Assembly (NCBI GenBank): GCA_009192285.1
Contig: CM018603.1
Location: 62,001 to 126,000, forward strand
From: Morchella semilibera
Lineage: Eukaryota; Ascomycota; Pezizomycetes; Pezizales; Morchellaceae
Length of the DNA stretch: 64,000 bases
Direction: 5' to 3'
The notes under the pieces were generated by a model that ran no database searches, was not told where the DNA came from, and saw nothing but the letters and a program-made list of their open reading frames with translations. A program made the translations under genes and the position numbers. Numbering within the stretch: position 1 is the first letter of the stretch; each line of letters opens with the position of its first letter. This document shows, in pieces, positions 1-64,000 of the stretch.

Positions 1-1
1 T

Positions 2-3000
2 ATCGATGCGTCCCGGAACTATTGTCGAGCTCAACGTTACGAGGAAGGTGCCTCTACCCTGGCCCGAGGGACCCTTTTTGACGATCTCGTCATTTATCTT
101 GATAGGTATGTATCTCCAAATCACATGGGTTTATCAGTATGACTAGGAAGATTCTGAAACATTCCCTCCCTCAGAAATGCTTCCTTCCTCGACGATGGAT
201 GCCGATCGCACTATTCCCGGCTGTGCAACTTACTCCTCAAACGTGGCAAGATAAAACCTGAATTGAAAGACCTTACACTGGCGGCGCTACAGACAGATGA
301 GGAGAAGGAAGAGTTCTTCGTTCAATACGAGATGACAAGCCAGCTTTCGAGATTTTACATTGACCGACAAAGATACTCAGAAGCATGCAAATTGGCTATT
401 AAGGACGGTTATTTAGACAGAGCGTGGGAGCTGAATGAGAAGTACGGGGGCATGAACAAACTACCCGAGCGGGAGAGGCTAGATGTATTCAACTACACCA
501 AAGCGAGAATTCTATTGGCCACTCTTTCAAAAGAGCCAGAACAAGTGCTACAACCTGAAACGCATCAGAGTACGGAGTGTTCTTGGTTACCGGATCATCC
601 GTACGTACCGCGCTTTTGGGGGGATCTCCCATGCCTCCTAAATGATCTCCTACATCGTAAACAATCCTATGATAGCATGAGCTTTCCAAGATTATGGACG
701 AAACAGATTTTCGATATAATAGTAAGCTACGTGTCAAATGCGGCCCCCCATATTTAACTAATAGGTCTCAGGTCACCTTCAAGGTAAATGCCTTCATTCA
801 TTCATCAAAGACTATATCAGAGCTACCAGTAGAGTCAATAAACGAGGTTTTGAGGATGGCAACGGAAATGGTTACCACTGCAACAATCCCCACAGCCCTC
901 CTCATACTCTTACGTGTGTCCCCGATTGGGTTGGAGGCGAAAGAATATAGGATATTGGATCCCTCCCCCTTACTTGAGGGATGGGATCTGCCACCCCCAG
1001 GTTTAAGCGGTATTAAGGAGATGATTACAAAGTGGGTCCTGAGTCAAGTATGCAGGGCGGCAAAAGAGATTGATGAGAAAGCATTTGAGCTGTATAAATA
1101 TGGGGACCGGTGTTTATATCTTTCGTCCAATGGAATGTCTCATATTATTTCCTGTTAACTATAGAGTTATATACTAACACCATGCAGGAGTCTGCCGCCG
1201 TCAACAATGCCCCTATAGTCATGAACAAATAACCCCTGAGCGCTTCTCGGCCCGGATAAATGTTAGTGTTGATGGATCTTTGCATGGAAGAAGATTAAAT
1301 CCTAATCTGATTATAGGACGTTTTGAGGGTTAACTCTGTATACGCCACCCTTTTTCCGTTATATCTTCGTTTCCGGGTGTCAGACACCATGGACTGGGGC
1401 TTCTTCCGCCCATTACGTGAGTTATTTAAAACTAAATCTGCTCTTACGTATTCTTATTCGGAGCAGAGCGCAGATGGCTTGAAAAACTATTGGCTATCAC
1501 AACCTACCTCTCATCAGTCGAACACGATCCGCGCATCACGGTATGCACAAGACGAGCGCTTGCTGATGGCAAGAGCCCCCATTTTGGTGTCTGGGGAGGA
1601 CTCGAAAGACTGTCATACCATAGGCTTCGTAAAAATTGGGACCAGATGTGGGACTTTTCATCTATGTTGGAACAGATCCAAATTGCAGAAACCCTTGGTG
1701 AATCACCATCCCGTAAACTATACACACAGCCCAGATACTGACTACCAGCAGGTGTATACGGCTTCGAGAGGTCTCTAAGAGACAAGATCGGTTACCAGGG
1801 ACCTCCGCAGGGACCTCCGCACGCACAAAGGAGCTGGAACGCTTTGCAAAGGATAGAACACTACATCCGATTCGATATCAACCTTCATTCGGTAAAGGTG
1901 GTTGATGAGGCCATAAAGGCAGTTGACACCAGAGAACTGTGTGCGTATCATGCAGTGATTTCATTGTACGAAAGAATGGCTACATATCTGGTATGAAAAT
2001 ATTCTACTTTGGGAAGAATGTACACCGTCGGATATTAGCTGATCAAATACCCTATATTTGCGGTCCAATAGATTTACAAAAGCCGCCCTACCGAGTTTCT
2101 ATTACCAACTGGATGGGTGGAAATGTACTTACGGCCCGTTCTGCAGCGCCGCAACCCCGCTGAAAGGCTGCACAGGGAACACTATAAAACGGACTACCGG
2201 GAGGCGCTTATAGTATTGATAGAGAGCCTCTGCTCGTTGATTAGAAGAATTGATAGCCTAGGTCAATTTCAGCATAAGTTGACAGGGTCCTTGCAACGCT
2301 CGCCCCCTAGCACCCCATGGACCGCTCGCCGCAATTCTGATTTCCTCGCAACCTGTTTGATGAATTCGTTTGCGTGTCACGCATCAACAGGCGGCCAAGC
2401 GGGTATTGAGAGATACACACGAATGAAATATTTTGTAATGCAGGTCAGTTAATTCACTTCTTCACTATGAAATAACCATAACTTGTCCGGTTCTAAGGGT
2501 GGGTGCTAGGTATCTGGTTTGCAATTTGCCTTTTGGCCGGTCCTCCAGCAGTACACATCCGAGTATTCTCTAGTGAGAGAGCTCATCCGGTCATTTAGAC
2601 AGTACGATGGCAAGGACGGCCTTTGTCTCATCATAAGCTCCGAAAACATCCAGCCTTACTTCTTCAGCTTTATTCAATCAAGCGTTTCCACGATTATCCT
2701 AGACACGCTTCGAGCCTCGGAAAACTCTCAATCCAACGTCGTCCCCAAAGAGGCTGAACCATCGGTTGACACCGAGTCACTAGGCCCTCTTCAGACTGTA
2801 CTCCCTGCTGTGAAAGCTATTCAGCATATGTGGCGAACCCGATTCCCGATTGTCCAGAAACGGAGGGAGTTCTGCAAAAGTCCGTCTGGTCGAGCAATTC
2901 TGTATATGCAAAGGGTCTGCAGCTCATTTGCGGCTGGGCCATACCTTGATAGGAGAGAGAAGATATGGCAAACTGGTGTGCTTCTCAGCGATGGCGTCGA

Positions 3001-3784
3001 TGTTTATCTCTATATGAGAGAAATTGAGAAGCGGTCCCTGGAGAAGAAGGATGATATTAAGTCACGGATTGACAACGGGGACTCGAGTCATATGGAATGG
3101 TATCAGTACCAGTGGGAAAGGGTATTGCATATCCGTGAGCAGGTCATACAGAGTGCAGGGTTCCTGCTCGAAAGGAACTGGGACAAGCTTAATATTCCAC
3201 CAAAAAAGCTCAAGCTGAAGTTTCAGGAGCAATTGGAAGTTCTGAGGAGTTTAGATTCCGACATGGCTATGATTGAGTTGACCCAAGAGGAAGTAACAGC
3301 TACTGTAGTCATTCAACGTATGTGGAGAACTCGTTACCCCATTGTCCTAAAACGTCGAGAATTTGCCAAAACCACCACCGGCCTCGCTGTCAAATACATC
3401 CGCCGAATGTGCAAGAGTGTGCGGGACAACTCCTGCTTAGATCCGAAAGAGAGAACACGCAGTGCGATTGTCTTGTTCATGTATGGTGTGAACATTTACG
3501 AGAATGTTAACTCAATTGAGGGGCTATACCTGAAGGCAAAGAAGAGCCTGCGATCACAAACCAAGAATCATAGTTTACCTTTGGGGAAGCTTGCCACAGA
3601 GAAGTTGAAGAAGTTGGCTGGAATTCGAAACGATGTACGCAGGAACGCCGGCTTTCTCGCGGAGGGAAATTGGAAGGAACTGGATCTCACATGCGATGAG
3701 CTGGCTATTAAATGCCAGGCGACTTTACGATCCCTCCAGCATACCCTAAGGGATTTGAATTCTCTGATAGCCATGGATAAGTGA
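2..3784 (+). CDS. C-terminal part of a large UvrD/TRANK1-like helicase-TPR protein (5' end outside window)
   Basis: This is a multi-exon gene entering from the left edge. Visible exons join in frame: an intron at about 106-173, one at 722-771 (donor GTAAGC, branch ACTAAT, acceptor CTCAG), others near 1110-1190, 1417-1466, 1980-2060 and 2444-2510. The N-terminal visible part is helical and TPR-like (AACRAY-type repeats, e.g. YSEACKLAIKDGYLDRAWEL at 376-435). A short Cys/His segment (CRRQQCPYSHE, about 1190-1225) follows. The last exon (2510-3784) holds two tandem copies of a roughly 145-residue unit, each opening with an IQ-like motif (IQHMWRTRFPIVQKRR, IQRMWRTRYPIVLKRR) and ending in W(D/K)(K/E)L. 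This layout resembles the C-terminal half of fungal TRANK1-like proteins with UvrD-type helicase cores. No helicase motif is visible here because that part would lie upstream. Family assignment is from memory and moderate. Several exon joints are approximate. Confidence 0.5.
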
Positions 3785-4201
3785 CGATGATCTCCATTAT
3801 TTTTAGTTTGACTGGTTTCTGTTGTCGCATGGGATAATGTTGTGATATCGCCTGTTGGTGTCTTGTCGATGTTAGATCTAGTTGAGTTTTCCTTTTGTGT
3901 ACTTTCATAATTTAATAGTTCAGTAGATAAACGGAATAAATATGTAGTTCGGTCTTGACCTTTCCTTCTTGAACCAGTGCGTTATACAAAGAGGATACCT
4001 CTGTATCGTGATAGGGCAACTATAGTAACCGTAGAATTTTCCGGGATGCGCAATTTAGGCACCGGGGGGATACTCGGGGTGTGTTACATACTCGGTGCTT
4101 GATATTGGTATTTACAACTGCATGATACTGGATTTTGAAAATGACTATCTATAGTTTGTGATGTACATTTCCCACGCCCCTTCAACCGTCCAACTAATCT
4201 A

Positions 4202-4579
4202 CAGCGGAACCCCGATAGTAGCATACGCTCGGGAATGGAAAGTAGTATGCTCTTAACAGGGTTATGCTACTAACGGGGTTTATCTTGAAAATCGAGGAAA
4301 ACCAGTAAAAGGTCATGGAATGCAATATTTGAAACATCCAACCGTAAATCTTTCCAACCGCACTCAATGGCTTTTTTTTTTACCTACCGCTGTAGTACTT
4401 GTTTGTGGAAAATATGGGCAAAAACTGCTAACAAAACTAGCATATTCCCAAACATGAACCTAAGCATATGCCATTATTGGGGTACGCCAGATTTTCCTCA
4501 GTAGACTTGAGAAGTGCCGGAAGTATGTTACTATCGAGGTTATGCCACTATCGGGTATGCTACTATCGGAGTCTTGCTG
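4202..4579. mobile_element. Pogo/Tigger-type MITE with TA target duplication
   Basis: Terminal inverted repeats of about 25 bp: the left end reads CAGCGGAACCCCGATAGTAG and the right end is its complement with four mismatches (CAGCAAGACTCCGATAGTAG when reversed). Both ends are flanked by TA (4200-4201, 4580-4581). The unit GTATGCTACTATCGG is repeated subterminally at the right end (about 4525-4575) and, inverted, at the left (about 4210-4280). No ORF is present, so this is non-autonomous. TA duplication and CAG-starting ends fit the Tc1/mariner-pogo superfamily. Confidence 0.75.
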
Positions 4580-5062
4580 TACCATCTTTTCCTCAATGAA
4601 TAAAAAACTAAAAAAAGAAGATACCTCTTCCACTGCTTAAACAACAAATAACCCTAACATTTTTTACTCCAAAACCACAGTAGCTCTGAGCAGGAGAGCG
4701 CCGGATATGCTCCAGTAATAGTACTTGCTGTCTGGGCATTGTCTTGAGAATGGCACTTTGAAACTTCCGTCTCGGTATGTGGTTTTGGTGGTTGCTGGGT
4801 CAATGACCGGATACATGCGGAAACCGACAATACCTTACTCCAACTCAGTCGTACTTTGGTTTATAACTGGTTTTCAACATTATAGGGCTTTCTAGTGGGG
4901 TAGGAAACGCCTAGAAACAGTGTCTTTCTAACCTCCAGGAGCAGGCATATCCGGGCGTTAACAGCAAGTGATAATTCATGACCGAGACAGGCGAGTGATA
5001 TCTCATGAGCTGACTAAGGAGGCAGTGATAGTTGGTGATCCAGGTTTGACATGGATTAGTTA

Positions 5063-5512
5063 CTCTACCACCCCAAGTAATGAATCAGCATATGCATCTA
5101 AAATGCATCTAAAATGTATCGTTTCATAATGCATCGGAAATGCATTGATAATGCATCGGAAATGTGTTGAAAATGCATCGGAAATGCATCAAAATCCCAG
5201 CTAATGTATCAGTCTAATTAGGACATGGAAAATTTCCTGGAAAAAAAGAAAACTGTCAGAGAATTGAACCTGAATCATTATACTAGATTACTGAAAAGCT
5301 AATCTATTACGCCATGCTATAAATTGATATAATTTCAAGTTTTTCAGGCATGCTATTGACTATTCACAGCTAAAGTATCAGTAAATGTGTTGGTGTCATC
5401 AGTTGTGATGCATTAATATCCTTCGTTGCATTTAATGCATCCTTCGATGCATTAACAGATCCTTTTTATATGAGTAAATGCATCAAATGATGCATTAATT
5501 GTGGTGGTAGAG
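5063..5512. mobile_element. MITE with TTA target duplication and ATGCATC repeat arrays
   Basis: Ends are a perfect 10-bp inverted repeat CTCTACCACC/GGTGGTAGAG flanked by TTA on both sides (5060-5062, 5513-5515), as for PIF/Harbinger-like elements. Inside, the left half carries at least seven copies of an (A)ATGCATC-like unit (about 5090-5195) and the right half carries more (about 5405-5495), in the opposite sense by symmetry. The centre contains a tRNA-like segment (5252-5319, minus strand). No protein-coding capacity. Confidence 0.65.
5252..5319 (-). other. tRNA-like sequence inside the 5063-5512 element
   Basis: On the minus strand the segment begins TAGCATGGCGTAATAGATTA (A-box-like), has a stem-loop GATTA...TAATC with loop GCTTTTCAG, and ends GGTTCAATTCT, a good B-box, followed by T runs that could end Pol III transcription. 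The anticodon-position triplet would be TTT (Lys). I could not pair a convincing acceptor stem, so it is more likely a tRNA relic or tRNA-derived promoter within the element than a functional tRNA. Confidence 0.3.
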
Positions 5513-7869
5513 TTATCAATTGACAACTGATGTAGCTCCTACATTGAAATTTTAATTTAGAATTGATACAGAGATCATACTCTCTCGATATATAAGGATG
5601 TGTGCCTGTATGAGGTGCGGGGTTGCGGTGTCGATCCGCGTTGTGCTGCAGCAGGAATACTCAGCTAACGTATGCATTACCTATAACGTCATGCGTTAAT
5701 TATTATGGTGTGAACTCTGTATCTTTGAGGCGTGGCACATCATACGCACGTCTTGTGTGGACCAAAGAATGTGGTAGGCTGTCAAGCTTCGAGACACGTG
5801 CGTATGAACACCGCCAGCTATAAAGCTATAGCTACGATCAACATCAATCCGTGCGGCCGGGGAGTTGACCCATACCCCGAAAATATAATATTTGGGTGGG
5901 GTAAACATGATTTGGCCGACAGATGGACACGGAACTTAAGGGCAATCCTCAACGGCGCAAAAGATATTAGGTTTCTGTGCACTGATCATGAATACACACA
6001 TATATATATACTAGTGAGGAGCGGCCTCCGGCCGCATATGTAAATATTGTCAGTTCGAGAAACCACCGACACTGAATCGAAGGATTCAGAAAACTCACAG
6101 TCCTATTCAATGCAATGATGTGGGATAAACACCTCCGCACGCAGTCGGGGCCACCTGCCACTGCGTGGCATGCTGGGCCCTCCTTGCTCGCGTGAGGTTG
6201 TAGTTTTGGAAGAGAAGAAATATTGATCTCGGCCAGAGGGTTATTATATAGTGATTGAGGTTTGCCAATGTATATGTATGCCATCTCCCTTAACACACCC
6301 GATTCTTTGTCTACTGACAGTTGTAGCCCGCCAGACCACAGGAGTCTGGGGCAGCTACCCATCCAATTGAAACCTTTCGTGATGACAGAGATACCTGACT
6401 ATTCTATTTAGATGATCTCACCCCAAAGCACAGATGGCCTAGGTCACTGTGTTGTTCAAGGCTGGTGCCCTCTATGCATATATATTGCATGTGTGAACCG
6501 GCTCGAGTGGGTGTCACGGCTGTGGAGAGAGGTTTTCCTTTCCTAGCACCGGGCGCCCAAATGGGGAAAAATGCGGAGGAGTGTGCATGTGACTAAGCGA
6601 AGGTGCCGGCCCTAGGGGTATTCCACACTCAAGACCCTGCACTGGTTGCCTGGGGAGGATTAGTGTGCCGCCATAGCCTAAGGGCTGGACGCGAGGGTGA
6701 AATGAAATCTCTTAGCATGACCACGTTAGATATCGAGTGATATACTGTGATGCAACCCCCCCCCGGGCAGGCATTATCACTCGCTCCACGACCCTTCGAC
6801 GACGGGACGTTGAGAAATGGACTAGAGACACACTGGAGCTGGCAAAGTCACGCGTGATATGATCGCTAACTTCCACTAACCTTCTGAGCATACCCATTGG
6901 CACAAGAAACCTGCCCATAGCCTTGCTTCTAGGATCCATAGATACCGACCCACCAACGTATGGAACAGGTCCTTGGCCTGCCGTACCTTTGTTGGTGGGG
7001 CCGGCCGCTGTGAGTATGGGGGCGGAGTAGGGGGGACGATTCCCGAAAATGTTCTCCGGCGGGAACACACCTAACTTTGGCGCCAGTCTGGTTCCCCGGA
7101 CGAGACCTACCTATCAGTGAATATCTAGCTCAGTAGCCGCAAAATCATAAAGATTGAATGTTCAAACTCGTATATAGCGTTCAGAGCCCGCATCTCCGTC
7201 CCTCACTTCGCTTAGTGACTGTTTCTCTAACGAATCCTTTTACTTAGCCTCACATAGCTATAGGACCATGCCAGACCCTCGCCTGGCGCCAAGGCCTGGT
7301 ATCTAACAGCCAACCGGATCCGCGGAACGAGAATTTAGTTTAAATATTGGATTCATCTATCAACACCTAGACCTTACTGGCCGATGAGTTTCAACAGGAT
7401 TGCTCTAGCTCGAGACACAAAGGATCACAAATACACGGAATGCTATCAAAGTGGTTACGTGCGGGCCCTCGTGGTGCAGTACTGCAGGCCTTGGAAAGGG
7501 GGTTCATTGTCCTGTCTCTGTAGTTGGGTACGACCTTCTCTTCCTTTAGAAGCACTTCATTTCTCAAATTATGCTATAACCAGATCTAGAGCACTGGATT
7601 CCGCGGATTCCTTGTATATACAACTTGTCGTGGTTCTCGTTACCAAGTTCTAAGATAGGGTACACAAAGGGAAACAAAAGATAGTTTTACGCTGAAAAGA
7701 GCTCCAAAAGACTGGGAAGTGGCTGTCTGCATACCAACAAAAGAAGGAAGAAACTAATATAAAAGTAAAAGAAAGACCGCAATAGATTGACCACGCAGAT
7801 CCGGATTCACCCAGACAAGACCTAAGAGAAAGGAATTAAAACTGAAAATCAAAGGTGCCCGCCTCGACC

Positions 7870-10800
7870 TCATGCGCCAGTATGAATGAATGGAGACCAT
7901 AGGAGAGGTGATTTCAGGTTCTCGTCTCTCAACTTCTTGACTGCGAAATGGAACGCAGAGGCGACTTTCCTATGCCCACACCTGGAAGGGCCCCCGTCGA
8001 ACAGGTTTCGATAAAACTCGGTAGAGACCTTTAGGCAAGCATTGTCATCTGATGGCCACATATTTGCAAGTACATGACTGAATCCGGCGAGCTGGAAGGC
8101 GCTGGCAATGTGGACTGACTCATCTGCAGAACATTCCGACCCAATTCCGGCGGTTGAACAGGCTGACAAGTATGCGATCTGCGCTGATTTCAGGCTGATG
8201 TCCGATATCGCCCCTACTGTCAATTTATCAACACCGGAGGTGCCAGCGTGAAGCAACAAATGGCTGTTGAAAGGGTCTTGGGGATCAGAAAATCCGTGGC
8301 ATGCAAAGTGAATTGCACTGAACGAAGGAAGTTTTTCTAGTATGTCCTTGACACTTGGACTAGGAAGTATCTCTGCCCTAACCCCCTCTGGCACCAAACT
8401 CGCTACTGACCCAACCTCAATATCAACACTTTCCAAAGGTGATTGACCAGGAGTCTCAGGCATAGCAACCATGAGCAAACTCGAGTCACCGTGACTGTCT
8501 CTGTCTAAGAAGGTGAGAGGTTTCTCACGCGCGTAGGAAAGAGCTTTGATTGTTGGGATGTAGGAGCTCATTGCGTAGGATAGGGTGTTGTTGGTCGACC
8601 CAGGTGAGTGGTCCCCAGCTGCATGAAATGGTGCCAAACCCATGAAACCTGCTCCGACCCACCATATCCGCGCAGGTACTGACTGGTCAGCCTGAGGGTT
8701 TGAAGACACAAGACCTAGTATCTTCAGTTCATCAATAACAGGCTTTACTGCGACCCGCCACAGCCAAAGTAGGAATTCTCCCATCTTTTCGGTCCTTGAT
8801 CGGTATGTACGGCATTTTCCAAGAAATACCTTGTTGAGCGGCACAATTCGATTCCGCGCATCAGAGTAAATAAGATCCGGAAGTGGTATAGACTTTACAC
8901 CCGAGCTTGTAACAATTATCGCGTCGCTCCGAATATCCGTACATACTTCTATAATGATCGGACCATCTTTGGCCATTTCAACGAGTTGTTCATCTGAAGG
9001 TGGCAGTTGGAACCGTTCAAACCCGGGTTGATTTCTTATCTCTTGCAACGTCTTCACAAGCTCCTGGGAGTCGTTCACTCTCTGTCTTTTGCGCTCCTCT
9101 TGTGAAAAACCCAGCTCAGGGACTTCGGGATCCGAAGGCCGAAAGAATCCCCCGCAAGGGCCATCCGGCTCGTCAGCGCGACTGCGTAGGTTATTAAACT
9201 TGTGAAAGAGCTCTGGATTAATTTTCCGCAGATCTTGGAGGTTCTCTGTACTCCTGCAGTCGATTGTGAATCCTAGGGTAACTCCTCGACACTGCTCAAG
9301 GGCAGCTAAGCAACGAGATGCTGGTTTCCCCGTGTAGAGGCCTGCAGAAACCGCTAGCTGTCCTAACCTACAAGCGTCCACATCTTTGTCATAGACGTTG
9401 TATCGCTGCTTGCGCAGAGAATACACAGGTGTGGCTGTAGGAAGGATTGCGATTGCTTCCTCAAATATCATGAAGGCTTCCGACATTTTCTGGTCTCTAT
9501 GCCCCAGTGAATGGGTAAGCTGGGTCCCAGCAAGCCACCCACCCGCCACCCGGTGAATTGGACTTAATAGCTCGCACCTCAAAGCCGCTTTACTGAGCTC
9601 GCAAATCTCCTTCGCCTTCAACGGATCGAGGGGTTGACCCAACAACTCATAATAATCAGCCCATGCATTGGCGATTTGTATGCATAGTCCAAAATCATCA
9701 GGTCCCTCGTCTAGGGTCAATACAAATAGCTCTTCTAATGTATGAATCCGATCCAGTAAAGTATCGGCATCCAGCTTCTGTGAACCAATGGCCACTTTCT
9801 GAGATATGCAGCGGGGGAAAAGCAACGTATTGTACACACCCAAAAGCCTAGATTTCGAGGGCGATTGGTAGGAAGCCGTTCTACTAGCATATCGAAAGAA
9901 GCAAAGTGTCGAGTCTACCTCAGAACTATTGTTTCCAGGTTCCTCCAGATAGAGCATAGTGGCCAAGCATAGTAGAGCCTGCCCGAACCTGGTATTACGC
10001 CACCGATGATCCGACGCAGTAATGGCGCCTTTCAACTCTCTATATAAACAAGTTGCTCGCTTAACGTCGGCCGCATTCTCGAGCATCGTATATCGGGTAA
10101 CAAGAATGAGCGATAGCATTAACAAATACTTTGGCCGATCCCGGTGGTTTAATGGTGCTATATTCGCTAACTCCTCCAATTGCAGTATAGACTGATCAAG
10201 ATCTCTGACATCGGATAGGGCGTAAAATCGATCCCTAAAGGCCATAGCTAGTTCACCTAGGTTTCTTAATCTGATCCGCATGGAGACATTTCCTGCGTTG
10301 GCCGCCGCATGTAGCATATCTATAGCATGGTTTATGTCTGGAACGGCTTTGGAACGTTTGAACCGTATCATAAGGGCGGACCCCAAGTAGTAGGTGCATT
10401 CGCCCCTGAGAAATCCATTTCCTAACTGAATCCCCAAAGCTTGTTGAAAGGAACCAACAATCCGGTCGATGTCTCCCTTGTTGCTCTGCTTATGCAGCCA
10501 TAAATCGCATAATCCTCCCGCAAACAACACCGCCGACAAACGCCGCATCGGTGCTGATGATTCCAATTCGTTGAATATCCCTCCCATCTCGATGATTTCT
10601 TGGAACTCACTGTAAACCATTCCTACGCTGCTAAGCCAGAGAAGAAGGATAAGATTTTGGCCATTGTGGTCCAACGGTCGGGAGATCAACGCACCGGTTA
10701 GAGCGCGAATTGAATGTTGAATATCCATTGGGTCATCACTCCATGTGAACCTCTGTTTCCAGTATGCGCCAAGTCGTACTAGATTGGATCTTGACGGTGG

Positions 10801-11292
10801 AATTTGTTGATTCCCCTGAACAATCTCTATTGCCTTTTCGAGATCCTTCAGTGTTCCATTGGCGATGGACCTCTGGTAAAGTACATCGGCCGTCCATGTT
10901 GCTCGCTTGGTCCACCGATATTTGGTCTTTCCTGTACGCAGGATTGGGTCTTCGAAATCGTCGAAGTTATGTTTAGGTTCCACTGTTACTGTTGGGGGGT
11001 AGTCCTTCACGTGGTGTTGCAGCCCCAGTCGTGTGAGATTGAAGCGTAGTTCATCGCGTCTTTTAAAAGATAAATAAAGGGTATCGATCAGATTGTTGCT
11101 CTCCTCCTGATACACGAAGATTATCGGATATTCACACTGCATGTTCCTAAGGAATCGTATTAGCCCCATCTTAACTATATATATACTCAGGGAGGGTATG
11201 TTCAAACCTTGTCGAAATTTGCCCTTTTTAGGTGTGTTGAGTTGAATTATCTGATGATTTTTATAACCAGCTGCCACCGCTGCCGCCGCCAT
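7870..11292 (-). CDS. CHAT-domain (caspase-like) protease with TPR-like N-terminus
   Basis: Single-exon protein of 1140 aa. The C-terminal third is a CHAT peptidase domain (caspase/separase fold, clan CD): the His motif HFACHG lies near residues 995-1000 and the Cys motif LSACST near 1042-1047, giving a His~999/Cys~1045 dyad, preceded by ARIWWVGAGFMGLAPFHAAG, which matches the conserved pre-catalytic strand of CHAT proteins. Residues ~150-650 are helical and repeat-like (e.g. blocks GTLKDLEKAIEI, DIDRIVGSFQQALGI, DVRDLDQSILQLEEL), typical of the TPR-like array that controls such proteases. The first ATG gives a low-complexity MAAAAVAAG start; an alternative start is the Met near residue 42 (MGLIRFLRN). 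It is transcribed away from the 283-aa gene at 12645-13496 across 1.35 kb. In fungi CHAT proteins occur in NLR-like and gasdermin-linked cell-death loci, which is the role I infer. Its substrate is not shown by sequence alone. Confidence 0.88.
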   Translation of the reverse strand: MAAAAVAAGYKNHQIIQLNTPKKGKFRQGLNIPSLSIYIVKMGLIRFLRNMQCEYPIIFVYQEESNNLIDTLYLSFKRRDELRFNLTRLGLQHHVKDYPPTVTVEPKHNFDDFEDPILRTGKTKYRWTKRATWTADVLYQRSIANGTLKDLEKAIEIVQGNQQIPPSRSNLVRLGAYWKQRFTWSDDPMDIQHSIRALTGALISRPLDHNGQNLILLLWLSSVGMVYSEFQEIIEMGGIFNELESSAPMRRLSAVLFAGGLCDLWLHKQSNKGDIDRIVGSFQQALGIQLGNGFLRGECTYYLGSALMIRFKRSKAVPDINHAIDMLHAAANAGNVSMRIRLRNLGELAMAFRDRFYALSDVRDLDQSILQLEELANIAPLNHRDRPKYLLMLSLILVTRYTMLENAADVKRATCLYRELKGAITASDHRWRNTRFGQALLCLATMLYLEEPGNNSSEVDSTLCFFRYASRTASYQSPSKSRLLGVYNTLLFPRCISQKVAIGSQKLDADTLLDRIHTLEELFVLTLDEGPDDFGLCIQIANAWADYYELLGQPLDPLKAKEICELSKAALRCELLSPIHRVAGGWLAGTQLTHSLGHRDQKMSEAFMIFEEAIAILPTATPVYSLRKQRYNVYDKDVDACRLGQLAVSAGLYTGKPASRCLAALEQCRGVTLGFTIDCRSTENLQDLRKINPELFHKFNNLRSRADEPDGPCGGFFRPSDPEVPELGFSQEERKRQRVNDSQELVKTLQEIRNQPGFERFQLPPSDEQLVEMAKDGPIIIEVCTDIRSDAIIVTSSGVKSIPLPDLIYSDARNRIVPLNKVFLGKCRTYRSRTEKMGEFLLWLWRVAVKPVIDELKILGLVSSNPQADQSVPARIWWVGAGFMGLAPFHAAGDHSPGSTNNTLSYAMSSYIPTIKALSYAREKPLTFLDRDSHGDSSLLMVAMPETPGQSPLESVDIEVGSVASLVPEGVRAEILPSPSVKDILEKLPSFSAIHFACHGFSDPQDPFNSHLLLHAGTSGVDKLTVGAISDISLKSAQIAYLSACSTAGIGSECSADESVHIASAFQLAGFSHVLANMWPSDDNACLKVSTEFYRNLFDGGPSRCGHRKVASAFHFAVKKLRDENLKSPLLWSPFIHTGA

Positions 11293-12644
11293 GAGCTCGG
11301 GAGAGCACCAAGCATCTTATAGCATGTTATAGTAATCGGTGCTATGCGTTTGTGCTTGGTGACTTAAACGAGACACCCGACTACGCGGTCCTACGCTGCC
11401 CCGCCCCTCACGCCGGAGCTGGAGACCCTCCCTCATCCACTCGGACTCAGCCTCCGCGTCATCCCTCAGCCCCCCCCCCCCCCCGCGACCTGGTCCGTGC
11501 TTTTACTAGAATCAGTAACCTCCCGATAAGCAGCGAGTAGTAATAAGCGCGGTGCAACCTTGATGTCTCGAAACGCATTTTTTCAACTTGACATCCCCAG
11601 ACCTGCAATACAACCCCATGAGTACTCCATAGCCATGCCTTTTGACAAGTCTGGAAAGTGGATAGAGACTACTCTAAATGAAAACATAAAAGTTATTGAA
11701 GCCCAAGCTAGGGAAGAGTAGGAAAGGCCAGATTGGGGGGAAATGTATATAAAATCATTGACAGCATGATGCCAAAGAGCATTGCAGCAGTAAAGGACTA
11801 GCTATAGGGAGATCATAAAAAGTGGCGAATATAGTTTAGAGGCCATAGTATCTATTCTGTATTTTGTTATTTAGTTATATTACTTCTTTTCATTTTTATT
11901 TCCAGTTTTGCATTGGGGCCCGGACGGGTTGCACCCGCTGTTCACTTTTTTCCTGCGGGTGTTTTACATACATACAGCTAACGCCGACTCGAGGCACAGG
12001 GTCGAAGGGGCCAGCTGAGGCGCCTCGTGGACCATAGCCTTCTCAGTGGCGTGTTATTCAGAAATCCGGGCAACAGTTCGGGGGCTCAGATATCTATGGG
12101 CTGCGATCGTGACTGTATGTATTTAGGCACCCTACGCAAGGCTGACGCCCAACACTCCCTTTAGCACCCTACGTGATGGCGCTTGGCTTTGCAATTGACA
12201 TGTCGCTCCCTCGTTGGCTAATTATCTTTCAGCCCGCACCAGCAAGACACCCGCCTCAATGGAACAGTAACTCACTCAGGGGATAAGGCGGATCCTGCCC
12301 GTGATCATGAGTGGGTGTATGTAGAGTACGTGACTAAAACCCGCAGACTGACGCCTGAGGCTGTTGGGTCCTAACACCAAATGCAAATCCCAAAGACTAT
12401 CCCTTAGGTTGTCAGTAAATGCTGCCCCCCAGAAAAAAGCAAAAGTTGATAATAGATCTTATTATCTCTCTTATCAAATATTTGATCTCCCATACGAATT
12501 CTCACTCTCTATTATAGGGGGGGCAGCATTTGACAGCTTAAGGGCTATATAGTACGTATCCAATACTTAAACCTAGTCTGACCCAACACTTAGATCATTA
12601 CTCCCCTCTTTCATCACAACCATCTTAACACCTTGCCCGCTCAA
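11293..12644. promoter_or_regulatory. Divergent intergenic region between CHAT protease and gasdermin-like gene
   Basis: This 1.35-kb interval must hold both promoters. It contains a run of 15 C (11470-11484), AT-rich blocks around 11840-11900, and a 144-bp foldback element (12401-12544) whose right end lies only 100 bp upstream of the plus-strand ATG. The last 100 bases before that ATG are pyrimidine-rich, as common for fungal leaders. No individual operator was identified. Confidence 0.5.
12401..12544. mobile_element. Foldback MITE in the promoter of the gasdermin-like gene
   Basis: Arms of about 28-30 bp (12401-12430 and 12517-12544) are inverted copies: CCCTTAGGTTGTCAGTAAAT continuing into GCTGCCCCCC on the left, and its complement with few differences on the right. 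The central part carries a further palindrome, ATAATAGATCTTATTAT. CTAT directly repeated outside both ends (12397-12400, 12545-12548) looks like a target-site duplication. No coding capacity. Confidence 0.6.
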
Positions 12645-13496
12645 ATGTCAGCACCCGCGCCCCCTCTCTCAAACATTGCGACCCCCAGTTCCCTTCCTAT
12701 TGGGGTTCTTATCACTAACCCCCACGATCCATTTCAAGATCTCCACGACTCATTCCCCGAACGGACCGCCCCATCAGCTAAAATAACCATCACACCATTC
12801 GGAATCTACCAAACCAACTCCACAAACTCAAAGATCTCGAATCTACGCTCCAGCCTAGTCGATATTCTAGGTCTCTCCCGCCAACGCACCAAGACAAGTA
12901 GCAGTCGCCTTTCCGCCCCGGAGGGCGAGCATCACCAGCTCAAAAACCACACACAATGGTTTGAGGCTCAGTGTAGAGATGAACGTACACGACACTGGAT
13001 TGTCGATACCTGGAGCAAGGGAAACGACATTTATCTGATCGTGGGGCTTCTTGTCCTGACTGATGCCAGGTTGGTCATTGAGAGTGCTATGAGCAAGGAA
13101 AGAGGTCAGCAAGCACGCATACCTATACCTCCCGGGCTCACCATTTGCAATTGGGTGAGCTCCATTGGTGGCGTATTATCAACAAAAGAGACTAGAGACT
13201 CAATGGACGGCCATTTTGAGACGCCAGGGAAGTTTGTATTTGGCGTATGGCACCGAAAAATTAAGGTTGGGTGGTTGCGAAGCAGGGATTTGGACAATAG
13301 TCGGCTTGCAAGTACAACGTGGAAACCGTTATGGAGGTGGAGGGGTGAGGAGAAAGAAGCTGGAATAGGTGAAGAGGGGGAAGTGGAGGAAGATGATGAT
13401 GAGGAAGACTTGATAGACTTGGAGCTTGAGCAGGAGAGTGAGTGGGGTAGTGAAGATGAAGAGGACACTGAGTCTGAGCACGTAGGCGATCCGTAG
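12645..13496 (+). CDS. Candidate gasdermin-like pore-forming protein (283 aa)
   Basis: Intact single-exon ORF; I use the ATG at 12645, which follows a CT-rich leader. Length (283 aa) is near that of Neurospora RCD-1 and Podospora HET-Q1. The middle reads as amphipathic beta strands: HWIVDTWSKGNDIYLIVGL then VLTDARLVIES (about residues 115-145), a polar linker with PIPPG, and later KFVFGVWHRKIKVGWL (about 192-207). This order resembles the gasdermin N-domain strand pair (mammalian pattern Y-V-V-T-E-V-L-T-K...P-S-G...L-A-F-R-V). The last ~50 residues are a highly acidic, Asp/Glu-rich tail, in the place where fungal gasdermins have a short inhibitory C-terminus removed by a protease. It is divergently paired with a CHAT protease, a known companion of fungal gasdermin genes. 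No named domain was proven, and the homology is inferred from pattern and context. The alternative is an unrelated fungal protein of unknown function. Confidence 0.5.
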   Translation: MSAPAPPLSNIATPSSLPIGVLITNPHDPFQDLHDSFPERTAPSAKITITPFGIYQTNSTNSKISNLRSSLVDILGLSRQRTKTSSSRLSAPEGEHHQLKNHTQWFEAQCRDERTRHWIVDTWSKGNDIYLIVGLLVLTDARLVIESAMSKERGQQARIPIPPGLTICNWVSSIGGVLSTKETRDSMDGHFETPGKFVFGVWHRKIKVGWLRSRDLDNSRLASTTWKPLWRWRGEEKEAGIGEEGEVEEDDDEEDLIDLELEQESEWGSEDEEDTESEHVGDP

Positions 13497-16400
13497 CTAC
13501 TGACCTTGGTTAGCCAAACTCTCTCGCACCATCTCTGAAACGCAAATCTAGCCAAGATGATGTTGGTGAAGTAATTAAACGGCGGAGAATGCATAGATAT
13601 GATCTTCCTATGTATTTAATCTCTTGTAAACCCAAACTCTGGTGCCTAGTTAGATAGTATTTTACTTATCCAATTCCTCAATATGTGCGTAAGCTGTTAG
13701 GTAACAGATAGTGAATGGCGAAACCCCACCTCCGAGATTATCATCGCGCCCTATTCAGGCGCAAAAATGGGTGAGGCCCAAATACATGGCACACACCCGA
13801 GGTATATGTGGCTTTGGGAAAGCTAGCGGGATTCGAACTTACGACCAAACGTTTATTCACCGCACCCCCTTAGTAGAACACCTTAAATTACCCTTCCGAT
13901 ACCTGAAATCCTCACAGCCTGCGCCCCCACGCACCCACCAGACCAGAAGACGTAGGATTTATCGGGGGAACTGTGAATTGGTTTTCATTGATTAACTGAT
14001 TCATTAGAATTCGTCTTAGCTTAGCCGAACTTATGTAAAGTAGTTTATCACTTTCTAGCTATATGTAGTGATGGCGAGATGAGACTTGGACAGGTTTTGT
14101 CTCGTCTTGTATTTTTTCGAAAGTGTCGAGACAAGGGGCCTACAAGTAGTCTTTCAGTCTTGGCAAAGTCTCGGGACTTTGCAACCAAAACCCTAACCCT
14201 GGTTTGGAATCAGTAATATCAAACTGTATGGTGGAAAAAAGTCGAGATAAGTCTCGAGATATCTATGGCCAGTATTGTCTTTCGTCTTGTTCTGCCCAAA
14301 GTCTCAAGATAAAGTCTCGAGATAACTTGTCTCGTACCCATCACTGGCTGTATGACATAGAATGACATGCTATTGCGATTTGAAGACTATGGTGACTTTT
14401 AACCCCATTTCCCAGTGATTTGCTTCGAGCCTTGGGTATCGTCATCAACCGGGGGAGCATCATGCGCTATCACTTGGTTCCAGTGGGATGGCTAGTGAGC
14501 AAGCTTAGGAGACTAATGCCAGGGACTATTGTCCTATACATATACACCAGGAACCTGTAATGCAATATGTCAGCTGCGCAAGGTTGTTTTTTCATTCGCT
14601 GTGTCCAGCCCTAAGACTATGACAATATCTATCATTCTGTCTCCGCAACACCGCTCTAGCTGCCGCCACCATAATTAACATAATTGGTAAGATAAGAGCA
14701 GTCAAAACAAAAAAGCACATGCACGTGGTGTGTCCATTCCCTTTTCTTCTGTAGCGCCGGGGGGCTTCTTTCGGGTACCTACAGCTGCAGTAGACTTCTA
14801 GAGGTCCCAGTCCTAGAACAAAGGGAAGACACGCTCGGTGGAGCTCGCCGAGAGTATAGAGTGGAGGATTCTTTAGGAATAATTAAGTAGGTAAATTGAT
14901 AAGTTTAAGCACTTTTGCCGTAGGTAAAATATTCGGTAATTGATGGTCGATGGGAGGCTGTGATAGCAGGGACTCTCAAGGATCTTATACAACTTGGTAT
15001 GATTGGAGAGTAGAGATAGCGGCTAGAGATTAGTTCGTTGATACGGGTATAATAACTATTTCCTATCGGCAGAGGATAAGACCCTGCTTACAGATCTCAG
15101 AATAACTTCCCTCGGAGGTTGAAATCGCCCAATACCAGGAGCCTACTCTGGAGCCTAGGAGCTAGCAAGAATGGCCAATCAAATTGGATATGCTGTCGAG
15201 AATGTCAGGCGGTTATTCTTTCGACCACGGATGAAGTTAGTTCAGTTATCACTAGCCTTGTTAAGTTTTAATATTTGGCTCTATAGATCTATTGTTATCA
15301 ACCGTTAGGGTAAGTTAATTAACCCAAATTAACTAATTCAAAGACTACATATTTTAGGGCGGTAGAGTAGTGATATTAGAACACGGTTTAATATTTACTT
15401 TAGGGGTTGCGGCTGTTAAAAGCTCTTTCTTTGTTTCGATCGGGCCTCTTGAAAGCTGCTATTTATATGATCGCGTGCAAAGGGCGTTATCTCCGAGAAA
15501 GCCAACGGGTAATGAATTTGTGTACCCAGGAAACCTGTCTCCTGGAGCCACGCGCAAAGACCGTTAAATAGTTTTACCGGTTTATATGCAGCCCGTACAT
15601 TGTTAGCGGATAGGTTGAGGAACGGATTGACTCTGCTACTTAGACTGTATGAATCGAAAGCAGTGGCGACAGGCCAAAGATTAGCTTATGAAAAACTGAA
15701 AGATAAAGTTGCGAGAGCTAGTGCATGGCCGTTACTCTGTATATAGAGATCAGGAGCATCCTTAATACCTATATAATGATAAGTGGAATAATTTTGTATA
15801 AGAAGATCCGGAGTCTGACGCAAGGAAGGCATGGGCCTGCCGCGATGTTGTTGCGGATTATATTAAGACTATTAAATCATAGTTGCGGGTTACGGTGATA
15901 TGTTAACAGTTCCTCCAATCATCAACTATCACTCGACTCTGTCTTCTCGTGTTGTTAACCATCAACCCTAGGAAAGATAGTGAGCTTAGTAAGTATATAT
16001 TCACCCGAGGGAGATATTCGGTAGAAAGCAAATGGATTCAGCAGACAGTTGATACGTGTAAATTGTTACATAATGACCAAGCTGATGCCAAAATCATACA
16101 TGATCTCGAGTGATATTTGTTGGGGGCAGCTGTGAGGGATGTTAGGACTTGTATGAAAATTAGCCCGGAACGGCATCATTTTTTAATTGGTGATATCTGA
16201 GATCTAATGTACATCGTGAGATAGTTGGCTTTGGTAAAAGGGTGGAATCTTTGGGTTCCCTCTGGGCCGCGATGCTAAACCGGTTGCGAGCACCAGCCCG
16301 GAAGCCACTAGGGCTCCCCGGAAACTACCTTCAACGAGTTGTACCAGGCTAATAACTCGCGGGTCCAATGCCACGCGACTGAATCAAGTTCTACTGTCCT

Positions 16401-17408
16401 CACTGTCTAAGTAGGTGGTTTCCAGCCCAGCGTTAATGCGGGCTTCGTTGCAAAATCTCTCTACTTTACAATGAGATGTTGAGTCTCACTAGAGAGTCGA
16501 GTGTATATATATATACATGTAGGTCTATATAATAACGTATTTCACCGGTACGCACACTCGCTTACAAAAAATCATTTCCTTGACCTTAAGCTACGGCCTG
16601 ATAACCGGTACCGGACCCCAGAACCCTAGGTTTTACTTTTGTAGTCCTAATAGGAGTATATATATGAATAAATTCATTATCATCATTCTATGAGTTGGGG
16701 ATGATGTCCAATATATTCTTCCACTCGCACTCTGACCAATCTGTGACGTGCATTAAGCCCATGGGCTTACTCGCCAGGTTTGGCGGTAGTTTTGCTAGGC
16801 TATGGGTGGGAATTAAGAGACTTGATTGACATGCGCATGACTGACTACAGTACAAGAGAGATCTCTTATATGTGTCTCATATAGCACAATTAAGCTCTGC
16901 TGGAATTTTATAGAAAACTTTCATTTGCTTTGAGAGTAGAGCTAGTAATTGATCTCCGCGAAAGCCAATTGCAAGTATACCAGTTTGCATGTTAGACCTG
17001 CGTCTCCAGCTCCCCGAACACCTGACCAACGCTGAATATTGGATATATGCCTTTGTTTAAATCAAACACCTAGCTCACTGCCTAGAGAGAAGGCCTATTA
17101 CCGCTACTGACCAGCCACCAGATCAATTGATCAAAGATATCTTTCACACACTATCTGCGTGTACATTCATGGTCTGCCTTGGATTATCTTTGCTAATTAT
17201 AAAGGGTGAGCTATGTTTGCTCGTGCCGCCGGCGGGTGGCGCGCCCCGGGGGAGTGAAAAAAGCTGTTACACAAACGCTTTAAGCGAGATGCATAGGTGA
17301 GGGGTTATGGATCGAACCTCACCGCATTCCACTCCCCTATAAGCTTTAATATCAACCTCCACAGTGCTAGTAGGTGAAGGATATATACTACCGAACTTCC
17401 AATCAACG
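13497..17408. other. Long gene-free stretch, AT-rich in the middle
   Basis: No convincing gene. It holds an hAT-like MITE (14066-14346, listed separately). A B-box-like motif (reverse of 13830-13845, AGTTCGAATCC) and another near 17310 look like tRNA-derived debris. The part 14800-16250 is AT-rich with scattered short reading frames (e.g. 15370-15567) that I cannot assign. A run of 13 C at 17484-17496 lies within the first intron of the next gene. Confidence 0.5.
14066..14346. mobile_element. hAT-like MITE with 8-bp target duplication
   Basis: Left end TAGTGATGGCGAGATGAGAC and right end, read inward, CAGTGATGGGTACGAGACAA form imperfect terminal inverted repeats typical of hAT ends (CAGTG/TAGTG). 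The flanks GCTATATG (14058-14065) and GCTGTATG (14347-14354) are an 8-bp target duplication with one mismatch. The body repeats the unit GTCTCGAGA(C/T) many times in both senses and includes CCCTAACCCT at 14191-14200. No transposase is encoded, so it depends on an hAT element elsewhere. Confidence 0.75.
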
Positions 17409-18979
17409 ATGCTTCTACTTCTACCTATTGAGTTGGTTGACCAGATTTTAGACTATGTATAAACATTCCCCTCTTGTCTCATTCCCCCCCCCCCCCACCT
17501 TCTCCCACCAACTCACTAACCCCAGTACTATATTCTCTAGGCCGTCTATACCCCCACAAAGATAACCGGAAATCTTCCGACTTCCACTGTCTCTACTACC
17601 CTCCCTTCCCTAATTGCCACCTGCCGTACCCTCTATGAACGTCTTATTCCAAGACTCTACCAAACCCTCCCCATCCGTATCGCTCCAGTACCAGTCTGTG
17701 TTTTCAACCCCGCCCTCATCCAGTATACTACTACTGTTCTCTTTCTTCCTCAAAATCAGCGCCTGGGTTATAAAGAAAAGCGTGCCCAAAAGCGTGATAG
17801 CCTTGCCCCTCTCGTTACAGCTCTACAAAACTTCCACAACCTTGAAACACTACATATTTTCAACACCTGTCCGCCAGGTCTCATCAGAGCCGTCGCCGAT
17901 CATAACCTAACGTCTCTCACCTGTCCTGGAAGTTCCCTAGTTCATTGTACACCTAATCGGTGGCGCTTGCGTTCACTCAGTGTCGTTAACTGCCCCTATT
18001 TTCCAAATGCACCGATGCTGACAATACTAACCGCTCATGCCGCCACACTTGAACATCTGGGAGTGAACTTTTGTTGGCGGCCAAGAAGAGCCGCATTGCC
18101 TAGATTACCCCTTTTGCCCAAGATCCGGAGCCTCAGCCTCGTCGGTTGGAACACCAATTTACTCGCAGCATTTTGTGCGGTTATAAAGTTTAATGAGTTG
18201 AGAACATTACAGTTAGTCAGTAATGAGTTGAGAGACCTTGGGACCGAAATTGCCCTCCATATTCAAGCAGCCGGTGGGCTACACGGTTTGCGGAAAATGA
18301 GCCTACAGCTCATGATCCTCCAGGTCTGTCCCCTGTTAGAGTTGACGAGTGAATTGGAGGAGCTGCATATTGTTTGTCGGGTTAAAGAGCCCCGGCGGAC
18401 TGCAGAGTTTGCAAATGCGGTGACGAGAAGGTGTAAGGGACTGAAGGCGCTGACCTGGACCAATCCGGATCTTCTCTGGCTTATTCCCGCATTTACATTG
18501 CGCGCTGAGGATCTAACAGTTATAGCGGCAGGATGTGAGGGGCTGGTGGATATCAGGGTTGGGGTTGTGCTCGAAGAGTTTGTCAGTTCATCACTGGCGT
18601 CATCTTCCGATACGGAATAAGTTCCTATGAGTAGGGCCTTGCTAACACATTACAGGAATCTGTAATTCCTACACTAGCTTTGTTTCCCAGCGTTCGTTAT
18701 CTACATATCGACCTAGCCCGGACTGATGTCTTCACGCAAGACGACAGCTTAATGAATGCACCAGCGGAGCTACGCCCATTGGGTGAGATATCTGAACGTG
18801 GGGCTGGTGCACCATCAAAAAGGGAGGCAGCGGTGGATTGGGCATTTGAGAGGGCGAGGTCAATATTGCAAGGGACCGGTCTGAAGGGACTTTCAGTCAT
18901 GGGAGAAAGGAATGCATATATCAGGGAGGCATGCGATACTGGAATACTGCCAACTCTTGTGAGAATGAAATGTTGCTAA
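17409..18979 (+). CDS. F-box protein with degenerate leucine-rich repeats
   Basis: Three exons: 17409-17456, 17541-18581 and 18656-18979. Exon 1 encodes MLLLLPIELVDQILDY, an F-box start (LPxELxxxIL) that would bind SKP1. Exon 2 opens in frame after a C-run-containing intron and continues the F-box-type helix region (LIATCRTLYERLIPRLYQTL), then gives LRR-like segments (NLETLHIFNTCP, LRSLSVVNCPYFP, IRSLSLVGWNTN, LRTLQLVSNEL, LEELHIV). The second intron uses donor GTCAGT after GAAGAGTTT and acceptor TTACAG; both sides are in phase 0 and exon 3 continues the pattern (PSVRYLHIDLA). The product is probably a substrate receptor of an SCF ubiquitin ligase, target unknown. Such genes are expanded and variable in fungi. 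Confidence 0.8.
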
Positions 18980-21900
18980 TGGGTGTATAGTGGGTTAAAC
19001 CGGGCGTGCCCGTGAAAGATATCTGCTTCGGAGAGGTGAGAAGTAGGTGTAGATTTAAGACAATGGGAAGAGGCGCTTGGAATGGGGCATTTGAGCCTGT
19101 TGGTTATAGTTCCGAGAGTTGGAGGGCGGGCTCTGCGTTTGATTTGTAGGGCAGGGAACATCGTTTGCATACATGTAGTTAGTTCCGGAGCTATTATGTA
19201 TGCCTCCCTTTTAGAAAAACTTTATAGCCGCGATTTATCAACTCGCTCGCTAGGTGTAGGAAAAATACTCACCACAGGGGATTGTTGCATTACTATATAT
19301 ATAGCCAGCGACGGGGGCTAGGTACATGTCATTCGTCGCTAATATCATGTTCTCATTTCAAAGTCTCTGTCGGCGCTACACTCAGCATATTCAGAAACCT
19401 CACACCGTATTACACTGATGTTTAAATACAGACATACTAGGGGTTAATTCCACTCGCGACCGCGAGTTGTGTAGATTTTGGGGAACAGCGGTAAACTAAT
19501 CCTCTCTCTACGGTACGTACATGTAATTATGGGAGGCTTCGGCCCTCCCTCCCCCCAATTCCCGCCAGTTTAACCTTTCATTGCCTTGTGATACAATTCA
19601 GTTCACAGGTTTTGATGTGTCGTTACTCTCAACCAATAAGGCTGCGGTTTTTTGCCAAGGAGTAGTACATAGTAGAGACATGTATCCTACTCGGAAACTA
19701 TTCGCAGGCCTATCCGTCTCTTCGCAAACAATATGGTGTATACTTAGGATACCCCTTGTACTATTCAGACATGCCAACTGCTGGACGATGAAACACTGAT
19801 TAACTCAAAACAGCATCCCTTATATATATTACAGGACTCAGACAACTAATGAAGCTACTGCGCTGCGTCCCTCAGGATATATATTTTTTATGAGGTCGTA
19901 AAGTAAAACGTCCTCATTTCAAAGGTCAATCTTGGAGTTATAAATCTGACAGTAATTATTACATACCATGTTTTCATCGTCAAAAACCGAAAGATCTATT
20001 AAAATAGCGCAATATATAACTCTAACTAGCCACTGTTGGGCTCGTGGCCGACCGAAGATGTGTTCAGGTTGAGAAACGGGGAACAGGAAATGGACAATTA
20101 AACAGCAGGACGAAGACAAACAGGGACGGGTTCCGATTCCCTTTGAGTTCTTATTTCTTGTACCCGTAAATCATGAGGGTATATATATAATATTCAAGGT
20201 TTCTGTACAGCTGTGTGTTTCAGATTGGGGAAGTTGGAGTTATTATTGCGAGCGCTGCCTGGGAAAATATATATCCCGCAATAATTGTGGTAGGTGTAGA
20301 CCACAATTTCTTATGTTATTACTGTTTCTTTACTAAGGCAATTAATTCTTATTCTATATAAAAGGGCTACTAAATTCCCTCCTATCGGTTTATAACAGGG
20401 GCCTCAGGAGGGAGGGGCGAGTGATCTTTAATGATCTGATATTTTTGCGCGCTGCAGAATGCGATGCAGCTGTTAGTGAGGTCGCATGATCTGAACAGTT
20501 GATCACATGGCTTGCTGTGTGTTTTTCGGTTTTAAAGATGCCTATACTATCAACGAAAGTGCGCGAGGAAGGAACATAGACGGGAGTTAGAACAACAAGA
20601 ATCAGGACTAAACAGGAGTAGGACAGGTTAATGTAGCGAGCAAGAATTGTGTCCCATTGAGTATAGAAAGAATACATTACATTAGAGCTCAAAAGAAACA
20701 AGATGGGAACACCCCCAAATACCTCTGAATGTGCAACCCTGCATTGCATATTGATGTAACTATCGATATATCGCCTCTCTTCTTCAAACTACATGTAAGT
20801 AAGGTATTACGTCCAATCAGGTAAGCTCTCATCTTTGATCATATCCCTAGGCCTATATACCTCTATTTAAAACCGACTACGGTCACTACATCCATAATAC
20901 TATTAAAGTCTTTATACTTGTATATTTCCACACAAGCGATTCAGGATATTCTAATCTGACGTTTTTCTCCTACTATAGCACGATGGGTTATTTTGATTTC
21001 TGGTCTTCTTGAAGAAAATTATATTTCGGGATTCAGGCACCCCGGAAATGAACTGTACTCGATTGACTATCAGAGCTTGACTCGTGTAGAATATCTCAGC
21101 CCGTGATGATGCAAGAAACGTTAATTACATGTATCTGAGCGCCGAGTCAGTGGGCCTCGTTTCACGGTGAAACGTATCTCATAACCGTTTTTCTTATATC
21201 CAACGGCTACTCGAAGATTTATTTTAAGAGATACTTCATGCATGCCGACGCTTCCCCTCTTATCGTCACCACGGTTTTTTTTTTTCAGTCTCCACCACGT
21301 CACGATCACGGACATATATTTAAGCGGGGTGGTATCAGTTCTTGTCAACCACCATAAGAAGCAGAAAATGCAGTTGCCCAAGACGGGGATAATATGTAGA
21401 GTAGCAATAACCCCTTCTACAAGTCATCCTTTTTCCATCACTTGCATTTCCTGGTTCTTTTCGTGGTATACAAGTACTGGTATATATATATACATGTATA
21501 TACAAGTACTGGTATATATATTGTCCTACGAACAGTAATATATGTATCTCATGTACGGCCTTCTTTTTTATTATTTAATTCATTAATTATATCCAATTTT
21601 TATTACTCGCTAGAAAGTTTTACGGCCCCTCCAGGACGCTGTGGGGTTAGCTTTAGGCAGCCCATTTTATGCTTAGTAAGCGGTTATGTGGGCGCTTGGC
21701 GCTTAGTTAGTGGTGGTTAGGTTAGGTACGTGGCATAGTGGAGGGCATATGCTGGCTCTAGCTCTGTTTCCTTTTTGTTCCTTATAATAATATAGGAGCT
21801 AGTAAACAGTGAAAACATCTATCTATCTATTGAAAACCCCTACTTTACGCACTACAGCCGACAACGCCGAGACTTTGGTATAAGACTACATATCCCTGTA

Positions 21901-22197
21901 TCCCTTAGACAGATAACATCAGTCCTACACTAGAGTTTACAAATACTAATCACATCTACAAATACTGAACTCGCATAAGTACATGTATTTATATCTAGAC
22001 AGGGCTCTGCCTGCATGTAGTAAATATCACTTGGCTAACTCCAATCCTTCAGCTTGAGCCACGGACGTGACAGATTGTGAACATCGATTTCACAGTTATA
22101 CTACTATAGCGCTATCGAATCGGTGAGTATACTTATCAGAGATCCAGTTTCTATTAACCCCGCGTGGCATGTATACTCACTTTAGTGCAGATTGACT
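18980..22197. other. AT-rich gene-free stretch
   Basis: No convincing gene. It contains seven copies of the palindrome TACATGTA from 19170 to 21987, one copy of a dispersed repeat (20223-20383), small hairpins (about 19449 and 19531), and AT dinucleotide runs. A likely intron, donor GTGAGT near 22122 and acceptor GTGCAG at 22190, ends just before the next coding start, so the 5' leader of that gene may begin near 22100. Confidence 0.5.
20223..20383. repeat. Dispersed repeat, copy A (partner at 58634-58793)
   Basis: This segment aligns over its whole length with 58634-58793 in the same orientation. Shared landmarks in order are GATTGG, GGGAAAATATAT, AATAATTGTGG, TAGACCAC, ATTACTGTT, TATAAAAGGGCTA and TAAATTCCCTCCT. 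Identity is roughly three quarters by eye. I could not define terminal repeats, so the element class is unknown. Confidence 0.6.
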
Positions 22198-24017
22198 ATG
22201 CTTGATGTTCGATACTCTTCAGTTCGTCAGCTTACATCGTATACTGTCTTCCTAACGGTTGCACACATCCCACCACACGTTGGAGCATCCTCAACACTAC
22301 AGAGGGACCCAAGAACTTATGTTCCGGAGCCAGAGGGACGAGGGACTATGAGGCTTATTCTGAGCTGTCTAATTACACTTACCCTCTGCGTTTGGACAGC
22401 TATTCACCTGAACATCATTGTTAACCCCTCGGTTGTAAAGAATATTTATCGTAAGGCCCTATGGGTATTTATTGGTCTTTTTGCTCCGAGCTAGTCCTTT
22501 GGGCAGCCCCTGAACAATTGCGGAATGCCCGCGCCATCTTACATTTTTTGAAGGATGGTGGTGTCTCTTCTACAGATGAGGAGATTGGTTCGGCTCTCGG
22601 CCCAAAGAGGGATTCGATAGAGGAGGACTTTGGCCTTGAGAGTGCGTTCTTCGCGGTTATGGGAGGATATACTCTGGGCCCCTGGAAAACGTCTCGCGGA
22701 GGTCTTCTCACTCTAACGCCTAAAGGGTTATTATATCTTCTGTCGGAGGGAATGATAATTCCGTCTGATTTGGCAAAACTCAAAGGAGACATACTGGATA
22801 AAGGGAAGGCCGACTTTCTGGCAAAGTTTCTAGTTTGCACTCAGGCGCTCTGGATGGTGGTACAGTGTATCTCCCGGAAGTATTTCGGGCTGCCCACCAC
22901 CTTGATTGAGATCAATGTCGTTGTACATGTTGTTTGTACGGTCGTTATGTATGGATTTTGGTGGAAGAAGCCCCTAGATGTCGGCCGACCGTTAGCTCTT
23001 CGCGCGGTCGATCAAAAATTTTCCGCTCTCGCATATGCTACTACTCACAAATGTCTGAAGATACACGTTCCGGAAAGCTTACCTGGACCCCCACTTGTTG
23101 ATATAAACAATCGCGAGAACAGTGACTGGCCATCGGATGGGCTCTCGACATCCCGCATCGTTGATCCTCCGTGCTTAAAGATTCCGCAAAACAACACTGG
23201 CTTGTTCGTGACTGGGCATCCTTACCCAGAGCATGAAAATATCGACTTTGTCTTGAGCAAGCTGATCCGGACGGAGCGCAAGCCTGACGGACGTGTGATG
23301 ATATTCCGGAACCAATATCTCGTACACAATGAGAAGGGCTTTCGGTTAGTAGTTGAAGACAGAGAAATGTACCATGTTAACAATACGGAGTTGGAGATCT
23401 TTGCGGCAGCGGCCGATGCACTACGAAGCCCAGACTTCAGGCACCTCGGTATCTATGACGGCTCCTCCTACGACTTATACCCACTCCGTATCAAGATAGG
23501 ACAAGGCTCGTTATTCGTCGAGGAAAGCAGCAACCTAGAAGTTAGAGGCAGTGTAGCTCAGGCAAAATCCGGTCTTGTTCACCCAATCATGATCCTTGGC
23601 TATCTCAGTTTATTCTACGGTGCCTGCCATGCCAGTGCCTGGAACAGTCTCTTCCCCTCTGCGGCCGAACTTTGGCTTTGGCGACTTTCATGCATATTTA
23701 TTGGAGCCGTTGTCCCTATTTGCGCTATTCAGCAGAGCCTTATGGAGTATTACAAAACACACAACTCCCGTCTAAACGTTGGTGGGGAGTGGCTTGTCCG
23801 CTTCAATAACTGGACGGACACCATAGACCAGTATTGGCTGGGGAGTTTCTTTTTGCTTTTTTTCTACACTTTTAATATGCTATTTATAGCGGGATTGAGT
23901 ATCGCATATGTTATGGCGAGGCTATATATTGTCATCGAGTCGTTTGCCAGTGTGAGATGTCTTCCTATGGGAGCTTATGACACAATGAAGTGGGAACAGT
24001 TTTGGCCCCATCTTTGA
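22198..24017 (+). CDS. Fungus-specific polytopic membrane protein, with a one-base frame break
   Basis: The protein matches a large family of fungal membrane proteins of unknown function, recognisable by PEPEGRGTMRLILSCL, LCVWTAIHLNI, ELVLWAA, KGKADFLAKFLVCTQALWM(V)VQCI, a WWKKPLDV motif and the C-terminal ESFASVRCLPMGAYDT. Hydrophobic segments at the N-terminus, in the middle (LVCTQALWMVVQCI; VVVHVVCTVVMYGFW) and near the end (LGSFFLLFFYTFNMLFIAGLSIAYV) predict several membrane spans. The reading frame of 22198-22490 (ending ...IGLFAPS stop) and that of 22461-24017 (ELVLWAAPEQ...) belong to one protein in which the family has APELVLWAA. The join needs one extra base near 22489, and no intron of workable size fits. 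It is therefore either a sequencing error or a recent pseudogene. The rest of the frame is clean. Confidence 0.8.
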
Positions 24018-25754
24018 TATCTTTGATACCTTCCTCGGACATGTTCATATGATTATACGAGAATACTAAGCGTTATTAACTATGCGCGGCCTAGCCACAT
24101 AGATGTCGTCTTTTACGACGGTAATTGTCTTGTTATGGTGTATATTCTCGATGCATCAACTGGCCCACGTCGTCTTCAAAGCTGGTGAAGAAAGGGTCTA
24201 AATGGCAAAAGTCTTTTGAGGTTTGTATGGGACCGTCAAACCTTAAGCAAAGCAATATTAAACGTGTGGTAAATGCCTCCTAATCCGCATTGTGGGGATA
24301 CCCCTCTTTCCTTGTCAACAACTCGTGTTGATATCACCAGTACATGCAGTTCTTATACTCTGAAAGTTCCAACCAATGCGTTCGACCCCCTCACCTCGAA
24401 GTATTATACCACTTACCTTAACTCACAAATAAACCTCTACCTCATCCAACAAAACATCGACAACTCCGATTCAAATATCTAGTTGTGACCTCATAACTTA
24501 TGTGTTACACAAAGTTTGTGAACTAACAATACCTACATGTAGTGGGTTAGGGTCACACGAATTCGCGCGAATACCCTCGCAGAAATATATCACTACAGAA
24601 CTCTCTCCTTCCTCAAGAGATCAAAATGTATACTTAGTACCACTATCCAGTAGTAGTCAATGCAGCCATCCTACAGTAGAGCAACCGAATTTATAAGGGG
24701 ATCTACCGCCCGATAGGTGAGGTAAAAAGATTTTATTAGTAAATTTATACCAGACTTGCTTTTTCCCCGGGGCCAGCATTCCACTGACGGACGATGGGAT
24801 AACACGAGTTTTCCGTACCAGCCTCTACAAATATATATCCCTTAAACTATCTATCCGCTTGCTCCTCAAGACACTTCCTAATAATGTGCCGATGTCACTG
24901 CAACCCCGTATGGGATCGAGAAAGATTGCCCACTCCAATCGAGAAGTTGGCCCCAGGAGACTCTCCGCACCGGGGATCAACCCCCAGGTTAGAACAAGCT
25001 ATCCCCCTGTCAGGTACATTTGATAGAAATATATATATGGACCTTTTCAGAAATACCAAACCCGTTCACCTTGGCCAATCATATCCTTTGAGGTGACGCG
25101 CATATTGCAAAGCTATAAGCTAGTATATCTTTATACCTGCTAGACATGCCCATGATAAGGTAACAATATATACATACATGTATATTTGGAACGCATAACT
25201 GAACCCTGTTTTTCTCTGTCCTAGTCCCTACACTATTTAGCACGAATAAGGCTGGGAAACACACTGCGCGCACACGGCAACAAAGATTCCCCTTGGTCCT
25301 TCAAATCTCGATGCGTATTTATATATAAAATCCCCATTGTTATAACTGGCATCGTATGAAACAACAACTACAATGAAAGCACCTTACCTCCAAACCAAAT
25401 ATCACGTCCAATTGCATCTGTCAATGGCTACATTCACACATTCATCGCCAGCCCAACTCACCTGCATAACACATTGCAACCTCTCCCTCATCACATCATA
25501 GACAATCACTCGCACTCATTCACGTGATCACCATCACATAGTAACATTTTTTTATTTGCATCCACACACACTACAATCCCAATCCTCACAGCGTATCAGC
25601 GCACAAAATACATGACCCCTCCCGCTTTTCCGCATCTACTCACCGCCCAAGTCCAAAAAAACACAGCAGTAAAGGAGAGAATCAAGGAAAGGAAATTCCA
25701 AGGCAGTCCAAGGCAGTCGTCCATCCGGATCCAGTAGGCAGGTCAAGAAGTCAT
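24018..25754. other. Gene-free stretch
   Basis: No gene recognised. The interval holds two TACATGTA palindromes (24534, 25175), AT-rich blocks and, at its right end, the 3' flank of the minus-strand protease gene. Short ORFs at 24273-24696 lack any recognisable feature. Confidence 0.55.
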
Positions 25755-27109
<1,355 letters not shown>

Positions 27110-30100
27110 TTCGAGGATTGGAATAGAATACTGGATAGATCAAAGGCCAGAAGAAAAGGAAGAAGCTGTCAGTGAGTTGATTTTGCTGAAAGCGAATGCT
27201 GATGGGGAAAGGGAGACTTCTCTTTGGGGGCGGATATCTCGGTATTTATATCAGATGAAGCTTCGAATTTGGTGCAATTCGATTAAGAGAATGTCGTGAA
27301 GATGGCGGCGGCGGATTGCGCTTGAGCCGGATTGATACTGAGAGAGAGATCAGAGGGAACTCTGCGGAGCGTTCCGAAATAATACTTCATGAGATTGCGA
27401 GAGTTTAATTTTTCTTGGGCAGCTTATTTCGTTTTACTCCCTACTAAGACTTCCGGCCAAGCTCCTCCTTCTCATTCAGATCTTGTAAACATTCACCAAA
27501 ACCACTTTAGGCAGGACACTGAACCCGAGAAGTATAATCCCAAAGTCACTGCTACAGTCCACCATGGGAAAGTAGTGGTAGCGGGGCGGAGGATGGGGGG
27601 GGGGGGGGGATAGGGCTCCCTAGCCACATCCCATCTACTCTTTTTTTTTTCCCGGCAACATTTACAAATTGGTAATGAAATCCTAGCATTTCGCGGTGAT
27701 CTTGGGCTTTTTCTCTGTAGAAAAACGGTCGAATTAGTACGTTTATAGTCAAGCCACTGCGAACCAAGAGATTGAAATTACCCTCCGCCCCTCGCCCTAC
27801 CCGCATTAAACGTAGCTTCAAGGGGGAAACTCGCAACAAGTATTAGGCTTTACCAGGGCCAATAGGATACCGAGGTGGTGTTTGTAATATCCAATCATTT
27901 CTGCCTTTGGGAAAAGGCAAGCTTTTGGCATATGCAGTCGGTTGTCAATTCCCACCTCATCCCTGACATATCAGGGGGAGAGAGGGGAGGGGTGCTATGG
28001 CTTTCTGAGAAGCTTCCGTTTTCTGGTTTCACGGCGTTTCTGCTGCACGATTGAAGATCCGATTCACGAGAAGCAGGTGCCAGGGGTGAGAAAATTCTAT
28101 AAACAGCAGGTGTACCACCATCCTCGAGAAACATCTTATCAGTACCCACGCTTGATAATGGCTGTTACGCGCCAACGGTTCAGGGGGGGATGCTACTTTC
28201 CACACCTTTTTTTCCTGATTGCGGGGTAGAAAACAGAGAAGGTCAATCCCCAGCTATATATGCAGGGTTATATAGTAATCGACAGCTTCCCACTCAGGCA
28301 CAGGCCCGGGTGCTGCCGATGACGTTATGGAGGAGAGTGCCCAGGAATCAGGGAGTCGGATGGGCGTCCTGTTATACGTGTTGTTATTCCTTTGGGAAGA
28401 AAAAAGAAATCCTGTCTGCCCTAGGGCCCTGTCAGTCAGTCAGACAGATTCGAATACAATTGTAATAAATTGCCAGCTCCTACCTGTGATATTTGACATT
28501 TCTTTTGCAAAGTAAATGTCTTTAATTTTTTTCCTCCTTCCCCCTGTATGGTATGTAATCGGTTGTCGGACATGAAAAGAATAACGATGGCTAGGATTAC
28601 TATTCACCTCAGCTGTGAAATCTCTCGTGACATCTTGAAACTTGATGATGATCTTTGTTCCTTCAGGGACAGGGTCGACTCGCGGTATTAGAGTACTGTC
28701 TTATTAATGCTAATCGAGAAGGTAGCAAGCTTCAGAAAGTAATAGAGATGACATCGAATCCACGAACGGGGGCTGGGGAAGATGATAGAACCAAAAGTCT
28801 GCCTTCCGGCCATCTGATTGGTAGTTGTGAGATATGCGATAGTTGATGTTATTTCTTTTTGTTCCAGACGCAAACCCTAACCCACAACCACCACCGCCAC
28901 TTGGGTGTAATTATATTCAATTAATTCATATCGAGTACTTGAGTAATTATGTACTTGCAGATCAGCCGGGGCGCGGCGCTAACCGGTTTGTTAATTGTGC
29001 GTAGGAGATATAATAATAAAAATACATGTAATAATATACATGGAAGTACATACAAGTTATGAATTTGCATGTGTACATGCATGTATAGATACTACATGTA
29101 CCCACTGATATATATCTGGGTCCTGTGCCATCGATACATGCGACATTCTACATCCGGTATATTCTCCGCTATAGGGCATCTGGTCCTGTACATAAATAAA
29201 TATATATATATATATATATATAGCAGTTTCAGTCACAACTAATTCTCAGGTGTATGTCAGTCGCGATGTGTCGAGCCGAGGTTAATCGTGTGAGTTTTGA
29301 GAAGGAGATCGACTGTCCCGTTCTGGTCGTGTCGATATCAATGCGAAAGAGGAAAGTGGATATTACAATTGTCACCATTGGATATTCGGTGTGGTGCAAT
29401 AACCGCTAGAAATTATTGTAAATGTTATTCAGGATTGGTCGTGTGCCTGAATAGAGTCTTTCAGTGCAACCCTGCAAACCGTTTTCAAAGTAAAAGGGAA
29501 ACTCATGCAGCCAAGCCTGCGCCGCCATTGCAGCTGACAAGTCACTTTATCAGAAATACGCAGTGTAGAGTCTCCAGTCCTCAAGTATTTCTCAGCATGC
29601 AGCTGTAAGGTCTACCTCTATGCCTTGTTTGTCAATAAATTCATGTATATAGGGTGGGCTCTTGGCTGCATGAATTTCCCTTTTACTTTGAAAACGGTTT
29701 GCAGGGTTGCACTGAAAGACTCTAATATGAATCCACTGCAGTTGAAAGAAGGTTTTTCTTTTTATTTTTTTGACTACATGTACATTTAGTTCTTCCCATG
29801 ACAGCTGCAGGGGGGCCAGAAGGCACATATGCATAAATTTACCCCTCCCCCTTACCAGATGACCGATCGGATATACACGGCTGTCTATGGAGTTGATCGC
29901 CCCCCCCCCCCTCCCCCACAATATAAAAACCTTGATTTTATGCATAGATAACCGAGATCGATTTTCTAATCCTCTAATTTCAAAAGGGTTGGCACAGCTA
30001 GCTTCCCTTAGAAGTTAAACGCCGACTTCCTGCTTCCTGTTAGGGTCCGTATTCTGCGATATATTTACAAACTACATGCACTACACAATCGACATTCCCT

Positions 30101-33100
30101 TTGTAGAACCCGCACATGCGTACAGATCTACTCACGATGGGTAATAGCCTATCTCCCTTTTATAAAACATGAAAGAATGGTTCTGTCACTATCATGACGT
30201 CCCCTCCGGTACCTTATGCGGATCACATTGCGTGCAGAGAGACTTAATCCCACTAGCTCCAGTCATACCTTCCGGTTGTGCTCGCTACCGGAAGATGAAC
30301 CAGAAGAAGAAGACACCGGGGCTGGCCTGATGTGGCAGATCTGATGTTTTCACAGTCGCGGTTGCCGTTCGAGTGCTCTTCATCTGATATCACTCGGGCA
30401 TATGATCAATCCTTTAATTTGTGGACCTTGATGACCCTCGGTGCCATGTTGCAGGTATATACTCTCTGGGTTACTCTCGATATATACAAACCAAGCAACT
30501 CCCCGTAACGACTTTGCTAGGTGGTATTTTGAACACCAAGACTTCCGGATTTAATATCAACAACTGGGGGGGGGGGGGGATAAACCGACTGTCCAGAAAA
30601 CCACAATAACCAGAATATGAATCTAGCTTCACGGATTCAAATAAACCCGGAAAGAAATAATCATCTCTAGAGGTGGTTATTTGTAGAAGAAAAAAAGAAG
30701 AAAAAGAAAAACATTGGCTCGCAGGCAGTAATAACACTTTGAGAACCCTCGTATCCTTCGCCCAAGCAAATACGTATTTGATTTCTATGCCCATGAAAGT
30801 GAAAAGACAGAAAAACTAAACCGGTACGCACGGCATCCAAACGGGACTTTCCCACACCACCTAAATCATAAGCAGCCAGATGGCCTCAAGCCCTCAAAGC
30901 ATGCCGAGGCCGCGCATATATTAATTCCGCCCCGAGAATACACACTCATGACTCGTCTTGCTGAGAAACCTCACGATTGTATTAGGTGTACATATCTGAC
31001 ATATATACATATATGGCTCCTTTGTTATTTTGCCTTTATCTCGTCTCTAGAATTAACAGCTTACTCATCCTCTTCAATTTACTGATCAGTACGCCGGACA
31101 TCAGAATACCATCCGCTGACACCATAGCTAGCCCACTGAACTACACCTTTCCAAGATCTATTTCCTCTCTACAACATCAAGACCCCGAGCTATAGGGTCA
31201 ATCTCTACCCCCCCCCCCCCCCAGACACATCAGAACTCCAACAGCACCATCAACGCCAACCGCGGTAACTCCCCCCCCCCTCGCCAAAGTCCCCTACCTT
31301 GATCCTGTCTACCACTAACTTACTCCTCCTCACCCTCTGACCCCCATCCTTCCAAGCCCCAAACCATCCACCAGTCGACACCCACCGCACCGCCACACAA
31401 ACGGCTATCTCGGCCGGACATCACACCCCTTCCAGCTGCTGCTGCGCGGCTTGGCATGTGCACCTATTTACATACAATGCTTGGCGATCAAGGGTTTGCG
31501 AGGCCTGTGGGTGATCTTCCAGTGCCACAAGATCCAGTCGGGGTCTGGGCCAGGCTTAGCAACGGGAGTGTGTGGTCTGAGGAAGTAGGCAGATCATAGG
31601 ATATCACTCGGTGGTCGAGCTAATTAATCTTTTGGGATTGACTGGCCGACTGACAAGTTATGCGAACAAGGTGGTCGAGCTACCTGGCGATGTGATTTTC
31701 TTTCCCTCCTTGTGGGTGGGGGCGGGTGCTAGGGGTTGGTGTTGAGAATCAGGAGAGGGGTTTTCACTTTATATCTGTATGGATGTCCGCTCGCTAGGGT
31801 TCTGTGGAATAGCCTAGGCTGGCCTGAGGTGTGGTGAGTTAGAGTGAGGTTTCAGGGAGACCTACTATGTATACCGAGCAGCCAGAAAAGTCCCCCACGT
31901 AGCCCACATCTATCCCGGCAAGTATATTTCTATGTCTTATTATTAAAACACTTCTCAACATGCCACTCGTGTTCCGCTTGCGGTGAACAGGACGCTGATC
32001 ATGCCACAATTATGTTATGGCACTTTGTCGTCCTTTTCAACTGCATAACCATCTCATCTCGTCACCAAATACATACACTCTCTTATCAAAAACTCACGTA
32101 CCTAGAATACCCCAACATGCGCTTGACCAGGTGGAGCGTAGACATGAGAGGTATTCACACACATACCGCATCCCTATCCCCTATCCAATCTCTAGTACAA
32201 ATCATCATAGACTCAGCTCATCTATGCCATGTCAGTCACAGGGCGCCCAGGACGGGCCCGGGCATTTTCATTTTCATTTCAAGTTTAGGGCTATTATAAT
32301 TCGAGCTGAGGTGCGGTATTAACATAGTGTGTTGGGGGTCTGAAATAACCTTTCCCTGTGATTATTGAGCACTGATATGTTTGATTCCGGAGAAAAACTG
32401 CCAGCCCACGGGCTACACGCAATTAAAGGATCAACAACCACCCCAAACCTAACCCTGAGCCCGAACAAACCACAAAACACATACCTCATCTAGAGTTATA
32501 CTAGAACCAATCCCCCATATTTACCGTGCTTTCTTCCGTTTTTTCTCTTTCTCCCCAGAGCCCGTACCTAGATTGGCTAAAAAAAAAAAAAAAGGAATCC
32601 GGCGGAGAAAAACAGTACCCCAATATATACACCCAGATTCACCCTAATCCCAGTCACCTATATTATCCCAAACCCCAGAATTAAACCCCCCCTATACCAC
32701 GATCAAAATGACAGCCCCTCTCCCCCGAAATACAATTAATGGATTAAACAAAAAAAAACTCTCTCCCCGAAACATCAATCACAACCCATCACTCGCCACA
32801 CCCACCTAACTACATGTATCTAGCCGTTGGGGTCACAGCCCCAAACCGATACGTACCATATCAGCCTCAAGCTACAATTGCCATTAACAACTAGCCTCTG
32901 TCCGTCCATCTGAAAAAATATAAAAAGTACCGTAACATACCACCCCTGAGTCCTCTCCCTCCTTCATCTCGCTCTAGTCATAGTGTAAAACTGTTATAAC
33001 CTCCACCAGATCAGACCCTGGGGTAATAATAAATACGGGCTACCATTATTCAACAAGACCGGTCCAGCCCACACCCACAACTGCCGGCTCCCCCGCCTAT

Positions 33101-33820
33101 CCCAAATTAAAATGCATACGCCTAAATACGTCAAACTAAATGTTTCATGTACTTACTTAATATACTTAATGTCATAAGGAACAAACTCGTACCTAACTTG
33201 AACCCACTGTTCATGATTCTCGCGGTCGGGGTAAATGCTTCGCAAAGACACGTGATTGGCAGACTAATGTTCAAATCGATGGTAACCTATCAGGATCCCC
33301 CATATCCCGGTCTCACTCCTACCATAAGATTCCATCAACGGAATAAACAATTCCTAACTTTTACTATTAGCTTAGATTATAGTCTATTACTTACCCTTGT
33401 TGTATATAATATGGATATGATTGGTTCAAAAGCAAGAGTCAGTCGCGTATCATGTACTCAACAAAGAGCGTCCAATTCGTTCTCTACCCCCATTTCCCAG
33501 CAACTATATTACAAAATCACATTGATAATCCATTCCTTCTTTGCATCTCGGTGTCATCTTCCCATAACCCACACAAAGTCATCATCTGTGACTTATACAA
33601 CCCATGCCCAAAGAATGGTGATCCATGGAGATGCATACCAAACCGAAAAAGAAAAAAAAAACATCGCCAAATTTTAACCAGGCCTAAGAAAACTGGTGCC
33701 AACAACCACAACCTCGCTCCAAAACCCCAACATTACCCAAGGAAAAAAGAAAAAGATAATACTCCCAGTACAAACTCACAGACACACACACGCACACATA
33801 CTTGACTCATACTCATTCAT
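27110..33820. other. Long gene-free, repeat-rich stretch
   Basis: Nearly 7 kb without a gene I can support. It contains long homopolymers (15 G at 27595-27609, 12 C at 29900-29911, 14 G at 30566-30579, 15 C at 31208-31222, 10 C at 31271-31280), an AT run (29201-29222), a MITE (29452-29724), CCCTAACCC at 28875, and four TACATGTA sites (29023, 29093, 29775, 32811). ORFs such as 31844-32322 and 33147-33805 overlap in several frames, use low-complexity composition and show no domain. Confidence 0.55.
29452..29724. mobile_element. MITE with 64-bp near-perfect terminal inverted repeats
   Basis: The arms 29452-29515 and 29661-29724 are inverted copies with one mismatch in 64 positions. The outer ends read TAGAGTCTTTCAGTGCAACC and complement. 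The TA at each outer end can be the target duplication of a Tc1/mariner-type insertion. The 145-bp centre has no coding capacity. Near-identity of the arms points to recent insertion or strong gene conversion. Confidence 0.75.
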
Positions 33821-35653
33821 TTACGCATATGCCTTCGCCGCAACTCGTTCGTCGTGTTGAGCCTCGGCGAAGACACCAGAGGCAATAGCCTGCTGCTCTT
33901 TTGAGGCGTCAACGGCCTCATGTCTGCTAGAAAGACCATGGGGAACCCATTCTATGTCATGTTAGTATCGTGTCCTCTATTATTTGGACTAGGCTTAACT
34001 TACTGCTAGAATTCCAAGCGTTGACATTAGGGTCGTTGTACATCTCCTCAACCTGTTCCAACGAGAGGTTGCTGCTTTCGTAAAGGAAGAAGTAAACGAT
34101 AAGGGCAGCCATAAAGTTACATCCGGCAAAGACATATCCGTATCTGTATCCAATAGCATTGGTGATAAATGGTGTAAAGAAAGTCAACAAGAAGTTCCAC
34201 ATCCAGTTACCAGTGGTTGCGACAGCGCTCGAGTGAGATCTGGTGCGAAGAGGGTACATTTCTCCGACACAGACCCAAGTACCAGGTCCCCAGGTTGATG
34301 CAAAGGAAGCGATGAACATGCAGGCGCAGAGAATAAGGACGCCACCAATGGACTTCTCGGAGGTGTCCTTCTCGCTACCAATGGCACCAAAGATCACAAG
34401 CCAAGCCATCTGCCAGAGGGCACCGCCGATGAGGGTCTTGCGACGCCCAAACTTCTCAATAAACCACAAACCCGGGAAGGTACAGACAACGTTGACGGCG
34501 CCGAGAATGATCTGAGTAGCAAAAGAGTTTGAGATACCGACAGACCTGAAGATACTCGCACCTAGTTCGGGTTAGCTTTGGACAGTTTCTATTTAATTTA
34601 TTGACATCCGAATTATAAGCATACCATAGTAGAAGAAGTAGTTAGCTCCAGTAAGCTGTTGGCAAACCTGCAACATGAAACCGAGAAGAGTTCTGTAAAG
34701 AGCCTTGCCCTTAGGGTCGAAACTAGAGAAGAAACTGGCTTTACCGGCGGCAGCTGCTTCACGGACAAGAGCTTCGATATCCTGGTATTCGGCCTCAATA
34801 AAGCCCTTCTTGTTCCTGTTCTTGGCACCAGCAATGAAGCGGAGGGCCTCAAGACACTCCTCGTTTTTGTCGTTTGCAAGAAGCCATCTGGGGGATTCGG
34901 GCAGGAAAAACATTCTATGAAAAGGTTAGGTATTGAAATAGGCAAATTTTTAGGCTGACTTGACTACTTACCCAACCATGAGGGTAGCGGCCCAGAAGTA
35001 ACCGATTGCAAGAGGTCCTCGCCATTCTCCACTGTTGCTGACACGAGAAGTACCCAAGTTGATACAGTATGAGGTCAAGAGACCACAAGTAACAAAGAGC
35101 TGATAACTAGCAACCATCGCACCACGGACCTGTTTAGGAACCGTTTCAGAAACATAGACGGGGACGAGTGCTAAGACATGTCAGCTTTTTTTTCTTTCAA
35201 CTAGATCAATAGGGGATAGGATGGGGGCATACATGAAAGTGCACCGATAGCAATACCACTGAAAACACGACCGATGATAATTTGGTACCACGCATTTTGA
35301 GCCGAGATGGAGATGGTGTTTCCAATAAAGTAGACAAAAACGATGCCAATCATAGCCTTCTTTCTTCCAAAAGAGTTTCCAAGAGGACCAGCAATCAAAG
35401 CACCGATGAGAGCACCAATTGAGAGCATACCCACAATGAGACCCTCTCGAGTCTGACTCCAGGCATAAACACCCAAACCACGGTCCTCGGCAAAACGTCT
35501 CATGAAGTCCTCCATGATAATGAAACCAGAGACTTGACCAGTGTCGGCACCAAAGAGGAAACCTCCCATGGAAGCGACAAGGCCAAGAACCATAATTGGT
35601 CCGGAGACCACGGATTTGATCTCATCGATACGAGAGGTAGGTATAGAAGACAT
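33821..35653 (-). CDS. Hexose transporter, MFS sugar porter family
   Basis: Five exons on the minus strand: 35653-35233, 35170-34972, 34914-34625, 34561-34004 and 33951-33821, giving 532 aa, the usual size of fungal monosaccharide transporters. Visible signatures are GFLFGADTGQVSGF (TM1), GPLGNSFGRKKAM (loop 2-3), IIIGRVFSGIAIGALSSLVPVYVSE, FFLPESPRWLL, the TM7 region QVCQQLTGANYFFYYG, WFIEKFGRRKTLIGG and the sugar-porter segment GYRYGYVFAGCN. The C-terminus reads KWVPHGLSSRHEAVD. It should carry glucose or similar hexoses across the plasma membrane by proton symport. The exons are strongly biased toward C-ending codons, which suggests high expression. The start is the only Met that precedes the cytosolic N-terminus of usual length. 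Confidence 0.95.
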
Positions 35654-36099
35654 TGTTGGAGATGTTGATAGGAAATGATGATGATGGGATAGAGAGTTGA
35701 GGATAAGCTGGGAGAAGAGAGTATTTAAATATAAAAAAAAGATGGAGAAGAAGAATGTGGGTTAATAGGTCAAGGTTGGTGGGTGGGTGGGTGGGGGGGT
35801 GACCCACGGGGAAACCTACATGTACAGTAGGACGGACCACAACCCACTAGGGACCCTAGCCAATGGTGGGGTGACGTCGAATTGGTACCAAATTTGATAT
35901 GTAGTAGAAGGTCAAGTGGGAAAATTGGAAGAATGAAACAGCAGACAACGTACATACAATACATTTTCTATCCCGAGAGGCCGACGACTAGTTTGTGACA
36001 GAGACGAGACTGGACAACTAGGAAGATGCCTATGTACATTGCATACATGCATCCTTACAAACACCCAAACCTTACAGAAACCCATGATCATGATCCTAC

Positions 36100-36123
36100 G
36101 ATGATGATGATGATGATGATGAT
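36100..36123. repeat. GAT trinucleotide microsatellite
   Basis: Eight uninterrupted GAT units, followed by an imperfect continuation (GTTGATGGTGG), about 450 bp upstream of the hexose transporter start. Confidence 0.95.
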
Positions 36124-39100
36124 GTTGATGGTGGCAAGAGACTTTTCATCTTTTGGGAATTGATTACTATTTACTGAAACAAAAGTCCCAGGAAGCGTAT
36201 CCTTTCAAACAATAAACATCTCACGATGTGCTAGCTATGGGGGCATAGGCTTCTTTTCCCCCATACCAAGCTCAGTACATGTCCATGTAATTGACCCAAA
36301 TCCCAAATACCTTTGACTTTCATCTCCATATCTAACTTTAGCTCTACCTAGTGCCATTGAACCTACATACTTTGTACATAAGTACATACATTCAACCGTC
36401 CTAAAGGTCCACTACCCAGATGTGCACAAATACTGTATGTATTTTACCCTCTGACCAGATAAATGTGTGTATTTTACCCACTGTATAATCAAACACAATC
36501 TCACATATGTACGAGTGGGAAGAATTGGTGGCGATTAAGCCGTAGGTAGACCGATGAGGTGGGGGATGGAATGGATTGAAAAAAGGTTGGCCCCTCCTTG
36601 ATGTTGAGATGTCGAGTGACGAGGTGGGTCCGGACAAGGCACCGAGACGGAACAGAATACTATCGGAGGCATAATAATCCGATCCGCCTTCCGATAGCGC
36701 CTCCCACGTCACATTGAACCTGAGATGGATCTCCGCCAAGCCAAAGACCCCGATCCTGGAAAAACTTTCGGAATAATCTCCAACTATCGAATATTCGGTC
36801 TCGGCATGAAGCCTTTCATCAAAAACCAAAAAAAAAAAATATTCTTGTTAAATTCCATGTCCGACGGACCCCGAGACAAATGCTTTCGGCATGCAGCATC
36901 AAAGCAACCCTTAAGAGGGAAAAAAAAAACTTTTTATTTTAATGATTACTACTCCGTTGATCAGAAGCTGACTGCACTTAACATGAGCTTTTTCAACCTC
37001 ATCCAAAACAAAATTGCAGATCCCTTCTTCTTCTTCGACGCACTTATGCGGCGACTAGCCCAAACAAACTGTTCTAACTAAACAAAAACGTTTTATCCGA
37101 AAAGTGGTCTGTAACTGGTTCATTCATACCTAGGGAATTATTTCGCTATGATCCCGCCGATATGGAGACTACTACATACTACCACTACTACACTACTGCT
37201 AGCTACTATAGTCTATACTAAACCAATATTTCATCCGTTAAAATTTTTTTCACCTTCTCTACATGTAGTTATCTCCTGTCTCGAATCCTCAGGCTCAATA
37301 ATCAAGCATATGGTGGTTTAATTTTATTTTTTCTTTCCTTTTTTTTTTTTTTTTCTCTTTCTGTATTTTCCCTATCAGTTTGGCCGTGCCGGCACGTCCA
37401 GTCGTAGTACCATGCCATCTGTTTCTTGACATCTCCGGAGATTTCAGACGGATGCAAATGCAAAGGCAGTAGAGCTGCAAGAAAGCTACCCTACGGCGAG
37501 ATCGCGGCCGGCATCATGTAGCGCAGTGTGTGGTGCGGTACCTTTCTTTTTTTTTCTTCTTTTCCAATCAGCCACCCGTTGTTCGCACTGGCTTCCGAGA
37601 CATTTATTACCCTAACCCATAGTCATTTGAGATATTTCTTGGCAACTAAGCCCAAAGCTGTCCCGAGATGCCGCTAGCGCACCGGCCAAAGGACCGCAGC
37701 TTCTTTCCCTCCCCCACCCCGGGCCCCTGGATCATCCTTCTCAACAAGTACGACCATGAAAAGGAACAAGTCTGGAAAAAATAATTTACACACTACAAAG
37801 GCGAATCAATCCAGCGGGTCTACCTCAAATTTGAAGACCCCATCACGTCAGAGTCCCTCTCCGGTTTGCCCGATAGCTTCTCAATACCTAGCTTTCAGGA
37901 CTGATAATCTAAGTCAGGGTCCTTCATGCCGCGGTATTTCGAGAGTGAAATGGAGGCAGGATGAGCATGAGGAAAGGGAAAACAAAACGGAATATTCTAA
38001 ACACACGGGATTTTCATGTCGCTCAGAAGGGGAAAAAAAAAACTACCGGGACTCTCATCATCCGACTGAAAAACAAATAATTTTCAAGATCGAGATTCCA
38101 AGATAATCAGCTCATGAAACAGACTAAATCATCTGCTTGAATCTCGTTACATCTCCCGAATACATGCAGAGAAACCAGTACCTAAACTCCTACTGGATAA
38201 TTCACCACGTTATTTCTGGGTGCTTGCAAGCCAATCATTCAACATCTCCTACGGACCCGCTCAAGCGCCATGCGCGGTTAGTCCAACCCGTTGCAAATAA
38301 TAACTCCGATAAAATTCACCGACAGATCCGACCCTTGTCTATCTAACCGTACTGTTCCTTGCAGAGTGCACCGGGCTGGAAAAACTTATCCCCGTTCCTT
38401 TACAACACTATACCCAAAACGTAGCTATCACGCAACAGCCTCCACATCATTTTCTCGAGCAACAAAGGTGAACCCCATCCAACGCCCGCAGCTCGCGTTC
38501 TCTCCACCGTTTCTTAATGTCCCCTGGGGAAGCCTTCTTTGAATTTCCCCAGTGAGGGGGTTAGCTATACGCTCGAGGCGGGGAAGCGGGGGGCTTAGAC
38601 AATTCATTACGGACGAGACGTAGTAACTATCATGAACGCTTGCCGGCACAGCTTTTTGAAGGAAGAAACGGATCAATTCAATCACGCACTACGGAACGGA
38701 AAAATTCACTTCATTCTTCTTATCGAAATTTTAACAAATGTCGGATAATTCAGTTTGTTATTACCGCACTCACAGGGGCAATGGTTCGTTTGGCAGAGTA
38801 TGAATGATCACAGACTATCACTCGATTCTAAGACATTCTCAACACAATCAGTGTTGATGCTTTAGACCCGGACACAACAGCGTAATTGACACCTCAAGAG
38901 CATTGACCACCCCATGAACCATGTATGAAAGACGCCACCAATACTCTTGCACTTACCTGGTCCACGCAAAAAATCACCGGCTATGCAATATGTAATTCTA
39001 GATCTCCAGCCGCGCCTTTGCGCCTTTCCTTAGTCCACGCGAGTGGACTCAGTGAAACATCAATTCAATAGGAGGCGAATTTTAATATTACTTCCATAAT

Positions 39101-40037
39101 AGAACGCCTGTATACATGCACTTCAAAGGAATTTCCTTTGCCGCCCCATCCAGAATCCGTATTTTCTTGGGAGTTGACAAGCTTGTTTTTGACCTGGAAA
39201 AGCGTGCCACGCTGGCCCCGGATAAAGCCGAGACTATAGTTACAATATGAGATTGGGCCTGCAAATTGTAATTAGACAAAGCACATACTATTTCGTTCAC
39301 AGAATAGCACGTTTATGAACACCAGTTTTTCACGAGATGTATGCATATGTATACTATACGGGACTGGACCTTGTGATTCAAGTCACACCACAAAGTGATC
39401 AACCTAGCCTCGACCGACTTGGGCAACAGAGGGCCTAGAAAGTAGTGGCCCTTCCTGATATAATAGTACTCTTCCTCTATATATTTGTTCCAGAACCTGA
39501 CAATCCAGAGTAGTCCCTTCATGATCATGACACAAGAAATGTCGATTATTAGAAATTCGATGCGATCTTGTTAGGTAGCTAGCTATAGTTAAGTAGTTGA
39601 CTAATTGATAAGGCCTAGATATTATATGTATACTCCATCTTTCCTCCCCTGACTTCCCCGAAATATACCTAATTAACAAAAAAAAGACAGGCTTCTCCGT
39701 ATTTATGTAAAAAGCCCCAGACCCCAAAGTATGGGGGGATGAGAAATCAGAATCAACTTCAGCTTTGGGCTCATTTGTGGTGTGCCGGCCACCGTTGATC
39801 TACCAGGCAGGAATCCTGGGACTGAGTGATCTTTCCTACATTAACTCCTTGTGCAGCGTACAAGGGCTCGGATTATCTATTCAAAGCGCGCGAGCCACCG
39901 GCCCCCGGCCCCCCTTCGAAGCTTCGTCATTGATACTTGATTAGGACATGTTATGGAGATCTACTAAAGCCTCCGCAGCTCCGCGTATATACGGCTCATG
40001 TTGATAGATACACGTACTGGGATTAAACACCAGAGTA

Positions 40038-40221
40038 CAGTCTCCCTCCGCTATAACAAACCTGCGTATTCCAAGATTTCCTGTTCGATACAGCAAATTA
40101 CCCGGTACAGCAGATTAAATCCCAGCATTTTCTATGTGAAATTGAAATTCGGATCACCAAAACCTGTTCGTAATAGCAGATTTGTGGCTTTATTGGCATT
40201 CGGTATAGCAGAGGTAGACTG
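40038..40221. mobile_element. Pogo/Tigger-type MITE (184 bp)
   Basis: Terminal inverted repeats CAGTCTCCCTCCGCTATAAC (left) and CAGTCTACCTCTGCTATACC (right, read inward), flanked by TA (40036-40037, 40222-40223). Internal units TGTTCG(A/T)ATA(C)AGCA recur in the body. It is non-autonomous. The ends resemble those of the 4202-4579 element in class but not in detail. Confidence 0.75.
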
Positions 40222-40838
40222 TACCCCATCTTGGGACCATTACTATTTTGAAGGGAATTAACCCAAGATCGAGCTTACATATAGCTAGAACAGTTGCAGG
40301 TGCACTGGCAGAGAGGTGCAACAAACCTATTGGTATACCTGGGTCGCCTAAATACACAGGGACATAAAACGGTGCACATGTGTACTTGATATATCTATAA
40401 TAGATTCATGACGATATCAATCATCCGGAGGATCGACCTGATAAAGTTGTTAGCCTAACTGGCTGGATGACTAATAGGTTTCGTACAAAATAGAGTGATA
40501 CCTTATGAAGCAGATCTCATTTTGACGATAAACGTTCCGGATAGCTAGAGCGGGGTTCTAGGGGTGCTTAGACTAATTATAAAATTAAACAACTTTTATA
40601 TTGCTGTGATCTACAAACCCGTAACTTCCTGGGTATGAAACTGACGTATACGTATAATTGAGCACATCACCATCCTATAATAGCCTAAATATCATAATAT
40701 TTTTACGATTTTCATTTCGGCCTATCAAACGGCAGATAGAAGCCTTCAAATGTAATCGTGGCGCGCGTCGTTACCCATGGGGTGTACTGTGGCGGAACCG
40801 ATTTCACAATTGAACTGTAGGAGACCTAGGGCCAGTTC

Positions 40839-41034
40839 GGTTGCACCAAATAGTGATATAATACTGCGATCCTTAAAGGTAGTATAAATTACATCGTTCA
40901 TAACTTTCAAACCAGATGGCCTATATCTACAATTCTATTTGATTTTTAATATCTTGTCTTGTTGAAAAGTTATAAGCGGCGCCGTTTACCTAAACTTATA
41001 TGTATGTAAAAAGCGCTGAATCATTTGGTGGAAC
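40839..41034. mobile_element. Probable palindromic MITE
   Basis: Outer inverted repeat GGTTGCACCAAAT (40839-40851) with ATTTGGTGGAAC (41023-41034), and inner inverted repeat ATCGTTCATAACTTTCAA (40893-40910) with TTGAAAAGTTATAAGCG (40962-40978). The nested symmetry suggests a foldback element. No target duplication was resolved. Confidence 0.5.
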
Positions 41035-43114
41035 AGCATGTATTAGTACAGTATAATATCCGTTCTGGGCAATAATTGACAACATATGATCACCTCAGCC
41101 CCCAACAATGGGAAAGTTGCCAGCCATAACATGACTGGAATCTAAAGCTCTTATTGGTTCGCAGGCAGCCGGAGTGGCAAGATTGTTTCAGCTCAGATAC
41201 GGGTGCATATCACCTCTAAGACCCGCCTATCTGGCATAACAGGGGAAGGGCCTTGACATACCTAGCAACAGATCCTCCTTTTTGAGCCAAATAGGTGCCC
41301 TTAGTATATAGTAGATAAGCATCGTTCCATCGTCTCCGATCGCTTAACCAGATGTAATCACGCCCGTCCGTTGGCGAGCCTGTGGTCGGACCCGGGTCTG
41401 CAATATAAGCACTTCATGCTTCTGAGTACTTATCATAGGCACGTGAGAGATTAAGTGAAGATCAATTTTGGAGGCTCATATAGTTCGTCATAGGATCTCA
41501 CTCGGTTTCGCCTTGGCGCCGGCAAGAGACAAAATATTTCAAGGCACCGGCCTCAGGCCCTGAAGTGTATGGCCGGCCTGGTCATTCGCAAGTTTGAGTG
41601 GTAGCGCTAAGCTTTAGATCTGGGTACTAAGAGGAGTAATCGAGATTGTCTCAAACAGCCTCTACCTCCTGCCCTAAAATGCCATTAGCCGGAGCTGCGG
41701 CGCCGGGCGCCAACCTCCCGCCCAAGAGTATATTTCCCCCCTTCTCCAGCCATAGGTGAGGAAAGAGCACTGAATACTGGCAGTATTTGGTTCCAAGACC
41801 AACCCTAACCCTGAGAACACGGCCCCCTGACCATATTTTAGCTTGTTTCCTAAAGATACAGTTAAAAGTAAATAGAAGTAGACAGTAGAGAATCAGCTCT
41901 ACCATTTGTGGTGTCGGGGATGGTTTCGTGTACTTATACGTACTAAAGTACGTAAGTATTGCCCTAGCCTATTATTAGTGCTGGTAAATGAGCTTACACT
42001 CTTCCCATCCGGTTCCCGACATTCTTTCATACCCGGCACCCCCTTGTCTCGGAGCTTTATTTGTTTTATACTTTCAAGCCTAGAATAAGAAGCGAGCCTG
42101 CCAATGCAGAGATCAGAAACCTAGATCTAGGTTTTCCGGCAACCAACCAACCATATTGCTTCTTTGTCAAATATCGCCATGTTAGTACAGGTGAAAAAAT
42201 GGGCATTAGAGGAAGAGTACGTATTCTTACCGCATTGCTAGCGTACCATAGAGTTACCCGAGCACTGATTACATCATCAACTCCTCAGACATTCCCCATG
42301 GCCACCCCGCACTCCTCAATCCGTTACCATGCCGGGTCTGCGTTTCTCACTTCCCAACCAATCAAAGCCCCGCAAACCCCACAAATCTCTACTACATGCA
42401 GTAAATATTAGGGATGTAATTAATAGCCGGCACTCTATCATGCAAAATTTCCGAATCTTAGCACTCATTATATATACCACAGCTATCCAAAAGTTACATT
42501 CCTATCACTGCAGGTACCGGCGCCAGAAGCACCACGGTGTCAAGGGTAAGTGAGCAGAGCGTAGCAACGTAAACCGCACCGCCGCGTTCTGCTCGCTTGC
42601 CCTTAACACCGGAGTACAACAGCCCGGCTCTCGATATATTTATGCGGCATTATGATAATTCCCTGATCACAGTTATAATTAATTGGGACAGAAAACCGGA
42701 AGGTTTGGTCTTCTAAACTTTGGGATGTAAGGGATGAAAAAATAAAATAAAAATTAAACCTTGATCAATTGAGGAACGACTTGATTGACAGATATATCTA
42801 TAGAGCCAGCGACCTTATTTATATAAATGCGTTACTAGCTACCTTAAACGTGTTTAGTTAATGAAGGTACTGCATAGATATATATAGAGAGCCCCGCAGA
42901 ACAGCCAAGCTGACGCCAGGCCTGGCCTGTCAGTAGTGAATGTCACATAAAAAAAAAGTCAATAAAAACTCCTCAAGTACATAACTACAAACCAGTGCTC
43001 ATAAATACCCCACCTAACCGAGCTCCCCCAACTCATTCTGCGTTACCATCATTAATTACCCAAAACAAAAATCTCAGAATCAAAGGGGAAGTTTCTCCAA
43101 ATATATGAATACCA

Positions 43115-43899
43115 CTACCGCTGCGGTGCATAACCCATCTGCCCCTGGGGCGCGTAGCTCATCTGTCCCTGTGGTATATAGCCACCCATCTGTGCCCTCG
43201 CCCGCTCTCTATCTCTTATCTCCAAATCCTCCTGAATCATCGTGCAACAGCTGCAGCATAGATGCCTACAACAATCACCCAACCCGCTTCCTTGGAGGTT
43301 ATACCTGTATCTAATTTCATTGCGCTGACGACTCGACGCTTTACCGGCTGTTAGGCACCAGAAGCAACACTTCCCGATTAAACACCTGTTAGTATTAACG
43401 TCCTAGCGCCCCCGGACAGCGGCAGACTTACAGAGGCGTTTATGCACGACCAGTTTCTCAGGGTTGAGGGGTTGGTCCGCAACCGCTCATGGGTTTTACC
43501 GTATAGAATACAGGGCAGAAAGCATCCTAGAAGACCTTTTTTGTGAGGTGTTTTATAATCAGCAAACCCGCCTTAACGCCGACATCATGGATTTGGTTGA
43601 ACCCGTGAGAATGTACATGTTGGAAAGTCGTCAAAGCAGCCGCACATATCATGCCGCCACGGCCCCGGGGGCCCGTGTTGTGGTGTATAGTGTTCGGCAA
43701 GTTGCTGGACCGGCTGGGCTTGTTGCGGGTGGGACTGGGTCTGCATCTGTATCATAGGCTGCGGCTGTAAAGGCTGTTGCGGTGGGTATTGGTATATGGG
43801 CATTGTGTGTGCTGGTGTTGGCATCGTGGGCGCGGGGGAGGTGGTAACATTCGTGGTGCCATTTTTCTCATAGTTTGATATTTGGTTGTGGGTGTTCAT
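43115..43899 (-). CDS. PLAC8-family cysteine-rich membrane protein
   Basis: Minus strand, three exons: 43899-43617, 43535-about 43432, and about 43385-43115. The N-terminus is Pro/Gln-rich (YQYPPQQPLQPQPMIQMQ). The PLAC8 domain starts PWRHDMCGCFDDFPTC and runs across intron 1 into LLGCFLPCILYGKTHERL, then RYNLQGSGLGDCCRHLCCSCCTMIQEDLEIRDR. PLAC8 proteins of plants and fungi act at membranes in cadmium resistance, cell size or calcium influx; the role here is unknown. The C-terminus has three MGGY/MSYAPQGQ-like repeats. The second splice joint is uncertain: the obvious donor GTAAGT after AACGCCTCT does not match the phase needed by exon 3, so either an upstream GTGCAT donor is used or one base is anomalous. 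Confidence 0.85.
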
Positions 43900-44986
43900 A
43901 GTGAGGTTTTGGTGGGCTTGTAATATTGGGAAGAGGCACGATTGAGGGATGAATGGGAAAACGGTTGATGCGTGGGTGGTCGTCCTTTTTCAAGTCATGC
44001 ATGCTAGCTATATATAAATTCTGGGAATGCTAGTCTGTATGTCCCAATTATTGATCACAAACTCGACAAATGAGACATGGAGAATGTGCTAATGTATATG
44101 TAGTTGTGGGTCTCTCTAAATTTACTGCCAGGAGTCGTCTCAGCCTATGATCGTGTATGTTGCAGTATATATTCCAGATCTACCGCTCTTCTAATTACAA
44201 GTATCTGTCTTATCTCTTAGGTATGTATATAAAGTATATACTGACCAACTCCGCCTTTTCTCACACCATCAAACAGGTTTGTTGGGCTATGAGGAGATGG
44301 ACTTCTCTACTCCTATTGAGTCCTACTAACGCTGGGGCTGAGATTTATGTTCTTTGTTTTTTAACGTCACACAATGCATGTGCCTGTTAGCACAAACATA
44401 AGCCAAGAGCCAATGGAAAGGAGGGAGAGTAAAGTGGCGTATTGATGCATACGGAGATTACCTTGGGGAACATAAAACAATGCGTAATAAAAATTGTTGT
44501 ACAGCCTCTGGTAGAATTATTGTAGAAATGTGGTAAGAGTCCTATTGGCTGGGCCAGCCACCTAGACCCTGTTTTTAGACCCCTGTTTCTACAATAATTT
44601 TCCCCCATCGCTGTAGAATCAAGCCATTTACGGAACTTTCTATGTTTATTTCCGTCCCCCAGAACTAAACCATCGGACTGGGCTGCAACCGACTGGAACG
44701 AATTATACTTCCCGGCCACTAACGATGCAAAAATGTTTTTGACGAATTAATCTATGTATACCCAATTATCTCTATAGCTTATTCAAATTGCAAAGGTGGT
44801 ATATAAGGGTAGTTCTCTTTTTTATCCTTTCACGACAGCCATCAACCAGCCGAGTTCCAGATAGTGATCCGGGGTAGGATGCAGCACACGGCTTGGGGAT
44901 TTTCAGTCTATAATTGGTGCTCTAGATTCCAGATTCTTCCCTATATGGGGCTCAAGTTGATAGAATAGTCCAATAATAATTGGACC
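43900..44986. other. Intergenic stretch with a small MITE
   Basis: The PLAC8 promoter side (43900-44150) is AT-rich. A small MITE lies at 44502-44613. Short ORFs on both strands have no recognisable domain. Confidence 0.55.
44502..44613. mobile_element. 112-bp MITE with TA flanks
   Basis: Ends CAGCCTCTGGTAGAATTATT and, inward from the right, CAGCGATGGGGGAAAATTAT share the CAGC start and the core AATTATTGTAGAAA/TTTCTACAATAATT, flanked by TA (44500-44501, 44614-44615). It is the same structural class as 4202-4579 and 40038-40221. It lies beyond the 3' end of the proline iminopeptidase gene. Confidence 0.6.
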
Positions 44987-47006
44987 TTAATCGATTTCCC
45001 CAACTTTCAACTTCCATAGCTCTCCCAGTACACCCTCGGCCCTACTTCGAAGTGCGTTGTGGAGCATGACATTCGTCACGAATTCCTTCGCGCCCCTAAT
45101 TTTTCCAGTAGTCTCCCTCGAGAAATCGTAGTCGACATACCTAGACTTAATTAGAAATCGATTTAGCCGGGAAGATTAATCATATCACCTACATATCTTC
45201 GATATAGGTGGCAGCGAAGACTGGAACTTCATTTTGTGCTAATACTTCTTCATCGTAGAGCTTCGGCCAGTCTTCATACTCTGCAAGGAGCTCCGCCACC
45301 TCCTCCATCTTGTGGAGCTCAGCAAAATCACTAAACATCCACTGATATATCTGATCTTTTATTAGCTCTCCTTATAAGTATCAAACGAGGAGGTGGGAAA
45401 TCACCATTTCGCCGGTAAAGTAGACAGGTTCGGTATCTTCATCGTTTTTCATGTCCTCCCACGAGAATACTGAGGGCTTGCCAAAGGCCTCTAGGACTCT
45501 TTGGGCAGACCATCGTGATGCTTCTCTATAAGAATGTCAAGGTTAGTTGTGTAATACCAACAGACGCGGAGACAGACCCCTGGCAGTAGATCATTTCATG
45601 GCCGATGGCATAGATGGGGTTTGTATCAAAGCTTTGATGGGACTCGATAGATGAGAGGGTTTTATAGGTCAAAGCTCCAAATTGATCAAGATCGCTGGCG
45701 GCATTTTGGACAAGGACTACGGATTGTTCAATTAATATATTCACACCAAGAGGAGATGGGTCAAAGGGGCCGGTACTCACTATGCACAGAATCAATCCCT
45801 CCTATCCTCGTTAGCACTTGAAAACAAACAGAAAGATGTCAAAGTAGATGAATGCAATACCATGTCCTCCAAACGCGAAACCCAAAGTTAGGAATCTTTC
45901 GGGAGTTAACATTCCCTCGCTTGGCATAAACACCTCATTGTTTTCCAGATACTTCATAATGTCTCTCACCCGTTTGATATCTCTTGGATACTTTTCGTAA
46001 TATACCTTATTTCTAGACTTGACCTTAAGGTATGTGCGTCTATATACTTCATCAGGGTTGTTGACGAGTGGGGGCATCCCACCAGTGGTGAACACTTATG
46101 GGTGGGTTGCTAGAATTAGAATAGAATAAAATATGAGGTGGAATTGTGTACCTTGCTTAAGTCCTTCAGGGCTACGGCGGGGAAAGTGTTAGTATAGTGT
46201 AGAAAACCCAAAATGGGAGATTTTGCATACTGAAGTGATAGATAAGTAACCGCACAAAAGCCACCAAATGACTGCCCAATGACCGACCACTTCTCACCCT
46301 CAGGATGCAATGCCAATCGTATAGCTTCGCAATCCCTCACTATAAACAAAAATAGAATTAAAACCAATGTAATCCTCAATTAGGTGGTTAAAAGAGTCAC
46401 CAATATTGTCTGCCCTGAAAAGCTTCACATAGTCTGCTTGTTCTCGCACATTGCCTTGTTTTGCTAATGTGAACGATGAAATCGGTGTACTCATTCCAGT
46501 ACCTCGCTGGTCGATATATAGTACTTGATAGCCTTTTTCGAATAGGAAATCCGTTGCCGGATGAGAACTTGGAGGACCACATTCAAAGCCAGGGCCCCCT
46601 ACTAAATTGTCAGGATATACGTTTCATTCACTATTCACTCGGAGCTTAGACCTTGAAGGTATATAACTATAGACCACAGTAAGTATTATAAACTTCAAAG
46701 GGTATAAAGAGTTTACAAACAGTAAGGAAGCTTTGCCCCAGCTGCACCATTATCATCCTTCTTGTTTGGAATCGCGTTCCTAGCGAATATCTTGATAGTA
46801 CCCTTCGTAAGATTAAAATAGTCTAGTGGAACCTGGAACCACCTATCCACTATCTTGAACCCACCTTTAAACACCAAGTCACCTGTTAGTTTGGGTAGCT
46901 TAGGAGTATGAGTATGAAGCTCTGGCTAGAAACACGAACCGGTAACCCGATAAGTCTCGCTCTCACCCTGCAACTGAAGTGCAGGCCCGATTTTGGTTCG
47001 CTCCAT
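44987..47006 (-). CDS. Proline iminopeptidase-type alpha/beta hydrolase (S33)
   Basis: Minus strand, about ten exons. The start is MERTKIGPALQLQ at 47006; the first intron (donor GTGAGA) leads to GDLVFKGGFKIVDRWFQVPLDYFN. Signatures in order are GGPGFECGPPSSHP (oxyanion region), YIDQRGTGMSTPISS, GQSFGGFCAVTYLSLQYA with the nucleophile Ser, PIYAIGHEMIYCQGEASRWSAQRVL in the cap, and HNALRSR near the C-terminus, where the catalytic His is expected. A last intron separates AATYIEDM from YVDYDFSRETTGK. The enzyme removes N-terminal proline from peptides in the cytosol and supports growth on peptide nitrogen. No signal peptide is present. Some internal joints (around 45780-45830 and 46370-46390) are approximate. 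No broken frame was noticed. Confidence 0.88.
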
Positions 47007-47820
47007 CTTGGACATGGCACGCTTGAGTCGTATGGGTAAGGGGGTTAAAAAGGGCCTTGATAAACCGCCCCGCTGGAATGAGAACATTCAAAATGGAGCT
47101 TGCTGTGGTTGGCTGGCTGGCTGCCGAGATCTGAGAGCGGGGGTGGGAGTGGGTTTTGAAGTGGATATAATTAACCCTAACCCTTATATATATACAATGG
47201 AATATATATAATTTTTTTTAGCAACCACACTGTCAATCTCCATCGCGATCTTAAACAAAAAACTCCTGGATCTATACTAAGTACATATCTACTTGTCGTT
47301 TTTCGCGTATGTAACTAAAATCTGATTAGTCGTTCCTCGCTTGGCACTCAACCGAAACTAATAACACTGCGGGCCAATCAAATATTCCATACTCCCCACA
47401 CTTCCTGGCTTCTCACCCTGTACCTACTATTTCAATTAGTCCCAGGTCCCGTTATGTTATAATCCTCTGCCTTTTATTCGGACCAGGGTGCCCAGAAATC
47501 TATCACTTCCGTCACTCGCGTGCGTAGATTGGCCACCCCAAAAACATCTTTAGCCTATCATGATCAAAGGTTACTCAACGGGATTCTGACGTTCTACAAA
47601 ACGAATTCATGGGATGGATCAGGAAGGACAGATCTATAAATTCAGGAACGTGATTGGATTTCCCGAGCTCATTGAGGAAGAGTGAGGCTGACCCCCCGGC
47701 ATATTTCTCGGAATCTCGGGACCCAGGATATTTGTTAAATAGAGCCTTCATATCCCTCTCTGTTTTTGTTTCCTCTACATCTGCTAATTTCGGTAGTGAA
47801 CAGTAAATAAACGACTTGAT
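47007..47820. promoter_or_regulatory. Divergent promoter region between iminopeptidase and phytase-like genes
   Basis: The two flanking genes are transcribed away from each other, so both promoters are here. The interval contains CCCTAACCC followed by an AT run (47175-47210), and a TTAAATAG-type AT motif near 47734. No gene is seen in it. Confidence 0.5.
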
Positions 47821-49649
47821 ATGACTATCTTCCGCTACCTTGTTCTTTCACTGTTGCCCTTTACGGCCTATGCGCTTCAGGCACCGCCTGTTGATACCAC
47901 AACATGTGGTAGGAGGGCTTTCACTTATCAAGAACTGAGTGGGTATGGGTTTGTGCCAAGCGATTTCAGGGACAAGTTTGGAGACACTCTCTCGTTTGGT
48001 TCTGGTATCGCGATTGAACGGAGTTCGTGGAAAAAGACAAACGGGAGTTATGATGGGATATTGTGGATGCTTCCTGACCGTGGCTGGTGAGTTCATCATA
48101 AATAATTGACAACCCCACTAACTTTACTGGGCGGTCATTCCTAAGACCCGCTATGTAAAGTATATATATCGTTGAACAATTATTAACTGATCACTGGCGG
48201 ATCCTTACTGTAGGAACACCGAGGGCACAACCGCGTACCAACCACGAATTCATAAATTCAAAATCTCTTTTGGGCCTGAGATAACCACTACTCCCTCTCC
48301 TCCAAACCTTCAATTTAGCTACCTCGACTCAATCCTCTTCACCGACCCCTCCGGTAACCCTCTCGCCGGGCTAGACCCAACTACTTCACTAGCTTTCTCA
48401 AACTTTCCAAAGCTTCCCGCGAGTAACTTTACTGGCAACGGCTTTGGCGATGCTGGCCCCGGCGGTGTTAGAGTCTCCCTAGACCCTGAGGCGGTGGTCC
48501 TTGGCAAAAAAGGTTTCTGGATCAGTGATGAGTATGGCCCGTTCATATATCACTTCGACAAGACAGGGAAGATGACCCAGGCTATCAAGCCTCCAGCTGC
48601 ACTTATTCCCATGAGAAATGGTGTTGAAGAGTAAGTTAATGTGGCCATCTGTCTCCAATGTCAGTGTGAATCAGGTCCTTACACTCCCATGTATAATCTA
48701 GCTTCTCGTCCGACAACCCACCTAGATATGACCCGTCTCTTTCTCCGAGCCCGATCGACCCAACTTCCGGTCGCTCAAACAATCAGGGATTCGAGGGCTT
48801 GGCGGTCTCCAGCGATGGCAAGAACCTATTCGCACTGCTTCAGTCTGCAACAGTTCAGGATGGTGGACTAGACAAGACTACTAATAGGTACTCGCGAATG
48901 CTAAAGTATGATATCTCTGACGACGACAAGCCGCGATATGCCAAGGAGTTTGTAGTCCCACTTCCTCAATTTAACGATGTGAGTAACATTGATATATCCT
49001 CTTAACTCGCACTCGATTCGAGGTTTGACGGCTGACTTTATTCTCAGCCCTCCAAGAAGAAAAACCCCCGCATAGCTGCCCAATCTGAGATCCTCGCTAT
49101 TAGCAAGGATCAATTCCTTATCCTTTCCCGCGACAGCGGCTACGGCCACGGTGCGGACGGCACTGAGTCTATCTACCGCCAAATCGACGTGTTTGACATC
49201 ACAAACGCGACCAACATCAAGGGCTCTAAGTATGACTCCCAAAACTCCTCAATCACGACATCTTCCTCTAGCGGCGTCCTCAATTCCGACATTACCCCTG
49301 CGACATACTGTCCTTTTATCGACATCAACAACAATGATGAACTTGCCAAGTTCGGCTTGCATAATGGTGGAGACCAGGACTCAAGCTTGCTAAACGAGAA
49401 GTGGGAGGGTCTGGCAATGGTTCCTGTTGACGGCAAGGATGGACATGATGATTGGTGGTATGTCATTGCGGTCAGCGACAACGACTTTATCACCCAAAAT
49501 GGTAAGTTCCTTTTTGAACACAAGATCTACTAGACAGCTGCTAATAATTATACACAGGTACCTACAACTTTGGAAGGAACTCCTACGTTGATTCGTCAGG
49601 GTACAACCTCGACAGTCAAGCGTTGGTATTCAAGGTGAAGCTGCCATAG
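47821..49649 (+). CDS. Secreted phytase/esterase-like beta-propeller protein
   Basis: Five exons: 47821-48086, 48214-48630, 48702-48978, 49048-49501 and 49558-49649, total 501 aa, all joints in frame. A signal peptide (MTIFRYLVLSLLPFTAYALQ) precedes CGRRAFTYQELSGYGFVPSDF. The body matches the 'esterase-like activity of phytase' domain: SGIAIERSSW, DGILWMLPDRGWNTEGT, WISDEYGPFIYHFDKTGKM, NNQGFEGLAVSSDGKNLFALLQSA, ILSRDSGYGHG, NEKWEGLAMVPVDG and WYVIAVSDNDFITQNG. Several NxT/NxS sites fit secretion. These proteins fold as a propeller; substrate is uncertain, and phosphate-ester hydrolysis is inferred only from the domain name. It ends SQALVFKVKLP. Confidence 0.9.
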
Positions 49650-49937
49650 CATTAATCGAGACCCTTTGACAGGTCGAAATGATCGCCTAATCCAGCGATT
49701 TCGTGTGTGGGCGCATACGTGTATTTTTTTTTTGAAAAGCCATGTACTCTACTGTACAGTAATATAATTCTATAATCTATTTTACATCGAACCTCACTAT
49801 AATATAAACCTGGTAAATTATAAATCTATAAATTCGTGGCGTTAGTATACATGTAGTTATATCTATTATGCCAAGGACTAGAGTAATCTCCTAAAGGCAA
49901 ACCTCCAGAGATATACCGTGTAGTATGTAAAACCAGC

Positions 49938-49966
49938 TCCCCCTCCCCCTCCCCCTCCCCCTCCCC
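49938..49966. repeat. CCCCCT hexanucleotide microsatellite
   Basis: Almost five uninterrupted CCCCCT units followed by a CT-rich tail (TTCTTCTTT), about 290 bp after the stop of the phytase-like gene. Confidence 0.9.
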
Positions 49967-50233
49967 TTCTTCTTTTTTTTATTTATATGATTTTAAAAAA
50001 TATATTTATAAGAAATCCCCACTAAAGAATAATTACTACATAAGGCAACCACGTTCCCGCACCCATACCCGAGGAGGACGGACCATTGGCATAGCTGCAT
50101 AGGGCATTTGAAGCTACATACATACCTACATGTATGTACTGTACTATGGGTAAGTTTGAGAGCTCAGTCGGTGTCGCCAGACTTACCCCTACACCCCCGC
50201 ACAGTAGTAGGTACCTACATGTACCCGCGTACA

Positions 50234-50320
50234 GGAAGAACCAGAAAATGCAAGTGAAAATACGGGAATTATTTGTATGGAGCGCCATACAAATAACCCT
50301 ATCGCATTTCTGGTTCTTCC
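50234..50320. other. Long hairpin (possible small-RNA precursor or foldback remnant)
   Basis: GGAAGAACCAGAAAATGC (50234-50251) pairs with GCATTTCTGGTTCTTCC (50304-50320) with one bulged A, and TTATTTGTATGG (50269-50280) pairs perfectly with CCATACAAATAA (50285-50296) around a 4-base loop. A small asymmetric internal loop separates the two stems. Confidence 0.55.
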
Positions 50321-51119
50321 CCCATATCCCCAAGTAAGTATCTATGGCATTAGCATCTGGGACGCCGAGACTTTATGGTAAGCAGGGACTTAGGGTCTGG
50401 GGCTGGGGTCCTACCCTGATATTGGTCGTCCCACAACCCTAACCCACTTGGCGAACTATCACCAGTTTTATAGTTCAGAGCAATATTTACCAAAGATGAT
50501 TCATGAGTAATGTGTTCTCTTACTCACCGATTTACTCATCTCATAGAATTGTGAATAATCTTGTTGTGGTCGATCGGTTGCCCTCCAACGAAAATAACTT
50601 GCGCACCACTATTACGCCTATTCCTGCGCCCGGATGAAACAATTAATGGCTGTTTTTCTTGTTGTCTGCCAAGACATTCCTGCCACGCCTACCCCCTTCA
50701 TTCATCGCCGTTCTCCTCTTCTCCCTTTTACTCCTCAACGCCAAAATGCCATACATACGACCCAGCATATAACTACTTTTTCGAAAGAACCAGTATCATC
50801 ATCATCATCTCCTCACATTCAGCTTCAAAATCAGGTAAATCTCGACTCGATATCTTGCACTGGAACGGCCGTCTATGGGGACGGCAATGGGAAGGAAGCA
50901 TGGCTCGGCTAACAGCCCATCGGTCGGCAATCAGGTCGTAGTCTCGCCACCATTCTCAACTCACACCCCAAATTCAAAATCGACAAAATTCCGCCATAAC
51001 CAGAAAAAAAAATCGCCACGTACATATTCTAACACTCAATATCATATCATTTTTTTTTCTGATTAAATACCAACAAATTTCTGTTTAACTATATCTTCAT
51101 CTTCACTCCCTCCTTCAAA

Positions 51120-51596
51120 ATGAACACAGATCCACACTCCCCACCATCTCCTGGCTCGACAACTTCGGAGACACCTTCAAACCACTATTCGGAAGTGCCC
51201 ACTGAGCCTATTCCTGCTAGCGAGATCCTTCGCTGGAACGAACATATGACTAGGCGAAAGCACTTTCTCTCCGACTATGAGCGCTACAATCCTGTCCAGA
51301 ACATGCATGCACTTGCAAATCATGTTTTCGATCTCTCTGAGAACGTACACAGCATATCTAACCAAGTAACTGTTTCGGGTCGGACCTTGGGGTTTGTCCA
51401 AGAGCACACCAGGGATACAGCAGATTCTCTACGCTCGGTTGGAGAAGAATTGACACGGTTGAAGGGGGATGTGGAGGGACTTAAGGGAGAGATTGGAGAA
51501 TTAAGAGGTTTATTTGAGGAGAGTAGACGCGAGACTCAGCAAGGTTTTGCAGAGCTCAAGGGGATGATGCAGATGCTCATGGGGATCAGGGCTTAG
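51120..51596 (+). CDS. Small coiled-coil protein, unknown function
   Basis: Intact 158-aa ORF after a CT-rich leader (TCTTCACTCCCTCCTTCAAA then ATG). The N-terminal ~35 residues are Ser/Pro/Thr-rich. From about residue 65 to the end the sequence is heptad-like and charged (LANHVFDLSENVHSISNQV, SVGEELTRLKGDVEGLKG, EIGELRGLFEESRRET), predicting a long coiled coil that ends FAELKGMMQMLMGIRA. No signal peptide or membrane segment. I do not recognise the family. Codon use and composition look like a real gene rather than chance. Confidence 0.7.
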   Translation: MNTDPHSPPSPGSTTSETPSNHYSEVPTEPIPASEILRWNEHMTRRKHFLSDYERYNPVQNMHALANHVFDLSENVHSISNQVTVSGRTLGFVQEHTRDTADSLRSVGEELTRLKGDVEGLKGEIGELRGLFEESRRETQQGFAELKGMMQMLMGIRA

Positions 51597-54500
51597 GTGT
51601 GTTACCCCCTTCTAGCATATAAAGTCTTTTGCTGCAGGCACAGCAACTGAGAGTGTTATCAAACCATAGCATTGGGACGGCGTTATTTCGGATTATGGTA
51701 AAGGTGCATTTTTTTGGTTTGGAACTTTGGTGTTATTTCTTTTTGGACTTTCCTCTGTGAAGACTTCTTGTTTTCCACCCTCCTTCCACGGCGTAAAGCA
51801 CTTTGTGTGTTATCATCGACCGGTTCGAGATATCCCGTGCAGTACATATTGCAGCCTTTCTTCCTGGCGAGGCGTTTTATGTTATGGTAGCGGAGTATGT
51901 TGCTGGTTGATTCTTATTTACATGCGAACTTACTGTCACTCTACTTTATTTCGTGGATGGAGGAGATTAACTGCTATATATCTGACAGGGAAGTGTCAGT
52001 TCATTGTTTTTGTTTATACCCCCTGGATGACTTCTCTTAACTAGAGCTCCTTGCACATGATCACTCCTGTGTATGAAGTTATAGTGTATGGGGAAGGCGT
52101 TGTTTATTGTACTATCAGTGGACAAGATGCAACAGGAATTGTTCTTGCGTTTTTTTATTTCTTTGGTTCTTCTTTTCCTTGGTAGTAGAGACTTTGCGCA
52201 AATGGAGCCAGCTCTATATTCCGATTACCTGATTGGCAGGCTATGGGATCGGCACCTATCAGGTTACCGGAAAATGGGGCTGGCTCCATTTGCGCAAAGT
52301 CTAGTGTTTCGGGGGTTGCTTATTGTTATAATGTTTTTTTCCTTGTTTTTTTTGTTTTTTAAAATATTAACGTTTTATTCTAAACTTGCTGCAAGTGAGT
52401 GGAGACTACCCGGATTAACAAGACTCACATCAACACGGCGCACGGCTTAGTATAGGTTACCACTGAAAGAATGCATATATAAGGTGAGTTATTGCTTGAG
52501 TTTATGGAATTGGGAACAGGGGAGGGACAGAATTGGCAGACAAGCGATTAATTCGCATTTCCTCAAATATTCAATGGAATGTTTTTATTGATGCATGTTG
52601 TCGTTTACGAATGCCAATACCGCAACCGGCCATCTAACAGAACGAAGAATTTGTGAGCATTCCGTCTACACTCGATTGGGGGTAGCCCATGCGGTCGTGG
52701 GGAAGTTTATCAAGCTGTGGGAAATACATCAAGAAAGGAGTGTGGTACCTAGATGATCTGGCTCTCGTTCAGATGGGACTTTTTCTGTTACATTTAGGCC
52801 TCTGACAAAAATCAGACTCTAGCTATAAGGGATATTGAGAGGTAGTGGTGAAGGTTTTTTCTACCACCGCCACCACGCTGTTTCTTCGGAAGATACATGT
52901 TGGTCTCAACGTGATATCTTGGATATCTTGGCAGAATAGGTGCGGTTGGGATTAGTGAGGCCCGACGCCAGTCTTGGCACGGTTTCCGGTCGCCTAATTC
53001 ACCTCCACCTCCCCGCCCCGAGTATCTTCCTGCCTCCTACCTACCTCCATATTGCACCTATACCAACGTCTATATAGATTCCCAATTTTGAAACCCATTT
53101 CACCCCGGAATCAAATCCTAAATCGATGCCTAATTGGGCGACGCCCAAGCCAGCGCCCAACCTGCGCCCAATTCAATGACTTATACAGAGTAAGGCAGGC
53201 AGTTAGGAAGGAAAGGATGTAAATAAATTTTATATAGAATTGTATAGAAATGAATGGGGACGGTCTCGCGCGGGCATGGTTGCCGCCTGAATTGTCCAAT
53301 CGTCGTTTTACCCGCTGAAAGGGCGTACAAGTTCTACCATGATTTCTGCAAAAGGTACCCGCGGCCGGGTCTGTAAGCAAACCGACTATATCGCCCCTAC
53401 TCCTATCTCGCCCAATAAGCCCTATGTAAACCAAAATGAGATTTATTTTCTTTTCATATTATGACGTTTGATATGGGAATATTGGACAGGACTTTGTTAA
53501 CATTGGCTGGCATTAAGCAGTGAGCGAACCAGATGGGGTGTAACTTATATACTTCCTATAAGGCAGTCACATAAGTACATAAGAAGTATGTGTGTACCGA
53601 ACATAGAGTCCTAGGTACTTGCAACAAATATTACAAGACTTAGTACAAAAGATCCCTTGCTTCAAGGTGACATGTCGCTAATAATTTTAGCCACCCGGTA
53701 TGTTTTTGAACCAATGAAATAATTTGAAATTATTGACTTTGGAAACTGCTCTCTTGCTCAGGGGGAGTATAAATGGGTATAATCCCCAAGGCCTAATAGC
53801 TTCACTAAAAAAAAAAATAGTCTGGACAACTTCTAGAAAATATATCCTGGTTGGTTGAAAAGTTATTAGATTGTCTTTAACTAGATTGGGCGCATCATAC
53901 CCATATAACGGTCACATATGTGTACCGGATCGACAGTGCAGAACTCGATCCTAGGTACACACTAAAACTAAGCATAATAAATATGACTATGCCTCGGAAG
54001 CCAAAAACCCACACTTTCTTGCTGATGACTATTCGAGTGATGTTCTATGATGCTGACTCGCAGCTTTTTACGTGCTGCCTGGAGCCAGCCACTAATGAAT
54101 TATATAAACCGTCTCACAAGTTCATGGCGCATGCACCTTCCTTCCTACTAGAGGACAGTTATGGGTGTTTCAGACCCGTTCGATATTAGTAGGTAAGTGA
54201 GACGTAGTAACCTTCAGGCTAGAGGCCACTGGGCAAAGGTGCAAAAATAGAAAAGAGTGCAAACCTTTCACCATTTCCCTGAGTATCGCCAAGCTTTTCT
54301 CAGACCCCCCCACGCGCCTGCCGCGCGCAGCTTGCCTGAACACCCGCAATGCAATATAGTGGTCGTGTTTGGAAAGTCGTAACTAAATGGACTCCACAAA
54401 GCGATTAGTTTCTTTTTTAGAAGTGGTGGTCAGGCTCGAACCCTCGATATAACTGGTTAGGAGCAACGCCATTTTAGAGAACTTTCTTTTTTGGTACAGG

Positions 54501-54663
54501 GGGCAGCGCCAGCATCGGGTTTCATTATATCCCATGAACCCCCTGGCCTGGCCGTACAGAGTACTATATAGCATTGCCGACGGAATCTCCTCTAGTCTGG
54601 CTGACGGCCACGGAAAGTCCTCCATATCGGAACCTCAAGCTCAACTCTTTCGTCAACTTTAAG
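51597..54663. other. Gene-free stretch with a foldback element
   Basis: No supported gene in 3 kb. The ORFs 51727-52044 and 52088-52450 fall in the 3' flank and contain the foldback at 52190-52301. Around 54430 a reverse B-box (GGGTTCGAGCCTG) looks like tRNA-derived debris. The right end is the promoter of the first zinc-finger gene. Confidence 0.5.
52190..52301. mobile_element. 112-bp foldback element with perfect 23-bp arms
   Basis: GACTTTGCGCAAATGGAGCC and three further bases (52190-52212) are exactly complementary to 52279-52301. Inner arms CCGATTACCTGAT and ATCAGGTTACCGG continue the pairing with one mismatch, so almost the whole element folds back on itself. TA is found next to both ends (TAGA on the left, TA on the right). 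Confidence 0.7.
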
Positions 54664-55201
54664 ATGCCTGTTCAAAACGATGTCGGCTCTAATGAACCGG
54701 TCATGTTCAAGTGCGACAGGACAGATCTTCATGGTAAACTGATCGAGGAGTACGTATTTCAATCAAAGCCGAAGAAATATCCAGGTTATGGCTAGGAACA
54801 TTTTACTTATAAGTGCTGTCCACAGCTTGCCTCACCAATGCTGGAAAGAAACTAGTAAGATTGGGCGTAACGGCAAGCCGGTCTATAAGAAGACTGTTAT
54901 ATGTGTGTTTCCCAAGTGTAAGATGATCTTCAAAAATGCGAGGCAATTCTACCGCCACTACAAGACGGTTCATGTCCGCGCGATGGACGAGAAACTTGAC
55001 TGTACCATTGATGGCTGCCGCCGTACGGGTGGGGAAGGGTTTAGCCGAAAGGATAATCTTATTCAGCACCTGAGGAGTGTTCACGGCGAAGAAATCCCAA
55101 GGAATTTAGTGAGATTCAATGGATGTGGGTATATCGGTTGGGCTAGGACCAGTCACATAAAGGTAATTCCTAGGGACCAGCAGCCGGACAGTGGGGGTTA
55201 A
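54664..55201 (+). CDS. C2H2 zinc-finger protein, tandem copy A
   Basis: Two exons, 54664-54749 (donor GTACGT, phase 2) and 54826-55201, give 153 aa. After a short N-terminus (MPVQNDVGSNEPVMFKCDRT) the intron falls just before LPHQCWKE. Two fingers follow: CVFPKCKMIFKNARQFYRHYKTVH and CTIDGCRRTGGEGFSRKDNLIQHLRSVH, each given here in part, with all Cys and His ligands present. The tail is HGEEIPRNLVRFNGCGYIG. It is probably a nuclear DNA-binding protein of unknown target. The same finger pair and the same intron position occur in the next gene, 1 kb downstream. Confidence 0.75.
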
Positions 55202-56162
55202 GATGTTGGGTTTTTCATGGGCACGGTCTCTTCTATAAATCGATATCTATGTGTCCCTTTTCCATACTGCAATCATTAGTTCTGACTTCGCGCGTGGTTT
55301 GATCTCCTTTGTTTATTCCTAGCCCACATGTACATTTTCTTCGCTGGAAGTTCATCATCCTTTTGTTTTTTCTCTTTTGATGTTTTCTTTATTGAGTCAA
55401 GAGTCTTTTGAACTGTTACTGTCTGGGTCGTCCTAGATTTAGCTGGTTTTATAATTTTCTATCATGTACTAGCTGTTAGCTTTGATATTTGCTTCGTTTC
55501 CCTCCAGAGGAAGTTCATCACCCGCACTTGAGTATACTCGGTTCAGGTAAAAAGAACCTGAACATGCAAGCTGCAAAGCATGGGCCCAATTTTGTGTAGT
55601 TTTTACTAGTAGTGAATCAGAGGTTGTTACCGTTAAAAGTCATTTTTATGTTTTTACCTGACTGAGTACCTATGGTAAATAAGATGAAGCCGAACCATAA
55701 GAAAACCGGGTCCAATTGACTTCGTCCCCGGTACTTACTTCGTACGCATGGGTAGAGTATAGAGGGCAAAACCAGTGGATACCGGTAGATAGGTTCGAGC
55801 CTTGTTCTATGCACTCGGGGCGAGTAAAAAGTGCCGGACAATAAGGGCTTTTGGCTAACCAGTGGGTGCGAGAACTACTGCAAGACTACTACCTGCCCGA
55901 GTATATAACCTACATGTCTAGGGTGTGCTCGAGCCTGAGGTGTGGGCCATGTAGTTTATATACGGGGCCATCCCCCCTCCCCTCTATCCATCCTTTCGCC
56001 CATCCTTTACTCATTCTCATACACCCATCCTCTCCTGATTCGACTGTTAGCCTGCAGCTATACCTACAACTTGCCACATCCACACATCCGCACACACACC
56101 ACACCCATACACACACCACACCCACACCACACCCACACACCACACACCCCCTGTCATCCACC
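55202..56162. other. Spacer between the two zinc-finger genes
   Basis: No gene seen. It holds the 3' flank of copy A, a B-box-like GGTTCGAGCC (about 55795-55805), and a CA-rich leader (56083-56155, CACACC/CACACA units) directly before the ATG of copy B. Confidence 0.55.
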
Positions 56163-56939
56163 ATGTCGGAAACTATTGCTGCGAACCGGTAACGCTTTTT
56201 TTTTTAGGCTGCTGACGATCAGGCTCGAGTCCGACCAGAATCAGTCATTTCCTTTGCGGCAACTGTCTCGATTGGGCCCTGCATCATGCGGAGGCGGAAT
56301 CTGGTCTGAACGTGCAGTATCAGCCTAGCCATATTCCTTGTTTCCCCATCCCACCGGCCAATGAAAGCATGGGAAATGAGTCCCAGTCTTCAGCGTCGAT
56401 AACATTGGAGCTCGCTCCACCACTACCGCAACGTCCAAATCCACAAGGTCATAAATGCAGTTTGGTTAATAGTACGGGTAGCCGTCATAGCTTTTGCGAC
56501 CATAGGTTTAGGTACTCATCATTCCATACACATATTTCTTCATTAATTAAAGTCTACTTAAGCTAACAAGTTAAGACTTTGGCCCCATCAATGCCATTGG
56601 CTAAATCTTGCGCTCGCTACCCGCTATCAAACCTGTACAACTGAAATCAATGGCGAAAAATGTTTAAAGACTTTTAAAGGCTACGAGCGGTTTAAGCGGC
56701 ACTATCAAACCGTTCATATCGGCCAAGCCAGACGGGCGAAGCTCAGCTGTACCCACGAAGGCTGCCATCGCGTCGGCGATAAAGGCTTCACACGCAAGGA
56801 TAATCTCACTGATCACATGCGGAAGGTCCACGGAATGAACATTGCGAAGAACCGTGTCCGCTTCATGGGCAGGACTCGGGACGGAATCCCCATTGTCCAG
56901 ACTCAGACCGAGGAAGTCGAAGCCATGGATGAAGAATAA
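56163..56939 (+). CDS. C2H2 zinc-finger protein, tandem copy B
   Basis: Three exons, 56163-56188, 56245-56511 and 56576-56939, give 218 aa, all joints in frame. Exon 1 encodes MSETIAANR. Exon 2 begins HFLCGNCLDWALHHAEAESG, continues with a Ser/Pro-rich part, and ends with GHKCSLVNSTGSRHSFCDH. Exon 3 opens LWPHQCHW and carries fingers CTTEINGEKCLKTFKGYERF...HYQTVH and CTHEGCHRVGDKGFTRKDNL...HMRKVH, then HGMNIAKNRVRFMGRTRDG and an acidic end. The second intron lies at the same place (before L(W)PHQC) as the single intron of copy A, so the two genes are old tandem duplicates. It is likely a nuclear DNA-binding protein, targets unknown. Confidence 0.8.
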
Positions 56940-57812
56940 ACGAAGAGCTATAGTTGTCGACAGCCGTGAGGAAGGACAGGAGTGTTTATCTCTACCATTT
57001 CTTTATCCTCTTACAAGTACCCGAAATCATATTCTTTTTCTGTCTTTGTTTCGTGTAACGCACTCTCTTTTAGTATTTCTCTTTATAGCTTTTTCTTATA
57101 ACTGTCTGGAATATTTATGTTTCCTTCATCTTGTATTACTCTACAGTATATTTCCTTTGTCATTTTACCACAAGGCCTGCGGCTGTCTCATTCGTACACT
57201 ACATGTAACCGTGCCAGTCTACAATCATTAAAAGTTTTTCCTGATAATTATTACGTCGTCGCACTAGTATACATAGCATACACGTGAAGTCAGATACTGG
57301 GACTAAACCCTTTTGGTGATCCTAATATTTGCGTTGAGAAGTATTGTAGTAGCTTTTTTGACTATTGAACACAGGATCTACGTGACCGTCACTCGGATTT
57401 CCAGCTGAAAACTACATGTAAATCCTACAATTTGTACTACGCACATAAAAGACAAAAATTCATACAAGGTCGAGAAATGAGTGGGTTGGTGCCACGTCGT
57501 CCGTAGTATTAGAAGAAAGACCTCTGTCTTGTGATAATTATTATAAAGGCACAATTGCAAGATCTGAGGACGATTCACTATTAACGTTTATTACTGGTCA
57601 TCACACTTAATTATTGGCCCCAAAGGTTAGTAGTAGATACGTTACATATATAACAACCACGCCCCACACCCGGGCCGGGTAATCCCGTCTTCCGCAACCT
57701 CGACTGTCTGTGTAGTACTAAGGCTCGAACCTTTCCAACAAGGCCACCAGTTCCACAGGTCCTGCCCCCACTCATCATCGATCACACTTGCAAAAGGAAA
57801 AAAACAAAAACA
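56940..57812. other. Intergenic stretch
   Basis: No gene seen. It holds the CT-rich 3' flank of zinc-finger copy B, two TACATGTA palindromes (57200, 57413) and a reverse B-box (AGGTTCGAGCCTT, near 57725) about 90 bp before the next coding start. Confidence 0.55.
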
Positions 57813-58474
57813 ATGCGAGCAATCCACCGTCTCCTAGCCTCTCATGGCATCCCAAACAAGGCGAAGTCAGCTCTAGGTAACTACACGTCCAGTGTTGCAT
57901 TCATGCATGCAGTGCAGTGCAGTGCAGTGCGGTGCTAATCGGAGACCAACAAGTTGATAGCTCTTCTCCCGCCAATCCCGCTGTATCGGCGGCTCTTTAG
58001 GGTCCATAGGAAGAAGCTGTCGCCGATGGTATGGCTGTGGGGTGCATGTGTTTGAAGGTAGTTGGCTAAGCAGCTTGGGTGGTATATAGGCACGGTTCTT
58101 CGGGGACGAGTACATCAAGGCCGAGTTTAGGCGTCACAGGAACGTTGAAAACCCACTGCAGATTGTAGGTGTTCTGCCTGAGGGGGTCTGGTTGGGGTGT
58201 TGACGGCGGGATAGGTCGGGTTCTTGAAGGAGTGGCAACTCTATGCGCAGAAGATCGAAGGTGATACATGGCAGGGTGAGAAGCTGGACGAGGAGAAGTT
58301 TAACAAAATGAGTGGTAGGTTCAACTCTCTCTATTTTCCATTCATTGTTACTGGATTCTGACCATCTTCTTAGACCAACAGGTCAGACAGCTCTACGAAT
58401 TAATGAAAGCCATCAAGAACCCACAAGGCGACGGCGAGGAGGGAGAGGGAGGGGATGCTCCAGAGAAGATTTAG
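57813..58474 (+). CDS. SDHAF3: Succinate dehydrogenase assembly factor 3 (ACN9/Sdh7)
   Basis: Five short exons, 57813-57876, 57961-58028, 58090-58164, 58215-58314 and 58374-58474, sum to 135 aa with every joint in frame. The protein begins MRAIHRLLASHGIPNKAKSA, then LLPPIPLYRRLFRVHRKK with the LYR motif of mitochondrial LYR proteins, FFGDEYIKAEFRRHRNVENP, LQIVGFLKEWQLYAQKIEG and DEEKFNKMSDQQVRQLYELM. All these match SDHAF3, which works in the mitochondrial matrix to protect the iron-sulfur subunit SdhB during complex II assembly and is needed for acetate growth. The basic N-terminus fits a targeting signal. No single exon is long enough to show as a normal ORF. An AGTGC repeat (57910-57933) lies in intron 1. 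Confidence 0.92.
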
Positions 58475-59051
58475 GATGTTTTTGTATTATACACTATTAA
58501 CATACCTATATATTCACTTTCGCCCCTTGTCTTAATTGTAGTAGTAGGCAATCGTATCCCTATTGCAGCCTACTTTGCCTGCGAGGATTTATTGGTGTGA
58601 AGGTCTCGGGAATGTTCATGAGATATCACTCGTGATTGGAAAGGTGGTTTTTTTGAGATTATCATTGCCAGCCGGGGAAAATATATCCTCCCATGTAATA
58701 ATTGTGGCAAGGTCTAGACCACTCTTATATCATGTCATTACTGTTGTTTGCCAAGGCTATTACTGTTATAAAAGGGCTATTAAATTCCCTCCTGTATTAC
58801 AAGATGATATGATAAGAATTATATTCGCTGCAAGAGTCAATATTCAGAACAGGTTTTTCTGTATAAAATTCATAATTCTACGTGAGCGATCTAAATTTCT
58901 ACAAGATCTGCAAAAAAAAAAGACCAAAAACCACCATCACCATCACCATAATCCGTCAAGGCGTTTTTTATGACCTGAAAAGACTGTCATTTAAACGATC
59001 ATCCTGGATTGATGTTAGCGCACAGTCTTTGCATTTTCAGAGTAAAATGTC
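58475..59051. other. Intergenic stretch between convergent genes
   Basis: This lies between the ends of SDHAF3 and the minus-strand oxidase. It contains copy B of the dispersed repeat (58634-58793) and a CAT-repeat patch near 58930. No gene seen. Confidence 0.6.
58634..58793. repeat. Dispersed repeat, copy B (partner at 20223-20383)
   Basis: This copy has the same order of landmarks as copy A (GATTGG, GGGGAAAATATAT, TAATAATTGTGG, TAGACCAC, TATAAAAGGGCTA, TAAATTCCCTCCT) in the same orientation. It carries small indels relative to A, so the copies are not recent. Confidence 0.6.
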
Positions 59052-61887
59052 TTACCATCTGCCCATCCAAGTGGAAGTGATGTTCTTGGCTTCATCGACC
59101 AATCCCATCTCGAGCATCAACTGCACCGTTCCCCTCACCGCAGATTCCAAAGCACTGGAAATCCAAGCATGTGTATAGGCGGTATGCTCACCAATGAATA
59201 TGACCTAGGTTACAGGAGTCAGCACGTAATTTAACCCTTTAGAAGGGTCATATTTGTAGGTATTCCTCCTTGGACTACTCACGTTATTCTCCGTCTGGAA
59301 GTAACTTGGAATATACAACTCGTGCTGACCGGCGTCCGGTGCTGCCCAACTAGCAGCGGCATCCTCATCAATCAACCAACAATGGCGGTCAAACCTACAT
59401 ACGCAGTTAGCAACTAACACTTAGGAGCTGACCAGGACATAGGAAACTCACTTTCCGGTGTACTGTTCCTCGACAACCGGCCCATGGATCTCAGCGATGG
59501 CATTGAGAACATATTGCACATGGTCCTCCTCGGACATGGCGAGGGCACGGTAGGCAAAGTCGGCAGAGGTGTAGCTGGCAAGCATCACACCAGGACCGGT
59601 CCGGTTAAACTGATAGGATGGGTAGCATATTGTGCCAATACCTAAGAGGGCGGCTATTAGAGTTTTTGGTTGCAGTGCGGGGAGGGCGAATTAACTTACC
59701 ATGGATGTCAGTGGAGGTACAACCGCCAAAAATAGGCTTGTCTAGGTGTTCCCAGAAGCGAGTGCTAAATTGGAGAGCCACCTGTGATTGTGTTAGTTTT
59801 CCTGATATCCGTGATTTCTTTTGAGCGATTCAGATACCTTGCATGCATTGTCATACCCCAACTTATCGATAGCCCTGGACAACACACTCGAGAATTCTAC
59901 ATCCAGTTATGTACCTATTAGCCGTCTACACCACATTACTTATCCTCAGAATATCGACTCACTAGGAAGTCTCCAACTCCGGACCTGCGTAAACGGTACT
60001 GCAACGAACGCATAGTCAAACACCTCCTCCTGGAACACCTTCTCCGTGAGATCATTTCTCCATGAGAACTTTATCTTGTCCTCGTCGGCTAGGTACTCGG
60101 CCTTCTCTATACGCTGGTGGAACTTCACCCTGTCGCCGAGGAATGGACGGAATGCAAGTGGGAGCCTTTCGAGTCCTATGAGATGCATAGATTAGTCATG
60201 CTCTCACCAGAATATAACAGAGATGGTCTAAATATCACCTTTATCAATTGTGCTCCAGGTCGTTGCCGAAAAGTAGAAGTTCTCAAACCTGATACCCCCT
60301 AGGTCAGCTACTACTACAAACAGCCACCGCCAATTGAAAACCTACAGCACCCCCCAGAATGAGGAGTGTCCTGCTCCATCAAGGGTGTCAAGCGCCAAAT
60401 CAGTAATATTCAGCTCAGTACTCAAAAGGTGCCTAATAAACCCATACTCGGACCAACTGTCCCATCCTTCGTCTATTCAAGAGTTAGCCTGCGCCTGGTG
60501 GTACTCAGGGTTAGGGGTGACAATTAGAGGGCACTTACTGATGAATTCTTTGTGCGCACGGTACATGTTGTCTCCCAATAGGGCGAGCTTTTCCGGGGAG
60601 AAAAAGATTTCTCGGATAGAAGCGTCAACTTGTTCGAGTCCGGGTGGGAGGGCGGTAGTGGCGTTCATGGCAGCAATCTCGCCCACCTACCATTGTTAGC
60701 ACATCACCCTCTCGGGAAAGAAGTCGCAAATACTTACAGTGGGGACACTTCCGTCGGCATTCCGAATCCCTCCATTATAGGAAGGTGCGTTCAGAGACCT
60801 CTGGATCCATGGTATGAAGTCGACGGAGAGGTCATCTCCGGGGCTGGCGCCGTTGAGCTTGTTGATCGTGTCCGCGAGCTGGAAGACGATCTGATGGTCC
60901 TTGATTTGAAGGGTTTCGTTGGTGGAAGGGTATTTAATGGCTTCTGGGACTACATATGGTGAGTACTCTTAATTCAGAATGAGCTATGTTATGCTACGGG
61001 AACCTACAGCGCATGGGTCCCATCTCTTGATATTGGTAGTCGGAGGGTTCGCCTTCGAGGTAGGTAGTACGGACACGGCTGACTAAGTTAGTTTGATAAA
61101 TTATTTAAGAGTCGGAAGAGTAGTGAGTGCACGTACCCGCCAACACGGTGGGAAGACTCGATAATTTCGAAATTGTGGAATCCATGGGTTTCAAGGATGA
61201 GCTGTGGAAACACGCAAAATATTAGTACGATGTAGAAGCTGTCAATGATAGGAAGACCCAGTTTCGCTTACAGCACTCATCAACCCCGCCATCCCGCCAC
61301 CAATGATACCAATCCCTACCATCAGTAGTAGCAACGTCAGTACAACGCACTGTCTATGGGTGATACTCAAGCATCACGAAAGGCTAAGTCATACTTTTCC
61401 CCTTAGCAAGCTCCACATCAACCTGACTAACGTTCTTGCCCTTTAGATACGCCACACCATCAAACCATGGCCCACTCGCATCAATTCCACTCGAATTGTC
61501 CATCTTGATGCTCTCCAGGTCTCTCCTTCTTCTTTTCCTCCGTAGGCTTAGGTCCACGACCTCGCTCCGGCATACCTCATCACCGCTTGCCTCATCCCAA
61601 GCAACGAGGCACCCGCCCTCTGGCGAGTCATCGGGCAGACTCCATACAAGCCTAGATGATTTGAGCGCGTGCACGTTACTTGCGACAACATGGTACGCGG
61701 AGCCCGAGCCCGGGTCGGCGCATGGGCTGTAGGTTATTGTGAGAGGACTCGGGTGTGGTGTAGTCACGGTGAGGTGGATATTCGATAGACTGGTGTCGAC
61801 TGGTGCTAGGATGTCTAAGCTAATTGAGCTGGCAAGGGCCCCACTCAGGAGAGATAGGAGAAGCACTCTAGGGCTCTTGGACGGCAT
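59052..61887 (-). CDS. Secreted L-amino-acid oxidase-type flavoprotein
   Basis: Minus-strand gene of about a dozen exons from ATG 61887 to stop 59052-59054. A signal peptide (MPSKSPRVLLLSLLSGALAS) and a ~160-aa N-terminal extension precede the FAD-binding Rossmann motif IGIIGGGMAGLMSA, followed by HNFEIIESSHRVGG and RVRTTYLEGE, then YQYQEMGPMR. Downstream are KYPSTNETLQIKDHQIVFQL, FDYAFVAVPFTQVRSWRLPS, KVALQFSTRFWE, IGTICYPSYQFN, FDRHCWLIDEDAAASWA, ELYIPSYFQTENN and the terminal FAD motif GEHTAYTHAWISSALESAVRG. This order matches flavin amine oxidases of the L-amino-acid oxidase type, which deaminate amino acids with release of ammonia and H2O2. Secretion suggests nitrogen scavenging or defence. 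Most introns are 50-100 bp; exact joints in the middle are approximate. Confidence 0.88.
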
Positions 61888-64000
61888 TGTTAACTGTGGG
61901 TTTGTAGTATATTTGGCTGCCCGGTGGTTTGGGTAGATGGAGGGCAGAAGAGGGCTCCTATATGTAGTGGGATCGATGTGGGACAGCCCCCTCTGTGTGG
62001 GATGAACCCCCCCCCCCTTTCAGCTTTGACCAGTAACTACATGCACGCTTAATAGAAAAGCTATAGCCAACTCTGACTTACAGCGTGGGCTCTTTTTTCT
62101 TTTTTCCCTTTCTTGTGCCGCGCTATGGTATACGTGCAGGTACTTACAGCCCAGAAGGGGGAGGGTTAGGCGGTTCGGGGGGGGATCACACACTACGTGC
62201 CTGACAAGGCTCGAAAGTAAGGCCATGATATCTGAAGTGCCTTACAATTGTGTTCCTAGAGAGTTCTTTGTGCCTAGAAACGTTTTAATCTTCGTACAAA
62301 TCTAATGCGCATGTCAGGAGCGTAATCATTTGAAGCTTGTAGGTATAATAGATACGTACGACCTGGTACAACGTGTAAACAAGGCAATAACGAATACGGG
62401 CCCAACTCGGCCTATCATCTAGGCTGTGATGTTACTATTGCCGGGGGTGACCACAACATCAAGGGTCCTTCAGTGTATATGTAGGTATCTTTGCCAAGCT
62501 ATCGTCATCGATTAGCAGATAATCCCGGGGTATTGATTATTTTGCAATTGCACGTATGATCGATCGCCTATCTAAGCCCCTGCCCACGGATTAAGAGCAG
62601 GAACTACCCGAAGAGTCGGCTTGATTTGTAAAAGAAGTTGGGCGGATTTTACCTTGTGAGCCGAGTTTATTATTATTAATACCCGCACCGATGACTGTAT
62701 TATTCCACCAATTCTAGGAATTAATGCAAGGCATTGCAATTGTGGAAGGGTTTAAGAGTATTGAGACCTCATAGGCAGTAAGCTTATAATTAATGGAATG
62801 ACGCGTCTGAGAGAGAGTGGAGTAGATCATGAAGAGTGTGTAGAGTATGAGTACTACATGTATATACATGTACCTACTCATAGACTCATGATCATGTAGT
62901 TGGAATGTAATTACATAATGGGGATGAACACAAGAGACCCTGCAGGACGGATGCAAAGACGTAGACACTGCATGATGTGTTCTACTTAATTAGCCTCTGC
63001 CGCTTTCATCCCAGGTTTGGTACCCCACTAAAGATACCTATCAGACGGAACAAATTTACATGTATGTACATAATAGACTGGTATATCTATTACATCCCAT
63101 ATTTTATCGTTTTATCCGGGCTTGGCCTTATAGATGGATTTAATAACGAATTGTGTGCAACTTGTAGCCAGGAATGCTCAGCTTGGCCTTATCGAGAAGG
63201 TGATGAGGAAATTCGGGCCTTTCGTGGGAAATACATGTATACCTGCATACAAAGTAATATCGGGGGAACGTTGGTCCATGTAAGCAGGCCGTATCGCTTG
63301 AATAGGCGAGTATTAGTAGATGTGTAAGTACAAGTACCCGGAGTAGAGTAACTACGTTCACTCATGACGGAGTGAGTGCAGATCCAATCTGGTTGCCTAA
63401 CCGACTATTTTTGCCCATATGCAGGCCCCAGTCCGGCTAACTTCGGAAGAAACCGATGCATCAATACCTTATCCATCATACATACATACAACACCAAATC
63501 GCCCGTGCTTATTAGTATATATATGTACTTACTTGATAACACATCGAGGTCCTTAAGGTATTCACTAACCCCCTCAGATTCCGATCAACTCGCTCCTCTC
63601 GATCTCGCCCATAAATCTAGCAATTCTTGGGGTACTAACTATTGTTGAGAACCACTCGACTGCACACAGTTAGCTGGGAGACTTTAAGAGCCTATGCCCG
63701 AATTGCTGCAGATTTGCACGTGCACCAGTCTTGGCATGCACCGTCTGCTGTTTGTGCGGTGCCAACGTCGACAATTTTGCAGAGGAGCTGAAACCCCTTA
63801 AAGGAAGGGATCAGAGCCTTTTAGACAATTGCTGATCTGTACAGCGCCTATTGCGACTTGCAGGACGATTGTCAGCTGTCAAAATTCTTTGCTCGCGAAA
63901 AAATATTAGGGCGTTTGCAACGTAGATGTTGGATAGTTCCCATTTATGTGGTGCTTCACCAAATACAAGCCCTACACCAACACTGGGCGCAATGTCTAGG
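61888..64000. other. Gene-free right edge
   Basis: No gene recognised in the last 2.1 kb. It holds the oxidase promoter, a run of 11 C (62007-62017), four TACATGTA palindromes (62855, 62865, 63057, 63232) and a short ACATA-rich patch (63480-63490). The extreme right end (from about 63700) could be the edge of something continuing outside the window, but I cannot identify it. Confidence 0.5.

Follow-up and report, generated by a model that had tools for sequence, protein, structure and literature searches.

The closest described counterpart of the locus considered here comes from Podospora anserina, for which PMC12881547 (citing Clave et al. 2022) describes a gasdermin clustered with a TPR-bearing CHAT protease that activates it. 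The same source reports that HET-Q1 loses ~5 kDa to HET-Q2, likely through a cut at F238, gives lengths of 257 and 244 aa for RCD-1-1 and RCD-1-2 of Neurospora crassa, and describes the proteases as often fused to WD40, TPR or ANK repeats (PMC12881547). Bacterial gasdermin genes, too, are described from clusters with protease genes, some of them for CHAT proteases (PMC10197012). A fungal gasdermin with a CHAT protease and without an NLR is, as a kind of system, already known.

The window, by which we mean the whole 64,000-nucleotide stretch of DNA analysed, corresponds to positions 62001-126000 of contig C1, and the genome searched comprises 56.8 Mb in 23 contigs. The locus consists of an ORF for a 1140-aa CHAT-domain protein (7870-11292, minus strand) and an ORF of 283 aa from its ATG (12645-13496, plus strand). 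Both are uninterrupted and lie on opposite strands, as a sequence-only reading of this DNA had maintained, and the 1.35-kb region that separates the two divergent genes by their ORF coordinates (11293-12644) may serve as their promoter region. Our data make it highly likely that the two genes form a fungal pyroptosis-like module, in which a gasdermin stands beside a divergently transcribed CHAT sensor-protease that would activate it; the rival readings weighed below are not mutually exclusive.

Relation of the 283-aa protein to fungal gasdermins

Neither the 283-aa protein nor any of its 12 aligned paralogues had a Pfam gasdermin match or any other relevant hit, and a phmmer search of the PDB with the protein alone was empty up to E 10. 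We built a profile from 13 of the 14 distinct family loci, merging the C21/C22 duplicates and omitting C16b, which lies in two pieces. The N-terminal part is missing from two of these members (L015 and L022), and two degenerate loci found later are not included. Against the PDB (177,635 sequences), the best match of this profile was Neurospora RCD-1-1 (8JYZ chain A, E 0.0072), followed by an RCD-1-1 fusion (8JYX, E 0.069) and the unrelated WYL1 (E 0.61), which together make up the three matches obtained up to E 10. Below E 0.1, the profile matched two RCD-1-1 chains only.

A profile–profile comparison with RCD-1, which the sequence-only reading had proposed as a check on its gasdermin assignment, pointed the same way. 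In hhalign, the family profile aligned with the RCD-1-1 and RCD-1-2 fragments over ~103 columns at 17% identity, with a probability of 70.8% and a score of 35.2 (the probability was only 39.4% with the RCD-1-1 fragment alone). None of 300 column shuffles reached this score, the shuffled maximum being 20.5, and the reversed RCD-1 fragments scored 12.1. In the window protein, the segment aligned with the two fungal gasdermins comprises residues 97-206 (12933-13262, plus strand). Judged from these comparisons, the 283-aa protein very probably belongs to the fungal gasdermin family, and the earlier assignment is supported.

The least probable of the readings considered is that the protein is no gasdermin at all and serves CHAT proteases as some other basic substrate or as a regulator. 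The missing Pfam match and the low identity with RCD-1 across the 103 aligned columns would suit such a protein, as would a single-sequence structure prediction with a pLDDT of 33.5, which we regard as uninformative and did not use. Against it, RCD-1-1 is the sole PDB protein below E 0.1, the real alignment score exceeds that of every shuffle, and the gene is paired in the genome in a manner like that of published fungal gasdermins as described in PMC10197012.

Further searches for relatives were made at the level of the genome and beyond. A genome search that used the RCD-1-1 fragment by itself failed to recover the family, an empty answer that is uninformative for that search, and a scan of viral contigs found no relative. 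One weak tblastn match to a Bosea plasmid (E 0.9) was set aside as chance because it is antisense to annotated genes there. A tRNA or SINE beside the gasdermin-like gene was also considered and rejected: the window contains no tRNA according to ARAGORN, and a DNA search with 13690-13990 returned no further copy.

The short acidic tail noted from the letters of the sequence was borne out by computation. With the core–tail border placed by us where the alignment ends in a conserved stretch rich in Trp, Arg and Gly, the core (residues 1-234) is basic, with a net charge of +8 and a pI of 9.8. The tail (residues 235-283; 13347-13493, plus strand) has 49 residues, 27 of them D or E (55%), a net charge of -26 and a mass of 5.55 kDa; we presume it to be inhibitory and removable by cleavage. 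Across the 13 family members, tail charge is negative throughout (-4 to -32) and core charge is positive in 11 (the remaining two have 0 and -1), with tails ranging in length from 16 to 234 residues. Two paralogues, L014 (C17) and L022 (C16), have an acidic stretch followed by a hydrophobic C-terminal segment, a possible membrane anchor.

The CHAT protease gene

The partner gene encodes a CHAT (caspase-like) domain at residues 841-1139 (7876-8772, minus strand; Pfam PF12770, E 1.1e-33), and a motif search within that domain found both the His and the Cys motif of the dyad, HFACHG at residues 995-1000 and LSACST at residues 1042-1047, just as first reported. Searched alone against the PDB with phmmer, the protein had no match up to E 0.01.

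The N-terminal remainder (8773-11292, minus strand) is presumed to be a TPR sensor region, in line with the earlier claim of a TPR-like sensor part. The window protein itself has only a weak, sub-threshold Pfam match to TPR-S (E 0.16), and from residue 69 onward it aligns at 32% identity with the CHAT paralogue C21b, which matches TPR profiles strongly in its N-terminal part (TPR_10, E 1e-14). Because of this alignment with a TPR-bearing paralogue, "TPR-like" is a fair label for the region.

The Pfam matches listed for the window CHAT protein (E up to 10) include neither NACHT nor NB-ARC, in a search that a very divergent domain could escape; with no nucleotide-binding domain among them, we rejected the protein's identity as a CHAT-bearing NLR. 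The compact, NLR-free form that the sequence-only reading had envisaged is consistent with this result, and such a form has been described before.

Homology to the copy on contig C16 (C16a) starts at M42 or M51, the preceding 41 to 50 residues being unmatched there, so that one of these methionines, rather than M1, may be the true start of the protein. The C16a CHAT ORF (L068:166-3717), a single open frame, seemingly has part of its CHAT domain duplicated internally.

Recurrence, divergence and decay of the pair

We assembled locus sets from searches with three family members, with PF12770 and with the window CHAT domain, counting fragments and weak matches and merging the near-identical C21/C22 copies, which gave at least 16 gasdermin-like loci and at least 18 CHAT loci. 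A CHAT domain lies within 10 kb (between midpoints) of 12 of the 16 gasdermin-like loci, leaving four without, and a gasdermin-like locus lies near 12 of the 18 CHAT loci. Chance pairing reached at most 6 in 100,000 draws, compared with the 12 observed, under each of two nulls, one rotating the gasdermin loci along their contigs and the other scattering them randomly over the terminal 1.1 Mb. Eleven of the 12 pairs have divergent genes; the exception, which lies near the start of C5, is convergent. The pairing of a CHAT gene with a gasdermin gene, proposed from this single locus, is thus supported by its recurrence across the genome.

We rejected an S8 (HET-Q2-like) partner because all 16 gasdermin-like loci are more than 10 kb away from each of the 12 S8 matches that were listed genome-wide; the search scored the best candidates and read exons singly, so that S8 genes which are divergent or split could have escaped it. 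The window itself contains a subtilisin-type S8 gene (25755-26690), ~12 kb off, whose coding sequence falls into two or more open pieces; it is probably an intron-bearing, ordinary secreted enzyme, and we take it to resemble the proteinase-K type. It is modestly surprising that CHAT pairing extends genome-wide with no listed S8 neighbour and with acidic tails throughout.

Wider flanks were inspected for two of the four gasdermin-like loci that have no CHAT neighbour. At one of them, on C1 at 4.106 Mb, an ORF with matches to HeLo and DUF7580 (L077:2729-4366, ~4.111 Mb; HeLo PF14479, E 4e-5) lies ~3.4 kb downstream; HeLo is described as a domain of necroptosis-like fungal death proteins (PMC12881547).

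Ten of the 16 gasdermin-like loci are less than 250 kb from a contig end, which suggests a subtelomeric bias as far as contig ends can stand for telomeres. On C21 and C22, CHAT and gasdermin loci occur at near-equal coordinates with equal scores between ~0.21 and 1.14 Mb, a pattern to be expected if the assembly contained this part as two copies or haplotypes; the gasdermin at 1.68 Mb on C22 has no C21 match.

If the partners had diverged together, their distances should be correlated, and over the 12 pairs CHAT and gasdermin distances indeed were (r 0.53, p 2e-4 and 1e-4 in two runs). The correlation was r 0.45 (p 0.004) over 10 pairs, with C16b and C21c omitted for their broken gasdermins, and r 0.38 (p 0.001) over 11 pairs, with C16a omitted; with all three left out, the remaining nine pairs gave r 0.15 (p 0.28). 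C6 has C21c as its nearest relative by CHAT but C5a by gasdermin. Co-divergence is not robust and rests largely on one recent duplicate, C16a. Recent duplicates thus moved as units, and the deeper signal is weak.

This weakness bears on the reading in which the window protein is a gasdermin whose activity is not controlled by cleavage by the window CHAT protein, depending instead on RCD-1-like partner mixing or on another protease. We regard this as unlikely. Weak deeper co-divergence of the partners speaks for it, together with the four gasdermin-like loci that have no CHAT domain within 10 kb and the description of RCD-1 as working without cleavage (PMC12881547), but 12 of 16 loci are paired, 11 of those 12 divergently, the acidic tail is long, and activation of a gasdermin by a TPR-bearing CHAT protease has been reported (PMC12881547). 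Control of the gasdermin by its CHAT neighbour is the reading we retain.

Several of the pairs appear damaged. Both dyad motifs were found in 8 of the 12 paired CHAT stretches. The C16a stretch ended before the Cys motif, which is present in the fuller C16a sequence, and those of C6 and C16b contain the first motif only, the Cys motif not being seen. C21c has HFACRG in place of HFACHG, and its gasdermin partner carries an in-frame stop; both partners of C16b are in pieces, with introns possible; and the N-terminal part of the C14 gasdermin lies in another frame. Decay may therefore strike both partners of a pair.

The nearest paralogous pair of the window genes, C16a, is 57.5% identical in the core of the small protein and 51% in the CHAT protein, with dN 0.32 and dS 1.46 for the former and dN 0.39 and dS 0.98 for the CHAT gene (NG86), and third codon positions are the most diverged. 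Both window genes are under purifying selection; dN well below dS, together with the divergence at third positions, marks them as conserved genes and not chance ORFs. The broken look of the sister pairs C21c and C16b, together with the C6 CHAT stretch without a Cys motif, might suggest that the window genes, too, are decaying or silent and have no present function, but two open frames, a complete set of dyad motifs and the low dN make this very unlikely.

Proposed mechanism and comparison with known systems

In the two-gene module that we favour, the short acidic tail would keep the basic, pore-forming core (residues 1 to ~234) inactive. The TPR-like region would sense a trigger, perhaps in non-self recognition or defence, whereupon the caspase-like CHAT domain would cut the gasdermin near the core–tail junction at residue ~234. 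The released basic core could then bind acidic membrane lipids, oligomerise and form pores, killing the cell. Removal of the acidic tail by the CHAT protein, as the sequence-only reading had pictured it, is plausible by analogy with gasdermin-activating proteases described elsewhere.

These data add a gasdermin–CHAT set to a known fungal cell-death system. The 12 diverged pairs in one genome, eight with both CHAT dyad motifs found and at least two (C21c and C16b) seemingly decayed, make it possible to test specificity, tail inhibition and trigger side by side. We also raise, tentatively and with more doubt than belief, a broader scenario, in which CHAT replaced S8 in gasdermin control and subtelomere-biased duplication produced a dozen private pairs, each with an electrostatic acidic tail removed by its own CHAT protease. 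If true, this would amount to an all-CHAT pyroptosis-like repertoire with orthogonal protease–substrate pairs.

Among known systems, bacterial gasdermins have protease–gasdermin clustering in common with the window pair, and no bacterial gasdermin chain is among the three PDB matches of the 13-paralogue profile up to E 10. The window protein shares with RCD-1-1 and RCD-1-2 family-level sequence homology and a similar size (283 aa here), whereas RCD-1 acts by the meeting of two alleles, without cleavage. HET-Q1 is similar in its short C-terminal piece, ~5 kDa compared with 5.55 kDa here, and in position, with the likely cut at F238 compared with a core–tail junction near residue 234. Its partner HET-Q2, however, belongs to the subtilisin-like S8 serine proteases, and the het-Q1 and het-Q2 genes are idiomorphs, whereas here a CHAT gene adjoins the gasdermin gene.

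The Podospora anserina cluster is the nearest in arrangement, with a gasdermin gene beside a gene for a CHAT protease that has a TPR or TPR-like region, a likeness drawn from description rather than from comparison of the sequences. The present genome differs from that report in its many CHAT pairs, and in acidic tails that were measured here only. Proteases near gasdermins are reported to be, on average, ~63% S8 and ~19% CHAT (PMC10197012); with 12 of 16 gasdermin-like loci near CHAT and none of the 16 near the 12 listed S8 matches, this genome is a skewed case worth explaining.
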